Source of the DNA: Tyzzerella sp. An114
Lineage (GTDB): Bacteria; Bacillota; Clostridia; Lachnospirales; Anaerotignaceae
DNA: 64,000 nucleotides
Direction: 5' to 3'
Assembly: GCF_002161055.1 (NCBI RefSeq)
Contig: NZ_NFLT01000001.1
Span: 124,001 to 188,000 of the forward strand
Notes under the pieces: model-generated
Told to the model about the DNA's origin: nothing
Databases searched by the model: none
Seen by the model: only the letters and a program-made list of their open reading frames with translations
Shown: positions 1 through 64,000 of the stretch, one piece after another
Layout of the letters: each line of letters begins with the position of its first letter
Position numbering within the stretch: position 1 is the stretch's first letter
Made by a program: the position numbers and the translations under genes

Positions 1-22
1 CATCTATTCCCATTGTGTACAT
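1..22 (-). CDS. Start of a CDS leaving the window, possibly an acyl-CoA dehydratase activase (HgdC type)
   Basis: A start codon at 20-22 on the minus strand is preceded by AAAGGAGG (about 30-37) at correct spacing, so a gene certainly begins here. Only seven residues, MYTMGID, lie inside the window. That opening is typical of the BadF/BadG/HgdC ATPases that activate 2-hydroxyacyl-CoA dehydratases, which continue with a GSxxxK phosphate loop; this is inference from a very short peptide. Other ASKHA-fold ATPases begin in the same way. Confidence 0.45.
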
Positions 23-526
23 TAGAAATCCTCCTTTAAAATAATGCATTTAAAAATTTGCAATACAAATTGTAAACATAATGCATTGCAATTATTTAAA
101 AACGAAAGACTGTTGTAAAAAGCAGCTGTCGTATAATTGCCAAAAAATAAAACTATAACATTTATTTATAATTAATAGTCAAAACACAGTCTTTTTTATC
201 AATTTTTAATTATTATAACATTTTTATCTTTCATATGCAACACATATTGTTAAAAAATTATTTTTTTAAAATAAAATTCAAAATTCAAAATTCTTTTCAA
301 ATTTTATATGATATAACTATTAAAAAGGGACATATTGCATACAAATATAAACAATACATCACAATTAATTTAATATAACAAAATAAATATAGTACTTTTT
401 AACATTAACCTTATTTTTATCAATAATACTAACGATATTCAATAAAAAGATATTTGATTAGTTTTTAACACAATCCATACTGTTTTATAATAATATGGTA
501 TGTTTATTAACAATCTTTTATTATAA
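23..526. other. AT-rich intergenic region upstream of the truncated gene
   Basis: About 500 bases without a credible gene. Near the minus-strand start codon there is a direct repeat ATAATGCATT at 41-50 and 78-87, and a TTGCAAT/ATTGCAAT pair at 58-64 and 85-92. These could form an operator for the gene starting at 22. A TTGACT...TATAGT pair around 155-185 on the minus strand could be its promoter, with a long spacer. The remainder shows nothing I can interpret. Confidence 0.35.
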
Positions 527-566
527 AAAAATAAGGACATACAGTTTTATAACTGTATATCCTTTA
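527..566 (-). terminator. Intrinsic terminator after apgM
   Basis: On the minus strand, AAGGATATACAG pairs with CTGTATGTCCTT (one mismatch) and is followed by a run of T. It lies a few bases past the apgM stop codon. Confidence 0.85.
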
Positions 567-569
567 ACT

Positions 570-1769
570 TTAACCTATAAAATAAGACATAAGTTTATAT
601 CCTTCATCAAACATTAAGTCAGATTTTGATATTTCTTTCTCACTATATGCCTTTATATCTGAACTTTTATTATTTCTACTATCATATATAGCAAAAGGTA
701 TAGGGTCAGAAACATGAGTTTTAAGAGAAATAGGTGTAGGGTGGTCTGGAAGAACCATTATTTTAAAATCCTCTCCCATATTTTTAAGACCTTCCATAAC
801 AGGTTTTACAATCTCACTATCTATAAGCTCTATTGACTTAATTTTATTTTCAATCTCTCCCCTATGACCACATTCGTCTGGAGCTTCAACATGGATATAA
901 ACAAAATCATTTCCATTTTTAAGAGCAGAAAGAGCAGCTTCTCCCTTTCCTTTAAAGTTTGTATCTACATTTCCTGTTGCTCCTAAAACCTCTATAACTT
1001 CCATTCCAGCACATATTCCTATTCCTTTTATAAGGTCAACAGCTGAAATGACAGCACCCTTAAGACCTGTCATTTTTTCAAAGTTTCCTATTGCTGGTTT
1101 AGTTCCCTCTCCCCAAAGCCATATTGAATTGGCAGGATTAAGACCTTTTTCAATTCTCTTTTTATTTATAGGGTGGTCTTTTAAAATGTCTCTGCTTTTT
1201 TCCATAAGTGAAAATATAAGTTTATTTTCAGGCAGATAATTTGTTACTTTTCTGTCAGAAATATCGTGGGGAGGTGTTAAATTAAGGTCAGTTTTTCCTC
1301 CATGCCATATAAGACAATGACGATAACTTATACCAGAAAAAAACTCAAGTTCATCTGTTGACAATGCTTCATTTACAGCTTTTATAAGTTCTGCCGCTTC
1401 CTCTGTTGATATTTCTCCAGCACTATAATCAACCATTGTTCTATCTCTTATATCTTCTTCATCAGAAAGTGTAACAAGATTACATCTAAAAGCAACATCA
1501 TCATCTTTCATGTCAATTCCTATACTTACAGCCTCAAGAGGTGAACGACCTGTATAACAAGAAACAGGATTATATCCCATAGCAGAAAGATTTGCCACAT
1601 CACTTCCCGGTTTCATTCCATTAGGTACAGTTTTTACCATACCACACACACCATTTTTTGCAATAAAATCTATTGTATCTTTTTTTGCAACTTCAAGAGG
1701 TGTTCTATCATTAAGTTCTTTTATTGGGTAATCGGCCATACCGTCTCCCAGCATAACAACATATTTCAT
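570..1769 (-). CDS. apgM: Cofactor-independent phosphoglycerate mutase, archaeal (ApgM) type
   Basis: Interconverts 3- and 2-phosphoglycerate in glycolysis without 2,3-bisphosphoglycerate. The 399-residue length fits the ApgM branch of the alkaline phosphatase superfamily rather than the ~510-residue GpmI. Visible family features are the N-terminal metal motif VVMLGDGMAD, the PGSDVANLSAMGYNP segment with the catalytic Ser after GSDVAN, the YTGRSPLEA segment, and the C-terminal metal-binding stretches HVEAPDECGH and LPDHPTP. ApgM relatives in Clostridia are often annotated as phosphonopyruvate-decarboxylase-related; no phosphonate genes are nearby. Monocistronic, with its own terminator. Confidence 0.93.
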   Translation of the reverse strand: MKYVVMLGDGMADYPIKELNDRTPLEVAKKDTIDFIAKNGVCGMVKTVPNGMKPGSDVANLSAMGYNPVSCYTGRSPLEAVSIGIDMKDDDVAFRCNLVTLSDEEDIRDRTMVDYSAGEISTEEAAELIKAVNEALSTDELEFFSGISYRHCLIWHGGKTDLNLTPPHDISDRKVTNYLPENKLIFSLMEKSRDILKDHPINKKRIEKGLNPANSIWLWGEGTKPAIGNFEKMTGLKGAVISAVDLIKGIGICAGMEVIEVLGATGNVDTNFKGKGEAALSALKNGNDFVYIHVEAPDECGHRGEIENKIKSIELIDSEIVKPVMEGLKNMGEDFKIMVLPDHPTPISLKTHVSDPIPFAIYDSRNNKSSDIKAYSEKEISKSDLMFDEGYKLMSYFIG

Positions 1770-1874
1770 ATTAAATACATCTCCTTACTTTCATAGAAAA
1801 ACATTTGTCTTTGCAACAAATACTTTTCTATTATAATCAAAATAGTTAAATATGTAAAGTTTATTTTTAATACA

Positions 1875-1905
1875 AAAAACAGCCCCTAAAAAGGGACTGT
1901 TTTTA
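1875..1905 (-). terminator. Intrinsic terminator of the ABC exporter operon
   Basis: On the minus strand AAAACAGTCCC pairs with GGGGCTGTTTT (one wobble) followed by T residues, just past the permease stop codon. It closes the three-gene operon 6131-1915. Confidence 0.85.
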
Positions 1906-1914
1906 AATTAAAAA

Positions 1915-3237
1915 TTATTCTGTTTTTATAGCTGTTAAAGCTGAAAGTTTCATGGCACGTTTTGCTGGAAGATATCCTGAAGCAACTCCAACCAAAGTTG
2001 CAAAAGCCAAAGATGCTAAATAGAGCCATAAAGGTATTGATGAAAGCATATCGCTTGATTGTTTCATAGCAAAGTAATTTACAGCTTTTGAAGCTCCAAA
2101 ACTTAAAAGCATACCAAATATACCTCCCATAAAACCTATTATAGCTGCCTCTGTCAAAAATAATCGTTTTATATCTTTTAAAGATGCACCTATAACTTTC
2201 ATTACACCAATTTCTCTTGTTCTCTCATATATTGACATTACCATAGTATTTGTAATACCTATTGCCGCAACTATAAGAGATATAGCACCGATAGCTCCAA
2301 GCATCGTTCTTAACATTTTTGTTGTTTCTTTCATAGACTCAAGAATATCAGATAAACTAGATGCATTGTATCCCATATCTTTTATCTGTTGCTGTATACT
2401 TTGAACTTTCTCTATATCCTCAACTCTAACCATAGCTCTTTCATAATTACCACTTTTTTTCTTAGTTGTACTTCCTCCTGCACTTTCATGTTTCTGTTTT
2501 TCCTTCTGTATGCTTTCAAGCTGTTTTATAGGCATAATAACAGAGTAAGCATTCTGGTCACTTCCTGCAAGAGTTCCAACAACTTCAACCTTTATAGGTT
2601 TTATTGATTTATCAGCATTTTTTGTGCCATAACTATAATCATATGTAAGTTGAACTTTATCATTGAAAATATCAACCTCTGGAGGGTCTGAGTTATATCT
2701 GGCTCTCCAGTCAAGTTTTGGATTATAAAAACTTGTCAAAACAGTTTGTCCAACAACTATGGCATTTTTATCTTCACCCGTCAAACCTCTGCCCTCAGCT
2801 ATATTATATCCTAAATCGTCAAAACACTCTGGGTCTATACCTATAAAACTTACATCGGATACATATTTACCACATATAATTTGAAAATAATCATTTACAA
2901 CAGGTGTTGCTGCCATAACTCCTGGTATATTTTTAAAACTCTGTATAGCTTTTGTATCAAGAACAACATTTCCGTTATTTTTTGAAGAAGATGACGAAGA
3001 TGAACCAGAACTCATAACAACACCCATTCCGCCATTAGGAGCATATACATCTATAACTTGCAAACTTCCCCATTCGGAAACTTGTTTAGTATAGCTTTCA
3101 TTCATTCCTATACCTATTGAAACCATAACAACAATAGATGCAGTACCTATAATAACACCCAAAATTGTCAAAAATGTTCTAAGCTTTCTTTTCCAGAGGT
3201 TTCGGACAGCCATTGATATTAAATCTTTTATACTCAT
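1915..3237 (-). CDS. MacB/FtsX-type ABC transporter permease
   Basis: About 440 residues with MacB topology: one N-terminal membrane helix (about 20-45), a large extracytoplasmic domain (about 50-310) with a Ser/Asn-rich insertion, and three C-terminal helices. The motif NLWKRKLRTFLTILGVIIG and the later TREIGVMKVIGA are hallmarks of the FtsX-like permease family. An upstream in-frame TTG at 3244-3246 lies only one base from the AAAGG box; ATG at 3235-3237 has better spacing and is taken as the start. Last gene of an operon with the ATPase at 5430 and the surface protein at 3277. Substrate unknown; such systems often export peptides or antimicrobials, or sense envelope stress. Confidence 0.88.
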   Translation of the reverse strand: MSIKDLISMAVRNLWKRKLRTFLTILGVIIGTASIVVMVSIGIGMNESYTKQVSEWGSLQVIDVYAPNGGMGVVMSSGSSSSSSSKNNGNVVLDTKAIQSFKNIPGVMAATPVVNDYFQIICGKYVSDVSFIGIDPECFDDLGYNIAEGRGLTGEDKNAIVVGQTVLTSFYNPKLDWRARYNSDPPEVDIFNDKVQLTYDYSYGTKNADKSIKPIKVEVVGTLAGSDQNAYSVIMPIKQLESIQKEKQKHESAGGSTTKKKSGNYERAMVRVEDIEKVQSIQQQIKDMGYNASSLSDILESMKETTKMLRTMLGAIGAISLIVAAIGITNTMVMSIYERTREIGVMKVIGASLKDIKRLFLTEAAIIGFMGGIFGMLLSFGASKAVNYFAMKQSSDMLSSIPLWLYLASLAFATLVGVASGYLPAKRAMKLSALTAIKTE

Positions 3238-3276
3238 AGGCACCAAACCTTTCTAAATATATATAGTTTTATGTTA

Positions 3277-5409
3277 TTATTCATCATCGCTGTCATCTGC
3301 TTCTAAAAATGCAGCCTCTTTTTTAGCTTTTATTTTTTTGAATATAACAACACCTGCTATAACAACAACTACAACTATTCCAACAATTATACCTATTTTC
3401 TTAAAATTAACTTTTTCTTCTTCAGGAGGCATCATACTAGGGTCAAAGTCATCTGTCATAGGCATAGCTTCAGTAACATTCATTGTAAAATCTTTTCTTA
3501 CCTCAAAACTCTCACCACTAGGGTCTTCATAGGTAAGAACAATACTTACAGGTGTTTCACCCATATTCATAGGTGTAAAACTTCCGTCAAAATATTCTGT
3601 ATTTCCAGCATCAAAGTTTCCTATGAATGTACTCTTATTCTGTGTTTCAACATCGCCTTCAATTTTTATCATAAAATTACTTAAAACAACTTTTCCTGTA
3701 TTATAAATCTCAAAGGATACAGGCACAGGAACACCCATTTCTGTTGTTTCAGGTATATATATCTGACCTGTCTCAACCTGTGTAGGCTGTTTTACATTTA
3801 TACCTAAAAGTTCTGTTGCTGTATATTCATTTCCTTCAGTGTCTTCATATTCAAAGTTTACTGTAAGGGTATATGTTTTAGGCTGTGCATCAGGTACAAC
3901 AAAAAGTCTAAGTTTTTTATTTACAGTTTGTTTTGCACCTATTGAGTCAAAATAGAATGTATTACTGCTGTCAACAGGTGTAAATATATTACCAGTTTTT
4001 GCAGTATCTGTTGAAGTTTCCTCTGAAAGAGTTAAATACATTTTTATATTTTTTACAGTTTTAGTTTGATGAGTATTTAAAAATGTCATTGTAAGGTCAA
4101 ACTCATCACCAGCCATAACTATAAGAGGGTCACTCTGATAATCACTTACAATAATTTTAGGTTTACTTGTTTTTTTGTCTCCATCTTCTCCCGATGAGTC
4201 AGCTTCAGGATTACTTATATTAACTCCCGCATACTGGGAGAATGTTACAACGTTATTTTCTCCCTCTTTCATTGAACCATCTTCATAAGAAACAGCAAAC
4301 TCAATAGCATAGTTCTGAGATTTTGCTAAAGATGTTCCAGCAAAAGTAAATTCCATAGGTGTGGAAGCTCCACTTGCAAGCTGTGTAACAGTCTTAACAC
4401 TTGATGATTTAGGAACAACAGCACCTTCTCCAGCAGGAGTTGCAGTTACTTTTATATTTTTTGCAACACCTTTTCCATTATTAAAAAGGTTAAATTTTAC
4501 TACAAAATTCTGATTTACACCATAAACACCACTAGGCTCTGCCATATTTCTTATTTCAAGAGAAGATTTTTCAGTTGGACTTCCTGTTCCAACAGAAATA
4601 AAGAAACTCTGTTCAAGAGTATGCTCTTTTCCGTCAACATCTTTACATTTAATATTAACCTTAACAGGATAATTTCCAGCACTCATACTTCCATTAGCTA
4701 TAATATTAAATGAAACAGTCTGAGCATGTCCTATTGAAATCTGTTTATAATTTTTTGTATTTGTACCATTGTTTATACTTATTCCCTGTGGGTCAAGGTC
4801 TGCAAGAGTCACATAAACATCATTCATCAAAAGTCTTCCTTTATTAAAGACATCAAAGCTTATTGTTGCTGTCTGTCCCGGAAGAATTGAAGGTTGTGAC
4901 ATTTTAAAATTCTGTATAACAAACTCAGGAGCTTCTGCACTCTGTGCTTTTAAATATATTGTGGAGCTTCCTGTGAATTTCTTTCCAAAAGTATTAAAGA
5001 ATGTATAATTAATTTTAGCAGTGTAAGTTTTATTTGAAACAGTCTGGTCTGCATCAACAACAAGAGTTATATTTTTATCTCCCTGACCAGCTATTGTAGT
5101 AATTTTATTGTCACTGCCTGCTATGTACATATTAAAAGGGTTATCTGTTACATCTGTAAGCTCTGTTTGAACAATTATGCTTTTAGCTGCATAAGGTGTA
5201 GGGTTCTTTATGTTAAGTTTTATTTCATTTTTAGAACCACCCTTTATGTCAAAAACAGGACCATTTGTTAGTATAAGTTCTGGAATGTATTCACTTTTGT
5301 CTATAACCTCATCATCTGCACCAAAAGCGCTTACCATTCCTCCCATACTCATTTGAAGGACAAGTATTATTGTAAAAACAATTCCCAACAAACTTTTAAT
5401 TTTTTTCAT
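3277..5409 (-). CDS. Membrane-anchored exported protein with CARDB/COG1361-like repeats, partner of the ABC exporter
   Basis: 710 residues with a clear signal peptide (MKKIKSLLGI..., hydrophobic to about residue 28). Four or more Ig-like beta repeats follow (around 45-155, 165-275, 285-395, 420-530, 540-650), each with a pattern resembling 'PGQTATISFDVFNKG' and 'NNGKGVAKNIKVT' as in CARDB/NPCBM-associated modules. A single C-terminal membrane helix (about 672-692) is followed by a short charged tail ending in Asp/Glu. It sits between the ATPase and permease genes of one operon, where Gram-negative systems carry a MacA adaptor. I infer that it is the extracellular module of that exporter. No enzyme motif is visible. 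Confidence 0.8.
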   Translation of the reverse strand: MKKIKSLLGIVFTIILVLQMSMGGMVSAFGADDEVIDKSEYIPELILTNGPVFDIKGGSKNEIKLNIKNPTPYAAKSIIVQTELTDVTDNPFNMYIAGSDNKITTIAGQGDKNITLVVDADQTVSNKTYTAKINYTFFNTFGKKFTGSSTIYLKAQSAEAPEFVIQNFKMSQPSILPGQTATISFDVFNKGRLLMNDVYVTLADLDPQGISINNGTNTKNYKQISIGHAQTVSFNIIANGSMSAGNYPVKVNIKCKDVDGKEHTLEQSFFISVGTGSPTEKSSLEIRNMAEPSGVYGVNQNFVVKFNLFNNGKGVAKNIKVTATPAGEGAVVPKSSSVKTVTQLASGASTPMEFTFAGTSLAKSQNYAIEFAVSYEDGSMKEGENNVVTFSQYAGVNISNPEADSSGEDGDKKTSKPKIIVSDYQSDPLIVMAGDEFDLTMTFLNTHQTKTVKNIKMYLTLSEETSTDTAKTGNIFTPVDSSNTFYFDSIGAKQTVNKKLRLFVVPDAQPKTYTLTVNFEYEDTEGNEYTATELLGINVKQPTQVETGQIYIPETTEMGVPVPVSFEIYNTGKVVLSNFMIKIEGDVETQNKSTFIGNFDAGNTEYFDGSFTPMNMGETPVSIVLTYEDPSGESFEVRKDFTMNVTEAMPMTDDFDPSMMPPEEEKVNFKKIGIIVGIVVVVVIAGVVIFKKIKAKKEAAFLEADDSDDE

Positions 5410-5429
5410 AATATACCTCCGCTCTCTAC

Positions 5430-6131
5430 TTAAGTTGGTCTTTGGTTAATCTCGATTTTTTCTATGGCACCATCAGAAAGATGTATAATTCTATCAGCAT
5501 ATTCCGATATCTCCAAATCGTGAGTAACTATTATAAGTGTCTGATTATTTTTTCTCGCCATTCCCGTTATAAGGTCCATCATTTCATAAGTAGTTTTTGT
5601 GTCAAGATTACCTGTTGGTTCATCAGCAAAAACAACTCTAGGATTATTTATGAAAGCTCTTGCAATACTTACTCTCTGTTGCTGTCCACCACTCATTTCA
5701 TTAGGCTTATGATTTGCTCTCTCTTTAAGCCCAACAGCGTCAAGCATTTTTTTAGCTCTCTCAATCCTTTCTTTTTTAGGAACCCTCTCAAATATAAGGG
5801 GAAGCATTACATTTTCCATAGCTGTAAGAGTTGACAGAAGATTATAGGACTGGAAAACAAAGCCTATATTCTGCTGTCTAAAAAGTGCAAGTTGTTCTTC
5901 ATTCATTCTCTCAACGTGCTTATTAGCTATTATAATCTCACCTTTTGTAGGTTTCTCCAAACCTGCTAAAAGATTTAAAAGTGTTGATTTTCCCGAACCT
6001 GATTTTCCAAGAAGACAACAAATTTCTCCCTCAGCAATATTAAGGTCAATGTTATTAACTGCAAAAATCCTCTCATTTCCCATACGAAAAACTTTTTTTA
6101 CACCTCTTATCCTGATTATGTCTTTAGCCAA
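5430..6131 (-). CDS. ABC transporter ATP-binding protein (MacB/LolD family)
   Basis: Walker A GKSGSGKST, Q-loop FVFQSYNLL, signature MSGGQQQRVSIARA, Walker B VVFADEPTGNLD and H-loop VTHD are all intact, so this is an active ATPase of the MacB/LolD/FtsE group. The longest open frame starts at an ATG at 6167, but AAAGGAGGT lies inside that extension, seven bases before a TTG at 6129-6131. The TTG start, giving MAKDIIRIRGV, is therefore preferred. First gene of the operon with the CARDB protein and the permease; the stop lies 20 bases before the next start. Confidence 0.92.
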   Translation of the reverse strand: MAKDIIRIRGVKKVFRMGNERIFAVNNIDLNIAEGEICCLLGKSGSGKSTLLNLLAGLEKPTKGEIIIANKHVERMNEEQLALFRQQNIGFVFQSYNLLSTLTAMENVMLPLIFERVPKKERIERAKKMLDAVGLKERANHKPNEMSGGQQQRVSIARAFINNPRVVFADEPTGNLDTKTTYEMMDLITGMARKNNQTLIIVTHDLEISEYADRIIHLSDGAIEKIEINQRPT

Positions 6132-6237
6132 TACTGTTACCTCCTTTCCGAAATCAGTTTTACTCATATATTAGATACATATACTTTATAATTTGTTTCA
6201 AAAATTTTAAAAAAATATATTTTTTTATTTTTAATAA

Positions 6238-6278
6238 TAAAAAAAGCCCGAATAATATTAATTATTCGAGCTTTTTAA
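6238..6278 (-). terminator. Intrinsic terminator after queT
   Basis: Minus-strand AAAAAGCTCGAATAAT pairs with ATTATTCGGGCTTTTT (one wobble) and ends in a T run, ten bases past the queT stop. Confidence 0.88.
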
Positions 6279-6287
6279 AACCTATAT

Positions 6288-6791
6288 TTATTTTAATATT
6301 TCAATTACTTTTTTATTTTTAAGTATATACTTAAACACAGGATATCCTATACAAGTAACAACAGCAAATTCACCCATCATAACAGTGGCTGTTGTTGGAA
6401 CGAAAGGTAATCCCGAAACAAAATAAAGTTCAATACCTACAAAGAAACAGAAAAATGTAGGCCATAATGTAGCAACAAAAAGACTTTTTGTGCGAGTTAT
6501 AGCAAACATAGTACATATAGTAGCAGTTGTACCAAAAATAACATCAATAATTCCCAATGGACTAAAACAGTTAGCCATTATACATCCTATAACAAGTCCT
6601 GGAGCAAATATAGGATTTATATAGGCAAGAAGAACCATAATCTCAGAAAATCTAAGCTGTATAGCGCCATATGAAAGTGGAGCTATTAGAACAGTTAAAA
6701 CACAATAAAGTGCTGCTGTTATACCTGTAATAGCAATATCTTTTGCAGTAATTTTTCTAGAAACTCTCTTTTTTGAAATTAAATTTATCAT
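6288..6791 (-). CDS. queT: Queuosine precursor ECF transporter substrate-binding (S) component, QueT family
   Basis: 167 residues with five or six hydrophobic helices. The opening ITGITAALYCVLTVL and the motif GAIQLRFSE followed by YINPIFAPGLVIGC are characteristic of QueT/QrtT S components. These bind the substrate and use a shared EcfAAT energizing module, which is not in this window. The start overlaps the stop of the upstream radical SAM gene by four bases, so the two are translationally coupled. The coupling and the preQ1-type riboswitch upstream support a role in uptake of queuine or queuosine. Confidence 0.88.
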   Translation of the reverse strand: MINLISKKRVSRKITAKDIAITGITAALYCVLTVLIAPLSYGAIQLRFSEIMVLLAYINPIFAPGLVIGCIMANCFSPLGIIDVIFGTTATICTMFAITRTKSLFVATLWPTFFCFFVGIELYFVSGLPFVPTTATVMMGEFAVVTCIGYPVFKYILKNKKVIEILK

Positions 6792-7492
6792 AATGTACCT
6801 CCTACACCAAAATCAGTATTATTCCACAAAACTTCTATATTAGGGTTTTCGTCAAGATAGCTGTATTTATCTCTAAACCATTTTATAAGCTCATTATCAG
6901 CCTTTATATTGGTTGTATTATCAATAAATACATTTACACAGCCATGCTTGAAATATTCTTGGAGGCACTCCATATCATAATCAATCATTTCTTTTGTCTG
7001 TCCCTGTATGCCAACCATAAGACATATAGAGTCAAAATATTTTGCTACTTCCTCAGGGCCACTGAATACAGTTCCCTTTTTAAGTACATTGTTTCTGAAA
7101 TAGTCATTAAAAGTTTCAACACCATTTTTAAATATTATAGGCACACCGAAAAACTGACGCATTTCATCAAGTCTGTCTCTGTATGACCAATAACTTTCAA
7201 AAAACAGTAATTTTATTCCTTTCTCTTTGACTATCTCTTTAATTTCAAAAAGAGTTTTCTTTGGAAGTTCAAAAACACTGCCAGAGTTTATGACCTCAAG
7301 GACACCTTTAAACCCTGTAACATTTTTTAAAACTTCGCTATTAAATTCTGCCATTTCTTCTTCGTTTTTGGAATTATCATCAATATAATCACAAAAGGCA
7401 CATCTACCCCATATACAAGGGTGACCTTTTAGAAGAACTATTTCTCGTGGTTTCTTGTTTTCGACAACACTGTATCGAACCATTTCATTCAT
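6788..7492 (-). CDS. queL: Radical SAM protein, probable queuosine lyase (QueL) of queuine salvage
   Basis: 234 residues with an N-terminal cluster motif C26-X4-C31-X2-C34 (PCIWGRCAFCDY), one residue longer than the usual CX3CX2C. It is a compact radical SAM protein without a C-terminal auxiliary cluster. In Clostridioides difficile, queuine is released from queuosine by a distinct radical SAM subgroup (QueL) encoded next to an ECF transporter gene. The same arrangement here, plus a preQ1-type riboswitch 8 bases before the start, makes QueL the best assignment. Assignment rests on context and the unusual cysteine spacing, not on an alignment. AGGGAGG precedes the ATG and lies inside the riboswitch. 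Confidence 0.72.
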   Translation of the reverse strand: MNEMVRYSVVENKKPREIVLLKGHPCIWGRCAFCDYIDDNSKNEEEMAEFNSEVLKNVTGFKGVLEVINSGSVFELPKKTLFEIKEIVKEKGIKLLFFESYWSYRDRLDEMRQFFGVPIIFKNGVETFNDYFRNNVLKKGTVFSGPEEVAKYFDSICLMVGIQGQTKEMIDYDMECLQEYFKHGCVNVFIDNTTNIKADNELIKWFRDKYSYLDENPNIEVLWNNTDFGVGGTL

Positions 7493-7500
7493 TTAATTTT

Positions 7501-7546
7501 CCTCCCTGTTTTTTATTTTCGAGATGGTTATGCAAGGAACATCTCG
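7501..7546 (-). promoter_or_regulatory. preQ1-I type riboswitch controlling queL-queT translation
   Basis: Minus strand: P1 stem CGAGATG (7546-7540) pairs with CATCTCG (7526-7520). The loop is TTCCTTGCATAAC, then an A-rich tail AAAATAAAAAACAGGGAGG. This is the compact preQ1-I layout of a hairpin plus an A-rich strand that folds back into the groove. Loop CCU can pair with AGG of the ribosome-binding site GGGAGG to form the pseudoknot P2, sequestering the queL ribosome site when ligand is bound. The ligand may be preQ1 or a related base; no covariation analysis was possible. Confidence 0.8.
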
Positions 7547-7552
7547 ATATTT

Positions 7553-7582
7553 ATTATAAAAGGTAAAAACCTTCATAATCAA
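7553..7582 (-). promoter_or_regulatory. Sigma-A promoter of queL-queT
   Basis: Minus strand TTGATT (7582-7577), 18-base spacer, TATAAT (7558-7553). The predicted start falls at about 7546, the first base of the riboswitch stem, so the aptamer forms the very 5' end of the transcript. Confidence 0.75.
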
Positions 7583-7595
7583 ATATAACGACCTA

Positions 7596-7620
7596 AAAAT
7601 AAGCCGGCTTGCTTTTTTAT
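7596..7620 (-). terminator. Weak terminator-like hairpin after trpS
   Basis: Minus-strand AAAAAGC and GCTTATTTTT form a short stem with a bulged A. It is located just past the trpS stop and before the queL promoter. Confidence 0.4.
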
Positions 7621-7632
7621 TTTTTATATTAA

Positions 7633-8637
7633 TTATTTAATTCTTGCTGGGAAACCAATTTTTTTATGAACTTTTCTAAGAGTTCTATCAGCTAATCTTC
7701 CTGCTCTCTCAGCATTCATTTTTATTATTGAGTCAATATAATCTTTATTTTTCTCAAGTTCTCTAACTTTTGCCTGTATAGGCTCAAGGTTTGCCACAAC
7801 AGCCTCACCAACAGCTGTTTTAAATGTGCCATATCCCACATTTTCAAACTCTTTTTCAGCCTCAGCTATTGTTTTACCAGTTGAAGCACAATAAATATTT
7901 AAGAGATTTGAAATTCCTGGTTTATCTTCACTAAAACGAACCTGATTATCAGAGTCTGTAACAGCTCTTTTAATTTTATTCATAATTACAGCAGGCTCGT
8001 CCATAATTGCTATTGTATTGTTTTTATTTTCATCAGATTTTGACATTTTCTTTGTAGGCTCCTGAAGTGCCATAATTCTTGCACCTACTTTTCCAATGTA
8101 TCCTTCTGGAATTTTAAATGTATCACCATAAACAGAATTAAATCTTCCAGCAATATCTCTTGTAATTTCAAGATGCTGTCTCTGGTCTTCACCAACAGGA
8201 ACAAGGTCAGCTTGATAAAGAAGTATATCAGCAGCCATAAGTACAGGATATGTGAAAAGACCTGCATTTATATTGTCAGCGTGTTTTGCTGATTTCTCTT
8301 TAAACTGTGTCATTCTGTTAAGCTCGCCCATATATGTGTAACAATTTAAAATCCAACCAAGTTCAGCATGCTGTGGAACATGGGATTGATAGTATATTAT
8401 ATTTTTTTCAGGGTCAAGACCAACTGCAATATACTGCATAAGTAAATCCCTAGCCTGTTTTCTAAGTTTAGCAGGGTCCTGTCTTACAGTTATAGCATGC
8501 ATATCAACTATACAATAAAGACAGTTGTAATCTTCCTGAAGTTTTGTCCAGTTATTTAAAGCACCAAGATAATTTCCAAGTGTTATAAGTCCTGAAGGTT
8601 GCATTCCGCTGAATATTATTTTTTTATCATCTGACAT
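7633..8637 (-). CDS. trpS: Tryptophan--tRNA ligase
   Basis: 334 residues, the normal length for a bacterial TrpRS. Class I synthetase signatures are present: the HIGH-equivalent SGLITLGNYLGAL (about residues 15-27) and the KMSKS loop KKMSKSDEN (about 197-205). The middle contains LLYQADLVPVGEDQRQHLE, typical of the tryptophanyl enzyme. It charges tRNA-Trp in the cytoplasm. I looked for a T-box in the upstream leader and found no AGGGTGG-type sequence. Divergent from the DAHP synthase gene, with inverted repeats in between. Confidence 0.97.
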   Translation of the reverse strand: MSDDKKIIFSGMQPSGLITLGNYLGALNNWTKLQEDYNCLYCIVDMHAITVRQDPAKLRKQARDLLMQYIAVGLDPEKNIIYYQSHVPQHAELGWILNCYTYMGELNRMTQFKEKSAKHADNINAGLFTYPVLMAADILLYQADLVPVGEDQRQHLEITRDIAGRFNSVYGDTFKIPEGYIGKVGARIMALQEPTKKMSKSDENKNNTIAIMDEPAVIMNKIKRAVTDSDNQVRFSEDKPGISNLLNIYCASTGKTIAEAEKEFENVGYGTFKTAVGEAVVANLEPIQAKVRELEKNKDYIDSIIKMNAERAGRLADRTLRKVHKKIGFPARIK

Positions 8638-8714
8638 AATAAATCACTCCTGTTACCAATAAAATAAGGAAGAAAAAAAATCTTCCTCGATTTATTAAAA
8701 TATTTTTTTAAGTA

Positions 8715-8732
8715 CAATATTTAAAAATATTG
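8715..8732. repeat. Inverted repeat in the trpS/aroF divergent region
   Basis: CAATATTT, two bases, AAATATTG: a perfect 8-bp dyad about 80 bases before trpS and 160 bases before the DAHP synthase gene. Possible operator. Confidence 0.4.
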
Positions 8733-8753
8733 CAAAATCAACGTTTTTTTTAT

Positions 8754-8772
8754 ATAGTATAGAGTATACTAT
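8754..8772. repeat. Inverted repeat, candidate operator between trpS and aroF
   Basis: ATAGTAT, five bases, ATACTAT: a perfect 7-bp dyad between two aromatic amino acid genes. A regulator site is inference. Confidence 0.4.
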
Positions 8773-8893
8773 TAAAAGTGACATTTTTCAATATAGTTTT
8801 TTTATATATAATTGTAATAAAATGTACTTTTTTTAGTAAATACATCCTTGTTTTGAAAACAGGGGGAAGTTTTCAGAAAGGAATTTTAATATT

Positions 8894-9922
8894 ATGAGTT
8901 TCAAATGTGTACAAGTTATACCATCTCCAGAGGAGATGCTTTCAGAAGTTGCAATGCCCGAAAATCTCAAAAAGATAAAAGCTGAGAGAGATGAAGAATT
9001 TAAAAGAATAATTGAGGGCAAAAGCGATAAGTTTGTTGTTATTATAGGACCATGTTCTGCAAGTGATGAGGACGCTGTTTGCGATTATGTTTCCCGTCTT
9101 GCAAAAGTCAATGAGGAAGTAAAGGATAAGCTCTTCATTGTACCTAGAGTATACACAAACAAACCAAGAACAACAGGTGAAGGATATAAAGGTATGCTTC
9201 ATCAGCCAGACCCTGAAAAGGGAGCTAATATTTTAAAAGGTATAAAGTCATTAAGAAAAATGCACATTCGTGCTATTTCAGAGTCACATCTTACAGCTGC
9301 TGACGAAATGCTTTATCCTGAAAATCTTGCTTATGTAGATGACCTTCTCACATATATAGCAATAGGTGCTCGTTCTGTTGAAAATCAGCAGCACAGACTT
9401 GTTTCAAGTGGAATAGATGTGCCAGTAGGTATGAAAAACCCTACAAGTGGAGACTTTACAGTTATGATGAACTCAATTCATGCTGCACAGTCAAGCCATA
9501 CATTCCTTTACAGAGACCAAGAGGTTTCAACAACAGGAAACCCATATGCTCATGCAATACTTAGAGGTTCTGTAAACAAACATGGTCAGAGTATGCCAAA
9601 CTACCACTATGAGGACCTTTCTCTTGTATGTGATATGTATCATAAACACAACCTTGAAAATCCATTTATAGTAGTTGACGCAAATCATGCCAACTCAAAG
9701 AAAATATATTCAGAGCAGCCTAGAATTGTTGCTGAAATTCTTCACAATCGTACATTAAACACAGACCTTCATAAAATGGTACGTGGTATAATGATAGAAA
9801 GCTTCATTGAAGAAGGAAATCAGAAAGTTGAAGAACATGTATATGGAAAATCAATAACAGACGCTTGCATTGGTTGGGATACAACAGAAAGACTTCTTCA
9901 TTATATGGCAGAGCACGTATAA
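8894..9922 (+). CDS. aroF: 3-deoxy-7-phosphoheptulonate (DAHP) synthase, class I (AroF/G/H type)
   Basis: Condenses phosphoenolpyruvate and erythrose 4-phosphate, the first step of the shikimate pathway. 342 residues with the E. coli AroFGH signatures: VIIGPCSASD (about 51-60), the KPRTTGEGYKG segment, GARSVENQQHR, GMKNPTSGD, ILRGSVNKHG, and VVDANHANS with the metal-binding His. This is type I-alpha, with an N-terminal extension of the kind that carries the feedback-inhibitor site. The isozyme letter cannot be decided from sequence alone. Start supported by AAAGGA upstream. Chorismate synthase lies downstream but is separated by the oppositely oriented ybaK. Confidence 0.95.
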   Translation: MSFKCVQVIPSPEEMLSEVAMPENLKKIKAERDEEFKRIIEGKSDKFVVIIGPCSASDEDAVCDYVSRLAKVNEEVKDKLFIVPRVYTNKPRTTGEGYKGMLHQPDPEKGANILKGIKSLRKMHIRAISESHLTAADEMLYPENLAYVDDLLTYIAIGARSVENQQHRLVSSGIDVPVGMKNPTSGDFTVMMNSIHAAQSSHTFLYRDQEVSTTGNPYAHAILRGSVNKHGQSMPNYHYEDLSLVCDMYHKHNLENPFIVVDANHANSKKIYSEQPRIVAEILHNRTLNTDLHKMVRGIMIESFIEEGNQKVEEHVYGKSITDACIGWDTTERLLHYMAEHV

Positions 9923-9938
9923 TAAAATTTTTAAAAAT

Positions 9939-9968
9939 AAAAAGACAGCTTATTGCTGTCTTTTTATT
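9939..9968. terminator. Bidirectional terminator between aroF and ybaK
   Basis: AAAAAGACAGC, TTATT, GCTGTCTTTTT with A and T runs on both sides. It sits between convergent genes and should work in both directions. Confidence 0.9.
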
Positions 9969-9973
9969 TTTTA

Positions 9974-10447
9974 TTATTCCCAATCCTTACAAATATCAAC
10001 CCATTTTTCAGCCTTAGAAATATCAAAAAGCTCATCACAAGAAAGAGCTATGGCAGAGTTACTACTACCACAAGCAGGATATACAGTATCAAATCTTTTC
10101 ATTGATATATCCATAAAGACTTTAACACCTTCAGGAAGTCCAAAGGGACAAACTCCCCCTATTGCATGACCTGTCCTATCCAAAGTTTCCTCAGGAGATA
10201 ACATTCTTGCTTTCATAGAAAATTCGGCTTTAAATTTTTTATTATCTATTTTTCCATCTCCAGCAACACATATAACCATACAACCATCATCTTTTGTTTT
10301 AAGGGCTAAAGTTTTTGTTATTTTTGCCGGTTCAACACCAACTGCCTCCGCTGCCAGTTCAACTGTTGCACTTGAAACATCAAACTCCATAATATCATTA
10401 TCTCTGTTGTAATTTTTAAGATATTCCCTAACAACTTCTATTGACAT
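9974..10447 (-). CDS. ybaK: YbaK/EbsC-family aminoacyl-tRNA deacylase
   Basis: 157 residues forming a single YbaK domain, homologous to the editing domain of prolyl-tRNA synthetase. These trans-editing proteins hydrolyse mischarged tRNA, typically Cys-tRNA-Pro. Family marks are KTLALKTKDDG, the lysine-containing DNKKFKAEF segment, and the conserved HAIGGVCPFGLPEGVKVFMD. The C-terminal SNSAIALSCDELF also matches. AAGGA precedes the ATG. The 5' flank contains a structured RNA that ends in an intrinsic terminator 70 bases before the start, so ybaK may be attenuated or may have its own downstream promoter. Confidence 0.9.
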   Translation of the reverse strand: MSIEVVREYLKNYNRDNDIMEFDVSSATVELAAEAVGVEPAKITKTLALKTKDDGCMVICVAGDGKIDNKKFKAEFSMKARMLSPEETLDRTGHAIGGVCPFGLPEGVKVFMDISMKRFDTVYPACGSSNSAIALSCDELFDISKAEKWVDICKDWE

Positions 10448-10515
10448 TTTTTAATCCTTCTTTCCCCCAAATTAATATTTAGGTAAAATATATCACAGCA
10501 AGCTATTTTTTTCAA

Positions 10516-10620
10516 CAAAAAAACAGAGCCGGATTGAAAGGGGGGCTCCGACTCTGAAAATGGGGTATTAAATTTCTGACGACATTTCATCAGTGAAAAG
10601 ACTGTTTTTAATCTTTTCAC
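10516..10620 (-). ncRNA. Candidate small RNA or attenuated leader with three stacked hairpins and a C-rich loop
   Basis: Minus strand, in order: hairpin 1 GTGAAAAGA/TCTTTTCAC (10620-10593, 9 bp); hairpin 2 CTGATG-AAATGT-CGTCAG (10593-10576); a single-stranded linker containing TACCCCAT; hairpin 3 CAGAGTCGGA/TCCGGCTCTG (10556-10524, one mismatch) followed by seven T, a good intrinsic terminator. The hairpin 3 loop holds GCCCCCCTTTC, complementary to Shine-Dalgarno-like GAAAGGGGGG. C-rich loops of this type occur in Firmicute sRNAs that block ribosome sites. I found no convincing promoter upstream. It could instead be an attenuator in the ybaK leader. Confidence 0.6.
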
Positions 10621-10682
10621 ATAGATAAACGAAAGTTTTATAAAAAAGTCTTATGAAATAATAAAAATTTTTGATATTTTTT

Positions 10683-10714
10683 TTGCACAAAAACGTATGT
10701 ATTTGTGTTACAAT
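10683..10714 (+). promoter_or_regulatory. Promoter of aroC
   Basis: TTGCAC at 10683, and an extended -10 element TGTTACAAT ending at 10714, 35 bases before the aroC start. The spacer is 20 bases, so recognition probably relies on the extended -10. Confidence 0.6.
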
Positions 10715-10748
10715 ACATTCTATATTAAATTAAAAGCGAGGTGCATAT

Positions 10749-11849
10749 ATGTCAGGCTCGATTTTCGGAAAAAATTTTACAATAACAACTTGGGGTGAGT
10801 CTCACGGAAAAGGACTTGGAGTAGTTATTGATGGTTGTCCTAGCGGTATATCTCTCACTGAGGAAGATATACAAAAAGATATGGACAGAAGAAAACCTGG
10901 TTCAAATGCTTATGGAACAAAACGCAGTGAAGGCGATAAAATACATATAATGTCAGGAGTATTTGAGGGAAAAACAACAGGAACTCCCATATCTCTTATG
11001 GTATTTAACGAAGACCAACGCTCAAGAGATTACTCTCAAATAGCAGAATGCTATCGTCCGGGACACGCTGATTATACCTTTGACAAAAAATATGGTTTCA
11101 GAGATTACAGAGGCGGAGGACGTTCTTCTGGTAGAGAAACTCTCTCTAGGGTTGCAGCCGGTGCTGTTGCTAAAAAAATACTTGAAGAATTAGGAATAAA
11201 AGTAGTATCCTATACAGTTTCAATAGGAAATATATCAATAGATAGAGAAAAATTTGATTTTGATGAAATATCAAAAAATCCTCTTTTTATGCCAGATAAA
11301 GATGCAGCAGAAAAAGCCTCTATATTTTTAAACAAATGTATGAGTGAAGAAAATTCTGCTGGTGGTATAATAGAGACAGTTGTATATGGTATGCCTGAAG
11401 GTATTGGAGAACCTGTATTTGACAAACTTGACGCAAACCTTGGAAAAGCTATGTTTTCAATAGGTGCTGTAAAGGGTGTTGAGATAGGTTCAGGATTTAA
11501 TGCCAGCAAATCAACAGGTTTTGAAAATAATGATTTCTTTGAATATAATAATGGAAAAGTTTCAAAACTTTCAAATAATGCTGGAGGAATTTTAGGAGGA
11601 ATGAGTGATGGTTCTGAAATAATAATAAGAACAGCTTTCAAACCTACACCTTCAATACATAAAACTCAAAAAACCATAAACAAAAACAATGAAAATATAG
11701 ATATAAATATTAAAGGTCGCCATGACCCTGTAATAGTTCCCCGTGCTGTTGTTGTGACAGAAGCTATGGCATCTATTACTATTGTTGATTTATTATTTGC
11801 CAATATGTTTTCAAAAATTGAAAACATTAAATATTTATACAAAAGATAA
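10749..11849 (+). CDS. aroC: Chorismate synthase
   Basis: Converts 5-enolpyruvylshikimate 3-phosphate to chorismate using reduced FMN. 366 residues, standard length. Signatures: TTWGESHGKGLG with the catalytic His near the N-terminus (residues 12-23), RPGHADYTFDKKYG with RDYRGGGRSSGRET (about 98-131), and the C-terminal GRHDPVIVPRAVVVTEAM containing the second catalytic His. First gene of a likely aroC-lysA-LUD transcript, with lysA starting 28 bases after the stop. AGGTG precedes the ATG. Confidence 0.98.
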   Translation: MSGSIFGKNFTITTWGESHGKGLGVVIDGCPSGISLTEEDIQKDMDRRKPGSNAYGTKRSEGDKIHIMSGVFEGKTTGTPISLMVFNEDQRSRDYSQIAECYRPGHADYTFDKKYGFRDYRGGGRSSGRETLSRVAAGAVAKKILEELGIKVVSYTVSIGNISIDREKFDFDEISKNPLFMPDKDAAEKASIFLNKCMSEENSAGGIIETVVYGMPEGIGEPVFDKLDANLGKAMFSIGAVKGVEIGSGFNASKSTGFENNDFFEYNNGKVSKLSNNAGGILGGMSDGSEIIIRTAFKPTPSIHKTQKTINKNNENIDINIKGRHDPVIVPRAVVVTEAMASITIVDLLFANMFSKIENIKYLYKR

Positions 11850-11877
11850 AAATTTTTAAAATCGAAAGGAGAAAAAT

Positions 11878-13140
11878 ATGCAAAAAGTATATTCAAAAGT
11901 AACAGATAGTATGAATTTTTTTCAGGGAGTAGACCCAACAGAGTTAGCAGAAAAATATGGTACTCCTCTTTATGTTTATAACGAAAGAATTTTACGTGAA
12001 AGATGCCGTGACCTTAAAAATCTTGTAACATACCCTAATTTTGTTGTAGATTATAGTGCTAAGGCAAACGGAAATCTTGCATTTTTACAGATTGTAAAAA
12101 GTGAAGGTCTTGAAGTTGATGCTATGAGTCCAGGAGAAATTTTTGTTGAGAAAATGGCAGGTTTTGAGCCTCACGAAATTTTCTATATCTGTAACAACGT
12201 ATCAGAGGAAGAAATGCTCTATGCTATAAAAGAAGGCGTTATAACAAGTGTTGACTCTCTCTCTCAGCTTGAACAGTACGGAAGACTTAATCCAGGTGGA
12301 GAAGTTGCAATCCGTTTCAATCCAGGTGTAGGTGCAGGACACCATGAGAAAGTTGTAACAGCAGGAAAGAAAACAAAATTTGCTGTAAGCCCTGAATTTA
12401 TACCACAGGTTAAAGAGATACTTAAAAAATATGACCTTAAACTTATAGGTATAAATCAGCATATAGGTTCACTTTTCATGACAGGTGAGGCTTTTGTAAA
12501 GAGTATCGCTTCCCTTCTTGAAATTGCAAAACAGTTTGAAAATCTTAAATTCATAGATATGGGTGGCGGATTTGGTATACCTTACAAAAAAGAGTTTGAT
12601 GAAGCTCCTCTTGACCTTAAAGACCTTGGAAAACATATTGATGAGGCACTTTATAAATTTGCTGAGGAATATGGTAGTCAGGTGACATTCAGAATTGAGC
12701 CAGGCAGATATATTTCAGCAGAATCAAGTGTAATTCTTGGTACAGTTCACTCTGTAAAATACAACCATGATAAAAAATTCGTTGGTACAGATATAGGTTT
12801 CAATGTTTTACAAAGACCTATTATGTATGATTCATATCACGGTGTAGAAGTATTTAGAAAATCTGATGTTAAATCAGAAAAAGATGAGACAGTTACTGTT
12901 GTAGGAAATATATGTGAAAGTGGAGACATTCTTGCAAAAGATAGAACTCTCCCTGAAATATTTGAAAAAGATACACTCTGCGTTCTTGACGCTGGTGCTT
13001 ATGGTTTTGCTATGAGCAGTAACTACAATAACAGACTTCGCCCAGCAGAAGTACTTATCAGAGAAAACAATGAAGTTGTACTTATTAGAGAAAGAGATAC
13101 TTTTGAAGATTTAACAAGACACTTCATTCCATTAAAATAA
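11878..13140 (+). CDS. lysA: Diaminopimelate decarboxylase
   Basis: PLP enzyme of fold type III that decarboxylates meso-diaminopimelate to lysine. 420 residues. The PLP lysine lies in VDYSAKANGN (about 57-66). The glycine-rich phosphate loop is MGGGFGIPY, the substrate/PLP region is IEPGRYISAE, and CESGDILAKDR supplies the conserved Cys-Glu-Ser of the partner active site. AYGFAMSSNYNNRLRPAEVL closes the family pattern. AAAGGAG lies before the ATG. No lysine riboswitch is present, the gap to aroC being only 28 bases. Its substrate would come from a DAP epimerase such as the domain fused to CarB at 58590. Confidence 0.97.
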   Translation: MQKVYSKVTDSMNFFQGVDPTELAEKYGTPLYVYNERILRERCRDLKNLVTYPNFVVDYSAKANGNLAFLQIVKSEGLEVDAMSPGEIFVEKMAGFEPHEIFYICNNVSEEEMLYAIKEGVITSVDSLSQLEQYGRLNPGGEVAIRFNPGVGAGHHEKVVTAGKKTKFAVSPEFIPQVKEILKKYDLKLIGINQHIGSLFMTGEAFVKSIASLLEIAKQFENLKFIDMGGGFGIPYKKEFDEAPLDLKDLGKHIDEALYKFAEEYGSQVTFRIEPGRYISAESSVILGTVHSVKYNHDKKFVGTDIGFNVLQRPIMYDSYHGVEVFRKSDVKSEKDETVTVVGNICESGDILAKDRTLPEIFEKDTLCVLDAGAYGFAMSSNYNNRLRPAEVLIRENNEVVLIRERDTFEDLTRHFIPLK

Positions 13141-13163
13141 TAAATTTTAAGGAGGTCATTAAT

Positions 13164-13802
13164 ATGGCAACACCACTTGAGAAAAGAAATGAATTACTTG
13201 CAAAGAAAGTAATTAAAGGGCTTGAAAGCAGACATTTTGAAGCTTATTACTGTCCAACAACAGAGGAAGCATTAAAAAAAGCTCTTGAAATTATTCCAGA
13301 GGGAAGCTCTGTAACATGGGGAGGCAGTGTTACAGTAAGAGAATTAGGACTTGCAAAGGCTCTCAACGAAGGAAACTATACAGCATATGACAGAGACCAG
13401 GCAAAAAGCCCTGAGGAATCAGCTGATATAATGCGTAAAGCATTTACTTGCGATTATTATGTAACAAGTGCCAACGCAATTTCTGAAGACGGTGAACTTG
13501 TAAATGTTGACGGAAATGGAAACAGAGTTGCTGCCATATGTTTTGGACCTAAAAATGTGCTTGTTATTGCAGGTATGAACAAAGTTGCAAAAGACATTGA
13601 CGCTGCAATAGTTAGAGCAAGAACAATAGCTGCACCTATAAATCAGATGAGATTTATGGGAAAAACAGGATGTTCAGTAACTGGAGCTTGTGAAAACTGT
13701 AAATCACAGGAGTCTATATGCTCACAGATTGTAATAACAAGACTTACAAAACCAGCTAAGAGAATAAAAGTTATTCTTGTTGGTGAAGATTACGGATTTT
13801 AA
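13164..13802 (+). CDS. LUD-domain protein (LutC/YkgG-like, DUF162)
   Basis: 212 residues forming one LUD domain: the region VTWGGSVTVRELGL (about 49-62), DYYVTSANAISEDGELVNVDG (about 97-117) and the C-terminal Cys-rich stretch CSVTGACENCKSQESIC. LUD domains in LutB/LutC take part in lactate oxidation, but free-standing clostridial versions such as this one have no defined reaction. AAGGAGG precedes the start, 23 bases after lysA, so it is probably the third gene of that transcript. A link to lysine or aromatic synthesis is not evident. Confidence 0.82.
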   Translation: MATPLEKRNELLAKKVIKGLESRHFEAYYCPTTEEALKKALEIIPEGSSVTWGGSVTVRELGLAKALNEGNYTAYDRDQAKSPEESADIMRKAFTCDYYVTSANAISEDGELVNVDGNGNRVAAICFGPKNVLVIAGMNKVAKDIDAAIVRARTIAAPINQMRFMGKTGCSVTGACENCKSQESICSQIVITRLTKPAKRIKVILVGEDYGF

Positions 13803-13816
13803 TTTATTTTAATGGA

Positions 13817-13850
13817 AAGGGATAAACTTTAAAAGTTTATCCCCTTTTTT
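13817..13850 (+). terminator. Intrinsic terminator of the aroC-lysA-LUD transcript
   Basis: GGGATAAACT, TTAAA, AGTTTATCCC followed by C and six T, 15 bases past the LUD stop. Confidence 0.92.
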
Positions 13851-13913
13851 ATTATTCTATTTCTAAAGTTTTAGAATTTATTGACAAAATAACTCTCTCA
13901 CAACTGTCACTGT

Positions 13914-14561
13914 TTATTCTTCCAGCATTCTATAATCAATATGTATTTCTCTTATCTCTGATGTTTTTGAATTTATTTTTATAAGCAATGTTTCACCCTG
14001 TTTATTATCAACATAAAAATTATAGTCATCAAATTTTTCACCATCTTTATGGTTTGAATGTGTATACCTTACATTTTCATATCCATTTTTTTCAATAATA
14101 CTTTTACTTTCCTCTATTGTTTTAAGCCCGCATATATGGGGAAAAGCCATATATACAACTGATGTAAATATGTATACAAATATAAACATAACTAAACTTC
14201 CATTTTTCTCATTTTCCAAATATTTAAACCATTTTGTTTTAAAAACATAACCTAAAACATAAATAACACATATTGTCAAGTATACGTAAGTTATAGGTTC
14301 ATATAACATAAAAATAAGCATTACAGCAACAAGTATAATAAAAATAATACTTGTTATATTAGCACTATTTTTTCTTTTTTCCATTCTTTTATTGGATTTA
14401 AAATAACTTATACCAAATATTATTGGTATATAAATTATAAATTCATAAGAAGATGAGTCAAAAGCCCCTTCATAATTATTTTTAATATATAAACTACATA
14501 GTATAAATAATATATAAGATAAAACAATACCTAAAACTAATATAATTTTTTTATTTCTCAT
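13914..14561 (-). CDS. Conserved-looking membrane protein, paralogue of its upstream neighbour
   Basis: 215 residues. Four or five hydrophobic helices occupy roughly residues 5-160, followed by a soluble C-terminal domain of about 60 residues rich in charged and aromatic positions (KTIEESKSIIEKNGYENVRY then a GETLLIKINSKTSEI segment). The same helix layout and a matching C-terminal segment appear in the gene directly upstream, so the pair arose by tandem duplication. The ATG is three bases after the upstream stop, with GGGGAGGGG as ribosome site, indicating coupling. I do not recognise a family and assign no function. Confidence 0.7.
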   Translation of the reverse strand: MRNKKIILVLGIVLSYILFILCSLYIKNNYEGAFDSSSYEFIIYIPIIFGISYFKSNKRMEKRKNSANITSIIFIILVAVMLIFMLYEPITYVYLTICVIYVLGYVFKTKWFKYLENEKNGSLVMFIFVYIFTSVVYMAFPHICGLKTIEESKSIIEKNGYENVRYTHSNHKDGEKFDDYNFYVDNKQGETLLIKINSKTSEIREIHIDYRMLEE

Positions 14562-14564
14562 AAA

Positions 14565-15239
14565 TTACCCCTCCCCTTCAATAAGCAAATCCATAAAATC
14601 ATTACTTCCATCTTCGGAATAATCTATAATTTTACCTCCTTCAACATTTACAATAATATCATACTCCTTATCACCCTTACGTGCTCTAAAGCAATAAGCT
14701 CCAAAATGAGTTTCTTCATCAAAAAATATTTTTATAGCTGTATTATTTAATATTGAAATATACTGAACATTTTCATATCCTTGTTCTTTTATAGTTTTCT
14801 CAACCCTATTTATTGTATACATATTGTTAACTTTTGGAAATATAAAAGCTCCAACAAATATAACTATAATCATGATAAAAACAAATATATTTTCTTCATT
14901 TAATATTTTTAATTTAAAAAAACTATCCAAAAGAAACAAAACAGAAATACATAAAAGTATATATATAACAGGAGAATGTCTATCAATCAAAAATATAAAA
15001 GTAATACTTCCAATAAGACATAAAAAAGCAATTATACAACTATATTTATTTTGTTTTTCAGATTTATTTTTTCTAGAAAAAATATTAATAACTCCTATAA
15101 CAGAAATCACTATCATAATAGATATAAAATCTTTACAATAAAATCTGCCATAATAATTATAAATACAATATATAACAATCATATTTACAAAATACATAAA
15201 TATGTTTATACCTGAAACAAATAATTTTCTTTTATCCAT
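14565..15239 (-). CDS. Membrane protein of unknown function, first of a paralogous pair
   Basis: About 224 residues with five predicted membrane helices up to about residue 145 and a soluble tail containing RVEKTIKEQGYENVQYISI, which parallels TIEESKSIIEKNGYENVRYTHS in the next gene. An upstream in-frame GTG at 15246-15248 sits two bases from GAGGA; ATG at 15237-15239 has normal spacing and is preferred. Small multi-helix proteins with a soluble tail of this kind are common in Clostridia and poorly described. Confidence 0.7.
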   Translation of the reverse strand: MDKRKLFVSGINIFMYFVNMIVIYCIYNYYGRFYCKDFISIMIVISVIGVINIFSRKNKSEKQNKYSCIIAFLCLIGSITFIFLIDRHSPVIYILLCISVLFLLDSFFKLKILNEENIFVFIMIIVIFVGAFIFPKVNNMYTINRVEKTIKEQGYENVQYISILNNTAIKIFFDEETHFGAYCFRARKGDKEYDIIVNVEGGKIIDYSEDGSNDFMDLLIEGEG

Positions 15240-15392
15240 AAAATCCACTTCCTCATATCATATATAGAAATATTATATAATTGCTCACAAAAATTTTATA
15301 GTGTATAATAATCCAAAACTATATCTATTTATTAGATACATAAAATCACAATTTTCTTACAAAAACAAAAGATTTTTATCGAGGTTATTTTT

Positions 15393-15809
15393 ATGGAAAA
15401 GAATATATTAAAAGAAGCATCTTTAAAATCAACAAAAAAGAGAAACATAATATTAAAAATTGTAAGTGAGTCAAATTCTCCTGTAACAGCAGAGTATATT
15501 CATGAAAAATCAGAAATAAAAATGAGTCTATCTACTGTATACAGGGCTTTAAATGTACTGTGCGAAAAAAATATAATAGAAAAAAACATTCATCAAAACG
15601 GAATTGCATATTTTTCAATGGCAAACAAAGTCCACAGACATAGTATTATATGTACTTTGTGTAATAAAAGAATACTTTTGGAAAGCTGTCCAATAGCCAG
15701 TCTTGAAAATGAAATATCACAAAAAACAGGTTGCATAATAACAGGTCATAACTTAGAATTTTTCGGAATATGTCCCGAATGCATAAAAAATATGGGGAAT
15801 ATATTATAA
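15393..15809 (+). CDS. Fur-family metal-dependent transcriptional regulator
   Basis: 138 residues: winged-helix DNA-binding domain (about 10-75) with MSLSTVYRALNVL as recognition helix region, then the dimerisation/metal domain. Structural zinc ligands are visible as two CxxC pairs, C87-x2-C90 and C127-x2-C130. H81 and H83 in the HRH segment supply part of the sensory site. The shape fits Fur, Zur or PerR. The strong double CxxC and absence of a PerR-type Asp/His arrangement I could verify leave the metal undecided. Single gene, with its own GAGGT ribosome site, next to the PBP gene. Confidence 0.88.
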   Translation: MEKNILKEASLKSTKKRNIILKIVSESNSPVTAEYIHEKSEIKMSLSTVYRALNVLCEKNIIEKNIHQNGIAYFSMANKVHRHSIICTLCNKRILLESCPIASLENEISQKTGCIITGHNLEFFGICPECIKNMGNIL

Positions 15810-15858
15810 AAACTGTGATTTTTTTAGAAATATTCATAAATTCTTAAAATAAAAGTAC

Positions 15859-15887
15859 TTTATATGTTATTTTGTATCTGTTATAAT
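15859..15887 (+). promoter_or_regulatory. Promoter of the class A PBP gene
   Basis: TTTATA (15859-15864), 17-base spacer, TATAAT (15882-15887) with an extended TG at 15879-15880. It lies 28 bases before the PBP start. Confidence 0.65.
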
Positions 15888-15914
15888 AACAGAGTATAAA
15901 GGAGGTTCCAACCT

Positions 15915-18656
15915 ATGAATTATTCTCAGGACGGAAAAAAACGTCAGACAAACAGTAATAAAAAGAAGAAGAAAAAAAGAAAAAAGAATAGTATAGGACG
16001 TGTAATTTTAAGAATATTCCTTATCCTATTTATAGTAGGAATTTTTGCCGTAGGTGGTGCATTTTTAGGTGCATATATGGGAATTATCGAAAATACAGGT
16101 TCTATAAATACTGCTGACATAACTCCGGGTTCATATAACTCCACAATTTACGACCAACAGGGTAATGAGATTGATACCCTTCATGGTGACGAAAACCGTG
16201 AATATGTAAAACTGGAATATATACCGGAAGATTTACAGCATGCTGTTATAGCCATTGAGGACGAGCGTTTTTACAGTCATAGCGGTATTGATATTAAAGG
16301 TATAATGCGTGCCTTTGTTGTCAATATCAAAGAGAGAAACTTCTCTCAAGGTGCTAGTACATTAACTCAACAGCTTATTAAAAACAATGTACTTAACAAA
16401 AGAGAAAAAACAATAATAAGAAAAATAAAAGAACAGTATCTTGCTGTTGTATATGAAAAAGAGTTTGAAAAACAGTTAGGTTCAAAAGAAGCTGCAAAAG
16501 ATTATATTCTTGAGCTTTATTTAAACTCAATACCATTAAATCATGGACTTTATGGTGTTGAAGCAGCAGCAGAGTTTTATTTTGGAAAGAGTGTAAGTGA
16601 ACTTAATCTTGCTGAGAGTGCTTGTATAGCAGGTATCACTCAGAACCCATCAAAATATTCACCAGTAAGTCATCCTGATTTTAACAGAGAAAGACAACTT
16701 ACTGTACTTCAAAAAATGCTTGAGCAAGGATATATAACTCAAGAGGAATATGACGAAGCCGTAAATGATGATATTTATTCAAGAATTGTAGGAAAAAGTA
16801 GTGAAGGCTACACAGAAGCTCTTCACAGTTATTTTGTAGATGCTCTCATTGTTGAAGTAGCAGAGGACCTTGTGGAAGAAAAGAACATGACAGAAAAACA
16901 AGCCTACGACCTTATATACAGTGGTGGTCTTCAAATTACATCAACAGTTGATACAAATATGCAAAATATAATGGAAGAAGCCTATATGGACGACTCTCTT
17001 TTCCCTCCTAAGGGAAACACTCTTGATGTTGAGTATACTATATCTGTAAAACCGATAGACGGTGAAGAACAAACTCACCATACAAAACGTACAACTGTAA
17101 AGACAAGAGAAGAAGCGGAAGCCTTTGCAGAACAAGTTAAAGCCGAAGTTTTAAATGATACAAATGAAATGGTTCTTGATAAACTTACAATAACAGAGTC
17201 ATTACAGTCTGCTATGGTTATAATGGACTATCACACAGGACAGGTTAAAGCTCTTGTGGGAGGACGAGGACAGAAACCAGGTGACCTTGTATTTAACAGA
17301 GCAACTGATGCTTATCGTTCACCAGGTTCAAGTTTCAAACCTTTAGCAGTTTATGGTCCAGCCATAGACATGGGACTTTTAACACCTAATTCAATACTTA
17401 TAGATGAGCCTTACACAATAAACGGCTATTCTCCAAGAAACTGGAACGGAACATTTTTAGGTGCTGTAACAGTTAGAGAAGCTATAAGAGACTCTATGAA
17501 CGTTGTAGCAGTAAAAACTCTTGTGGAAGATGTTGGAGTTGATAATGCTTATAACTATCTTTTAAAATTCGGATTTACATCACTTGTTGAAGATGACAAA
17601 GTTCCTTCAATGGCTCTTGGTGGTCTTACAAACGGTGTTTCTGTACTTGAAATGACAGCTGCATATTCAGCAATAGCAAATGATGGTGTATATAATGAAC
17701 CTATATTCTACACAAAGATACTTAACCATGATGGTGAAGTTCTCCTTGAAAAAGAACCTGAAAGTCATACTGTATTGAAGAAATCAACAGCTCTTATGCT
17801 CACTGACATGATGCAAGATGTTATTACAGGTGGAGGAAGTGCAACAGGTCGTTTAGCAAACTTCCAAAACATGGATATGCATATAGCCGGAAAAACAGGT
17901 ACAACAAATGATAATAAAGACCTTACTTTTGTAGGATATACACCTTATTACTGTGCCGGTATATGGCTTGGATATGATATCCAAAAATCAATGACTTATG
18001 ATAAGAGTTATCATCTCATACTTTGGAGAGAAGTTATGGAAAAAGTCCATGAAGGATTGCCAGATAAAGCCTTTGAAAGAGCTAATATACCTAATGTAAG
18101 TACAGAAGAAAAAGAAGAACCAGACAAACTTTGTACTGTTTCAGGTAAAAAAGCTATACCAGGAGTTTGTGAACTTGACTATTTCAATTCAGGTTCTGTT
18201 GTTGCAAGTGGCGATATTCCTTCAGAAACTTGTGATATACACAAAATATATCGTATAGATACATCAACAGGAATGATAGCAAATGAATATTGTCCTGCTG
18301 ATAGTGTAAAGAGTGTTGCTCTTGCTGTTGACGGAAGTGGTAATGTTATAAATTCACCAAACGGTATGAATGTAAACAATGTATGTACAACTCATACTGC
18401 TGATAATACTCCTCCTAGCGATGAAGACCTTTTCATTCCGGGAGAAGAAAATAATACTGAAAATGGTGAAAATCAAAATAATAATAACGAAAATAACAAC
18501 AATACTGAAAATAATAATTCTAATAATAACAGTAACAACAGCAATAACAATAACTCTAATAATACTGAAACTACTCCGAAACCTCCCGAACCGGATGAAA
18601 CTATACCTGAGAATACAGATGATGGTATGGATGACAATCTTTTCATACCGTCATAA
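15915..18656 (+). CDS. Class A penicillin-binding protein (PBP1A type), bifunctional peptidoglycan synthase
   Basis: 913 residues. A lysine-rich cytoplasmic tail (about 8-25) precedes one membrane helix (about 29-55). The glycosyltransferase-51 domain (about 80-250) carries E115 in the EDERFYSH motif and GASTLTQQL. The transpeptidase domain (about 430-720) has S472-SFK475, S527-M-N529 and K660-TG. The C-terminus is an Asn-rich low-complexity linker (about 845-890) flanked by the near-identical short sequences DLFIP and NLFIP, the latter at the extreme end. It polymerises glycan strands and cross-links stem peptides outside the membrane. AAAGGAGG precedes the ATG. The Asn-rich region may vary in length between strains. 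Confidence 0.96.
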   Translation: MNYSQDGKKRQTNSNKKKKKKRKKNSIGRVILRIFLILFIVGIFAVGGAFLGAYMGIIENTGSINTADITPGSYNSTIYDQQGNEIDTLHGDENREYVKLEYIPEDLQHAVIAIEDERFYSHSGIDIKGIMRAFVVNIKERNFSQGASTLTQQLIKNNVLNKREKTIIRKIKEQYLAVVYEKEFEKQLGSKEAAKDYILELYLNSIPLNHGLYGVEAAAEFYFGKSVSELNLAESACIAGITQNPSKYSPVSHPDFNRERQLTVLQKMLEQGYITQEEYDEAVNDDIYSRIVGKSSEGYTEALHSYFVDALIVEVAEDLVEEKNMTEKQAYDLIYSGGLQITSTVDTNMQNIMEEAYMDDSLFPPKGNTLDVEYTISVKPIDGEEQTHHTKRTTVKTREEAEAFAEQVKAEVLNDTNEMVLDKLTITESLQSAMVIMDYHTGQVKALVGGRGQKPGDLVFNRATDAYRSPGSSFKPLAVYGPAIDMGLLTPNSILIDEPYTINGYSPRNWNGTFLGAVTVREAIRDSMNVVAVKTLVEDVGVDNAYNYLLKFGFTSLVEDDKVPSMALGGLTNGVSVLEMTAAYSAIANDGVYNEPIFYTKILNHDGEVLLEKEPESHTVLKKSTALMLTDMMQDVITGGGSATGRLANFQNMDMHIAGKTGTTNDNKDLTFVGYTPYYCAGIWLGYDIQKSMTYDKSYHLILWREVMEKVHEGLPDKAFERANIPNVSTEEKEEPDKLCTVSGKKAIPGVCELDYFNSGSVVASGDIPSETCDIHKIYRIDTSTGMIANEYCPADSVKSVALAVDGSGNVINSPNGMNVNNVCTTHTADNTPPSDEDLFIPGEENNTENGENQNNNNENNNNTENNNSNNNSNNSNNNNSNNTETTPKPPEPDETIPENTDDGMDDNLFIPS

Positions 18657-18672
18657 ATATGTTTTAATAAAT

Positions 18673-18705
18673 AAAGGGATAATCTTTTGATTATCCCTTT
18701 TTGTT
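18673..18705. terminator. Bidirectional terminator between the PBP gene and the 157-residue ORF
   Basis: AAAGGGATAATC, TTTT, GATTATCCCTTT: a perfect 12-bp stem followed by T on the plus strand, between convergent genes. Confidence 0.93.
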
Positions 18706-18707
18706 AT

Positions 18708-19172
18708 TTATAATTTAATATCTATATCATTATTTACATTTATAAAATATGAAAAATCTTTATCAGACAATTCAAGTATAACCTGTTTCCCACTGTCATT
18801 TATAACTTTTATTCCGCCTTCAACAGATTTTATATCATATTTTTTGCCTTTAGTAAAACCTCCTGATGAATTATTGCAATAAACAAAAGATTTTGTATCA
18901 CTAATAACACTAACTATTTTTTTACCCAATGTAAATTTCCAATAAACAGGATTTTCTATTGTTGGATAATCTTTTTTTGCTCTAGCTTTAAGTTCATCAT
19001 TTGTGTATACTTCGCCCTTATTTATAAGCTCATCAAGATATTTCAATGTAGCAACAGGTATACGTTTTGTCCACATATATCCTTCTTGTCTTGTTATAAG
19101 TTGTATACACTTTCCGTCGTCAAGTATAATATCATTTTCATTAACATCAAAATTGTACTTTCCAAATACCAA
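18708..19172 (-). CDS. Small protein of unknown function
   Basis: About 154 residues, soluble, no signal peptide or cysteine motif. It opens VFGKYNFDVNENDIILDDGK, has a central helical, Lys-rich part with the conserved-looking NPVYWKFTLGKK, and ends in a beta-rich segment. GAGGTGATAGTGTTG lies at the 5' end: the longest frame starts inside the Shine-Dalgarno, so GTG at 19175 or TTG at 19172 is more likely; TTG is given. It ends eight bases from the terminator it shares with the PBP gene. I do not recognise the family. Confidence 0.65.
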   Translation of the reverse strand: MVFGKYNFDVNENDIILDDGKCIQLITRQEGYMWTKRIPVATLKYLDELINKGEVYTNDELKARAKKDYPTIENPVYWKFTLGKKIVSVISDTKSFVYCNNSSGGFTKGKKYDIKSVEGGIKVINDSGKQVILELSDKDFSYFINVNNDIDIKL

Positions 19173-19201
19173 CACTATCACCTCATATAAAATTATACCA
19201 T

Positions 19202-19244
19202 AAAAATAAAGGTTTCCCGCAATATATACGAAAAACCTTTATAA
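19202..19244 (-). terminator. Terminator-like hairpin after spoIVA
   Basis: Minus strand ATAAAGGTTT pairs with AAACCTTTAT around a 20-base loop and is followed by TTTTATGG. It lies just past the spoIVA stop. Confidence 0.6.
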
Positions 19245-19248
19245 TATA

Positions 19249-20727
19249 CTAAAGTATTATACATATAAGTCCGCCGCTGCCTTCATTAACTATTTTCTGT
19301 AAAGTTTCTTGAAGTTTAAGCTGAGCGTCCTCTGGCATTCTATAAATTTTATTTTGCATACCCTCATTTACCATAGAATTTAATGTCCTTCCAAAAATAT
19401 TAAGCTCCCATATTTTTTCCGGATTTTCATCATACTCTTTAAGTATATTATCAATAAACTCTTTTGATTGTTCCTCACTGCCTATTATAGGGCTCACTTC
19501 TGTCTCAATATCAGCTTTCACCATATGTATTGACTCGCCTTTTGCCTTAAGTTTTATTCCAAATCTTTGACCTTGTTTAAATACTTCCGGCTTTTCAAGT
19601 TTTATATCATCAAATACAGGAGAAACAATACCATAGCCTTTTCTTTTCACATCAATAAGAGCCTGCTCTATTTTATCATACTCTTTTTTAACATCAGAAA
19701 GCATTTTTATTTTTGATATAAGGCTACAATCGTCCTCAATATCCATTCCTGTTGTCTCGCTTATAATTTTATAGAAAAGACTGTCATCAAGGGCAATATC
19801 AATATCAGCAGTGCCCTTTCCCGGCTCTATTGAATTTATATAAGATTTTTTTACATAACTGTTTTCTCCAAAACTTTCAGCAAAATTTTTAATATCCCTA
19901 AGTTTATCAACAGTATACATTATATTTCTTACACTTTTTATAATATCGCTTTTAAGCCAATGGTCATCACTTAAAGACTGTACCCAATTAGGTATATTCA
20001 TTTTTATTTCCCTTACAGGAAATTCATAAAGTATATTTTCAATAATCTCTTTTATATCCTCTGTTTTAAGGGAGGCACAGTTTACAGGTAAAACAGGCAC
20101 ATTATATTTTTCATGCATTTCATTTGCCATTTCTTTCGTATTTTCAGAATAAGGCTTTGATGAATTTAAAAGTACAACAAAAGGCTTTTTCATCTCTCTA
20201 AGTTCATTTATTACTCTTTCTTCTGCCTCCTCATAGTTTTCCTTTGGAATATCTGTAACAGTTCCGTCAGTAGTTATAACTATACCAATTGTGGAATGTT
20301 CTGTGATAACTTTTTTTGTTCCCATTTCAGCCGCCTGTGTAAAAGGCATAGGATTTTCAGACCACGGTGTATTTACCATTCTAGGTTCATCACCGTCAAG
20401 ATAACCTTCTGAGCCGGGGACAATATAGCCTACACAGTCAATAAGCCTTACTTTAAATTTTGTATTATCATTTATATTTATCTCTATTGCTTCATTGGGA
20501 ACAAATTTAGGCTCTGTTGTCATTATAGTTCTTCCTGCTGAAGATTGGGGAAGCTCATCTCTCGCCCTATCCTTTGTATATGTATTTTCAATATTTGGCA
20601 AAACGTAAAGCTCCATAAATCTTTTTATAAATGTAGATTTTCCCGTTCTAACAGGTCCAACTATACCAAAATATATATCTCCACCTGTTCTTTCTGCTAT
20701 ATCCTTGTAAATATCATACTGTTCCAT
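19249..20727 (-). CDS. spoIVA: Stage IV sporulation protein A (spore coat morphogenetic ATPase)
   Basis: 492 residues, the usual SpoIVA length. The N-terminus MEQYDIYKDIAERTGGDIY leads into the Walker A motif GPVRTGKS (24-31). The switch-like IDCVGYIVPGSEGY follows. The C-terminus GGLICIIL is diagnostic. In the mother cell SpoIVA hydrolyses ATP, polymerises on the forespore and forms the basement layer of the spore coat. Its presence, intact, indicates a sporulation-capable lineage. Single gene; AAGGAGG before the ATG. It is normally transcribed by sigma-E, but I could not mark that promoter with confidence. Confidence 0.98.
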   Translation of the reverse strand: MEQYDIYKDIAERTGGDIYFGIVGPVRTGKSTFIKRFMELYVLPNIENTYTKDRARDELPQSSAGRTIMTTEPKFVPNEAIEININDNTKFKVRLIDCVGYIVPGSEGYLDGDEPRMVNTPWSENPMPFTQAAEMGTKKVITEHSTIGIVITTDGTVTDIPKENYEEAEERVINELREMKKPFVVLLNSSKPYSENTKEMANEMHEKYNVPVLPVNCASLKTEDIKEIIENILYEFPVREIKMNIPNWVQSLSDDHWLKSDIIKSVRNIMYTVDKLRDIKNFAESFGENSYVKKSYINSIEPGKGTADIDIALDDSLFYKIISETTGMDIEDDCSLISKIKMLSDVKKEYDKIEQALIDVKRKGYGIVSPVFDDIKLEKPEVFKQGQRFGIKLKAKGESIHMVKADIETEVSPIIGSEEQSKEFIDNILKEYDENPEKIWELNIFGRTLNSMVNEGMQNKIYRMPEDAQLKLQETLQKIVNEGSGGLICIIL

Positions 20728-20806
20728 AGATTATTAATCCTCCTTGAAATGTATCCCTACAATTAAAATATATGCAGTAAAAAACAGGCATATTCAAAAT
20801 ATTTAA

Positions 20807-22315
20807 TTACTTATTTATAACAACAAAAGCCTCTCCTAAAGTCATATAACTTTTAGGCATCATTTTTCCGTTTCTTCCAGTCATAATATTTTTATCAATA
20901 CAATATAAAACTGCATCTTTATATTTATCATTACATTCATTGTAATCTAAAATACGTGATGATATAGAATTGTCTGTATCATAATCAGCATAATTTAAAT
21001 TTAATAAGCCCTCTGAACAGTAAATCAAAAAGGCTGCTTCCTCACGAGTTATATAATCATCAGGTCTAAAATTTTTTCCAAAAAATTTATCCATAACAGA
21101 GTTTAACTCAATATACTGTTCTGGTGTATATTTATCTTTTACAACTTTTTTAATAAATCCGCCTATATCCTTATTATATTTATAATCTAATGGAACATCA
21201 TTAAAATCATTTGTAGCTACTTTATCACAACCCATTTTATTTGAAAGCCAGTATACAAACTCACCTCTTGTTACAGGTAAATCAACATTTATACTGTCTC
21301 CCATTTTATAATCAACAGCACCTATTTTTAAAAGATTTAAAAAGCTGTCTTTTGACCAATGTTTAGATATTTCACTATTATTATTTATATAATTTATAGT
21401 TTCTGTTGTAAGATTGTTGTTATCTTTTTTGAGATTTAAAGTATAGTTTCCATTTGATTTCATACTCTTATATGACAAAAGACAATTTATAACTAAAGAT
21501 TTTGTTTCATTATCATATATAATTTTATTTGTATTGTAAGTGTTATATATATAATCCAAAACATCAACACCATTAACAGAAAGTCTTTCATCTTTTAAAC
21601 AGTCAATACCGTTTGAACAAAGGGCTGTTGCTGCTATTGATATTTCATTTATGTTATTTTTATTGGCTGTGTACATTTTTTCAATATTTTTATCAATAAA
21701 ACTTTTAACTTCAGGTATATCGCTGAAATTGGATAAAACAATCAATGCTTTTCCAAGGGTATTTATATCTTTATAATCATAATTTAATATATAATTTATA
21801 CTGTTTTCTTTCAAATCTGTTCTTTCATAGTTTCCTAAATTTAAAGCATATAAAACTGTACAAACTGTTTCAATTCCTTCATTTTTTATTGTGTCAAAAT
21901 CAGAAAGTTTTTCTATTAAGTTATATCCACCTATACAAGTTGCATCTCTCCCAGAATTTGTTGAATGCATTATCATTTGGGCGATTGTTTTATTACTGTC
22001 ATCTTTAAAATCTCCCTTTTTGTCATTTATATATTTTCTCATTTCATAATAATACACATCATGATAAATATTGATACCTCGGTTTATAATTATATCATAT
22101 CTTGCATTTAATACAGCATTGGCAATATTAATGTCTTCAATTTTGAAATCTCTCAAAGTCTCACCATTTTCCATAGCAATTTCAGAAACCTTTTTTGAGA
22201 TATCGTTTAGGTATAACCTATCACTTTCACCTTCCATTCCATAGACATTTAAAGAGCCTACCAAAAACACCATAACTAAAAATAATGATATAACATTTTT
22301 AAACAATTTTTTCAT
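20807..22315 (-). CDS. Secreted S-layer homology (SLH) domain protein
   Basis: 502 residues. A signal peptide (MKKLFKN..., hydrophobic to about residue 25, likely cleaved after VYG) is followed by about 300 residues of helical, Asn/Ile-rich sequence resembling prenyltransferase-like alpha/alpha toroid repeats. Three SLH-like units occupy about 325-502, marked by LPVTRGEFVYWLSNKMG, ITREEAAFLIYCSEG and YMTLGEAFVVINK. SLH units bind pyruvylated wall polymer, so the protein is probably wall-anchored. The N-terminal function is unknown. Monocistronic. Confidence 0.83.
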   Translation of the reverse strand: MKKLFKNVISLFLVMVFLVGSLNVYGMEGESDRLYLNDISKKVSEIAMENGETLRDFKIEDINIANAVLNARYDIIINRGINIYHDVYYYEMRKYINDKKGDFKDDSNKTIAQMIMHSTNSGRDATCIGGYNLIEKLSDFDTIKNEGIETVCTVLYALNLGNYERTDLKENSINYILNYDYKDINTLGKALIVLSNFSDIPEVKSFIDKNIEKMYTANKNNINEISIAATALCSNGIDCLKDERLSVNGVDVLDYIYNTYNTNKIIYDNETKSLVINCLLSYKSMKSNGNYTLNLKKDNNNLTTETINYINNNSEISKHWSKDSFLNLLKIGAVDYKMGDSINVDLPVTRGEFVYWLSNKMGCDKVATNDFNDVPLDYKYNKDIGGFIKKVVKDKYTPEQYIELNSVMDKFFGKNFRPDDYITREEAAFLIYCSEGLLNLNYADYDTDNSISSRILDYNECNDKYKDAVLYCIDKNIMTGRNGKMMPKSYMTLGEAFVVINK

Positions 22316-22464
22316 AAAATCCCTCCTTTATACATTACTGACGCCTTTTAAAATTATTATGTTTCAAAATTATATAAAAATTTTTAAAATATTTGATATA
22401 TATTAAATGTAATGATATACTTGTCTTAATTTTCACTTTTACATTTTAAGGGGGACATAATTAT

Positions 22465-23379
22465 ATGCAGTCAAAAAATATATTTGGTCATATATTGGCA
22501 GCTATAACAGTTATTGTTTGGGGTACAACATTTATATCAACAAAAGTTTTATTAAAAGATTTTAACCCTGTTGAAATACTTTTCTTTAGATTTATAGCTG
22601 GATTTATTGCACTTTTTATTGCTTATCCAAAATTTTTAAAGATTAAAAACATAAAAGAAGAAATTTTATTTATAGGTGCAGGACTTACAGGTATATGTCT
22701 TTACTATCTTTTAGAAAACATAGCACTTACATATACAATGGCTTCAAATGTAGGTGTAATAGTTGCTGTATCACCATTTTTTACAGCTATTTTATCTCAT
22801 ATATTCCTTAAAGGTGAGGAACATCTCAAAATAAGCTTCTTTTTAGGATTTTTATTTGCCATAACAGGAATATTTATTATAAGTTTCAATGATCAACAGC
22901 TTTCATTAAATCCAAAAGGAGATATTTTAGCTGTTTTGGCAGCTCTCGTTTGGGCAATATATTCTATAATAACAAGAAAAATAGGAGCTTTGGGATACAA
23001 CACAATACAGACAACAAGACGTACTTTCTTTTATGGTATAATATTTATGATACCTGTTGTAATGTTTTCTGATTTCTCAATGGATTTACAATTAATAATA
23101 AAACCTGTAAACTTGTCAAATCTTATATTTTTAAGTTTTGGGGCTTCAGCCGCTTGTTTTGTCACATGGAACTGTGCTGTAAATATTTTAGGTGCATTAA
23201 AGACAAGTATTTATATATATGCAATACCTGTAATAACAATAGTTACATCTGTAATAATACTACATGAAAAAATAACACCTATGGCTATTATAGGAACAAT
23301 ACTTACTCTCATGGGACTTTTAATATCAGAAAGTAAAATACCTTTTATAAAATTCAAAGAGAAAAAACCGCAGTTATAA
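22465..23379 (+). CDS. EamA/DMT-superfamily transporter
   Basis: 304 residues with ten predicted membrane helices made of two repeated EamA halves. Characteristic spots are TVIVWGTTFISTKVLL in helix 1, FFRFIAGFIAL in helix 2 and the second-repeat equivalent DILAVLAALVWAIYSIITRK near residue 155. Members export amino acids, metabolites or drugs; substrate cannot be predicted. AGGGGGA precedes the ATG. The gene ends inside its own terminator hairpin. Confidence 0.88.
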   Translation: MQSKNIFGHILAAITVIVWGTTFISTKVLLKDFNPVEILFFRFIAGFIALFIAYPKFLKIKNIKEEILFIGAGLTGICLYYLLENIALTYTMASNVGVIVAVSPFFTAILSHIFLKGEEHLKISFFLGFLFAITGIFIISFNDQQLSLNPKGDILAVLAALVWAIYSIITRKIGALGYNTIQTTRRTFFYGIIFMIPVVMFSDFSMDLQLIIKPVNLSNLIFLSFGASAACFVTWNCAVNILGALKTSIYIYAIPVITIVTSVIILHEKITPMAIIGTILTLMGLLISESKIPFIKFKEKKPQL

Positions 23380-23395
23380 AAACTGCGGCTTTTTT
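23362..23395. terminator. Terminator overlapping the eamA stop codon
   Basis: CCGCAGTT (23368-23375), short loop containing the TAA stop, AACTGCGG (23381-23388), with A and T runs on either side. It probably serves both eamA and the convergent P-type ATPase gene. Confidence 0.92.
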
Positions 23396-23419
23396 AATAA
23401 TTTTTAACATCTTTTAACA

Positions 23420-26023
23420 TTATTTAATTTTACATATAACAAATTTTATAATCTGATTTACAACAAATGTAAGGAGTGATATTCCGTATATTGTCAAAAT
23501 AAGATTTGTGCTTAAAGGAGTTATCTCAAAAAGTCCAAAAAGTGCAGGAACTAAAAGTACAATATTTAAGAGTATAAAACCTACAAAGAAAGCACCCCAA
23601 ATATAAATATTGTTAAACATTTTATTTGTAAATATTACAGGTTCTTTTGACTTACAGTTGAAACCATGTATAAGTCTTGAAAGACAGAGTGTAGAGAATG
23701 CCATAGTCATTGCTCCACCAGCACCTAAAGCATTTAATCCCACATAGTAAGCTGCCATTGTACCTATACATATAACAATACCTTCTCTTACAACATCAAT
23801 TATAAAATCTTTTGTAAGTATAGACTCATTTACAGGACGTGGCTTATTTTTCATAACTGATTTTGAATGAGGTTCAACACCTAAAGCTATGGCAGGCAAA
23901 CTGTCTGTAAGAAGGTTTATAAAGAGAAGATGAACAGGTGCAAAAGGAACTGCAAGACCTGCCAATGAAGCATATAAAACAGCAAGTATACCGGCTGTAT
24001 TACCTGAAAGCAAGAATTTTATTGAGTTTTTGATATTTATATAAAGATTTCTTCCGTTCTCAACAGCCTTAACTATTGTTGCAAAGTTATCATCAGCAAG
24101 AACAACATCTGCTGCATCTTTTGCAACTTCACTTCCTGTTATACCCATAGCAACACCAATATCAGCCTGTTTTAAAGCTGGGGCATCGTTTACACCGTCA
24201 CCAGTCATGGCAACTATATTTCCTCTATTCTGCCAAGCTCTAACTATTCTTATTTTATGTTCTGGAGAAACTCTGGCATAAACAGATATTTTATCAACAT
24301 AATTTTGAAGTTCTTCATCTGTCATTTTATCAATTTCAGCACCATCAACAGCTTCACTCTCATTTTTAATTATTCCAATTTCTTTTGCTATGGCTGCCGC
24401 TGTGACTTTATGGTCACCTGTAATCATAACAGGTCTTATTCCAGCACTTATACACTCTGATACAGCATCTTTTGACTCAACTCTTGGAGGGTCCATCATT
24501 GATATTAAACCTACAAATATCATATTGTTTTCATCATCAAGACCTATATTTTCATTATCAACATATTTTTTAGCAAAGGCAAGAACTCTAAGACCGTTTT
24601 TTGAGAAGTTTTCATTTATTTTTGAAACTTCATTTTTATCCTCATCAGTAATATCTACAATCTCACCATTTTTTACTATATATTTAACTCTGTTCATTAA
24701 AACATCAACAGCACCTTTTGTAATCATTGTTTTATTGCCATCAACAACATTTACTGTTGACATGAGTTTTCTATCAGAGTCAAAGGCAATTTCTCCAATT
24801 CTTGGATAATTCTTTCTAGCTTCAATATAGTCATAACCGTATTTTTCACCAAAATTAATTAGAGCTATTTCAGTTGGGTCACCTATTTCATTTCCATCTT
24901 TATTTTCAGCATCATTACAGAGCATTGACATATAAAGTATTTCTCTTTCATCTTTATTTGAGAAATCTGATTTATCTTCATCAATAACAGTGTTATTTAC
25001 AGAATATTTTTTGACAGTCATTTTATTCTGTGTCAAAGTACCTGTTTTGTCAGAACATATAATTGATACACTTCCAAGACCTTCAACAGCGTGAAGTTTT
25101 CTTACTATGGCATTTTCTTTTGCCATTTTCTGAGTACCAAAAGATAAAACTATTGTAACAATAGAGCTTAAAGCCTCTGGAATAGCTGCAACAGCAAGGG
25201 CAACAGCAAACATAAAGGCATCAATAACCTCATCACCTCTCACAATACTTACAGCAAAGAGTATACCGCATATTATAAGTATTATAATTGAGAGTTTTTT
25301 TCCGAAGTTATCCAAATTCTGTTGAAGTGGAGTTTTCTTTGTCTTTGTATCTTTCAAAAGTTTAGCAACTTTTCCAAGTTCAGTGTCCATTCCTGTTCCT
25401 GTAACAACAAATTCGGCTCTACCGTATGTTACAAAGCTTCCTGAGAATACCATATTTTTTCTATCTCCCACAGGAACTTCACCAGAAATTTCACAATCCT
25501 CTTTTTCAACACTTATTGATTCACCAGTTAATGAGCTTTCATCAACTTTTATATTATAGTTTTCAAGTATACGACCATCGGCACATATATAGTCACCAGC
25601 TTCAGCAATAACTATATCTCCGGGAACAACATCTTTTGAATCAATACTTATTTTCTCTCCATCTCTTATAACTTTAGCAATAGGAGATGAAAGAGCCTTA
25701 AGACTTTCAAGGGATTTATCAGCTTTTATCTGCTGAACTGTTCCAAGGATAGCATTCATTGTGATTACTACAAATATTACAGCAGAGCTTTCAATATCTC
25801 CTAAAAAGGCTGATATTACAGCGGCAGCAATAAGTATTATTACAAGAAAGTCTGTGTACTGTTCAAGGAATATTTTTAATACACTCTTTTTTTCTCCCTC
25901 TTGTATTTCATTTTTGCCATACTTTTCAAGTCTTTTTACTGCCTCTTTTGATGAAATACCATTTTTTTGTGTTTCAAATTCATTTAGTATCTTTTCTTTT
26001 TCATAATTATAATAATCTTTCAT
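23420..26023 (-). CDS. P-type cation-transporting ATPase (PMR1/PacL Ca2+/Mn2+ branch)
   Basis: 867 residues. N-terminal cation-ATPase domain, actuator motif SLTGES, phosphorylation motif CSDKTGTLTQNKM, hinge TGDGVNDAPALKQADIGVAMG, and about ten membrane helices. The helix 4 motif AIPEAL corresponds to PEGL of SERCA/PMR1 pumps. On sequence alone it would be labelled calcium-transporting. However, the gene is preceded by a yybP-ykoY riboswitch, a Mn2+ sensor, and a terminator. I therefore infer Mn2+ (or mixed Mn2+/Ca2+) efflux as the main role. GAGAGGTG precedes the ATG. Confidence 0.92.
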   Translation of the reverse strand: MKDYYNYEKEKILNEFETQKNGISSKEAVKRLEKYGKNEIQEGEKKSVLKIFLEQYTDFLVIILIAAAVISAFLGDIESSAVIFVVITMNAILGTVQQIKADKSLESLKALSSPIAKVIRDGEKISIDSKDVVPGDIVIAEAGDYICADGRILENYNIKVDESSLTGESISVEKEDCEISGEVPVGDRKNMVFSGSFVTYGRAEFVVTGTGMDTELGKVAKLLKDTKTKKTPLQQNLDNFGKKLSIIILIICGILFAVSIVRGDEVIDAFMFAVALAVAAIPEALSSIVTIVLSFGTQKMAKENAIVRKLHAVEGLGSVSIICSDKTGTLTQNKMTVKKYSVNNTVIDEDKSDFSNKDEREILYMSMLCNDAENKDGNEIGDPTEIALINFGEKYGYDYIEARKNYPRIGEIAFDSDRKLMSTVNVVDGNKTMITKGAVDVLMNRVKYIVKNGEIVDITDEDKNEVSKINENFSKNGLRVLAFAKKYVDNENIGLDDENNMIFVGLISMMDPPRVESKDAVSECISAGIRPVMITGDHKVTAAAIAKEIGIIKNESEAVDGAEIDKMTDEELQNYVDKISVYARVSPEHKIRIVRAWQNRGNIVAMTGDGVNDAPALKQADIGVAMGITGSEVAKDAADVVLADDNFATIVKAVENGRNLYINIKNSIKFLLSGNTAGILAVLYASLAGLAVPFAPVHLLFINLLTDSLPAIALGVEPHSKSVMKNKPRPVNESILTKDFIIDVVREGIVICIGTMAAYYVGLNALGAGGAMTMAFSTLCLSRLIHGFNCKSKEPVIFTNKMFNNIYIWGAFFVGFILLNIVLLVPALFGLFEITPLSTNLILTIYGISLLTFVVNQIIKFVICKIK

Positions 26024-26092
26024 AAAAGCACCTCTCTTTTTTAGTATTTACATTTTTAGCTTAAAAATTTAATTTATGTACATAAAAATTTT

Positions 26093-26139
26093 AAAAAAAA
26101 AGACTTTTGATATGATTATAAAACCATATCAAAAGTCTT
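26093..26139 (-). terminator. Expression-platform terminator of the Mn2+ riboswitch
   Basis: Minus strand AAGACTTTTGATATG pairs with CATATCAAAAGTCTT, followed by eight T. The left arm overlaps the 3' strand of aptamer stem P1, so aptamer folding and termination exclude each other. Manganese binding should permit read-through (ON switch). Confidence 0.9.
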
Positions 26140-26228
26140 GTAACCTTAATTAAGGCATATACCACCAGATAAAACACATAAATTCTTATCGGGTATGTTG
26201 ATGGTATATTTGCACTACTCCCTTTTAA
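26129..26228 (-). promoter_or_regulatory. yybP-ykoY (Mn2+) riboswitch upstream of the P-type ATPase
   Basis: Minus strand shows the family landmarks: TTAAAAGGGAGTAG at the 5' end, ATCAACATAC in the first arm, and a 3' CAAGACTTTT. Helices visible: TTAAAAG/ACTTTTGA (P1), ATATACCA/TGGTATAT, GATAA/TTATC, and CCTTAATTAAGG. This class binds Mn2+ and commonly precedes Mn exporters and P-type ATPases. Assignment is from motif and architecture; a covariance search was not possible. Confidence 0.86.
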
Positions 26229-26257
26229 TATCAAAATATATTCATTTGATGTAAGGT

Positions 26258-26286
26258 ATTTTATCATTAAAAAAAATCTTTGTCAA
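26258..26286 (-). promoter_or_regulatory. Sigma-A promoter of the riboswitch-ATPase transcript
   Basis: Minus strand TTGACA (26286-26281), 17-base spacer, TAAAAT (26263-26258), placing the start about 20 bases before the aptamer. The -35 box lies seven bases beyond the stop of the tolC-like gene. Confidence 0.82.
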
Positions 26287-26292
26287 TAACAA

Positions 26293-27426
26293 TTACAATA
26301 AATTTACATTCTCAAACTGTTTTATATTTTGGCTATGCTGATATATTTGTTCTATAATAGTGTTTTCCATTTCAGCCACTTGATTTTCAGCCTGTAAAAG
26401 CTCTATTTCTGATATAGAGCCTATATCATATTTAAGTTTTGCAATTTCAAGATTTTTGTTTAAATCAGAAAGTTGTTTTTTATTGTTTTCAATACTTGTC
26501 TCAAGGGATTTTATTGTATTATAAAGATTTACAATCTGATTTTCCATATTCTCTTTCATATCAGAAAGACTCATTTCTGATGTGGAAACACTGTTTTCAG
26601 CCTGCATAAGTGAAACTGTTGTACCTGTATCACTTACCTGTTCAACAACATAAGATTGTTTTGTAACTTGCAAATTTCTCTCTGCATTTTTTACTGAAAC
26701 TGACTCTAATGTTCTAGCCTCTGCATAAGTCTCAATAGATGTTTCAATCTCTAAAGGATTATATTCAACATCAATTAAAATATTATATTCCTTTGATGTA
26801 TCACTCTCACCTATTATTATATTAAGATTTTTAAAGGCATTTTTAAGATTTGTTTTCTGTGTTTCAATACTTTCTTTTGATTTTTCAAAACTACTTTCAG
26901 CTTCATTTAATTCCTGCTTAGATAAAAGTCCCATATTATATTTAGCTCTTGAAATATTTAAGTTTTTCTCCTGAATATCAATATTTCTTTCACTGATTTC
27001 AATATCTCTTTCAAGATTTAAAATCTCAATAAAAGATTGTTCCATTTCATAGGCTATTTTTTGCTCAGTTACAGCCTTTTCTTCCTCTGAATTCTTATAT
27101 GATGTCTGATTTTTTATAAGACTTAAAATACTTTGAAGTCCATTTGAACCTGTATTATAATCAACTGTATTTTGTGAACTTTCAAGCTGTTTTTCAGAAA
27201 CCTCAAGAGAAAGATTTGCTGTTTTAAGCTCTGTACTATTTTTAAGTGCCATTTCAGTAGCTGTATCTATATCAAGATTTTCTCTTGTGTCATTTGATGT
27301 GATTTCAAGTTCATTTACAAATGAAAATACATTGGTACTTTCTAAAGTTTCATCAGCACCAAAAACAGTTATATTAGAAAACATACAGCTTAGAGCCATA
27401 ACAACTACAAGTAACTTTTTTTTCAT
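26293..27426 (-). CDS. TolC-family exported coiled-coil protein of an efflux operon
   Basis: 377 residues with a signal peptide (MKKKLLVVVMALSCMFSNITVFG). Two repeated, almost wholly helical halves follow (about 55-200 and 225-375). Each contains the outer-membrane-efflux-protein pattern, for example DIDTATEMALKNSTELKTANL and AKYNMGLLSKQELNEAE, matched later by AKLKYDIGSISEIELLQAE. TolC proteins normally form trimeric outer-membrane ducts. Here the beta-barrel insertion seems minimal and the genome looks monoderm, so the protein probably acts in the wall zone. Its ATG overlaps the kinase stop by four bases. Last gene of the exporter operon. Confidence 0.82.
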   Translation of the reverse strand: MKKKLLVVVMALSCMFSNITVFGADETLESTNVFSFVNELEITSNDTRENLDIDTATEMALKNSTELKTANLSLEVSEKQLESSQNTVDYNTGSNGLQSILSLIKNQTSYKNSEEEKAVTEQKIAYEMEQSFIEILNLERDIEISERNIDIQEKNLNISRAKYNMGLLSKQELNEAESSFEKSKESIETQKTNLKNAFKNLNIIIGESDTSKEYNILIDVEYNPLEIETSIETYAEARTLESVSVKNAERNLQVTKQSYVVEQVSDTGTTVSLMQAENSVSTSEMSLSDMKENMENQIVNLYNTIKSLETSIENNKKQLSDLNKNLEIAKLKYDIGSISEIELLQAENQVAEMENTIIEQIYQHSQNIKQFENVNLL

Positions 27427-28886
27427 ATTCCGCCTTCTTTCATATCATCAAGAGGAAATTTATTTATAAAAACACTTCCCTCACCAATTTTACTTTTCAC
27501 TTCTATTTCACCATTATTATTTTCAATTATCCATTTTGCTATTGAAAGACCAAGTCCTGTTCCTGGTATATCTTTATTTCTTGATTTATCAGCTCTATAA
27601 AATCTATCAAATATATTTTTCAAATCGCTTTCATCAATTCCAATTCCATTATCTTCTATATCAAAATATCCATATTTTTCATCTTTATATATTCTAAAAG
27701 TAATTTTTCCATTATCCTTTGTATATTTTATTGCATTTTCAGCATATATCCAAACAAGCTGTTTTATAAGGTCACTGTCAGCAAAAATATGAACATCTTC
27801 CCCTCTCTCAAAGACAATTTCTTTTCCCGTCTCCATAACTTCTATATCTTTTACAATATCAGATACTACATCATTTAAAATTATGTGTTCTTTCTTTACA
27901 TTAACTGTCTTTCTGTCACTTCTGGCAAGGAAAAGAAGTTTTTTTACAAGCTCTGACATATGCTCTGTCTCACTTATTATAGAGTCGATAGACTCCTGAA
28001 GAACAACAGGGTCTGTTTTCCCCCATCTATTCATCAAAGAGGCATATCCTTGTATAACACTTATAGGAGTTCTAAGTTCATGGGAAGCATCAGAAACAAA
28101 CTGAATTTGACTTTTAAAAGAACTCTCCAATCTATCTATCATTGAATTAAATGTTATAGAAAGCTCTTTAAGCTCATCATCTGGACCATCAATAGATATT
28201 CTCTGGCTCAAATCTTCAACAGATATTCTCTCAGCAGTTGTTCTTATATTATTAACAGGCTTAAGCATTACACTGCTTATATATCTTGCAAGAAGAAAAG
28301 CAATAAGTATTCCAAAAAAATCCATGGCAATAAGTTTTATTGTTAAAACAGTCATATATTTTCTATCATCTATATTTTCTGTAAAAACATCTATTCTATA
28401 ATTTCTGCCATTATCCATATATTCATCATTTAAAAGCATATATTCTGTATCACCAATATATATCATTTTAAAATCATCATTTCTCTTTGCTGGCTCTTTT
28501 GGTACAGCTGAAGAATTTTTTATATAATCATTTTCAGGAAAATTACTTGTCTGTTGAACATTATCATCTAAATCTTTTACCATAAAAGAAGGCATTTCAA
28601 ATTTTTTAACCATGTCTGTAATATCTGTTACAGTGGCAAAGACAGATTTATTTTTAAGAGCTTCCTCCATGCCTTCGTCAGTCAATGTATCATTTTCAGA
28701 TATATATTGTTTAATGTCAGATACTGCTTCATCAAGCTCATTTTTAACTATACTTTGACTTATATTTGAGGCATTACTCCAAAGTATAGCACTTATTATT
28801 ATTATTGTTATTGAAAACATACTGCCATAGAGGAGTGTGACTCTTTTGGCTATGGTCATGTTTTTAAAAATTTTAATCTTCTTCAT
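27423..28886 (-). CDS. Membrane sensor histidine kinase of the efflux operon
   Basis: About 487 residues: membrane helix (about 15-35), extracellular sensor (about 36-170), second helix (about 175-200), HAMP (about 200-255), HisKA with the phospho-His in DASHELRTPISVIQGY, and HATPase with N-box ENAIKYT, DNGIGI and GTGLGLSI. This is an ArlS/BaeS-like layout. ATG at 28884-28886 overlaps the response-regulator stop by 14 bases; a TTG nine bases further upstream is the alternative start. It should phosphorylate the regulator encoded just before it, in response to envelope stress or a substrate of the exporter. Confidence 0.93.
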   Translation of the reverse strand: MKKIKIFKNMTIAKRVTLLYGSMFSITIIIISAILWSNASNISQSIVKNELDEAVSDIKQYISENDTLTDEGMEEALKNKSVFATVTDITDMVKKFEMPSFMVKDLDDNVQQTSNFPENDYIKNSSAVPKEPAKRNDDFKMIYIGDTEYMLLNDEYMDNGRNYRIDVFTENIDDRKYMTVLTIKLIAMDFFGILIAFLLARYISSVMLKPVNNIRTTAERISVEDLSQRISIDGPDDELKELSITFNSMIDRLESSFKSQIQFVSDASHELRTPISVIQGYASLMNRWGKTDPVVLQESIDSIISETEHMSELVKKLLFLARSDRKTVNVKKEHIILNDVVSDIVKDIEVMETGKEIVFERGEDVHIFADSDLIKQLVWIYAENAIKYTKDNGKITFRIYKDEKYGYFDIEDNGIGIDESDLKNIFDRFYRADKSRNKDIPGTGLGLSIAKWIIENNNGEIEVKSKIGEGSVFINKFPLDDMKEGGI

Positions 28887-29562
28887 CTTTAACAATATAT
28901 CCCACTCCTCTTACGGTATGTATATATTTTATATCGTAAACTTCATCAAGCTTTGAGCGAAGATATCTGACATAAACATCAACAACATTAGTCTCTCCCA
29001 TATATGTATATCCCCAAACAGAATTCAATATCTGTTCTCTTGAGAGCACTATATTTTTATTTCTTACAAGGTATAAAAGAAGCTCAAATTCTTTTTTTGT
29101 AAGGTCGATTATATCAGAGTCAACCTTTACAATTCTTTTATCTGCATCAACTGTAAAATTTCCAACGGTTATTATATTTTTCTCATCTTCTTTTTTTATA
29201 CTGTGCTTAAGGGCAACTCTCATTCTCGCAAGAAGTTCCTCTATGGCAAAAGGTTTTGTCAAATAATCATCAGCACCACTGTCCAATCCTGAAACTTTAT
29301 CCATAACTTCATCTTTTGCAGTAAGCATTATTATTGGAACATCAGATGTTTTTCTTATTCTTCTACATATCTCTATGCCATTAAGACCTGGAAGCATAAG
29401 GTCAAGAAGAATAAGGTCAAATTTTCCAGAAAGAAATGTTTCAAGTCCTTCTCTTCCATTATGAACAACTGTAACATCATAGCCCTCATATCTGAGTTCC
29501 AACTCAACAAATCTTGCCAATTTAACTTCATCTTCTATAATTAAAACCCTTACACTATCCAT
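28873..29562 (-). CDS. OmpR/PhoB-family response regulator of the efflux operon
   Basis: 229 residues. Receiver domain with acidic pair E10-D11, phospho-acceptor D54 in LILLDLMLPG, a conserved Thr in IIMLTAKDE and Lys in YLTKPF. Winged-helix DNA-binding domain (about 130-229) with VLSREQILNSVWG and NVVDVYVRYLRSKLD. All phosphorylation residues are present, in contrast to the ANTAR protein at 56516. It lies between the transport genes and the kinase gene of one operon, so it most likely regulates that operon. GAGGT precedes the ATG. Confidence 0.95.
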   Translation of the reverse strand: MDSVRVLIIEDEVKLARFVELELRYEGYDVTVVHNGREGLETFLSGKFDLILLDLMLPGLNGIEICRRIRKTSDVPIIMLTAKDEVMDKVSGLDSGADDYLTKPFAIEELLARMRVALKHSIKKEDEKNIITVGNFTVDADKRIVKVDSDIIDLTKKEFELLLYLVRNKNIVLSREQILNSVWGYTYMGETNVVDVYVRYLRSKLDEVYDIKYIHTVRGVGYIVKDEED

Positions 29563-29583
29563 AAAAATTACCTCTTTTCAAAA

Positions 29584-30801
29584 TTATTCATATCTTAAAG
29601 CCTCAATAGGGTCAAGCTTTGCCGCTTTATTTGCAGGAGTAACACCAAATATTATACCTATTGCCATTGAAATTCCAACAGCAACAATTATTGATGTTAT
29701 AGACATAACCGGCTCTATATCAACAATATTTCCTACAATAACAGCACCTATATATCCAAAGAAAAGACCTAAAAGTCCTCCTGTACCTGTAAGTATAACA
29801 GCCTCAGCAATAAACTGTATTCTTATATCTTTGTTTTTTGCACCTATTGATTTTCTTATACCTATTTCTCTTGTTCTTTCTGTAACGGTAACCATCATGA
29901 TGTTCATAACACCTATGCCACCTACAAGGAGAGATATTCCAGCAACAAAACTTATGAAAAGAGTTACATAAGAAAGTATTGAATTTATACTTTCAACCAT
30001 TTCAGCAGAATCCTGTATATAATATTTATCTTGATTATTATGCTCTTTCTCAAGAACAGATGTTATAATCATTTTCATATAATCAAGATTGTCTGTATCC
30101 TCTGTAAGAACCTTAAATCCAAGTACATAATCAACTCCGTAAAGTTTCATAGCTGTACTTATAGGTATCAATACAGTTTCAGGATATTCATCACTATATG
30201 CTGTTTCTGTACTGGCATTTGTATTTTCAACTATTCCTATTACAGAAAATTTGCTTGTTCCTTTCCAAGTTTTTAATGAAATCTGTTCTCCTATAACATC
30301 TTCAGACACTTTTCCAAAAACTTTTAAAGCTGTAGTGTCATTTATAACAGCCACATTAGTTTTCATATCAACATCGTTTTTTGAAATATATCTTCCATAA
30401 AGTATGTTAGGATTATCTATATATTGTAAATCATAAGTAACACCGCTTACAGAAGCACTTTTTGTCTCTTTAGGGTCAAGAAGTTTTATATATGTATTGC
30501 TACCACTATAATTAGGTGAAACATATGAAACTCCCTCTATATCCTTTAAAATCTCATAGTCATCCATTGTAAGCATATCTCTTGTCTCTATATCTGTTGA
30601 TGTTGTCATGCTTACAGTCAAACTTCCTGCGGAAAAAGACTCAAACTCCTCCTCTATGGCAGCTTGACTTCCATTTCCTATTGAAACAATAAGTATTACC
30701 GAACTTATACCTATAATTATACCAAGCATGGTAAGTATTGTCCTCATCTTGTTTGAAAAAACATTTCTGAAAGAGGATTTTATACATTCATATATATTCA
30801 A
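29584..30801 (-). CDS. MacB-type ABC transporter permease
   Basis: 405 residues: N-terminal helix with SSFRNVFSNKMRTILTMLGIIIG, extracytoplasmic MacB_PCD domain (about 45-245), and three C-terminal helices with TREIGIRKSIGAKNKDIR and a final NKAAKLDPIEALRYE. This is closer to classic MacB permeases than the paralogue at 1915. The start is TTG at 30799-30801: it overlaps the stop of the ATPase gene (ATTGA) and has GGGAGG upstream, indicating coupling. It works with the ATPase, the HlyD-type adaptor and the TolC-like protein as an exporter, probably of antimicrobial or lipid-like compounds. Confidence 0.93.
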   Translation of the reverse strand: MNIYECIKSSFRNVFSNKMRTILTMLGIIIGISSVILIVSIGNGSQAAIEEEFESFSAGSLTVSMTTSTDIETRDMLTMDDYEILKDIEGVSYVSPNYSGSNTYIKLLDPKETKSASVSGVTYDLQYIDNPNILYGRYISKNDVDMKTNVAVINDTTALKVFGKVSEDVIGEQISLKTWKGTSKFSVIGIVENTNASTETAYSDEYPETVLIPISTAMKLYGVDYVLGFKVLTEDTDNLDYMKMIITSVLEKEHNNQDKYYIQDSAEMVESINSILSYVTLFISFVAGISLLVGGIGVMNIMMVTVTERTREIGIRKSIGAKNKDIRIQFIAEAVILTGTGGLLGLFFGYIGAVIVGNIVDIEPVMSITSIIVAVGISMAIGIIFGVTPANKAAKLDPIEALRYE

Positions 30802-31511
30802 TTAACTCCCTCCCCAGCTATTGTTCTTTCAAGAACAGGAGCATCACTTATTATATTTCCGTCTTTAAAAGTAACTATTCTCTTTGTATATGTGGCAACA
30901 TCAGGCTCATGAGTAACCATAACTATTGTTGTTCCTTCATCATTAAGTTTTTGAAAAATTTCCATAATCTCAAAAGTTGATTTTGAGTCAAGATTTCCCG
31001 TAGGCTCATCAGCCATTATTATTGCTGGGTCATTTACAAGAGCTCGTGCTATTGCAACTCTCTGTCTTTGACCTCCTGAAAGTTCATTAGGCTTATGATT
31101 TATTCTCTTTTCAAGACCAACTTTTTTTAAGGCTTCTTTTGCTCTTTCATGACGTACTTTTATAGGTACATTGGCATATACCATAGGAAGTTCAACATTT
31201 TCAATAGCTGTCATTTTAGGAAGAAGGTTAAAGGACTGAAAAACAAAGCCTATTTTTTTATTTCTAACATCAGCAAGTTTTGAGTCATTATATTTTGATA
31301 CATCCTCACCTTCAAGAAAATACAATCCCTTAGTTGGACTATCAAGACAACCTAAAATATTCATCATTGTAGATTTTCCAGAACCACTACTGCCCATTAT
31401 AGAAACAAACTCACCTTCAGATACAGTAAGATTTATATTGTTTAATGCTGTAACGGACAATTCACCCTGATTATACTGTTTATATATATTTTCAAGTCTC
31501 AGCATTTCCAT
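30798..31511 (-). CDS. MacB-type ABC transporter ATP-binding protein
   Basis: 237 residues. Walker A GSSGSGKST, Q-loop FVFQSFNLLP, signature LSGGQRQRVAIARAL, Walker B IIMADEPTGNLD, and H-loop VTHE are intact. The longest frame begins at a TTG only three bases from the AAGGAGG box. The ATG at 31509-31511 is eight bases away and is the likely start, giving MEMLRLENIYK. Sits between the adaptor and permease genes. Confidence 0.95.
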   Translation of the reverse strand: MEMLRLENIYKQYNQGELSVTALNNINLTVSEGEFVSIMGSSGSGKSTMMNILGCLDSPTKGLYFLEGEDVSKYNDSKLADVRNKKIGFVFQSFNLLPKMTAIENVELPMVYANVPIKVRHERAKEALKKVGLEKRINHKPNELSGGQRQRVAIARALVNDPAIIMADEPTGNLDSKSTFEIMEIFQKLNDEGTTIVMVTHEPDVATYTKRIVTFKDGNIISDAPVLERTIAGEGVN

Positions 31512-31524
31512 AAACAAAACCTCC

Positions 31525-33120
31525 TTATCTCATTCCGCCTCTGCCACCACCTGAAGGCATTCCTCCACCAGCTGGCATTCCTCCAGAAGGCATTCCTTGC
31601 ATACTAGCACCGCCCATATTTTCCATAATTGAGCTTTCCTGTTCTTCATTGCTATTGACTGTTATTTCAGTCTTATAATCTGACAGAGAAGTTCCCTCTT
31701 TCATGTCATCAGCTATTGTCTCAACAATCTTTTCACCTTCTGAAAGACCACTTACAAGCTCAACATACATATCACTATATGTTCCAAGTTCAACAGTTGT
31801 TTTTTCAAGAATATCATTTTCATTAACTGTATATACAAATGTGTTTCCCTCATCATCTTTACTTACAGAGGATATAGGAATATAGCTTACGTCAGAAAGG
31901 TCTTCTGTTATTATCTCAATATCAAAACTTATTCCTGGCATAACTCTTTCATCTGGGTCATCCATATGTATAACAACAGGTACAACTGTTTCTTCACCAC
32001 TAAATGTACCCTGTGAAGAAGCAACAGGTTCAATTTTTCTTACTGTACCTGTATAAACTTTACCTTCAATACCGTCTGATGTTATTTCAACTTTCTGTCC
32101 AACTTTTATATTTGATATGTCATACTCTGATATAGATGCATCAAGGTCAATATTTGTAAGGTCTGCAATAGTCATCATTACTGTACTATCTGTCAACATC
32201 TGACCTTCAACAGCATTACATTCTATTACTGTTCCTGATATTGGGCTGTATGTTGCATCTGTAAGTTTATTGATATCTTCCTGAGCTTCATCAATACTTA
32301 TCTGGGCTGTTTCAAGAGAATTTTTTTGTTTTTCATAGTTATTAGCATTTGATGAGTCAGAAAGTTTGTCTGTACCTGTTTGTAAATTCAAATTAGCTTT
32401 TTCAAGATTAAGTTCAAGGGACTCAAGGGAATTTTCAAGAGCAGTTTTTGACTGTTTCATCTCCTCTAAACTTGTAAGTGCATCTTCATAAGCATTTTTT
32501 GAACTATCAAGAGTATCCTTACTTATTCCTCCCAATTCATAGAGTTTTTCATTATTTTCCATTGTTGTTTTTGTAGTCTCAAGGTCTCTCTCTGCTTGAG
32601 CTATTTTGGTCTCTGTGTTTTGTATTTCTGTTTTTGTATCATCAATATTTTTTTGTGCTGAAATAACTTGATTTTGTAAATCTATAAGCTCTGCACCTGT
32701 TGCCGGTTCTGCTATTTCATTGAGGGATATTAAAGCATTATCATAGTTTATCTGAGCTTGTTTAAGTTTGTTTTCAAGCTCCTTTTTTGTATCTGCAATA
32801 TCATATGTTACAAGAAGCTGCCCTTCTTCTACTTGGTCACCAACCTCAACAAAAACTTCATCAACTTCCTGTGAAAGCTCTATAAATATAGAGTTTTCGT
32901 CTGCCGCTCTGGCTGTTCCTGTTGCAGAAACTCTTTTACTTAAATCACCTTTTTGCACTGTTGTTGAAGGTATTCTCTCAATAACCTGTGAAGATGTTTT
33001 TGCTTTTACAGAATAAAAAGATACTCCACCTACTGCTATAATACATACAATAGCTACTATTTTCTTTTTGTGCTTTATAAAATTAAACATACCTTTAAAA
33101 ACATTAAATTTCAGCTTCAA
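31525..33120 (-). CDS. HlyD/MacA-type membrane fusion (adaptor) protein
   Basis: About 531 residues. A membrane helix near the N-terminus (about 20-38) precedes a biotinyl-lipoyl half, a long coiled-coil hairpin (about 115-275), the second lipoyl half (YSPISGTVIECNAVEG), and beta-barrel domains. The C-terminus is a Gly/Met/Pro-rich tail of repeated GGMPSGGMPAGG-type units. Upstream AAGGGAG overlaps an in-frame GTG at 33129; TTG at 33118-33120 is correctly spaced and is preferred. First gene of the six-gene operon adaptor-ATPase-permease-RR-HK-TolC. The adaptor should link the permease to the TolC-like protein outside the membrane. Confidence 0.9.
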   Translation of the reverse strand: MKLKFNVFKGMFNFIKHKKKIVAIVCIIAVGGVSFYSVKAKTSSQVIERIPSTTVQKGDLSKRVSATGTARAADENSIFIELSQEVDEVFVEVGDQVEEGQLLVTYDIADTKKELENKLKQAQINYDNALISLNEIAEPATGAELIDLQNQVISAQKNIDDTKTEIQNTETKIAQAERDLETTKTTMENNEKLYELGGISKDTLDSSKNAYEDALTSLEEMKQSKTALENSLESLELNLEKANLNLQTGTDKLSDSSNANNYEKQKNSLETAQISIDEAQEDINKLTDATYSPISGTVIECNAVEGQMLTDSTVMMTIADLTNIDLDASISEYDISNIKVGQKVEITSDGIEGKVYTGTVRKIEPVASSQGTFSGEETVVPVVIHMDDPDERVMPGISFDIEIITEDLSDVSYIPISSVSKDDEGNTFVYTVNENDILEKTTVELGTYSDMYVELVSGLSEGEKIVETIADDMKEGTSLSDYKTEITVNSNEEQESSIMENMGGASMQGMPSGGMPAGGGMPSGGGRGGMR

Positions 33121-33487
33121 ATAATTCACTCCCTTAGATATTTTCTGTTCAATTAGAATTACAACTAAATTTTATGTTTCTATTTTTAATTAATCCTTTG
33201 TTTAAAATTAAAAAATGATTAGAAACCATTTAAAATTTTTTACTATAAAAATATTCATAATTGTAAATACTAACCCACAAAAAATAATACTTCAGTATAC
33301 AAACAATTATATAGCTACATAATCAATATATATTTTGTCCACTTATATATTATATGCACAAAAAATGTCGTTTTTTATCACTATAAAACAATATAAATTT
33401 TTCTTGCATATGAAATGTTTTAAGAGCAATATATAGAGTATTGGCTATCAAAATATTAACTACATATTTTAAGGAAAGGAAATTTTT
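33121..33487. other. Intergenic region between the efflux operon and the MATE gene
   Basis: About 365 AT-rich bases between divergent genes. It must hold promoters for both; TTTACA...TATAGT on the minus strand near 33240-33265 is one weak possibility for the efflux operon. I see no riboswitch, terminator or small gene. Confidence 0.4.
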
Positions 33488-34816
33488 ATGTTTACAAGAA
33501 AAGATATTATAAAGCTCATAATTCCTCTTATTGTAGAACAAATTTTACTTATGACAATAGGTATGGCTGACACAATAATGGTTGCAGGAGTTGGTGAGGA
33601 AGCAGTTTCTGCTGTTTCAGTAGTAGACTCAATAAATATTCTTCTGATAAACGTTTTTACAGCACTGTCAACAGGTGGTGCAGTTGTTGCTGCTCAATTT
33701 TTAGGAAGACGTGATTTTAAAAATGCTTCTATTGCAGCAAAACAACTTATAATGGTATCAGCAGGTTTTTCACTTTGTATAATGGCTATATGTCTTTTAG
33801 GAAATTCATTTATACTTCACATTTTGTTCGGAAATATGGATGAGTCTGTAATGAAAGACTCCATAACATACTTTGCAATATCAGCTCTTTCTTATCCATC
33901 TTTAGCTTTATATAATTCTGGAGCGGCTATATTTAGAGCTATGGGTAACAGTAAAGTATCTATGATAAATTCCCTTATAATGAACATAGTAAACATAACA
34001 GCAAACTACACATTTATATACATATTTGATATGGGTGTTGCTGGTGCAGCTTTAGGTTCTCTCATAGCACGTACTGTAAGTGCTGTATGTGTAATAACAC
34101 TTTTAAAATTCTCAAAGGGTGATATAAGAATTAAAAAACTCTTTAAGTTTGACCCTAATTTAATTGTAATAAAAAATATACTTTCAATAGGTATACCAAA
34201 CAGTATTGAAAACAGTATGTTTCAGATTGGTAAAATTATAGTTCAAGGTCTTGTTGTATCTTTTGGAACATCAGCCCTTGCAGCAAATGCAGTTGCTGGA
34301 AGTATTGCAAATATAGCTATAATACCGGGAATGGCTGTTGGACTTTCTATGATTACTGTTGTAGGTCAATGTGTTGGAGCTCAAAGATTTGATGAAGCAA
34401 AAAAATATATTAAAATACTCACTTTAGTTTCAATAGCATCTATGACAATAGTAAATATTCCTGTTGCACTTTCAACGAATATTATAGTTTCAGTATATAA
34501 GCTGACAGCAGAAACAGCTATGATGACAGAAAAAATAATAATATATCACAGTATATGTGCAATAGTAATATGGGCAATATCATTCACTCTTCCAAATGGT
34601 CTTCGTGCTGCAAACGATGTAAAATTTACAATGATTGTAGCAACAATATCAATGTGGGTATTTAGAATAGCTTTTAGTTACGTTTTATGTGTATACATGA
34701 ATATGGGTGTATTTGGTGTATGGGTTGCCATGACAATAGACTGGTTGTTTAGAGCAATAGTTTTTACAATAAGATATTTCAGTGGAAAATGGAAAAACAA
34801 GGCACTTATAGGATAA
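33488..34816 (+). CDS. MATE-family efflux transporter
   Basis: 442 residues with twelve predicted membrane helices in two homologous bundles. Typical MATE positions are LIVEQILLMTIGMADTIMV in helix 1, SVVDSINILLINVFTALSTGGAVVAAQ in helix 2 and the mid-protein repeat ILSIGIPNSIENSMFQIGKIIV. It belongs to the NorM/DinF-like group that expels cationic drugs in exchange for Na+ or H+; substrate unknown. AAGGAAAGGA precedes the ATG. Monocistronic as far as can be seen. Confidence 0.92.
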   Translation: MFTRKDIIKLIIPLIVEQILLMTIGMADTIMVAGVGEEAVSAVSVVDSINILLINVFTALSTGGAVVAAQFLGRRDFKNASIAAKQLIMVSAGFSLCIMAICLLGNSFILHILFGNMDESVMKDSITYFAISALSYPSLALYNSGAAIFRAMGNSKVSMINSLIMNIVNITANYTFIYIFDMGVAGAALGSLIARTVSAVCVITLLKFSKGDIRIKKLFKFDPNLIVIKNILSIGIPNSIENSMFQIGKIIVQGLVVSFGTSALAANAVAGSIANIAIIPGMAVGLSMITVVGQCVGAQRFDEAKKYIKILTLVSIASMTIVNIPVALSTNIIVSVYKLTAETAMMTEKIIIYHSICAIVIWAISFTLPNGLRAANDVKFTMIVATISMWVFRIAFSYVLCVYMNMGVFGVWVAMTIDWLFRAIVFTIRYFSGKWKNKALIG

Positions 34817-34829
34817 AATAATAAATAAA

Positions 34830-34858
34830 TTGAATATAACTTTGTTTTATGATATTAT
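34830..34858 (+). promoter_or_regulatory. Sigma-A promoter of nhaC
   Basis: TTGAAT (34830-34835), 17-base spacer, TATTAT (34853-34858), about 50 bases before the nhaC start. Confidence 0.7.
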
Positions 34859-34909
34859 ATATATAATTTTTTACTTATCATCAATAAAAAATTTTAAAGG
34901 GGTGTATTT

Positions 34910-36472
34910 ATGGAAGCTATAAATGTAGGAATTCTCTCATTACTTCCACCTATCATAGCCATTGGTCTTGCCCTTGCTACAAAAGAGGTAATATCATCAC
35001 TTATAATAGGTATTGTTTCCGGAACATTTATTTATGCAATCAATACAGCAGACGGTTTTATAGGTGTAACTGTAAAAACCGCAGACGTTGCCATGAGCCT
35101 TATGGCTGAAAAACTTGCCGGCAACACAGCAATAGTATTATTTCTTGCCATGCTTGGAGCTCTTGTTGTTGTAATAACAAAAGCAGGTGGTTCAAGAGCT
35201 TATGGTAACTGGGCAAGTACAAAAATAAAATCTCGTGTAGGTGCATCTTTAGCAACTTCAGCTCTTGGTGCTCTTATATTCATTGACGACTATTTCAACT
35301 GTCTTACAGTAGGTACAGTTATGCGTCCTGTTACAGACAAACAGAGAATATCTCATGCAAAACTTGCATATCTCATTGACGCCACAGCTGCTCCTATATG
35401 TATTATAGCTCCTGTCTCATCATGGGCTGCTTCTGTTATATCACAGATGGCAGACACAGGACTTAACGGTATGGAAGCTTTTATACAGTCAATACCTTTT
35501 AACTTCTATGCACTTTTGACAATAGTTATGATTGTTGTTCTTTCCTGTACACAGCTTGACTTTGGTCCTATGGAAAAATTTGAAGTTCATGCACAGGAAA
35601 CAGGTGACCTTGATTTTGTTCAGAGAGGTTCATCAATATCAACACCAGCTGACGAAATGAGCCAGCTTAGAATTTCAGAAAAAGGTCGTGTTTTTGACCT
35701 TTTAATACCTATATTCGCACTTATTATATTCTCAATATTATCAATGCTTTATGTTGGTGGATATTTTGAAGGTGGAATGTCAATAGCAGACGGTTTCGGT
35801 AACACAGATGCCGGCCCAGCTTTAGCACTTAGTAGTTTTGCTTCTTTAATAGTAGCTTTCCTCTTATTCGTTCCACGTAGAATTCTTGGTTTTAGAGAAT
35901 TTATGGAAGGTATTGGAGAAGGTGTAAAATCAATGTGTGGTGCTATAATAATACTTACACTTGCATGGACAATAAGCGGTGTATGTAGAGACCTTTTAAG
36001 CACAGGAGAATATGTTGGTGACGTTGTTGCTCATTCAAATATGCCTACTGTTCTTATACCTGCTATAATATTTGTTGTTGCAGCTTGTTTAAGTTTCTCA
36101 ATGGGTACTTCATGGGGTACATTTGGTATTCTTATACCTATCATAGCTGAGGTTTGTTCAAGAGTTGCTCCAGAACTTACTATTATCTCACTTTCAGCTA
36201 CTCTTGCAGGTTCTGTTTTAGGTGACCACTGTTCTCCTATATCAGACACAACAATACTTTCATCTGCCGGTGCTTCATGTAACCATATAGACCATGTTTC
36301 AACACAGATACCTTACGTTATACTTGTTGGTTTCTGTTGTCTTATAGGTTATATAATTGCCGGAATAACAAAGAGTCTTATATTATCATTGGGAACATCT
36401 CTCATAATACTTATAATTCTTCTTGTTATACTTCATAGAAGGTCAGACAAAAAACTTGGTATTTCAAAATAA
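34910..36472 (+). CDS. nhaC: NhaC-family Na+/H+ antiporter
   Basis: 520 residues with eleven or twelve membrane helices. Family signatures include the IFIDDYFNCLTVGTVMRPV stretch (about 123-141) and SFSMGTSWGTFGILIPI with LGDHCSPISDTTILSSAG in the C-terminal half, as in NhaC and related arginine/ornithine- or malate-type antiporters. It likely exchanges Na+ (or an organic ion) for H+. AAAGGGGTG precedes the ATG; a terminator follows. Confidence 0.87.
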   Translation: MEAINVGILSLLPPIIAIGLALATKEVISSLIIGIVSGTFIYAINTADGFIGVTVKTADVAMSLMAEKLAGNTAIVLFLAMLGALVVVITKAGGSRAYGNWASTKIKSRVGASLATSALGALIFIDDYFNCLTVGTVMRPVTDKQRISHAKLAYLIDATAAPICIIAPVSSWAASVISQMADTGLNGMEAFIQSIPFNFYALLTIVMIVVLSCTQLDFGPMEKFEVHAQETGDLDFVQRGSSISTPADEMSQLRISEKGRVFDLLIPIFALIIFSILSMLYVGGYFEGGMSIADGFGNTDAGPALALSSFASLIVAFLLFVPRRILGFREFMEGIGEGVKSMCGAIIILTLAWTISGVCRDLLSTGEYVGDVVAHSNMPTVLIPAIIFVVAACLSFSMGTSWGTFGILIPIIAEVCSRVAPELTIISLSATLAGSVLGDHCSPISDTTILSSAGASCNHIDHVSTQIPYVILVGFCCLIGYIIAGITKSLILSLGTSLIILIILLVILHRRSDKKLGISK

Positions 36473-36479
36473 AAAAATT

Positions 36480-36511
36480 CAAACGCAGGTTTTATTTTAA
36501 CCTGCGTTTTA
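36480..36511 (+). terminator. Intrinsic terminator after nhaC
   Basis: AAACGCAGGTT, TTATTTT, AACCTGCGTTT followed by T-rich sequence, ten bases after the stop and before the cls ribosome site. Confidence 0.9.
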
Positions 36512-36542
36512 TTTTTAAATAAAAAATTGGAGGTGATTTTTT

Positions 36543-38066
36543 ATGAAACAGATTATAAAATTTATTACAGGTAGACTTTTTATAATAAGTTTTTCAATTT
36601 TATTTCAATTATCTGTTTTATTTACACTTATATGGAATTTAAGCAACTATTTTGTATATATATATGCCGGATTTATGATAATAAGTGTAATAATTGTTTT
36701 ATGGATTATAAATAACAATTCAAATCCTTCAACAAAACTTCCATGGATTGTTCTTATACTTTTGTTTCCTATATTTGGTGGTATATTTTACATAATATTC
36801 GGAAAACACAGACATAGAAAAGGTTACAGAATAAAAACAGAACAGTCTAATAAAAAGTTTATAGAAAATGCAGGTAAAGACAACGGAATAATAGATGAAA
36901 TTGAAAAAATAGATATTCAAACAGCTAATCAATGCAGATATATATATAAATACTCTTGGATACCACCTTTTAAAAATACTGAAAGTACATATCTTTCACC
37001 AGGAGAAGTAAAGTTTGAACATATGCTTAAAGAGCTTGAAAAAGCTGAAAAATTTATTTTCCTTGAATATTTTATAATAGAAGAAGGAAAAATGTGGAAC
37101 AGTATTTTGGAAATACTTGAAAGAAAAGCAAAAGAAGGTCTTGATGTAAGAGTTATGTTTGATGACCTAGGTTGTATAAACACACTTCCTTACAAATACA
37201 ATGAAAAACTTAAAAAAATGGGCATAAAATGTGTTGTTTTCAATCCATTCACACCGGCACTTTCAAGGGCTATGGACCACAGAGACCACAGAAAAATTAC
37301 TGTAATTGACGGAAAAGTAGCTTTTAATGGTGGTATAAATCTTGCCGATGAATATATAAACGAATATGAAAAACATGGTCATTGGAAAGATGCTGCTGTT
37401 ATGATAAAAGGTGAAGCTGTATGGGGTTTTACTCTTATGTTTCTTCAAAATTGGAATTTTTATTGTCCTGAGGATGATGACTATACAAAATTTAAAAGTC
37501 ATACAGAAAATAAAAGTGATGGATATATTCAACCTTTTATGGACACACCTCTTGACAATGAACTTTTATCAGAGACAGTTTATATGAATATAATAAACAC
37601 AGCTTGTAAATATATTTATATAAACACACCATATTTAATAGTTGACCATGAAACCGTCACAGTTCTTTTAATGGCAGCAAAAAGAGGCGTTGATGTGAGA
37701 ATTGTCACACCTCATATACCTGACAAGAAATTTGTTCATATTATAACAAGAGCTTACTATCCTATACTTATAGAAGCCGGAGTTAAAATATATGAATATA
37801 CACCGGGATTTATACACTCAAAAACATTTTTAGCTGACGACACAACAGGAGTTGTTGGAACAATAAATCTTGATTACAGAAGTTTGTATCATCATTTTGA
37901 GTGTGGAACATTCATATATAAAGCTGAATGTCTAAAAGACCTTAAAAAAGACTATATTGAAACACTTAAAATCTGTACTCCTATAACATATGATTTCTGT
38001 ACAAATGTTTCTTTACCAACTCGATTGGCTAGAGCTATTTTAAGAATATTTGCACCTCTTATGTAA
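36543..38066 (+). CDS. cls: Cardiolipin synthase (phospholipase D family)
   Basis: 507 residues. Two N-terminal membrane helices and a PLDc_N segment (LPWIVLILLFPIFGGIFYIIFG) precede two HKD catalytic motifs: H-R-K-I-T-V-I-D in the DHRKITVIDG region and H-S-K-T-F-L-A-D in the second half. Each is followed by the expected GGINLADEY or GTINLDYRS. It joins two phosphatidylglycerol molecules to cardiolipin at the membrane. Length and order match bacterial ClsA-type enzymes. GGAGGTG precedes the ATG. Single gene between two terminators. Confidence 0.95.
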   Translation: MKQIIKFITGRLFIISFSILFQLSVLFTLIWNLSNYFVYIYAGFMIISVIIVLWIINNNSNPSTKLPWIVLILLFPIFGGIFYIIFGKHRHRKGYRIKTEQSNKKFIENAGKDNGIIDEIEKIDIQTANQCRYIYKYSWIPPFKNTESTYLSPGEVKFEHMLKELEKAEKFIFLEYFIIEEGKMWNSILEILERKAKEGLDVRVMFDDLGCINTLPYKYNEKLKKMGIKCVVFNPFTPALSRAMDHRDHRKITVIDGKVAFNGGINLADEYINEYEKHGHWKDAAVMIKGEAVWGFTLMFLQNWNFYCPEDDDYTKFKSHTENKSDGYIQPFMDTPLDNELLSETVYMNIINTACKYIYINTPYLIVDHETVTVLLMAAKRGVDVRIVTPHIPDKKFVHIITRAYYPILIEAGVKIYEYTPGFIHSKTFLADDTTGVVGTINLDYRSLYHHFECGTFIYKAECLKDLKKDYIETLKICTPITYDFCTNVSLPTRLARAILRIFAPLM

Positions 38067-38069
38067 TAA

Positions 38070-38102
38070 AAAAAGGTTTCGAAAAATTTTCGAAACCTTT
38101 TT
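38070..38102. terminator. Bidirectional terminator between cls and the NSS transporter gene
   Basis: AAAAGGTTTCGAAAA pairs perfectly with TTTTCGAAACCTTTT around a minimal loop, between convergent genes. Confidence 0.9.
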
Positions 38103-38107
38103 ATTAT

Positions 38108-39433
38108 TTAGCCTATTCCTTTATATATAATACTTAAAACAACAACTGCTGCTGCAAGGAAAACATATATGTATTTAGCAGTAAATCCAAATATATTTCC
38201 AACATGTTTTTTTGCTCCAAGTGCAAGCTCATCACCAATTTTCTTAACACCAAGAACCCAATAAATCATTATAGAACAGAGAACAGCTCCAATAGGAACA
38301 ACGTATATTGTTATAATATCCATCCATTTTCCCATATAAGGTTCATATTCTATAAATAAACCTACTATAAATACAAGAGCTCCTACAAGGAATACAGCAT
38401 GATTTCTTTTAAGTTTTATATTTGTCTGAGCAGCTTCTGAACAAACTTCAAACATATTCATAAGAGATGTTAATCCAGCAAATAAAACTGATATAAAGAA
38501 CATACAACCGAAAAGTCCACCCATAGGCATTTTAGCAAATACCTTTGGAAGTGTTATAAACATAAGAGGAGGACCTGACGCTGGGTCAAGACCAAAGGCA
38601 AACACTGCTGGTATAATAGCAAAACCTGATATTAAAGCTGCACAAGTATCAAGAAGTGCTGTTATAAGAGCAGAGTGTACTATATCCTCTGATTTACTTA
38701 AATAACTTCCGTATATAATCATACCTGAACCAGTTATTGAAAGTGAGAAGAAAGCCTGTCCCATAGCCATTATCCAAGTTTCAGGATTTACAAGATACTC
38801 CCATTTAGGAATAAGAAGATATTTATAACCTTCTAAAGCTCCCGGAAGGAAAGCAACTCTTATTGCAATAACAACAAAAAGTATAAAGAAAGCCGGCATC
38901 ATAAATTTATTTATTTTTTCAATGCCCTTTGTTACTCCTCCAATAAGGAAAATTATTGTCATAAGTACAACACAGAGATGCCAAGGAACACTTCCAAAAG
39001 CTCCTGTTATCTCACTAAAATATTCAGTTGACTCTTTTGCAATCATAGCACCTGTTGCAGAACCAACAGAAAATCTTAAAACCCAACCAACTATAATAGC
39101 ATAACCTATTGCTATACCTAAAGAACCAAAAAGAGGTATTGCCCCTAAAATTTTTCCGCCCTTTTTACCTTTTGTCTTTAAAGCATAGTCATAAGAACCA
39201 ATTGGACCTGTACCAGTCATACGACCAAAAGCAAACTCACCGGAAAGACCTACCCAGCCAAAAAGTGCAACAAAAAAGAAATATACAAGCAAAAATGCTG
39301 CTCCTCCATACTGTCCTACTCTGTAAGGGAACATCCAAATATTTCCCATACCAACAGCAGAACCAACAGAGGCAAGTATAAATCCCAGTTTGCTGCCAAA
39401 CTGCCCATTTATTGAGCCATTGATGTTACTCAT
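38108..39433 (-). CDS. Neurotransmitter:sodium symporter (NSS/SNF) family amino acid transporter
   Basis: 441 residues with eleven or twelve membrane helices. The unwound helix 1 signature FILASVGSAVGMGNIWMFPY, with the Na+/substrate contacts, and helix 6 AFFSLSITGSGMIIYGSY are clear, as in LeuT and MhsT. It should import amino acids (commonly aromatic, branched-chain or alanine) with Na+. GGAGG precedes the ATG. An inverted repeat at 39485-39507 lies about 50 bases upstream. The tenI stop is about 130 bases further upstream, so partial read-through from the thi operon is possible. Confidence 0.93.
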   Translation of the reverse strand: MSNINGSINGQFGSKLGFILASVGSAVGMGNIWMFPYRVGQYGGAAFLLVYFFFVALFGWVGLSGEFAFGRMTGTGPIGSYDYALKTKGKKGGKILGAIPLFGSLGIAIGYAIIVGWVLRFSVGSATGAMIAKESTEYFSEITGAFGSVPWHLCVVLMTIIFLIGGVTKGIEKINKFMMPAFFILFVVIAIRVAFLPGALEGYKYLLIPKWEYLVNPETWIMAMGQAFFSLSITGSGMIIYGSYLSKSEDIVHSALITALLDTCAALISGFAIIPAVFAFGLDPASGPPLMFITLPKVFAKMPMGGLFGCMFFISVLFAGLTSLMNMFEVCSEAAQTNIKLKRNHAVFLVGALVFIVGLFIEYEPYMGKWMDIITIYVVPIGAVLCSIMIYWVLGVKKIGDELALGAKKHVGNIFGFTAKYIYVFLAAAVVVLSIIYKGIG

Positions 39434-39484
39434 TTAAAAAACCTCCATATCATTATGTCTTTAAAATATAAGTACATTACGACA

Positions 39485-39507
39485 CTTTAAACTGTAACAG
39501 TTTAAAG
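39485..39507. repeat. Perfect inverted repeat upstream of the NSS transporter gene
   Basis: CTTTAAACTG, TAA, CAGTTTAAAG: a 10-bp dyad without a following T run, so more likely an operator or RNA stem than a terminator. Located between tenI and the transporter. Confidence 0.55.
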
Positions 39508-39567
39508 CGCCGACATATATAATATATTAGGTTAAATAGAGAATTATTTCAATAGCAAAATATAAAT

Positions 39568-40176
39568 TTATATAATTTTAGACTTATTTATAATATTTTT
39601 ATACTCCATTATTCTATCAAGAGGATTTTCACATTTCATAAATTCAGACATTATAGCAATACCTTCTGCTCCTGTACTTATAACATCAGAAATTCTTTCC
39701 TTTGTTATTCCGCCTATTCCACAGACAGGAATATTTACAGATTTACATATATTTTCAAGATACAAAAGACCTCTACCCTCAAGACCTTTTTTGCAATCTG
39801 TATTATATATATGACCTGCTATAATATAAGTAGCTCCCATACTTTCAGCCTTAACAGCTTCATCAAAACTGTGAACAGAAACTCCTATATTATCAAAACA
39901 ACTTAAATTACTATAATTTTCACATAATATATTAAAAGGTAAATGTATATTTTTTATTCCAATTTTTTTAGCACAATCAATATTAGAATTTATAGAAAAT
40001 TTAGTCTTATATTTATTACATATATCAAAACATTCTCTTGCCAAATTTTCATAATCATTATTTGACATATCTTTTTCACGAAGTATAAAAAAATCCGGCT
40101 GTCCTTTGGCTATTTTTTCAACTCTATCCAAAAAGTTTTCACAAGATATACTTCTTTGGGATACAGATATAATCAT
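39568..40176 (-). CDS. tenI: Thiazole tautomerase TenI (ThiE-like fold)
   Basis: 202 residues of the ThiE/TenI TIM-barrel family. The decisive segment is GHIYNTDCKKGLEGRG, which matches TenI rather than the GPIFPTxTK phosphate loop of ThiE; the barrel position HLPF also departs from the HLGQ of ThiE. TenI aromatises the thiazole product of ThiG. Its position as last gene after thiS-thiF-thiG-thiH fits that step exactly. The C-terminal GIGGITKERI and GAEGIAIMSEF segments are standard for the family. A role as thiamine phosphate synthase is the less likely alternative. Confidence 0.82.
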   Translation of the reverse strand: MIISVSQRSISCENFLDRVEKIAKGQPDFFILREKDMSNNDYENLARECFDICNKYKTKFSINSNIDCAKKIGIKNIHLPFNILCENYSNLSCFDNIGVSVHSFDEAVKAESMGATYIIAGHIYNTDCKKGLEGRGLLYLENICKSVNIPVCGIGGITKERISDVISTGAEGIAIMSEFMKCENPLDRIMEYKNIINKSKII

Positions 40177-40188
40177 AATGTCACTTCC

Positions 40189-41292
40189 TTAAACTCTTAC
40201 ATAATCTGTAAATACAGGCTGGAGACCATGACATTTTATTGATGATATAACCTCATCAACAGTTCTAGGGTCTGAAATTTCAAACTGTTCATCACCCTTT
40301 TCTTCTTCAGCATGACCACCAACTCCAACACTTACACCTGCTGAAATTTTTGTTGCAACCATACCTATTACATTGTCTCTAAAACCTTGTCTCTCTCTTG
40401 TTGATATTGTCATTCCAGCAAAAGGAAGGAAAAGACGTAAGGCACACATAACTTGTAAAAGCTGTGGTTCATGGACATCTTTTGAATTATTTTCATAATT
40501 ATTTATATAAGGTCTAAGTCTTGGAACGGAGAATGATATTTCAGCCTGTGGATATTTTTTCTGTATAAGTGAAGCGTGAAGACCTGCTGCAAAGGCATCT
40601 TTTCTAAAATTGTCAAGACCAAGCAAAGCTCCAAAGCCTACTCCTCTCATTCCTCCCATTAAAGCTCTCTCCTGAGCATTAAATCTATAATCAAACACTT
40701 TTTTAGGTCCACTTAAATGTACTTCATCATATTTTACTGTATTATATGTTTCTTGATAAACACTTACAAAATCAGCACCTTTTTTGTGTATATATTCATA
40801 CTCATCAGCATCCATAGGATAAACTTCTATACCTATTGTAGAGAAATATTTTTTTGCAAGTTCAACAGCCTCTCCAATATATTCAACACTTGAGTGATAT
40901 TTTGACTCACCTGTCAATAAGAGTATCTCTTTTAAACCTGTTTTTGCTATGGCTTTGTATTCTTCTTCAATTTCTTCCATAGTAAGTTTAGCTCTATTTA
41001 TATTATTTTTACAGTTAAAACCACAATAAACACAATTATTTACACAATAGTTTGCAATATAAAGAGGTGTGAAAAGAGTTATAATGTTTCCAAACTGTCT
41101 TCTTGTCTCTTTTTTTGCCTTCTGTGCCATTTGCTCAAGATAATTTATAGCCACAGGAGATAAAAGAGCGGCAAAATCTCTCTCATCAATAGTATCTTTT
41201 GATAAAGCCTTCTCAACATCATAGGCTGTAAATTTATCAAAATCATACTTATTATATTTTTCCAAAACTTCTTCTATTATCGGTCTTTCCAT
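40189..41292 (-). CDS. thiH: 2-iminoacetate synthase ThiH (radical SAM tyrosine lyase)
   Basis: 367 residues. The radical SAM motif CVNNCVYCGFNC (CX3CX2C) lies about 83-94, followed by ILLLTGESKYHSSVEYI. The C-terminal RERQGFRDNVIGMVATKISAG and VGVGGHAEEEKGDEQFEI match ThiH. It cleaves tyrosine to dehydroglycine (2-iminoacetate) and p-cresol, the anaerobic route to the thiazole moiety, where aerobes use ThiO. Starts seven bases after the thiG stop, with GGAGGTG upstream. Confidence 0.96.
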   Translation of the reverse strand: MERPIIEEVLEKYNKYDFDKFTAYDVEKALSKDTIDERDFAALLSPVAINYLEQMAQKAKKETRRQFGNIITLFTPLYIANYCVNNCVYCGFNCKNNINRAKLTMEEIEEEYKAIAKTGLKEILLLTGESKYHSSVEYIGEAVELAKKYFSTIGIEVYPMDADEYEYIHKKGADFVSVYQETYNTVKYDEVHLSGPKKVFDYRFNAQERALMGGMRGVGFGALLGLDNFRKDAFAAGLHASLIQKKYPQAEISFSVPRLRPYINNYENNSKDVHEPQLLQVMCALRLFLPFAGMTISTRERQGFRDNVIGMVATKISAGVSVGVGGHAEEEKGDEQFEISDPRTVDEVISSIKCHGLQPVFTDYVRV

Positions 41293-41299
41293 AATTTAA

Positions 41300-42067
41300 T
41301 CACACCTCCAAAAATCCTGTAAGAGGTGATGAGGCTTCTCCCTCATATTCAAGAACACGTCCAAGACCTGCAAGGTATGCTTTTCTTCCTGCCTCAACAG
41401 CCATTTTGAATGCTCCTGCCATAGCTACAATATCATTAGCAGTTGCAACAGCAGTGTTTGCCAAAACAGCAGCAGCTCCCATTTCCATTGCTTCACAAGC
41501 CTGTGAAGGTGCACCAATTCCCGCATCAACAACGATAGGAAGGTCTATTTCATCAATAAGTATTTTTATAAAATCTTTTGTTCTTATACCTTTATTACTT
41601 CCAATAGGTGAAGCAAGAGGCATTACAGCAGCAGCTCCAGCTTTTACAAGTTTTCTTGCACATATAAGGTCAGGATACATATATGGAAGTACAATAAATC
41701 CTTCATTTGCAAGTATTTCTGTTGCCTTTACAGTTTCCTCATTGTCAGGCATAAGATATTTTGTATCGTTTATTACTTCTATTTTTATAAAATCACCACA
41801 GCCAAGCTCTCTTGCAAGTCTTGCAATTCTTACAGCTTCCTCAGCTGTTCTTGCTCCTGATGTGTTAGGAAGAAGTGTAATATTTTTTGGTATAGCGTCA
41901 ATTATATTTCCCTGTCCTGCCATATTAGCACGTCTTATAGCAAGAGTAACCATTTCTGTTCCTGAGGCTTCAACAACATCTTTCATTTTTGAAAGCTCAA
42001 ATTTCCCTGTTCCCAAGAAAAATCTTGAATTAAATTCTTTTCCGCCGATTATAAGTTTATCTTCCAT
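41300..42067 (-). CDS. thiG: Thiazole synthase ThiG
   Basis: 255 residues. TIM-barrel enzyme that joins deoxyxylulose 5-phosphate, dehydroglycine and sulfur from ThiS thiocarboxylate. The Schiff-base lysine sits in FIKIEVIND (about 98-106), with [32 protein letters not shown] and [19 protein letters not shown] as standard ThiG blocks. A longer in-frame extension reaches 42112, but AAAGGAGA stands nine bases before the ATG at 42065-42067, which begins MEDKLIIGG and is the real start. Confidence 0.97.
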
Positions 42068-42092
42068 TTCACTATCTCCTTTTTTAAAAAAT

Positions 42093-42899
42093 TTATGGTT
42101 CATATATTCCAAGTATAATTCTCAAAATCATATTTGCTTGATGACCTGCACATATGTTCACACGTGGAGCCATAAGACCCCGTCCTTGTCGTGCTTCATA
42201 TACCCCATCACCACAAACATAAAGATTTTTAAATTTTTTCTCTGTTTTTATAATATTAGAACTTTCATATCCTGCCATTCCTGATGATGCTATAATTTTT
42301 GTATTTGGCATATTTTCAATTATATAATTTACAATTTCAGCTTTATAAACAGGATTATCAAAGGCCTCACAGACTATATTACAATCCTTTAATATTTCAC
42401 CTACATTATTTTCATTAAGAAGTACATTTTTTGTTATAACTTCTATGTAAGGATTTATTTCCTCTATCTGCATTTTTAAAGCATCTGTTTTATTCATTCC
42501 CAAATGCTTTATATAATAGCTTTGTCTGTTAAGATTACTAGGTTCAACAACGTCAAAATCTATCAAAAGAAGTTTTCCCACACCTGTTCTAGCTAACATA
42601 ACAGCTATGTTAGAACCTAAACCACCAAGACCACAAATAGCCACAAAGGCTTTTTTAACTTTTTCATGGACAAAAGGTGTATGTCTTGACATCATAAGAC
42701 TTTCAAGAACATCTTCTGATGGCATAACCCCTTTTTTAAGCATTGTAACATTGTCATTATTTTTTAAAATACAGTCTTCATCAGTTTGAAAACCATTTAA
42801 TATAATAACATCAGCATAAGCCATATATTTTTCTTTAAATTCAATAAGACTTATACCCTCTTTTTCATATATAATGTTACCATTAAACACAATATTCAT
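42093..42899 (-). CDS. thiF: ThiS adenylyltransferase ThiF (family 2) with a degenerate ThiS-like N-terminal domain
   Basis: 268 residues. The N-terminal ~65 residues ([15 protein letters not shown]..., then [10 protein letters not shown]) look like a ThiS fold without a terminal Gly-Gly. The E1-like domain follows: nucleotide loop [34 protein letters not shown] and C-terminal [10 protein letters not shown]. It activates ThiS by adenylation for sulfur transfer. This two-domain form is the clostridial 'ThiF family 2'. The ribosome site lies within the 3' end of thiS. Confidence 0.94.
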
Positions 42900-42905
42900 A
42901 AAATA

Positions 42906-43100
42906 TCAGCCTCCTCCCACAAAGCTGACAACCTCTATTGTATCATCATTTTTAAGAGTAACATTTTTATAATTACTTTTTGGAACTATATCTCCATTTA
43001 ATTCAACAGCTATTTTCAAAGTGTTATATCCCTGTTTTGTCAAAAATTCATAGAGATTAGTTTCTTTTGTTATTTCAATATTCTCTCCGTTTACTCTCAT
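42906..43100 (-). CDS. thiS: Sulfur carrier protein ThiS
   Basis: 64 residues with ubiquitin-like pattern MRVNGENIEI, a central LKIAVELNGDIVPKSNY and C-terminal DTIEVVSFVGGG. The terminal Gly-Gly is converted to a thiocarboxylate for thiazole synthesis. First gene of the thiSFGH-tenI operon, directly after a TPP riboswitch and its terminator. AAGGAGA before the ATG. Confidence 0.95.
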   Translation of the reverse strand: MRVNGENIEITKETNLYEFLTKQGYNTLKIAVELNGDIVPKSNYKNVTLKNDDTIEVVSFVGGG

Positions 43101-43134
43101 ATTTTCATCTCCTTACTTAAAAATTTTAAAAAAT

Positions 43135-43171
43135 AAATAAAAAAAGACTTTCTCCATAGGAAAAAGTCTTT
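43135..43171 (-). terminator. Expression-platform terminator of the TPP riboswitch
   Basis: Minus strand AAAGACTTT, loop, AAAGTCTTT followed by seven T, between aptamer and thiS. Ligand-bound aptamer should favour this terminator. Confidence 0.85.
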
Positions 43172-43221
43172 AAATAATGTCAATTAATCAATCAATCAAT
43201 TAATAATAAAACATAAAATCA

Positions 43222-43314
43222 AGAAACTCCCTACGTAGGTACTAACCTTACAGGTTCAATGAGTAAGAGGACAACACCTCACTCTCAGCTGATTTAATCA
43301 GCTCCCCAGTTCTG
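43222..43314 (-). promoter_or_regulatory. TPP riboswitch (THI element) controlling thiSFGH-tenI
   Basis: Minus strand contains the conserved core in order: CTGGGGAGCT, GCTGAGAGTGAGG, the P3 region with CTCATTGAACCTG, and GGTTAGTACCTACGTAGGGAG. The pyrimidine-sensing GCTGAGA and the pyrophosphate-sensing ACCTG...TACGTAGG elements are intact. With the terminator at 43135 it should shut off the operon when thiamine pyrophosphate is abundant. Confidence 0.96.
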
Positions 43315-43340
43315 AATAAATATTCAATTTTTATAAGGTG

Positions 43341-43369
43341 ATTATATGACTTAAAATTAATAAAGTCAA
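43341..43369 (-). promoter_or_regulatory. Sigma-A promoter of the thi operon
   Basis: Minus strand TTGACT (43369-43364), 17-base spacer, TATAAT (43346-43341), about 25-30 bases before the aptamer. Confidence 0.85.
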
Positions 43370-43387
43370 TAATAAATTTATAAAAAA

Positions 43388-44185
43388 TCAATTTTTATTG
43401 ACAAGTTTGTACATAATGAAACGCTTTTTATACTTTAAATATGCACCTTTCGATATATTATCCATAACAGAAATATTTCCAAATGATGAAATAATTCCGA
43501 TTACAAAAATACCCTGAACAATTTTAAGACCGCAAACTTTACTTACCATAAGAGCAGAAATTTTCTTTTCTATATCAGAAAATGTAACTTTTAATTCGCT
43601 ATTTTTTTCAATACTATATGCAATATCATCACAAAGATTTGAATAATATTCTCTCTCTTTTCCACAAGATAATCCAAAACCTATAACAGAAAGTATATAT
43701 ATTTTTTCATTTTCTGTTTTATGGTCATATCCATATTTTAATCCTGTTTGATATATTGTTCTTATTATTTCACCTATAAAAACAGGTATATCAGGCATAC
43801 CAACTCCCAAAACACCCATAGCAGTACTTTTTATACCTGTAAAGGCTGTATTTATTGTATTTGATATTTTAACAGACCTATCAAAACTTCTAAGATTTGA
43901 TTTTGTTTTATTTGAATTAAACTTATTTTTATTTTTTTCATATTCATTTAATATTTTTTCTTTTGAATATGTTTTTTCAAGTACACTATCACCTTTTTCA
44001 AATATAAATTCAAAAGCTGACTCAAATGTAGCCTCTGTACTTATACGAACTTTTTCAGGTACTTTTTCATCAAAAATATTTGAAAGAGTTTCTTTTTCTT
44101 TCTTAAACAGATTTAAAGGTTTTTGTTCTATAAACTTTTTTTCTTTTTTTAACAAAATATTGATTTCATTATTTTTTAAAGCCAT
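43388..44185 (-). CDS. EcsC-family protein
   Basis: 265 residues. The C-terminal two thirds resemble the EcsC domain: GMPDIPVFIGEIIRTIYQTGLKYGYDH (about 140-166) is the typical block in which a short helix precedes conserved Arg-Thr-Ile-Tyr and a Gly-Tyr-Asp turn. The N-terminus is Lys/Glu-rich and helical. Function of EcsC proteins is unsettled. A longer frame runs into the neighbouring terminator; AAAGGGTG four to six bases before the ATG at 44183-44185 fixes the start. It is the last gene before the thi promoter. Confidence 0.78.
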   Translation of the reverse strand: MALKNNEINILLKKEKKFIEQKPLNLFKKEKETLSNIFDEKVPEKVRISTEATFESAFEFIFEKGDSVLEKTYSKEKILNEYEKNKNKFNSNKTKSNLRSFDRSVKISNTINTAFTGIKSTAMGVLGVGMPDIPVFIGEIIRTIYQTGLKYGYDHKTENEKIYILSVIGFGLSCGKEREYYSNLCDDIAYSIEKNSELKVTFSDIEKKISALMVSKVCGLKIVQGIFVIGIISSFGNISVMDNISKGAYLKYKKRFIMYKLVNKN

Positions 44186-44202
44186 TTTATCACCCTTTCG
44201 AA

Positions 44203-44229
44203 AAAGGCAGAGCATAAGCTCTGCCTTTA
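44203..44229 (-). terminator. Intrinsic terminator of the pfp-rrf2 operon
   Basis: AAAGGCAGAGC, TTAT, GCTCTGCCTTT on the minus strand followed by T, five bases past the Rrf2 stop. Confidence 0.92.
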
Positions 44230-44233
44230 AAAA

Positions 44234-44638
44234 TTATATCAATTCTATAAAAGGTACTTTTTTAAGTTCTTCCTCAAGAACTGCATTTATTCTTCTAAAT
44301 TCTTTATTCATTTTACAATGTTTGCCGTTACTGTTATGAATACAGTCAACACCTTTTTTTAAACACAGATTTACACTATTATAATCATCTTCATTTTCTA
44401 TTGCAACAAGAATATCATACAATGTAAGTGTATTAAGGTCAGCTTCAAGGCAATATCCTCCACCTGCTCCTCTTATTATTTTAAGTATATTTTTTTCACT
44501 TAATTTTTTAAGAATTTTATAAGCAAACTGTACAGGTATACATTCAGCCTCACAAATCTGTTTTATATTAAGTCTTTTTCCTCCTGCCAAAGCTCTAACA
44601 GTACGCATTGCATAATCTGTTTCTCTAGTTATAAGCAT
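44234..44638 (-). CDS. Rrf2-family transcriptional regulator, possibly with an iron-sulfur cluster
   Basis: 134 residues. N-terminal winged helix MLITRETDYAMRTVRALA with the Rrf2-typical CEAECIPVQFAYKILKKL and RGAGGGYCLE. The C-terminal half holds three cysteines in the spacing C-X7-C-X8-C (LCLKKGVDC...GKHC), similar to the [2Fe-2S] ligand region of IscR. It may sense redox or iron status. It follows pfp by 21 bases in the same orientation, so control of glycolytic flux or autoregulation is possible; this is inference. Confidence 0.87.
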   Translation of the reverse strand: MLITRETDYAMRTVRALAGGKRLNIKQICEAECIPVQFAYKILKKLSEKNILKIIRGAGGGYCLEADLNTLTLYDILVAIENEDDYNSVNLCLKKGVDCIHNSNGKHCKMNKEFRRINAVLEEELKKVPFIELI

Positions 44639-44659
44639 TTACCACATACCTCAAATATA

Positions 44660-45880
44660 TTACTGAATTACTATTGTTTTAGGTATACCATTATCATACT
44701 GTAAAGGCAATTCTCCCTGTATGATAGGGTATAAATAATCTATAAGTTCCTGTTTAACATCGTTACCTTCTTCATTTATCCATTCTAAAGGAACTTTTTT
44801 AACTTTATTTGCTATTTTTGATATATCCACAAAATCAATACTTACACCATACTCTTTTTCAGTATTTCTTATAAAAACACCCATCTTTCCACTTCCACCT
44901 TCAGAAGCGAATTTTGCAGTTTCATAACCTATAAGACGTGACTCTGTTATATCAGTCTTACTTGCAATATGACCTGCACATCTTTGCATAAGTGAAAGCT
45001 CTATTGAACGAACTTTACAGCCTATTTCTTTTTTGACAACGTCTTTCAAAAATTCACCTACACCAGCAAGCTGAACATGTCCAAAAGCGTCAAGTTTTCC
45101 ATCTCCTGTTTCGGATATGTATTTTCCTTCTGCATTTTTAACACCTTCACTGACTGCAACTACCACAGTTTTTTTCTCAGCTATTTTTTTGTTTACGTCA
45201 TCAATAAATTTTTCAACACTAAAAGGTTTCTCACAAAGATATATAAGGTCTGGAACATGATGTCCATTTAATCTTGCAAGACATGATGAAGCAGTAAGCC
45301 AACCTGCATCCCTACCCATAATCTCAACAATATTTACAGTAGGTACATCATAAACATCTCCGTCATATCCAAGCTCTGATATTGTTGTAGCAATGTATTT
45401 TGCAGCAGAGCCAAAGCCTGGGGTATGGTCTGTTTCACAAAGGTCATTGTCTATTGTTTTAGGTGCTCCCATGACTTTTATATCATTAATACCCTTTGCG
45501 ACACAATATTCTGACACTTTATAAACAGTATCCATAGAGTCATTACCACCAATATAGACAAAGTAACCTATATTATATTTTCTGAAAATATCAATAAGTT
45601 TTTTGTACTCGCTGTCATCAACCCTATAATCAGCAAGTTTTTTTCTGCAACTTCCCAAAGCTGCAGCCGGCGTCATAGCAAGAGTATCAAGTTTTTCTTC
45701 AGTATCAAGTAAATCATTAAGCTCTATAATTCTCTCTTCAAGTATCCCCTTTATACCATGAAGACCACCATAGACCTTATCGATTTTATTACTTTCAAAA
45801 CCGAAACTACAAACGCCTGCAACAGTAGCATTAATTGCGGAAGAAGGTCCGCCTGACTGTGCAACTATTAAATTCTTCAT
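44660..45880 (-). CDS. pfp: Pyrophosphate-dependent 6-phosphofructokinase
   Basis: 406 residues of the PFK superfamily. The phosphoryl-donor loop reads GGNDS with D114 and the next motif PKTIDND with K141. ATP-dependent enzymes have Gly at both positions, while Asp and Lys are the accepted determinants of PPi use. Other blocks: MTPAAALGSCRKK, EIMGRDAGWLTA, and LMQRCAGH. It converts fructose 6-phosphate to the 1,6-bisphosphate with pyrophosphate, saving ATP in fermenters. AAAGGT upstream of the ATG. First gene of an operon with the Rrf2 regulator. Confidence 0.9.
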   Translation of the reverse strand: MKNLIVAQSGGPSSAINATVAGVCSFGFESNKIDKVYGGLHGIKGILEERIIELNDLLDTEEKLDTLAMTPAAALGSCRKKLADYRVDDSEYKKLIDIFRKYNIGYFVYIGGNDSMDTVYKVSEYCVAKGINDIKVMGAPKTIDNDLCETDHTPGFGSAAKYIATTISELGYDGDVYDVPTVNIVEIMGRDAGWLTASSCLARLNGHHVPDLIYLCEKPFSVEKFIDDVNKKIAEKKTVVVAVSEGVKNAEGKYISETGDGKLDAFGHVQLAGVGEFLKDVVKKEIGCKVRSIELSLMQRCAGHIASKTDITESRLIGYETAKFASEGGSGKMGVFIRNTEKEYGVSIDFVDISKIANKVKKVPLEWINEEGNDVKQELIDYLYPIIQGELPLQYDNGIPKTIVIQ

Positions 45881-45951
45881 AATTTTAATATCAACCTTTC
45901 ACCTTGATGTTATTGAATAAAAAATAAAAATATACTTTCCAATTTTAATCT

Positions 45952-45962
45952 ATTATAGCATA
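45952..45962 (-). promoter_or_regulatory. Extended -10 promoter element for pfp-rrf2
   Basis: Minus strand TATGCTATAAT, a consensus extended -10, about 70 bases before the pfp ATG. No good -35 at 17 bases; TTAACA is 19 bases upstream. Confidence 0.6.
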
Positions 45963-46014
45963 AAAATCAAACCCTTTGTTAAATAAATTTAATATTCTGT
46001 TTTTATACTAAAAC

Positions 46015-46052
46015 ATAAAAAAAGTACAGACAATTGTCTGTACTTTTTTAAC
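46015..46052 (-). terminator. Intrinsic terminator after amtB
   Basis: AAAGTACAGACAATTGTCTGTACTTT is a perfect dyad (reported in parts: arms AAAGTACAGAC and GTCTGTACTTT) with A and T runs outside. It follows the amtB stop by 15 bases. Confidence 0.92.
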
Positions 46053-46067
46053 AACTCCAAAAAATAT

Positions 46068-47765
46068 TTAGTCTTCATCCTGAAGAGCATAATATCCTTC
46101 TTCTCCAGTTCTTATTTTGATTACATTTTCAACATCATATATAAATATCTTTCCGTCTCCAATGTGACCAGTAAATAATACCTGTTTTGCCACATCGACA
46201 ACAGTTTCAACAGGAATTTTACATACAACCATTTCAAGTTTTACTTTAGGTCTTAAAGCGACATCAACTTCAATACCACGATAATATTCGCTGTTACCTT
46301 TCTGCATACCAAAACCTAAAACCTGTGTAACAGTTAAACCTGTAATTCCTATTGCTGAAAGAGCATTTTTAAGGGCTTCAAATTTACTCTGATTTGCGAT
46401 AATAACGATTTTTGTAAGTTTTTCATTTTCAGCATTTTCAATTCTTTCAGCAGGTACATGCTGTACTGTGACAGCCTCCTCTGTTGTAACTTTTCTTTCT
46501 TTTTTGAAATCTGCACCAAATACACTTTCATTAGGTATCATAAATCCAGCATAGCTACTTGCAAGATTATGTTCTTTAATATCAAGACCAAGGATTTCTT
46601 CTTCTTCCGAAACACGAAGACCTATTGTATGTTTAAGTACCTGGAAAACTATTGTCATTGTTATAATAACCCATACAGCAACAGAGAAAACACCTATAAT
46701 CTGTATTCTTAAGAAATCAATTCCGCCGCCATATAAAAGACCACCGTCAACAGCAAAAATACCTGTAAGAATTGTACCTGTTGCACCACACATACCATGA
46801 ACACCAACAGCACCAACAGGGTCGTCAACTTTTAAAACTTTATCAATAAACTCAATACCAAATACAACTACAAAACCTGCAATAATACCTATAACAGCAG
46901 AACCACCTATTGAAACCATATCACAGCCGGCTGTTATAGCAACAAGACCTGCAAGAGTACCGTTTAAAGTCATTGAAACGTCAGGTTTTTTGTATCTAAC
47001 CCATGTTATAATCATAGCTGTTATTGAAGCAACTGCTGCTGACATATTTGTAGTAACGAATATTGAACCCATTTTTATAAGAGTTTCGTCACCTTCTGCA
47101 CTTACTGTTGAACAACCATTAAATCCAAACCAGCAGAACCATAATATAAACACACCAAGAGCAGCAATAGTAAGGTTATGACCTAAAATTGCTTTAGGTT
47201 TTCCGTCTTTTGTATATTTTCCAATACGAGGTCCAAGAGTTTTTGCACCTAAAAAGGCTGCTATACCACCAACCATATGAACGGCTGTTGAACCGGCAAA
47301 ATCATGGAAGCCAAGCTGTGCAAGCCAGCCACCGCCCCAAATCCAATGACCTGAAACAGGATATATAATTGCACTTATTATAAAACTATATATACAGTAT
47401 GATGAAAATTTTGTTCTCTCTGCCATTGCGCCAGAAACTATTGTTGCTGCTGTGGCACAGAAAACAGTCTGAAATATAAGAAAGGCGAAAAATGGGACAC
47501 CTGCCGGTGTGATTGATGAGTAATCTCCTCTTGTAAATAAATCAATACCACCAAAGAATGATGATGATGAACCAAACATTATTCCGAAACCTGTAATCCA
47601 GAATATTGGAGTACCAATACTAAAGTCCATAAGGTTTTTCATTATGATATTTCCGGCATTTTTAGCTCTTGTTAAACCTGCCTCGAGTATTGCAAAGCCT
47701 GCCTGCATAAAGAATACAAGGGCGGCTCCAACCAATACCCAAATGGTATTTACTGATGAAAACAT
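46068..47765 (-). CDS. amtB: Ammonium transporter fused to a P-II (GlnB/GlnK) regulatory domain
   Basis: 565 residues. The Amt channel (about 1-405, eleven helices) contains the conserved DFAGSTAVHMVGG and WFCWFGFNG segments. After a 40-residue linker, a complete P-II domain spans about 449-565: KIVIIANQSKFEALKNAL, GFGMQKG, T-loop EYYRGIEVDV, LRPKVKLEMVV, TGHIGDGKIFIYDVE and IRTGEEG. The uridylylation Tyr51 of GlnB aligns with Val here, so control is probably by ATP/ADP and 2-oxoglutarate alone. Normally GlnK blocks AmtB as a separate trimer; here it is covalently supplied. Downstream of glnN, behind an attenuator-like terminator. Confidence 0.95.
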   Translation of the reverse strand: MFSSVNTIWVLVGAALVFFMQAGFAILEAGLTRAKNAGNIIMKNLMDFSIGTPIFWITGFGIMFGSSSSFFGGIDLFTRGDYSSITPAGVPFFAFLIFQTVFCATAATIVSGAMAERTKFSSYCIYSFIISAIIYPVSGHWIWGGGWLAQLGFHDFAGSTAVHMVGGIAAFLGAKTLGPRIGKYTKDGKPKAILGHNLTIAALGVFILWFCWFGFNGCSTVSAEGDETLIKMGSIFVTTNMSAAVASITAMIITWVRYKKPDVSMTLNGTLAGLVAITAGCDMVSIGGSAVIGIIAGFVVVFGIEFIDKVLKVDDPVGAVGVHGMCGATGTILTGIFAVDGGLLYGGGIDFLRIQIIGVFSVAVWVIITMTIVFQVLKHTIGLRVSEEEEILGLDIKEHNLASSYAGFMIPNESVFGADFKKERKVTTEEAVTVQHVPAERIENAENEKLTKIVIIANQSKFEALKNALSAIGITGLTVTQVLGFGMQKGNSEYYRGIEVDVALRPKVKLEMVVCKIPVETVVDVAKQVLFTGHIGDGKIFIYDVENVIKIRTGEEGYYALQDED

Positions 47766-47785
47766 ATTAATTCCCCCTAAAATTA

Positions 47786-47829
47786 AAAGACGTGTATTTT
47801 TTATATTATCCTTAAAAATACACGTCTTT
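47786..47829 (-). terminator. Terminator between glnN and amtB, probable attenuator
   Basis: Minus strand AAAGACGTGTATTTTT pairs with AAAAATACACGTCTTT and is followed by TAATTTTA. The left arm begins with the six loop bases of the hexaloop hairpin at 47817-47835, so the two structures compete. Confidence 0.85.
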
Positions 47830-47835
47830 GTGATT
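47817..47835 (-). promoter_or_regulatory. ANTAR-type hexaloop hairpin in the amtB leader
   Basis: Minus strand AATCAC-AAAGAC-GTG(T)ATT: three strong base pairs, a bulged U and three A-U pairs around a six-base loop with A at position 1 and G at position 4. It overlaps the terminator left arm. The same loop occurs in the gltB-type leader on the plus strand, and AAAGGC in the glnN leader. Confidence 0.6.
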
Positions 47836-47836
47836 A

Positions 47837-47864
47837 GTTATATTTTATTTATTTTTAAGTTCAA
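47837..47864 (-). promoter_or_regulatory. Candidate amtB promoter
   Basis: Minus strand TTGAAC (47864-47859), 16-base spacer, TATAAC (47842-47837). It would start transcription within the hexaloop region, so the exact start decides whether the whole hairpin is present. Read-through from glnN is the alternative. Confidence 0.45.
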
Positions 47865-47877
47865 AAGAACATTGAAT

Positions 47878-49971
47878 TTAAAGTATGCTGAATAAAAGTT
47901 CGCCGTATCTTGGATATGGCCAATATTCATCGCCAACAATAACCTCTGCTCTGTCAGCAACAGCTCTAAGCTCATTCATAGCAGGTATAACTACATCTTT
48001 ATAGTAATCCGCCTCTGCTTGCATTCCATCTGTATCCTTAACACCTATTACAGCACTTTCAAGTTTTTCTAAGTTATCAATTATTGAAGATGTAATGTAT
48101 GAAAGTTCCTCAACAATAGATTTTTCTTTACATTTTGATATGTCAATTCCTATACCCTGTTTCGCTGTAAGTGTTTCTGTAATACTGTTTGTATATTTCA
48201 TTACTGCTGGAAGAATGCTTCTTCTTGCCATTTCAATCATTGTAAGAGCTTCAATATTTAAAGTCTTGCAGTAATTTTCCAAAAGTATTTCATAACGTGA
48301 GTTAATCTCAACCTCTGTAAATATATTATGCTTTGTAAAAAGTTTTATGCTTTTTTCTGATACAAAATAAGGAAGTGCGTCTGGTGTTGTTCTAAGATTG
48401 AGAAGTCCTCTTCTCTCTGCTTCTTTCTGCCACTCATCGCTGTAACCATCGCCATTAAATATAATTCTCTTATGTTCTATAATTGTTTTCTTTATAAGAG
48501 CTTTTAATGATTTATTAAAGTCAGGTGCTTTTTCAAGTTCATCGGCAAACTGGCTTAAAACTTCTGCAACTATTGTATTTAAAACAATATTAGGTCCTGA
48601 AACAGAAACTGTTGAACCAAGCATACGGAATTCAAATTTATTTCCTGTGAAAGCAAAAGGTGAAGTTCTGTTTCTATCTGTTGTATCTTTAAAGAAATGA
48701 GGAAGTACATGGACACCAATTTCCATTTCTTCTTTATCTTTCTGTTCAAATTCTGTACCCTTTTCAATAGAGTCTAAAACCTGCTGAAGTTCATCACCAA
48801 CAAACATTGAAACAATAGCTGGAGGTGCTTCGTTAGCTCCAAGACGGTGGTCGTTTCCTGCACCAACAACAGAAACTCTTAAAAGGTCCTGATAATCATC
48901 AACAGCTTTTATAACTGCTGCAAGGAAAAGTAAAAACTGTGCATTTTTCTTTGGAGACTCACCTGGCTCAAGAAGGTTTACACCTGTATCTGTTGATATT
49001 GACCAGTTATTATGCTTTCCACTTCCGTTAACTCCTGCAAATGGTTTTTCATGTAATAAACAAGCCATACCATGTTTCTGTGCAACCTTTTTAAGCATTT
49101 CCATTGTAAGCTGGTTGTGGTCTGATGCAATATTTGTTGTTGAGAATATTGGTGCAAGTTCGTGCTGTGCTGGAGCAACTTCATTATGCTCTGTCTTAGC
49201 AAGTATACCAAGTTTCCAAAGTTCTTCATTAAGGTCTTTCATAAAAGCCTTTACTCTTGGTTTTATTGTTCCAAAATAGTGGTCTTCAAGTTCCTGACCT
49301 TTTGGAGGTTTAGCACCAAAAAGAGTTCTTCCACAATATATAAGGTCTTTTCTCTGTTTGTATAATTCTTCATCAATAAGGAAATACTCCTGCTCTGGTC
49401 CTACTGTTGTATTAACTTTTGTTGTAGTAGTATCTCCAAAAAGTCTTAAAATTCTTAATGCCTGTTCATTAATAACTTCCATAGAACGAAGAAGTGGAGT
49501 TTTCTTGTCAAGAGCCTCTCCGCTGTAAGAACAGAAAGCAGTTGGAATACAGAGTGTATCTTCTTTTATAAAAGCGTAGCTTGTTGGGTCCCAAGCTGTA
49601 TATCCTCTAGCCTCAAATGTAGCTCTAAGTCCACCAGAAGGGAAACTTGAAGCGTCCGGTTCACCTTTTATAAGTTCTTTTCCGGAAAACTCCATAATAA
49701 CTCTGCCGTCTTCACTTGGAGATATGAAACTGTCATGTTTTTCTGCTGTAACTCCTGTCATAGGCTGGAACCAGTGAGTAAAATGTGTTACTTCTCTTTC
49801 AATAGCCCAATCCTTCATAGCATTTGCAACTACATTTGCAACTTCTCTATCAAGAGGTTTTCCCTCTGCTATGCTTTTCTTCATAAGTTTATAAGTAGCT
49901 TTTGGAAGTCTCTCTTTCATTGCCTGTTCATCAAAAACCATACTTCCGAAAATTTCAGGAACACTTGTCAT
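47878..49971 (-). CDS. glnN: Glutamine synthetase type III
   Basis: 697 residues, the typical size of the GlnN branch (type I is about 440). Family blocks: [20 protein letters not shown] near residue 82, [48 protein letters not shown], and GSGKHNNWS in the catalytic half. It forms glutamine from glutamate, ammonia and ATP. AGGGGGA precedes the ATG. Transcribed from a consensus promoter through a hexaloop/terminator leader. A second, type I synthetase is encoded at 55165. Confidence 0.97.
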
Positions 49972-50083
49972 ATTATTTCCCCCTTAAAATTAAAGTATTA
50001 TTTCTTTAGTTTTTTAAACGTTCTTTTAAATATTTTATCCTTTGTACCTTAAAAATATTTCATCTTTTGTAATAAATATAATA

Positions 50084-50132
50084 AACAAAAAAGGCACCGT
50101 GGACTATAAAAAATATAATCCACAGCGCCTTT
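50084..50132 (-). terminator. Leader terminator (attenuator) of glnN
   Basis: Minus strand AAAGGCGCTGTGGA-TTATA pairs with TATAGTCCACGGTGCCTTT, ending in TTTTTTG. It stands between the promoter at 50150 and the glnN start, about 110 bases upstream of the ATG, so it can only act as an attenuator. Confidence 0.92.
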
Positions 50133-50137
50133 GCTGT
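50122..50137 (-). promoter_or_regulatory. ANTAR-type hexaloop hairpin in the glnN leader
   Basis: Minus strand ACAGC-AAAGGC-GCTGT: perfect 5-bp stem, six-base loop with A1 and G4. The loop and 3' strand form the left arm of the terminator at 50084, so folding of this hairpin prevents termination. It begins about five bases from the predicted transcript start, leaving no room for a second upstream hexaloop. Confidence 0.72.
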
Positions 50138-50149
50138 TTTATGCAGTTG

Positions 50150-50178
50150 ATTATATGACCACAAAAATGAAAAGTCAA
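50150..50178 (-). promoter_or_regulatory. Sigma-A promoter of glnN
   Basis: Minus strand TTGACT (50178-50173), 17-base spacer, TATAAT (50155-50150). Predicted start near 50142. Confidence 0.88.
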
Positions 50179-50297
50179 TATTTTTTTTACTAATTTTTTT
50201 ATTTTACCAAAAATGTATATTTAAAATGTATTTTTTAGAAAACACTTGTAATATATTTACAATAAGAAATCTTTATATTTTCAAAGCCATCAAACCG

Positions 50298-50327
50298 TTG
50301 ACACAAGGGCAAAACTGATAGTATAAT
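50298..50327 (+). promoter_or_regulatory. Sigma-A promoter of the split glutamate synthase operon
   Basis: TTGACA (50298-50303), 18-base spacer, TATAAT (50322-50327): both boxes at full consensus. Predicted start near 50334, two bases before the hexaloop hairpin. Confidence 0.92.
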
Positions 50328-50335
50328 GCTTTCAT

Positions 50336-50351
50336 CGAACAAAGACGTTCG
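50336..50351 (+). promoter_or_regulatory. ANTAR-type hexaloop hairpin in the glutamate synthase leader
   Basis: CGAAC-AAAGAC-GTTCG: perfect 5-bp stem with a six-base loop, A at position 1 and G at 4. The 3' strand and last loop bases form the left arm of the terminator at 50345. It is the first structure in the predicted transcript. Confidence 0.72.
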
Positions 50352-50400
50352 TCACTCACGGTATATTTGTATGTGTTTGGCGGACGTTTTTCTGTTTTTT
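50345..50400 (+). terminator. Leader terminator (attenuator) of the glutamate synthase operon
   Basis: ACGTTCGTC (50345-50353) pairs with GGCGGACGT (50379-50387), two G-T wobbles, followed by a long T-rich run. It lies 40 bases before the first gene, hence an attenuator competing with the hexaloop hairpin. Confidence 0.88.
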
Positions 50401-50439
50401 TATTAAAAAATACTCTTAAATATTAAGGAGGTTTTGATT

Positions 50440-51534
50440 ATGTTGCTTAAAGAAGGACAAACAAGAATACCTTCCGGCTGTGCTATATCTGGTATATTCG
50501 CAAAAGACGGAAAAAGGATTTCTGGTGAGTCAATAATAAAATCCATATCAACTATGCATGACCGTTCAAACGGTCTTGGAGGAGGTTTTGCAGGATACGG
50601 AATATATCCTGAATATAAAGACTCCTATGCTTTCCATATATTTTATGATGATATTGAAGCAAGAGAAAAATGTGAAAGATTTCTTGACAGGCATTTTGAT
50701 ATAGTAAACCTTTCAAAAATACCAACAAGAAAAAATCCAAGAATTACAAATGAACCTTTAATTTGGAGATACTTCTTAAATCCTCTCCCAACAAAACTTG
50801 CAGACAGTCAGCTTGATGAGAAAGAATACATTGCAAGATGTTGTATAAGAATAAACACTCAGATAAACGGAGCTTATGTATTTTCAAGTGGAAAAAACAT
50901 GGGTATATTTAAGGCAGTTGGATTTCCTGAAGATGTAGGAGATTTTTACAGACTTGAAGAATATTCCGGATACTGTTGGACAGCTCACGGAAGATATCCA
51001 ACAAATACACCAGGTTGGTGGGGCGGTGCTCACCCATTTGCAATGCTTGACTATTCAATAGTACACAACGGAGAGATTTCTTCTTATGATGCCAACAGAA
51101 GATATATTGAAATGTTTGGTTACAAATGTTCTCTCCTTACAGATACAGAGGTTATAACATACATAATAGACTTTTTAAATAGAAAGAAAAAACTTACTCT
51201 TGAGGAGGTTGCCTCTGTTATAGCTGCTCCATTCTGGTCAACAATAAATCATATGCCTGAAAAAGAGAGAGAAAAATACACTTATTTAAGAAAAGCATTT
51301 TCAAGCCTTCTTATAACAGGTCCTTTCTCAATACTTTTAGGATTTGAAGGCGGTATGATGGCACTTAATGACAGACTTAAACTTAGAAGTATGGTTGCAG
51401 CCGAAAAAGACAATATGTTCTATGTTGCTAGTGAAGAATGTGCCATAAGAATAATAGAGCCTAACCCTGATAAGGTTTGGGCAGCTAAAGGCGGAGAGCC
51501 TATAATAGTAACTCTTGAGGGAGGTGCAAAATAA
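50440..51534 (+). CDS. Glutamate synthase glutaminase subunit (stand-alone class II amidotransferase domain)
   Basis: 364 residues from the ATG at 50440; the TTG six bases upstream is only one base from AAGGAGG and is not credible. The nucleophile is probably C14 (SGCAISGIF), so a 13-residue propeptide must be removed. Other Ntn-amidotransferase marks are WTAHGRYPTNTPGWWGGAHPF, VHNGEISSYDANRRY and LLTDTEVITY. It releases ammonia from glutamine and passes it to the FMN subunit at 51534. It corresponds to the N-terminal domain of GltB, here split as in archaeal-type glutamate synthase. The stop overlaps the next start (TAATG). Confidence 0.9.
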   Translation: MLLKEGQTRIPSGCAISGIFAKDGKRISGESIIKSISTMHDRSNGLGGGFAGYGIYPEYKDSYAFHIFYDDIEAREKCERFLDRHFDIVNLSKIPTRKNPRITNEPLIWRYFLNPLPTKLADSQLDEKEYIARCCIRINTQINGAYVFSSGKNMGIFKAVGFPEDVGDFYRLEEYSGYCWTAHGRYPTNTPGWWGGAHPFAMLDYSIVHNGEISSYDANRRYIEMFGYKCSLLTDTEVITYIIDFLNRKKKLTLEEVASVIAAPFWSTINHMPEKEREKYTYLRKAFSSLLITGPFSILLGFEGGMMALNDRLKLRSMVAAEKDNMFYVASEECAIRIIEPNPDKVWAAKGGEPIIVTLEGGAK

Positions 51535-53039
51535 TGGCATTAAATTTTTTATATCCTGATTATGAAGTTGTAAGAAATTTTGATAAATGTATAAACTGTC
51601 GTCTCTGTGAAAAACAGTGTGCCAATGAAGTTCACAGTTTTAATGGCGATTTAAAGAAAATGGTTGCAGATGACAGTAAATGTGTAAACTGTCATAGATG
51701 TGTTGCTGTCTGTCCAACTAGAGCTTTAAAAATAGTTAAAACAGACCATACATTCAAAGAAAACACAAACTGGACAGGAAGAACAATAGCTGAAATTTAC
51801 AGACAGGCAGGAAGTGGCGGTGTTTTACTTTCATCAATGGGAAATCCTAAGCCATTACCTGTTTATTGGGACAGAATGTTAATAAATGCGTCACAGGTTA
51901 CAAACCCACCTATTGACCCATTGAGAGAGCCTATGGAAACAAAAGTTACTTTAGGAAAAAGTCCTGATAAAATAGAAAGAGACAGTGAGGGAAATTTAAT
52001 AAACAATTTAGGTCCTAGCATAGAGCTTGATGTACCTATTCTCTTTTCTGCCATGTCCTATGGTTCAATAAGCTACAATGCCCATGAAAGCCTTGCAAGA
52101 GCCGCTGAAAAACTGGGAATACTCTACAACACAGGTGAAGGTGGTCTTCATGAGGATTTCTATAAATATGGTAAAAACACAATAGTTCAGGTTGCTTCCG
52201 GTCGTTTTGGAGTTCATAAAGATTTCCTTGAAGCTGGATGTGCAATAGAAATTAAAATGGGTCAAGGTGCAAAACCAGGTATAGGTGGACATCTTCCTGG
52301 AGGAAAAGTTTTGGAAGATATATCAAAAACACGTATGATACCAATCGGTTCAGATGCTATATCTCCAGCACCTCATCATGATATTTATTCAATAGAAGAC
52401 CTTAGACAATTAGTTTATTCATTAAAAGAGGCGACAGAATACAAAAAACCTGTTATAGTAAAGATAGCAGCTGTTCATAATGTGGCTGCCATCGCAAGCG
52501 GTATTGCCAGAAGTGGTGCTGATATCATAGCTATTGACGGGTTCAGAGGAGGTACTGGTGCTGCACCTACAAGAATACGTGATAACGTGGGAATACCTAT
52601 TGAACTTGCCCTTGCAAGTGTTGACCAAAGACTTAGAGAAGAAGGCATACGTGAAAACGTATCTATAATAGTAGGAGGAAGTATAAGAAGCAGTGCTGAC
52701 GTTGTAAAAGCTATTGCTCTTGGTGCTGATGCCTGCTATATAGGAACAGCTGCCCTTCTTGCTCTTGGTTGTCATCTCTGTCGAAGCTGTCAGCTTGGAA
52801 AATGTAACTGGGGTATTGCAACACAGAGAGAAGACCTTGTAAAACGTCTCAATCCTGATGAAGGTTGTGAGAGACTTGTAAATCTTGTAAAATCTTGGGA
52901 ACATGAAATAAAAGAGATTATGGGAGGAATGGGCATAAATTCAATAGAAGCACTTAAAGGAAATAGACTTATGTTAAGGGGAATAGGTCTTACAGAAAAA
53001 GAACTTTCCATACTGGGAATAATGCATGCGGGGGAATAA
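51534..53039 (+). CDS. Glutamate synthase FMN/iron-sulfur subunit (split GltB central domain)
   Basis: 501 residues. The N-terminus has two [4Fe-4S] motifs, C19-x2-C22-x2-C25-x3-C29 and C50-x2-C53-x2-C56-x3-C60. The FMN TIM-barrel follows with FSAMSYGSISYNAHESLARAA, NTGEGGLHEDFYKYG, IKMGQGAKPGIGGHLPGGKV and DGFRGGTGAAPTRIRDN. Near the C-terminus CHLCRSCQLGKC provides the [3Fe-4S] site. It reduces 2-oxoglutarate plus ammonia to glutamate. Ferredoxin-type clusters suggest electrons come from ferredoxin or another donor, since no GltD gene is present here. One-base overlap with the amidotransferase gene. Confidence 0.94.
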   Translation: MALNFLYPDYEVVRNFDKCINCRLCEKQCANEVHSFNGDLKKMVADDSKCVNCHRCVAVCPTRALKIVKTDHTFKENTNWTGRTIAEIYRQAGSGGVLLSSMGNPKPLPVYWDRMLINASQVTNPPIDPLREPMETKVTLGKSPDKIERDSEGNLINNLGPSIELDVPILFSAMSYGSISYNAHESLARAAEKLGILYNTGEGGLHEDFYKYGKNTIVQVASGRFGVHKDFLEAGCAIEIKMGQGAKPGIGGHLPGGKVLEDISKTRMIPIGSDAISPAPHHDIYSIEDLRQLVYSLKEATEYKKPVIVKIAAVHNVAAIASGIARSGADIIAIDGFRGGTGAAPTRIRDNVGIPIELALASVDQRLREEGIRENVSIIVGGSIRSSADVVKAIALGADACYIGTAALLALGCHLCRSCQLGKCNWGIATQREDLVKRLNPDEGCERLVNLVKSWEHEIKEIMGGMGINSIEALKGNRLMLRGIGLTEKELSILGIMHAGE

Positions 53040-53094
53040 AAGCATATTCACAAAGGAAAAATAAAAACTATTAATTTCAAGGAGGTTTTTAATT

Positions 53095-54369
53095 ATGTTA
53101 ACATCAATAGTAGGAATTAACTGGGGAGACGAAGGAAAAGGAAGAATGGTAGACCTTCTTTCTCAGGATTATGATATAGTTTCTCGTTATCAGGGAGGAA
53201 ATAACGCAGGACATACTGTTGTAAATGATTTAGGAAAATTTATATTAAATCTTTTACCATCAGGAATACTTCGTGAGGAAGTTGTAAATGTAATGGGTCC
53301 TGGAATGGTTATAGACCTTGAACATTTAAGCGGAGAGATAAAGAGACTTACAGACGCAGGTGTTAAAATTTCTCCAAAAAATCTTAAAATAAGCAACAAA
53401 GCTATTGTATGTATGCCATATCACAGACAGCAGGATATTCTTGAAGAAGACCGTCTTGGTGATGCAAAATATGGTTCAACAAGACGTGGAATTTCTCCTG
53501 TTTATGGTGATAAATACATGAAAAAATGTATCAGAATGGGTGACCTTCTTCACAGAGAAACATACAAAAAAGAGCTTGAAAGAATTCTTGAGTGGAAAAA
53601 CCTTACAATAACAAAGGTTTATGGTGCTGAAGAAGTAAAATTTGAAGATATGTTAAGCTGGCTTGATAAATACTCAGCAGAATTTAAAGATTATATCTGT
53701 GACACAAGCATTTACCTTAACAATGCAGTAAAAGAAGGTAAAAAAGTTATGTTTGAAGCTCAGCTTGGAGCATTAAGAGATATTGATTATGGTATTTATC
53801 CATACACTTCATCATCTTCAACAATAGCTGCATATGCTCCTATTGGTGCTGGTGTTCCTAACCTTAAACTTACAAACTCTATCGGTATTATGAAAGCATA
53901 CTCAACTTGTGTAGGTGAAGGACCTTTCACAGCTGAAATGTTTGGAGAAGAAGCTGAAAAACTTAGAGAAGCTGGTGGAGAATATGGTGCTGCAACAGGA
54001 AGACCAAGACGTGTAGGTCCATTTGATGTTCCTGCATCTCGCTATGGTGTACTTGTTCAGGGTTGTGATGAACTTGCTCTCACAAAACTTGATGTACTTT
54101 CATACCTTGAGGAAATTCCTGTTTGTGTTGCTTATGATGTTGAAGGAGAACTTACAAAAGATTTCCCATACTCAACAGAGCTTGATAAAGCAAAACCTGT
54201 TGTTGAGTATGTAAAAGGTTGGAACTGTGATATAAGCAAATGCAGAAAACCAGAAGACCTTCCAAAAGAAGCTCTTGACTATATTAAATACATTGAAAAA
54301 GCAGTAGATTCAAAAATCAAATACGTTTCAGTAGGTGCTGCAAGAGACGAGTACATTGTAATGTACTAA
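53095..54369 (+). CDS. purA: Adenylosuccinate synthetase
   Basis: 424 residues. GTP-dependent condensation of IMP and aspartate, first step to AMP. Signatures: GINWGDEGKGRMVD (variant of GxQWGDEGKGK), GGNNAGHTVV, STRRGISPVYGDK, and ATGRPRRVGPFD. It separates the second and third glutamate synthase genes, with AAGGAGG and a 55-base gap before it and 49 bases after. The placement links purine synthesis to nitrogen control, but the reaction does not belong to glutamate synthesis. No separate promoter or terminator is visible. Confidence 0.97.
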   Translation: MLTSIVGINWGDEGKGRMVDLLSQDYDIVSRYQGGNNAGHTVVNDLGKFILNLLPSGILREEVVNVMGPGMVIDLEHLSGEIKRLTDAGVKISPKNLKISNKAIVCMPYHRQQDILEEDRLGDAKYGSTRRGISPVYGDKYMKKCIRMGDLLHRETYKKELERILEWKNLTITKVYGAEEVKFEDMLSWLDKYSAEFKDYICDTSIYLNNAVKEGKKVMFEAQLGALRDIDYGIYPYTSSSSTIAAYAPIGAGVPNLKLTNSIGIMKAYSTCVGEGPFTAEMFGEEAEKLREAGGEYGAATGRPRRVGPFDVPASRYGVLVQGCDELALTKLDVLSYLEEIPVCVAYDVEGELTKDFPYSTELDKAKPVVEYVKGWNCDISKCRKPEDLPKEALDYIKYIEKAVDSKIKYVSVGAARDEYIVMY

Positions 54370-54418
54370 AATTTATTTTTAAAAAATTATAATCTTTAAT
54401 TGCCGGGGGGTGCATACA

Positions 54419-55141
54419 TTGAATATATATGCAGGAATGAAACATTTTAAAGACTTAAATGATGAAATAAGAAACTGCACAGATAAAGACATAATAATAG
54501 ACAACTGTATAGGTCAAAGATATATCGGAAGCGGTCTTAGGGATAAAAACATTGTTATAAATGGGACTCCCGGAAATGCTTTAGGTTCATATCTTGACGG
54601 CTGTACTGTACGTGTTTACGGAAACACACAGGAAGCAACAGGCGACACAATGAACAGTGGAACAATATATATACATGGTTCATCTGGAGACGCCACAGGA
54701 TACGCTATGAGAGGCGGTAAAATATTTATAGAGAAAGATGCTGGCTATCGCACAGGAATTCATATAAAAGCCTATAAAGAGCATAAACCAGCAATAGTAA
54801 TAGGAGGCTCTGCCGGAAGTTTCTTGGGAGAATACCAAGCTGGAGGAACAATAGTTGTTCTTGGACTTAACACAAACTCTAAAACTCCTGTTGGAAGATT
54901 TTGTGGTACAGGAATGCACGGTGGTAAAATATTTATACGCTGTGATGAACTTCCTTTTGACCTTCCTGTACAGATTTCAGCTAAAAAAGCTGATAAATCT
55001 GATATAGATGAAATTCTCCCTCTCATAGATGAATACTGTGAAGAATTTAATTTTGATAAAAATATTATATTTACAAAGGATTTTTATGTTTTAACAGCAG
55101 ATACAAAAAATCCTTACAAACAGCTTTATACAAGAAACTGA
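54419..55141 (+). CDS. Glutamate synthase GXGXG-domain subunit (split GltB C-terminal domain)
   Basis: About 240 residues. A right-handed beta-helix pattern with repeated Gly-x-x-Gly turns: INGTPGNALGSYLDGCTV, YGNTQEATGDTMNSGTIYIHG, ATGYAMRGGKIFIEKDAG and GGSAGSFLGEYQAGG. This is the GXGXG domain of GltB or of formylmethanofuran dehydrogenase subunit C; context makes GltB clear. In-frame GTG at 54410 lies inside the GGGGGGTG ribosome site, so TTG at 54419-54421, six bases downstream, is preferred. It completes the split glutamate synthase. Confidence 0.88.
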   Translation: MNIYAGMKHFKDLNDEIRNCTDKDIIIDNCIGQRYIGSGLRDKNIVINGTPGNALGSYLDGCTVRVYGNTQEATGDTMNSGTIYIHGSSGDATGYAMRGGKIFIEKDAGYRTGIHIKAYKEHKPAIVIGGSAGSFLGEYQAGGTIVVLGLNTNSKTPVGRFCGTGMHGGKIFIRCDELPFDLPVQISAKKADKSDIDEILPLIDEYCEEFNFDKNIIFTKDFYVLTADTKNPYKQLYTRN

Positions 55142-55164
55142 TTTTATTTATTTGAGGTGATAAC

Positions 55165-56484
55165 ATGAACTATACCGTATCCGAGGTATTGCGTTTTGTA
55201 GAAGAAAATGATGTTAAATTTATAAGACTTGCATTCTGTGATATTTTCGGCGTTCAGAAAAACATATCAATAATGCCTTCAGAACTTCCAAGGGCATTTG
55301 ATACAGGTATATCATTTGATGCCTCATCAATAGACGGTTTTATGAATATAGAGGAGTCAGACCTTTTTTTAGTGCCTGACCCCTCTACCCTTTCAATACT
55401 CCCTTGGAGACCATCTAGGGGCCGTGTTGTTCGTTTCTTCTGTCATATAAAATACCCTGACGGAAGAAATTTTGAAGGAGACGGAAGATATATATTAAAA
55501 ACCGTTCTTGATGAACTTAAAGAAATGAAATATGTATGTAAAGTTGGAACAGAATGTGAATTTTATCTTTTTGAGAATGATGAAGAAGGATTTCCAACAA
55601 AAATTCCTTTTGATAGAGGAACATATTTTGATATAGCTCCTGTTGACAAAGGTGAAAATATACGACGTGAAATATGTTTAACTCTTGAAGAAATGAATAT
55701 CACTCCTGAAAGCTCTCATCATGAATCAGGTCCAGGACAAAATGAAATAGATTTCAAATACAGTGATGCTTTAACAGCAGCAGATAATCTTGTATCATTC
55801 AAATCTGTTGTAAAATCCGTAGCTGCAAGAAATGGACTTTTTGCTTCATTTATGCCAAAACCTCTTGAAAATGAAAGCGGAAGTGGTCTTCATATAAATC
55901 TTTCACTTTTCAAAAACGGTCTTAATATATTTAAGACAGAAATAAACGAACATTCTTTGGCAGCAGAAAGCTTTATTGCTGGTATACTTAATAGAATTGA
56001 AGATATAACATTATTTTTAAATCCTTTGACAAATTCATACAATCGTTTTGGAAAATTTGAAGCTCCAGAGTATGTGAGTTGGTCTCACAAAAACCGTTCA
56101 CAGCTTATAAGAATACCTTCTGCAAAGGGTGAACACAGCAGAATGGAACTTCGCTCTCCTGACCCAGCTTGCAATCCTTATATTGCTTTAGCTCTAATAA
56201 TAAAGGCAGGAATTGAAGGTATTAAAAATAATGCTACTTTAGAACCTCCACAGGACTTAAATCTCTATAAAGCTCCAAAAGAACTTTCACAAATATTCAG
56301 AAAATTACCTAATAATCTTGAAAGTGCTATTGATAAAGCTTGTGAAAGTGATTTTATAAAATCTGTATTGCCAAATAAAACATTTGATAAATATGTTTCA
56401 ATAAAAAGAAATGAACTTGAAAAATATTCACTTACAGAAGATAAAAACGTCTTTGAAACAGAAAATTATTTTTATAAAATATAA
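55165..56484 (+). CDS. glnA: Glutamine synthetase type I
   Basis: 439 residues, typical of GSI-alpha as in Gram-positives. Visible blocks: DASSIDGF (variant of DGSSIxGF), TECEFYLF, HHESGPGQNEID, FMPKPLENESGSGLHINLS, NRSQLIRIP with the arginine of the glutamate site, and RMELRSPDPACNPYIALAL. No adenylylation-site pattern is evident. It follows the GXGXG gene by 24 bases (GAGGTG) and precedes the ANTAR gene by 31, so it could be an enzyme, a sensor for the ANTAR protein, or both, as GS is for GlnR in Bacillus. Confidence 0.95.
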   Translation: MNYTVSEVLRFVEENDVKFIRLAFCDIFGVQKNISIMPSELPRAFDTGISFDASSIDGFMNIEESDLFLVPDPSTLSILPWRPSRGRVVRFFCHIKYPDGRNFEGDGRYILKTVLDELKEMKYVCKVGTECEFYLFENDEEGFPTKIPFDRGTYFDIAPVDKGENIRREICLTLEEMNITPESSHHESGPGQNEIDFKYSDALTAADNLVSFKSVVKSVAARNGLFASFMPKPLENESGSGLHINLSLFKNGLNIFKTEINEHSLAAESFIAGILNRIEDITLFLNPLTNSYNRFGKFEAPEYVSWSHKNRSQLIRIPSAKGEHSRMELRSPDPACNPYIALALIIKAGIEGIKNNATLEPPQDLNLYKAPKELSQIFRKLPNNLESAIDKACESDFIKSVLPNKTFDKYVSIKRNELEKYSLTEDKNVFETENYFYKI

Positions 56485-56515
56485 AATTCAAAGATTATAA
56501 AAGAGGTGAAAAGAG

Positions 56516-57097
56516 TTGAGTAATGGAGGAAGTGCTCTTATTGTTTCGGGAACAGAAAAAGGAAGCAATTTAATAGAAGACCTTATGAGAAATACATCAG
56601 GTATATCCGACTTTTTTTATACAAGAAACGGCTCTGAGGCAAGAAGAATGCTTATTGAAAATAGTTATGACATTATAATTATAAACACTCCTCTTGCTGA
56701 TGAATTTGGTCACGACCTTGCACTCTACGCTTCAACAAACACCGTTTCTGGACTTATACTTATAGTAAAGTCGGAAATTTATGAGGAAGTCTGTGACAGA
56801 GTTGAAGACTATGGAATATTAGTATTATCAAAACCTTTAAGCAGACAAACTTTTTATAGTGCAGTTAAACTTGTATCTGCAACACAAAAAAGACTTCTTA
56901 TTCTTGAAAAAGAAAATATGAAACTTCAAAAGAAGATAGAAGAAATACGTCTTGTAGACAGAGCAAAATGTGTTCTTATACAATATCTTAACATGACAGA
57001 GGCTGAGGCTCATCGCTATATAGAAAAACAGGCAATGGATATGAGAAAAACAAAAAAAACTATTGCTGAAAATATTCTTAATACTTATGACAGCTGA
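56516..57097 (+). CDS. ANTAR-domain RNA-binding antiterminator with a pseudo-receiver domain
   Basis: 193 residues, TTG start with AGAGGTG seven bases upstream. Residues 6-120 have a response-regulator fold, but the acidic pair is replaced (S11, G12) and the phospho-acceptor position is N57 in IIIINTPL; only K106 is kept. A coiled coil (about 121-147) leads to the ANTAR domain (about 138-193) with RAKCVLIQYLNMTEAEAHRYIEKQAMD, including the conserved Ala and aromatic positions. ANTAR proteins such as EutV and NasT bind hexaloop hairpins and block terminators. Hexaloops upstream of glnN, amtB and the glutamate synthase operon are likely targets. Confidence 0.93.
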   Translation: MSNGGSALIVSGTEKGSNLIEDLMRNTSGISDFFYTRNGSEARRMLIENSYDIIIINTPLADEFGHDLALYASTNTVSGLILIVKSEIYEEVCDRVEDYGILVLSKPLSRQTFYSAVKLVSATQKRLLILEKENMKLQKKIEEIRLVDRAKCVLIQYLNMTEAEAHRYIEKQAMDMRKTKKTIAENILNTYDS

Positions 57098-57113
57098 TTT
57101 TTTGCTGTCATAA
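57085..57113 (+). terminator. Hairpin over the ANTAR stop codon
   Basis: TTATGACAGC, loop with the TGA stop, GCTGTCATAA: perfect 10-bp stem. There is no T run after it, so termination may be inefficient or the hairpin may protect the 3' end. Confidence 0.55.
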
Positions 57114-57206
57114 TCCATATATAGTTATTAAAAATTATGACTATTCTTGTATTTTCAACATATTTTTACAGCATATATTATATTTTTTATGTTTATAATA
57201 AAGCAT

Positions 57207-57229
57207 TTTTGTATATATTATATACAAAA
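57207..57229. repeat. Inverted repeat upstream of the carA promoter
   Basis: TTTTGTATAT, ATT, ATATACAAAA: perfect 10-bp dyad about 70 bases before the -35 box. Possible regulator site. Confidence 0.5.
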
Positions 57230-57276
57230 GCAAAGTCAACCTATTACAATGGGTATTAATTAGTCAAAAATACCTA

Positions 57277-57305
57277 TGGACAATGTTGTAGTATTGCTAT
57301 AAAAT
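57277..57305 (+). promoter_or_regulatory. Promoter of carA-carB
   Basis: TGGACA (57277-57282) and TATAAAAT ending at 57305, 17-base spacing to TAAAAT. It places the attenuator structure inside the transcript. Confidence 0.6.
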
Positions 57306-57387
57306 GTAAAAAATAAGTTAATATTAATAAGCTTGTAACTTTATAAAGAAACAAACAAGCTTTGATTTATTTTTATATAAATTCGGG

Positions 57388-57449
57388 GCTTTTGTCCCTT
57401 ATTTATTATGGGTAAAAGCGGAGAATTTTTTTAAACTCCGTTTTTTTTT
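57388..57449 (+). promoter_or_regulatory. Attenuator in the carA leader
   Basis: An intrinsic terminator, CGGAG (57419-57423), A/T loop, CTCCG followed by nine T, ends 70 bases before carA. Just upstream, GCTTTTGTCC (from 57388) can pair with GGGTAAAAGC (57411-57420), whose last bases overlap the terminator stem, an antiterminator arrangement. A first hairpin AAGCTTGT/ACAAGCTT lies at about 57329-57363. I found no PyrR-type binding loop, purine riboswitch core or ANTAR hexaloop here. Confidence 0.7.
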
Positions 57450-57516
57450 GGGCATATTGTAGCATATTCAATGCCTATTATTCTACAATTTCACTTGAGT
57501 AATCGGAGGAATTCAG

Positions 57517-58590
57517 ATGGAAAAATTATACTTAGTACTTGAAAACGGACAGATTTTTGAAGGTAAATCTTTTGGTGCCGAAGGAGAAATCACTGGTGAG
57601 ATAGTTTTCTCTACTGCTATGACAGGTTATCTTGAAACTATCACAGACCCTAGCTACTTTGGACAGATTGTTGTTCAAACTTTCCCATTAATTGGAAATT
57701 ATGGTGTTATACCTTCCGACTTCGAAAGCGATAGACCATATTTAAAAGCATACGTTGTACGTGAATGGTGTCAGGAACCTTCTAATTTCCGTTGTGAGGG
57801 CAATCTTGACACTTTTTTAAAGGATATGAACGTTATAGGCCTTTATGATATAGATACACGTCAGCTTACAAAAATCATAAGAGAATACGGTGTTATGAAT
57901 GCCAAAATAACAAAATCTATTGATAATATAGATGAAATCATTAAAGAGCTTAAAGGTTACAAAATTGTTGATGCTGTAAAAGGTGCAACTTGTAAAGAAA
58001 TGAAAGTATTTAATGAAAATGGTGAAAAACACGTTGTTCTTATGGACTTTGGCGAAAAAGCAAATATTCAACGTGAACTTATTAAGAGAGGTTGTAAAGT
58101 AACAGTTGTTCCTTCATACACAAAGGCTTCTGAAATACTTGCAATGAACCCAGATGGAATAATGCTCTCAAACGGCCCTGGAGACCCTGCTGAAAACGTT
58201 GAAGTTATCGAGGAGATTAAAGCCCTTGTTGAGTCAAAAACACCTATTTTTGGTATCTGTTTAGGTCATCAGCTTACAGCTTTATCACAGGGTGCTACAA
58301 CAAGCAAACTTAAATATGGTCATCGTGGTGGAAACCAGCCTGTAAAAGAAACTGCAACAGGTAGAGTTTATATAACAAGCCAGAACCACGGTTATGCTGT
58401 AAACGCTGACTCACTTCCTGAAAATGCTGAATTAAGCTGGGTAAATGTTAATGATGGAACTTGCGAAGGTGTTTCTTATAAAAATGCTCCTGTATATACT
58501 GTACAGTTCCACCCAGAAGCTTGTGGTGGTCCACAGGACACAATGTTCTTATTTGATAAATTTATTAATGTTATGGGAGGTACAAAATAA
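57517..58590 (+). CDS. carA: Carbamoyl phosphate synthase small subunit (glutaminase)
   Basis: 357 residues. N-terminal CPSase small-chain domain with GEIVFSTAMTGYLETITDPSY, and a class I amidotransferase domain with the nucleophile in GICLGHQL (about 246-253), the His-Glu partners in VQFHPEA near the end, and SNGPGDP. It supplies ammonia from glutamine to CarB through the inter-subunit tunnel for pyrimidine and arginine synthesis. GGAGG precedes the ATG. The stop overlaps the carB start by one base (TAATG), so the subunits are made in a coupled way. Confidence 0.98.
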   Translation: MEKLYLVLENGQIFEGKSFGAEGEITGEIVFSTAMTGYLETITDPSYFGQIVVQTFPLIGNYGVIPSDFESDRPYLKAYVVREWCQEPSNFRCEGNLDTFLKDMNVIGLYDIDTRQLTKIIREYGVMNAKITKSIDNIDEIIKELKGYKIVDAVKGATCKEMKVFNENGEKHVVLMDFGEKANIQRELIKRGCKVTVVPSYTKASEILAMNPDGIMLSNGPGDPAENVEVIEEIKALVESKTPIFGICLGHQLTALSQGATTSKLKYGHRGGNQPVKETATGRVYITSQNHGYAVNADSLPENAELSWVNVNDGTCEGVSYKNAPVYTVQFHPEACGGPQDTMFLFDKFINVMGGTK

Positions 58591-61500
58591 TGCCACTTAA
58601 AAATGATATTAAAAAGGTACTTGTTATCGGTTCAGGTCCTATTATAATCGGACAAGCGGCAGAATTTGACTATGCCGGAACACAGGCCTGCCGTGCCCTT
58701 AGAGAAGAAGGTCTTGAAGTTGTTCTTGTAAACAGTAACCCTGCAACAATTATGACTGACAAGGCTATGGCTGATAAAATTTATATCGAGCCTTTAACAA
58801 TAGATGTATTAAAAAGAATTATAAAGAAAGAAAAACCAGACAGCATTCTTTCAACCCTTGGTGGACAGACTGGTCTTACACTTTCAATGCAGCTTGCAAA
58901 AGAAGGTTTCCTTGAAGAAAACAATGTAAAACTTCTCGGTGCAAATCCTCTTACTATTGATAAAGCTGAAGACAGACAGATGTTCAAAGATACAATGCTT
59001 GAAATCGGAGAACCTGTTATACCTTCAGAAGTTGTAAACACTCTTGAAGATGCAATAGCATTTACAAACAAAATAGGATACCCTGTTATAATTCGTCCTG
59101 CCTTCACTCTTGGCGGTACTGGCGGCGGTATCTGTTATAATGAAGAAGAACTCAGAGAGATTGCTGCAAATGGTCTTCGTCTCTCCCCTATTACTCAGAT
59201 ACTTGTTGAAAAATGTATTTCAGGTTGGAAAGAAATCGAGTTTGAAGTTATCCGTGACAGCAAAGGAAACTGTATAACAGTATGTTCTATGGAAAACTTT
59301 GACCCTGTTGGAGTTCACACTGGAGACTCTGTTGTTATTGCTCCTGCTGTAACACTTTCAGACAAAGAATATCAGATGCTTCGTTCTGCATCATTAAATA
59401 TCGTTTCTGCTCTCGGTGTTGAAGGTGGTTGTAACTGTCAGTTTGCTTTAGACCCTAACAGCTTTGAGTATGCAGTAATTGAGGTTAACCCTCGTGTATC
59501 TCGTTCTTCTGCTCTTGCTTCAAAAGCAACAGGATACCCTATTGCAAAAGTTGCTGCAAAAATAGCTATCGGTTATACACTTGACGAAATCAAAAACGCT
59601 GTTACAGGAAAAACATACGCTTGTTTCGAGCCTGCTCTCGACTATGTTGTTGTTAAACTTCCAAAATGGCCATTTGATAAATTCGTTTATGCAAAACGTA
59701 CTCTTGGTACACAGATGAAAGCTACTGGAGAGGTTATGGCTATCGGTCCAAACTTTGAAATGGCTATAATAAAAGCTGTAAGAGGTGCTGAAATATCTCT
59801 TGACAGTTTAAATCTTCCTAAACTTGCAGAGCTTAGCTATGATGAAATAAAAAATAAAATCAGTGTATGTGACGACGAAAGACTCTTTGTTGTATTTGAA
59901 GCAATAAAGAGAGGCATTTCTCTTGACTACATCCACGACATAACAAAAATTGACCACTGGTTCTTAAATAAATTAAAACACCTTGTTGAGTATGAAAAAG
60001 AGATTGCAGAAAACACTCTCACAGAAGAACTCTACATTAAAGGTAAAAAATATGGATATCCTGATAAAGTTATTGAAAGAATTTCAGGACAGAAAGTTGA
60101 AAACCCACGCACAGCTGTATTCAAAATGGTTGACACTTGTGCTGCTGAGTTTAAGGCTGAAACACCATACTTCTACTCAACATATGACACAGAAAATGAA
60201 GCTGCTGAATTTATTGCAGAAAGAAATTCTGATAAAAAGACAGTTATAGTATTTGGTTCTGGTCCAATAAGAATTGGTCAGGGTATCGAGTTCGACTATG
60301 CTTCAGTTCACTGTGTATGGTCACTTAAAAAAGCTGGATATGAAGTTGTTATTGCAAATAACAACCCTGAAACTGTATCAACAGACTTTGACACAGCTGA
60401 CAGACTTTACTTCGAGCCACTTACACCAGAAGATGTTATGAATATAATCAGAACAGAAAAACCTTATGGTGTTGTAGTTGCTTTCGGTGGACAGACAGCT
60501 ATCAAACTTACAAAATTCCTTGAAAGTCAGGGAATAAACATTCTTGGTACTCCAGCAGACAGCATTGACGCTGCTGAAGACAGAGAACGTTTCGATGAGC
60601 TTCTTGAAAGCCTTGGAATTAAACGTCCTTCTGGTTACACTGTTATGACAACAGAAGAAGCATTAAAAGTTGCAAATGAACTTCAGTATCCTGTTCTTAT
60701 GCGTCCTTCTTATGTATTAGGTGGACAGAACATGATTATCGCTTTCAGTGATGAAGATATAATTGAATACATGAAAATTATTCTTGCTCACGAAATCGAA
60801 AATCCTATACTTATTGATAAATACCTTATGGGTGTTGAAATCGAAGTTGACGCTATATGTGACGGAGAAGACATTCTCATTCCTGGTATTATGGAACACG
60901 TTGAGAGAGCCGGAATTCACTCTGGAGACTCAATAGCTGTATATCCTGCTTGGAATGTAAGCGGAGAACTTACAGAAAAAATTATTGATTATACAAAGAA
61001 CCTTGCTATCTCATTAAAGACAAAAGGTCTTGTAAATATTCAGTATGTAATATATGAAAATGAAATATATGTTATCGAGGTAAATCCACGTTCTTCAAGA
61101 ACAATTCCTTATATAAGCAAAGTTACAGGTGTTCCTATGGTAGACCTTGCAACAGCTTGTATGCTTGGAGCAAAACTTAAAGACCTTGGATATGGCACAG
61201 GACTTTATAAAACACCTCCATATGTTGCTGTAAAAGTTCCTGTATTCTCTTTTGAAAAACTTATTGACGTAGACGTTCAGCTTGGACCTGAAATGAAATC
61301 AACAGGTGAGGTTCTTGGTATAGGTACAACTATGGGAGAAGCTCTCTACAAAGGTCTCATTGCTGCCGGATATAAGATGAAGAAAAACGGTGCTATGTTT
61401 ATCACTGTAAGAAACAGCGATAAAGGCGAAATCGTTGATATAGCTAAAAAATATGCTGCTCTTGGATTTGAGCTTTACTCAACAAAAGGTACAGCAAAAA

Positions 61501-62636
61501 TATTAAATGACGCTGGACTTAATGTAACACCTGTAAACAAAATCCATGAAGGAAGCGAAAATACAAAAACTCTCCTTGAAAGTGGAAAAATCAACTACAT
61601 TATTTCCACATCATCAAAGGGAAGACTTCCAAGCCGTGACAGCGTTAAAATACGTCGTATAGCTGTTGAGCATGCTATCCCATGTCTCACATCTCTTGAC
61701 ACAGCAGACGCTCTTGCAAACTGTCTTATGAGCCGTTTCTCACAGAATAATATTGAGCTTATAGACATCAATAATATGCGTGAAGAAAAACTTGCTCTTA
61801 ACTTTACAAAAATGCACGGTACAGGAAACGACTTCATTTACTTCAACTGTATGAATGATGATAATATGATTGAAAGCCCTGAGTCTTTAGCAGTTACACT
61901 TTCAAACAGACATTTCAGCATTGGTGGTGAAGGTGTAGTTCTTATATGTAAATCAAATGTTGCAGATGTAAGAATGAAACTTTACAACCTTGACGGTACA
62001 GAAGAATTTATGGGTGGTAACGCTATAAGATGTCTTGCAAAATATGTTTATGACAATGGTATTGTAAATAAAACAGACCTTACAGTAGAAACATTAAGCG
62101 GTGTAAGACACGTTAAACTCTTTACACAGAACGGAAAAGCAGTTTCCGCTACTGTTGAAATGGGTAAAATAGTTCTTGACCCTAAACTTGTTCCTGTAAA
62201 TCTTGAGGGAGAAACTATTATAAATCGCCCTGTTGTAATAAACAGAATACCTTATAACATTACATGTTTAAATCTTGGAAATCCTCATTGTGTAGTATTC
62301 TGTGACAACCTTGATGCAATAGATGTTGAAAAGATTGGATATGAATTTGAATACAATCCACTCTTCCCTGAAAGAGTTACAACAGAATTTGTACAGGTTA
62401 TAAATAAAACAACAATACGAATGAGAGTATGGGAAAGAGGAAGCGGTGAAACATGGGCTTGTGGTACAGGTGCTTGTGTTGCAGCAGTTGCTTCTGTTCT
62501 TAATGGTTACTGCCACGAAAATAAAGAAATCACTGTTAAACAAAAAGGTGGCGACCTTCTCATAAGCAATATCGATGGTACAATATATCTTTCTGGAAAA
62601 GCTGAAAAGGTATTTGATGGTACAATAGAAATCTAA
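58590..62636 (+). CDS. carB: Fusion of carbamoyl phosphate synthase large subunit (CarB) and diaminopimelate epimerase-like (DapF) domain
   Basis: 1348 residues in one uninterrupted frame. Residues 1-~1065 are a full CarB: first ATP-grasp half (GSGPIIIGQAAEFDYAGTQ), second half (GSGPIRIGQGIEFDYASVH), and a C-terminal MGS-like allosteric domain. From about 1068 a complete DapF fold follows (LNFTKMHGTGNDF, RHFSIGGEG, LNLGNPHCVVF, GSGETWACGTGAC). The second catalytic Cys is present (C1291), but the first, normally in MCGNG, is Gly (FMGGNAIRC, G1142). There is no ribosome site before the DapF part, so fusion is real at the DNA level. CarB activity is certain in outline; epimerase activity is doubtful. 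Confidence 0.96.
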   Translation: MPLKNDIKKVLVIGSGPIIIGQAAEFDYAGTQACRALREEGLEVVLVNSNPATIMTDKAMADKIYIEPLTIDVLKRIIKKEKPDSILSTLGGQTGLTLSMQLAKEGFLEENNVKLLGANPLTIDKAEDRQMFKDTMLEIGEPVIPSEVVNTLEDAIAFTNKIGYPVIIRPAFTLGGTGGGICYNEEELREIAANGLRLSPITQILVEKCISGWKEIEFEVIRDSKGNCITVCSMENFDPVGVHTGDSVVIAPAVTLSDKEYQMLRSASLNIVSALGVEGGCNCQFALDPNSFEYAVIEVNPRVSRSSALASKATGYPIAKVAAKIAIGYTLDEIKNAVTGKTYACFEPALDYVVVKLPKWPFDKFVYAKRTLGTQMKATGEVMAIGPNFEMAIIKAVRGAEISLDSLNLPKLAELSYDEIKNKISVCDDERLFVVFEAIKRGISLDYIHDITKIDHWFLNKLKHLVEYEKEIAENTLTEELYIKGKKYGYPDKVIERISGQKVENPRTAVFKMVDTCAAEFKAETPYFYSTYDTENEAAEFIAERNSDKKTVIVFGSGPIRIGQGIEFDYASVHCVWSLKKAGYEVVIANNNPETVSTDFDTADRLYFEPLTPEDVMNIIRTEKPYGVVVAFGGQTAIKLTKFLESQGINILGTPADSIDAAEDRERFDELLESLGIKRPSGYTVMTTEEALKVANELQYPVLMRPSYVLGGQNMIIAFSDEDIIEYMKIILAHEIENPILIDKYLMGVEIEVDAICDGEDILIPGIMEHVERAGIHSGDSIAVYPAWNVSGELTEKIIDYTKNLAISLKTKGLVNIQYVIYENEIYVIEVNPRSSRTIPYISKVTGVPMVDLATACMLGAKLKDLGYGTGLYKTPPYVAVKVPVFSFEKLIDVDVQLGPEMKSTGEVLGIGTTMGEALYKGLIAAGYKMKKNGAMFITVRNSDKGEIVDIAKKYAALGFELYSTKGTAKILNDAGLNVTPVNKIHEGSENTKTLLESGKINYIISTSSKGRLPSRDSVKIRRIAVEHAIPCLTSLDTADALANCLMSRFSQNNIELIDINNMREEKLALNFTKMHGTGNDFIYFNCMNDDNMIESPESLAVTLSNRHFSIGGEGVVLICKSNVADVRMKLYNLDGTEEFMGGNAIRCLAKYVYDNGIVNKTDLTVETLSGVRHVKLFTQNGKAVSATVEMGKIVLDPKLVPVNLEGETIINRPVVINRIPYNITCLNLGNPHCVVFCDNLDAIDVEKIGYEFEYNPLFPERVTTEFVQVINKTTIRMRVWERGSGETWACGTGACVAAVASVLNGYCHENKEITVKQKGGDLLISNIDGTIYLSGKAEKVFDGTIEI

Positions 62637-62690
62637 TTATTCTTATTGTATAAATATTCATCCTTGGACCAGACATAAAACATTAAACTC

Positions 62691-62730
62691 AAAGCCTCTG
62701 TTCAGTTAAATTCTAAACAGAGGCTTTATT
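62691..62730 (+). terminator. Intrinsic terminator of carA-carB/dapF
   Basis: AAAGCCTCTGTT (62691-62702), loop, AACAGAGGCTTT (62716-62727) then ATTATTT, 55 bases after the stop. Confidence 0.9.
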
Positions 62731-62836
62731 ATTTATAGTATAAAACAATGATATTTTTATTGCAAAAAATATCAAATTAATACATTTTTTTCAATTTTTA
62801 TAAAAAAATACTTAATTATTTCCATATTTTATGATA

Positions 62837-62872
62837 TAATAATATCGTATTAATTTAATGAAGATATTATTA
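62837..62872. repeat. Inverted repeat over the XRE gene promoter, candidate autoregulatory operator
   Basis: TAATAATATC (62837-62846), 16 bases, GATATTATTA (62863-62872): perfect 10-bp dyad. It overlaps a TATAAT box at 62835-62840 and ends 18 bases before the XRE start. Confidence 0.6.
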
Positions 62873-62890
62873 AGGTAGTGATTTTATATA

Positions 62891-63445
62891 ATGAATAATA
62901 TAAATATAGGTAAAAAAATACTTTCATTTAGACATAAAAATCATATGGCAATAAGAGATTTTTCAAAAATTTCAAATCTTAGTCCTGCTCTTATAAGTCA
63001 GCTTGAAAGAGGAAAAGGTAATCCAAGTTTAAACGCTCTCGTAGCAATAGCAAATGCCCTTGGAGTTAGTTTATCATCTCTCGTTGAAGAAGAAATACCA
63101 AACAGCGAGCTTATACTTTATTCTGATAATAGAAAAGAGATTTTCAACGATACAAAAGGTTGCAGACTTTTTGATATTCTTCCAAATACTGCAAATAAAA
63201 ATTCTGTCAGTTTAAGACTTATTGAGCTAGAACCTTTATCATCATATACAGGAAATATATTTTCTGATGAGAAAAAAGAATGTATAATTTTTGTTATGGA
63301 AGGTACTTTGTCAATTAGTTTTGACAATGAAAATTACATACTCAAAAAAGGAGACACTATAATAATACTTCCAGACCGTAATTATACTATATCTAATAAT
63401 TCTGATAAAAAATCCATTTTTATGGCAATAAAATCTAATAATTAA
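62891..63445 (+). CDS. XRE-family regulator with a C-terminal cupin domain
   Basis: 184 residues. HTH_3 domain (about 5-65) with AIRDFSKISNLSPALISQLERGKGNPSLNALVAIANALGVSLSSL, reported in the family's typical order (short pieces: SPALISQLERG is the recognition part). Cupin_2 domain (about 115-180) with KKECIIFVMEGTLSISFD and LKKGDTIIILPDR. This layout (SutR/PuuR-like) binds a small molecule or metal in the cupin and regulates nearby or amino-acid/sulfur/polyamine genes. AAGGTAGTG precedes the ATG. Single gene between terminators; target unknown. Confidence 0.88.
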   Translation: MNNINIGKKILSFRHKNHMAIRDFSKISNLSPALISQLERGKGNPSLNALVAIANALGVSLSSLVEEEIPNSELILYSDNRKEIFNDTKGCRLFDILPNTANKNSVSLRLIELEPLSSYTGNIFSDEKKECIIFVMEGTLSISFDNENYILKKGDTIIILPDRNYTISNNSDKKSIFMAIKSNN

Positions 63446-63480
63446 AAAAAAGTGCAGTTTAAAAACTGCACTTTCTTATT
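63444..63480. terminator. Bidirectional terminator between the XRE gene and pgi
   Basis: AAAGTGCAGTTT, AA, AAACTGCACTTT with A and T runs at both sides, between convergent genes. Confidence 0.93.
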
Positions 63481-63493
63481 GCTTAGATTTATA

Positions 63494-64000
63494 TTAAAGA
63501 AGACGTTTTTCAAGAGCTTCTTTTTCGCTTTCATATCCAGGTTTTCCAAGAAGAGCAAACATATTTTTCTTGTAAGCTTCAACACCTGGCTGGTCAAATG
63601 GATTGATACCGATAAGGTAACCGCTTATTGCAACAGCTTTTTCAAAGAAGTATACAAGATAACCAAAGTTGTAAGCATCCATAGCATCAATTTCAACTAT
63701 GATATTAGGAACTCCACCGTCCATATGAGCAAGGAGTGTTCCACCAAATGCTTTGCTGTTTACATACTGTAATGTTCTTCCTGCAAGGAAATTAAGACCG
63801 TCAATGTTTTCTTCATCACTGAATATTTCAAGTTCTGTCTTAGGAGTTTTGCTCCAGATAACAGTTTCAAACATTGTTCTGTTACCGTCCTGAATGAACT
63901 GTCCAATAGAATGAAGGTCAGTTGAGAAGTTAGCACTTACAGGGAATAAACCTTTTTTGTCTTTTCCTTCACTTTCAGCAAAGAGCTGTTTGTACCATTC
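63494..64000 (-). CDS. pgi: Glucose-6-phosphate isomerase, C-terminal part (gene continues past the window)
   Basis: The frame is open to the right edge: the minus-strand reading starts [17 protein letters not shown], then [17 protein letters not shown] and IQDGNR, which are Pgi sequences, so the methionine at 63874 is internal. The rest includes [33 protein letters not shown] and [14 protein letters not shown] with the conserved Gln-Pro-Gly-Val. It interconverts glucose and fructose 6-phosphate. About 168 of roughly 450 residues are visible. Stop at 63494-63496. Confidence 0.95.

Follow-up and report, generated by a model that had tools for sequence, protein, structure and literature searches.

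Putative single-hexaloop ANTAR attenuators before glutamate synthase and glutamine synthetase genes in clostridia

How might an ANTAR antiterminator control a leader that offers it a single, 5'-terminal hexaloop? To our knowledge, every characterised ANTAR attenuator uses two hairpins, P1 included. The question is raised by the window, a stretch of 64,000 nucleotides from Tyzzerella sp. An114, in which a split glutamate synthase (glt) operon begins with such a leader and ends with the gene of an ANTAR protein. In 2012 the protein dimer was seen as gripping two hexaloops, and ANTAR control of glutamate synthase was predicted with this dual motif (PMC3369931). In the EutV model of 2022 the dimer grips one hexaloop, P1 recruiting it near the polymerase in time; the structures of that year led to the proposal of a single hexaloop as minimal binding site and to a call for natural examples, which the authors expected at sites free of the time limit that transcription imposes.

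Two divergent leaders and their genes

The glt operon runs from the GATase part of glutamate synthase through the FMN/ferredoxin part, purA, the GXGXG part and glnA, coding for a type I glutamine synthetase (GS), to the ANTAR gene:

50298-50327, plus strand: glt promoter TTGACA-18-TATAAT, consensus matches 12/12
50336-50351, plus strand: single hexaloop hairpin CGAAC-AAAGAC-GTTCG (A1, G4) of the glt leader, putative antiterminator
50341-50406, plus strand: competing intrinsic terminator of the glt leader, 50341-50353 pairing with 50379-50391, U-rich tract to about 50406
50440-51534, plus strand: split glutamate synthase, glutamine amidotransferase part (ATG at 50440; Shine-Dalgarno AGGAGG at 50426-50431)
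51534-53039, plus strand: split glutamate synthase, ferredoxin/FMN part (PF01645, 1.3e-139)
53095-54369, plus strand: adenylosuccinate synthetase (purA), inside the glt operon
54410-55141, plus strand: split glutamate synthase, GXGXG part (PF01493, 1.1e-29)
55165-56484, plus strand: type I glutamine synthetase (glnA)
56516-57097, plus strand: NitR-like ANTAR protein with a pseudo-receiver domain, last gene of the glt operon

The gene purA lies within the split glutamate synthase operon in several related loci too.

The promoter of the original prediction can be read directly, with TTGACA at 50298-50303, an 18-nt spacer and TATAAT at 50322-50327, and it is the sole 12/12 sigma-70 match that a sequence scan returned over 8.8 kb. 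Direct reading likewise confirms the hairpin, whose strands CGAAC (50336-50340) and GTTCG (50347-50351) enclose the loop AAAGAC (50341-50346) with A1 and G4 as described. Transcription usually starts 6-8 nt after the -10 element. The stem begins 8 nt past that element and about 2 nt past the expected +1 (~50334); the claim that the hairpin follows within two bases thus holds relative to the expected +1, not relative to the -10 element, and given the usual start the hairpin would begin about 0-3 nt from the 5' end of the transcript. That its 3' strand is common to an intrinsic terminator is borne out: AAAGACGTTCGTC (50341-50353) pairs with GGCGGACGTTTTT (50379-50391), a U-rich tract comes next, and the 5' arm of the terminator is the hexaloop's own loop and 3' strand. 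The whole leader folds at -29.1 kcal/mol (z = -4.7, with 0/200 equally stable shuffles), the terminator alone at -21.1 kcal/mol vs -4.0 kcal/mol for the hexaloop hairpin alone. Rfam covariance models (T-box, glutamine riboswitch etc.) gave no credible match between 50250 and 50500, even at E values up to 10. A small open reading frame in the terminator loop (ATGTGTTTGGCGGAC...) was considered as a leader peptide and dropped by inspection, having no evident Shine-Dalgarno sequence.

A leader of the same design, absent from the earlier account, lies on the opposite strand, in the same intergenic region:

50150-50178, minus strand: promoter of the glnN operon, TTGACT-17-TATAAT
50122-50137, minus strand: single hexaloop hairpin ACAGC-AAAGGC-GCTGT of the glnN leader, the genome's best model match (2.5e-8)
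50083-50132, minus strand: terminator of the glnN leader, with loop and 3' strand in common with the hexaloop hairpin
47878-49971, minus strand: 697-aa glutamine synthetase, probably type III (glnN)
46068-47765, minus strand: ammonium transporter fused to P-II in a single polypeptide, downstream of glnN

Here TTGACT-17-TATAAT is followed, after 12 nt, by ACAGC-AAAGGC-GCTGT and then by the terminator with its U-tract. The naming of glnN draws on length, partial GS matches and conserved context, its scores being below the curated NCBIfam cut-offs; the amt-PII fusion scores 437 bits against TIGR00836, and its P-II part 104.9 bits. When the whole genome was searched with the RNA model of the element, the glt and glnN leaders were the only confident matches (E 2.5e-8 and 1.4e-5; the next at 0.077). 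Candidates at 0.077 and worse (loci L084-L096) were rejected as further regulon members: they are without the AAAGRC hairpin and resemble chance promoter matches.

One hexaloop or two in related leaders

The comparison covered 80 clostridial loci with a close ANTAR relative. Many of them contain the whole glt operon, and glnA lies directly upstream of the ANTAR gene in the window and in 68 of the 73 loci with enough upstream sequence. An unbiased set was formed by 32 glt leaders picked by orthology alone, blind to the hairpin. An A1/G4 hexaloop overlapping a terminator is present in 25 of these 32; in 22 it has at least five Watson-Crick pairs and stands directly behind the promoter (vs 0.07 in shuffles), and all six-nucleotide loops beside the promoter have A1 and G4 (22/22). 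Counting against the best explanation, the scan recognised no A1/G4 hexaloop overlapping a terminator in 7/32. One of these seven, L023, carries about 110 nt before the start codon a hexaloop GTTGTC, where position 1 is G and G4 is kept; this fits the view that G4 is what the protein contacts, the role of A1 being only to give the loop its shape.

A wider set of 57 leaders, preceding glt, glnN, glnA or other first genes, was selected by promoter, hairpin and terminator. Its loops are AAAGGC, AAAGAC, AAAGGT, AAGGGC, AATGGC and AACGGC. The spacing between promoter and hairpin is kept throughout, the nominal +1 falling 0-6 nt before the stem in 53/57. Hairpin and terminator are mutually exclusive in 57/57, as the selection rule demands, and in all 57 the terminator is the more stable structure (medians -26.7 vs -5.4 kcal/mol); a stabilising factor would therefore be needed for the hairpin to prevail. 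The glnA leaders of Clostridium (L020, L036) have the same hairpin, and model matches in other genomes precede glnN, glt, glnA and amt-PII genes.

The most obvious alternative is that these are ordinary dual-hexaloop targets in which the second hairpin was overlooked, either because transcription starts further upstream or because a short, 3-bp hexaloop lies downstream. Stems of 3 bp do suffice in published targets (PMC3369931). The scan for a second A1/G4 loop was accordingly run at this published minimum of 3 pairs, 2-25 nt upstream of the hairpin, and the numbers are about those of chance or below: 1/57 vs 2.2 expected, 0/43 vs 1.7 expected in a second, model-found set, and 1/25 vs 0.8 expected among the orthology-only glt leaders with the element. 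The single candidate sits between the promoter elements. The place that P1 would occupy is taken by consensus promoters in two different leader types. Upstream room is left in L012 and L033 (2/32 glt leaders), where the hairpin stands far behind the promoter. Downstream, there is a slight excess of A1/G4 hexaloops in the 57 leaders (5 vs 1.7 expected; 2/43 vs 1.4 expected in the second set), but three of the five are the terminator's own apical loop and none of the five is conserved. A scan of this kind, run on control ANTAR regions, detected dual hexaloops in L155 (a eut locus; linker 12 nt) and L162 (linker 11 nt) but in none of the seven others, and is thus not fully sensitive to dual motifs. 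Furthermore, the RNA model is blind to dual leaders because it includes the promoter beside the hairpin, a bias of which the orthology-only set is free. An overlooked partner appears, all in all, improbable: the leaders do not, beyond chance level, display the two hairpins, 2-25 nt apart, that define the dual motif, and the original prediction of a single, 5'-terminal hexaloop stands.

Tandem pairs of single-hexaloop units, spaced by 51-123 nt and with a terminator for either unit, were seen at L127 (1546-1690, plus strand), at L141 (1545-1700, plus strand) and probably at L009 (minus strand, from about 1757). They precede amt-PII genes in L127 and L141 and another gene in L009, and in their sequence they differ from the dual motif.

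Could two hexaloops be brought together otherwise, an ANTAR dimer binding one on each of two nascent RNAs, such as the glnN and glt transcripts that diverge here? Divergent leader pairs, about 60-350 bp apart, do recur: they were found in the window (50122-50351) and in L002, L019, L021, L073, G017, G052, G056, G059, G081, G085, G089, G368, G417 and G553, and the flanking gene pairs vary between glnN|glt and glnN|glnA. In a EutV crystal, moreover, one dimer touches the hexaloops of two RNA molecules (PMC8934654). The EutV authors, arguing from kinetics, consider bridging in trans unlikely. The divergent pairs are accounted for by conserved gene order; the elements are not adjacent in most genomes that have at least two, and many genomes have one detected element. 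Bridging in trans is thus very unlikely.

Covariation, co-occurrence and the ANTAR protein

Alignment in relatives had been proposed as a check on the hairpin, and compensatory changes were indeed found. In 50 aligned leaders both sides change in 5/6 pairs of the stem; the covariation score is reached by 0/500 shuffles and is destroyed by sliding the partner strand; A1, G4 and the C-G pair closing the loop are the same in all 50. To be sure, the 50 were drawn from leaders selected for a hairpin of five or more pairs with A1/G4 in its loop; the percentage of pairing and the constancy of A1/G4 follow in part from that selection. Even so, one leader may have a wholly different stem type from another (TGAAC/GTTCA, ACAGC/GCTGT, AAGAC/GTCTT), an exchange that goes, as judged from the aligned sequences, beyond what the selection rule alone explains. 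The 5' strand of the hairpin lies outside the terminator, which is why this covariation argues for the antiterminator hairpin itself.

The element also tends to occur where there is an ANTAR protein. In a sample of 245 genomes of the order (element at E <= 0.003, ANTAR domain as PF03861), it was found in 100/199 ANTAR-positive vs 3/46 ANTAR-negative genomes, that is an odds ratio of 14 and p = 6e-9 with phylogeny ignored; the three element-positive genomes without ANTAR are weak matches. In a sample of 299 genomes of the phylum, phylogeny again ignored, ANTAR was present in 20 of the 23 model-positive genomes vs 149/299 overall, and in 15/15 of those with matches better than 1e-4. Three model-positive genomes in each sample gave no detectable ANTAR protein.

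That the hairpin might be a 5'-end stabiliser or a by-product of the repeated arm of a terminator, the leader being a plain premature terminator or another factor's target, is scarcely probable: the hairpin alone is weak (median -5.4 kcal/mol) and pairing of AAA with the terminator's U-tract causes part of the loop conservation, but the 5' strand covaries although it is no part of the terminator, A1 and G4 persist in 22/22 promoter-side loops of the glt leaders, even in AATGGC, AACGGC and AATGAA/AATGGA (L004/L013), and the association with ANTAR proteins (p = 6e-9) would go unexplained.

The genome's only detected ANTAR protein is encoded at 56516-57097 (the 56516 protein). Its C-terminal PF03861 domain scores 59.6 bits against a curated cut-off of 27.3, and its AlphaFold model (pLDDT 92) matches the full-length fold of EutV, free (Z 18.6) and RNA-bound (Z 18.2), over 187-190 residues of predicted structure. 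The phospho-acceptor Asp of the receiver domain is replaced by Asn, as an alignment with Rv1626 shows, and this Asn is invariant in 20 homologues; since the position normally phosphorylated is an invariant Asn, the domain is a pseudo-receiver like that of AmiR, and the protein lacks the acceptor expected of a phosphorylated REC-ANTAR response regulator of the EutV type. The residues by which EutV contacts RNA (PMC8934654) were mapped onto the protein through sequence alignments. K149, E160, M172 and R175, which contact the hexaloop, are identical; Arg stands in for K143 and K147 and, as in AmiR, His for Y164; I, E and D take the places of R142, R168 and N173, a point against the attenuator reading given below. 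From its sequence the 56516 protein belongs with the pseudo-receiver ANTAR proteins and resembles the published regulator NitR, and it probably grips the hairpin to prevent a premature stop of transcription.

A proposed mechanism and its place among known systems

We give a probability of nearly 0.8 to the reading that the glt and glnN leaders are attenuators of one design, bound by the operon's ANTAR protein at one hexaloop, without P1. It draws on the sequence of the leaders, on the conservation, covariation and mutually exclusive structures observed among relatives, on the observed co-occurrence and on the predicted protein fold. The transcript would start at or just before a hairpin of 5-7 bp with an AxxGxx hexaloop, the sole hexaloop corresponding to P2 of the EutV target and the recruitment hairpin P1 being missing. 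When no protein is present, the loop and 3' strand of the hexaloop would re-pair with downstream sequence into the far more stable terminator, and transcription would stop; the default state would be off because the terminator outcompetes the hairpin when nothing helps the latter. The ANTAR protein that the operon itself encodes, homologous to NitR and probably a dimer by way of its coiled coil, would bind the hexaloop with G4 flipped out and so hold the 5' arm of the terminator, letting RNA polymerase read through. The hairpin would form first, and the bound protein would then mask those parts of it, loop and 3' strand, on which the terminator depends. What separates the hairpin from the 3' arm of the terminator is about 37 nt (median) in glt/glnA-type leaders and 12-23 nt in those of the glnN type; a binding window as short as about 12-23 nt counts against this mechanism, P1 being thought to solve just such a problem of timing. 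Perhaps a higher affinity, a pause or the abundance of the protein would allow function without P1.

As for the signal, we infer that nitrogen limitation is the trigger, as reported for NitR of C. saccharobutylicum, and, more tentatively, suggest that the pseudo-receiver would sense it through contact with another protein, the likeliest being glutamine synthetase from the neighbouring gene. The latter is proposed as sensor because the usual phosphorylation residue is missing and glnA is a constant neighbour, and by analogy with AmiC-AmiR and with GS-TnrA of B. subtilis; a glutamine synthetase that signals the nitrogen status by direct contact is a tentative idea, with the odds somewhat against it. 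In C. thermocellum the ANTAR-containing GOGAT cluster and one of the glutamine synthetases, Clo1313_2303 (type III according to PMC9888227), change expression together.

AmiR of Pseudomonas aeruginosa is likewise a pseudo-receiver ANTAR protein, its G4-stacking residue being His. It is released by a partner protein encoded nearby, AmiC, whereas the partner proposed for the 56516 protein is glutamine synthetase, from gene adjacency only. The amiE leader of P. aeruginosa and the nasF leader (NasR) of Klebsiella oxytoca have, by published account, two hexaloops each (PMC3369931), the window's leaders one. With the EutV targets of the eut genes in Enterococcus faecalis, the window's leaders have in common the A1/G4 hexaloops and a 3' strand that also belongs to an intrinsic terminator (PMC3369931; PMC8934654), and the REC-coiled coil-ANTAR architecture of EutV is the full-length fold predicted for the 56516 protein. 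The differences are no less clear: EutV is phosphorylated by EutW, the 56516 protein having its invariant Asn in place of the acceptor Asp, and EutV targets consist of P1 and P2 joined by a short linker and both needed in vivo, whereas only P2 is found here, at the extreme 5' end. It counts against a mechanism with one hexaloop that at eutP of E. faecalis neither hairpin was dispensable in vivo, and that ANTARcc binding to a single stem-loop was much weaker (PMC3369931), although surface plasmon resonance gave similar affinities of EutV for isolated P1 and P2 (PMC8934654). The sequence of the window's leaders is consistent with the single-hexaloop 'minimal motif' (Walshe et al., 2022), binding being predicted.

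The closest known system is NitR of C. saccharobutylicum, which by description induces GS/GOGAT genes through antitermination when nitrogen is limiting (PMC6316151, citing Stutz et al., 2007), where the glnA-nitR and gltAB cluster likewise has the ANTAR protein encoded with glnA. As far as that account goes, its RNA target is not described as a single hexaloop (PMC6316151), which is the feature of the window's leaders; the latter are most likely targets of the NitR homologue. ANTAR targets have also been predicted at glutamate synthase and nitrogen genes in Desulfotomaculum reducens (PMC3369931) and in actinobacteria (PMC8164766). They are alike in gene functions and in A1/G4 hexaloops, many with overlapping terminators, but both searches presupposed dual hairpins (in PMC8164766 with a curated linker of 2-25 nt), and single-hexaloop leaders would have been missed because the dual motif alone was searched. 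A literature search that did not cover the primary NitR paper found no description of single-hexaloop attenuators. Hence NitR, GS/GOGAT and the antitermination circuit are already known in outline; the new part, well supported by comparative sequence data, would be the single-hexaloop form of attenuator.

These leaders are best read as a variant of the ANTAR attenuator that is widespread, has a single hexaloop and lacks the upstream recruitment hairpin required by the current EutV model. The minimal form suggested by the original prediction is supported, and its arrangement is general in many clostridia; it is quite likely that a single 5'-end hexaloop overlapping a terminator, with no P1, forms a general class in clostridia with NitR-like ANTAR proteins, a few genomes having serial units. 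Single-hexaloop sites would then be found within ordinary attenuators, in many genomes, before core genes of ammonium assimilation, and the question why eut needs P1 would become directly testable with these leaders. They would further show why dual-motif searches undercount ANTAR regulons, and would supply a likely RNA target for the clostridial NitR circuit, gut species included.

Other features of the window deserve mention. A TPP riboswitch (RF00059, 68.2 bits) at 43211-43318 on the minus strand is its only Rfam match. Past the ANTAR gene, the carAB leader (57360-57480, plus strand) may be a separate attenuator, to judge by its small G+C hairpin (GGGGCTTTTGTCCC) and its T-rich stretches. 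Finally, a frame of 1348 aa at 58590-62636 on the plus strand combines a complete carbamoyl-phosphate synthase large chain with a C-terminal diaminopimelate epimerase domain, an unusual fusion.
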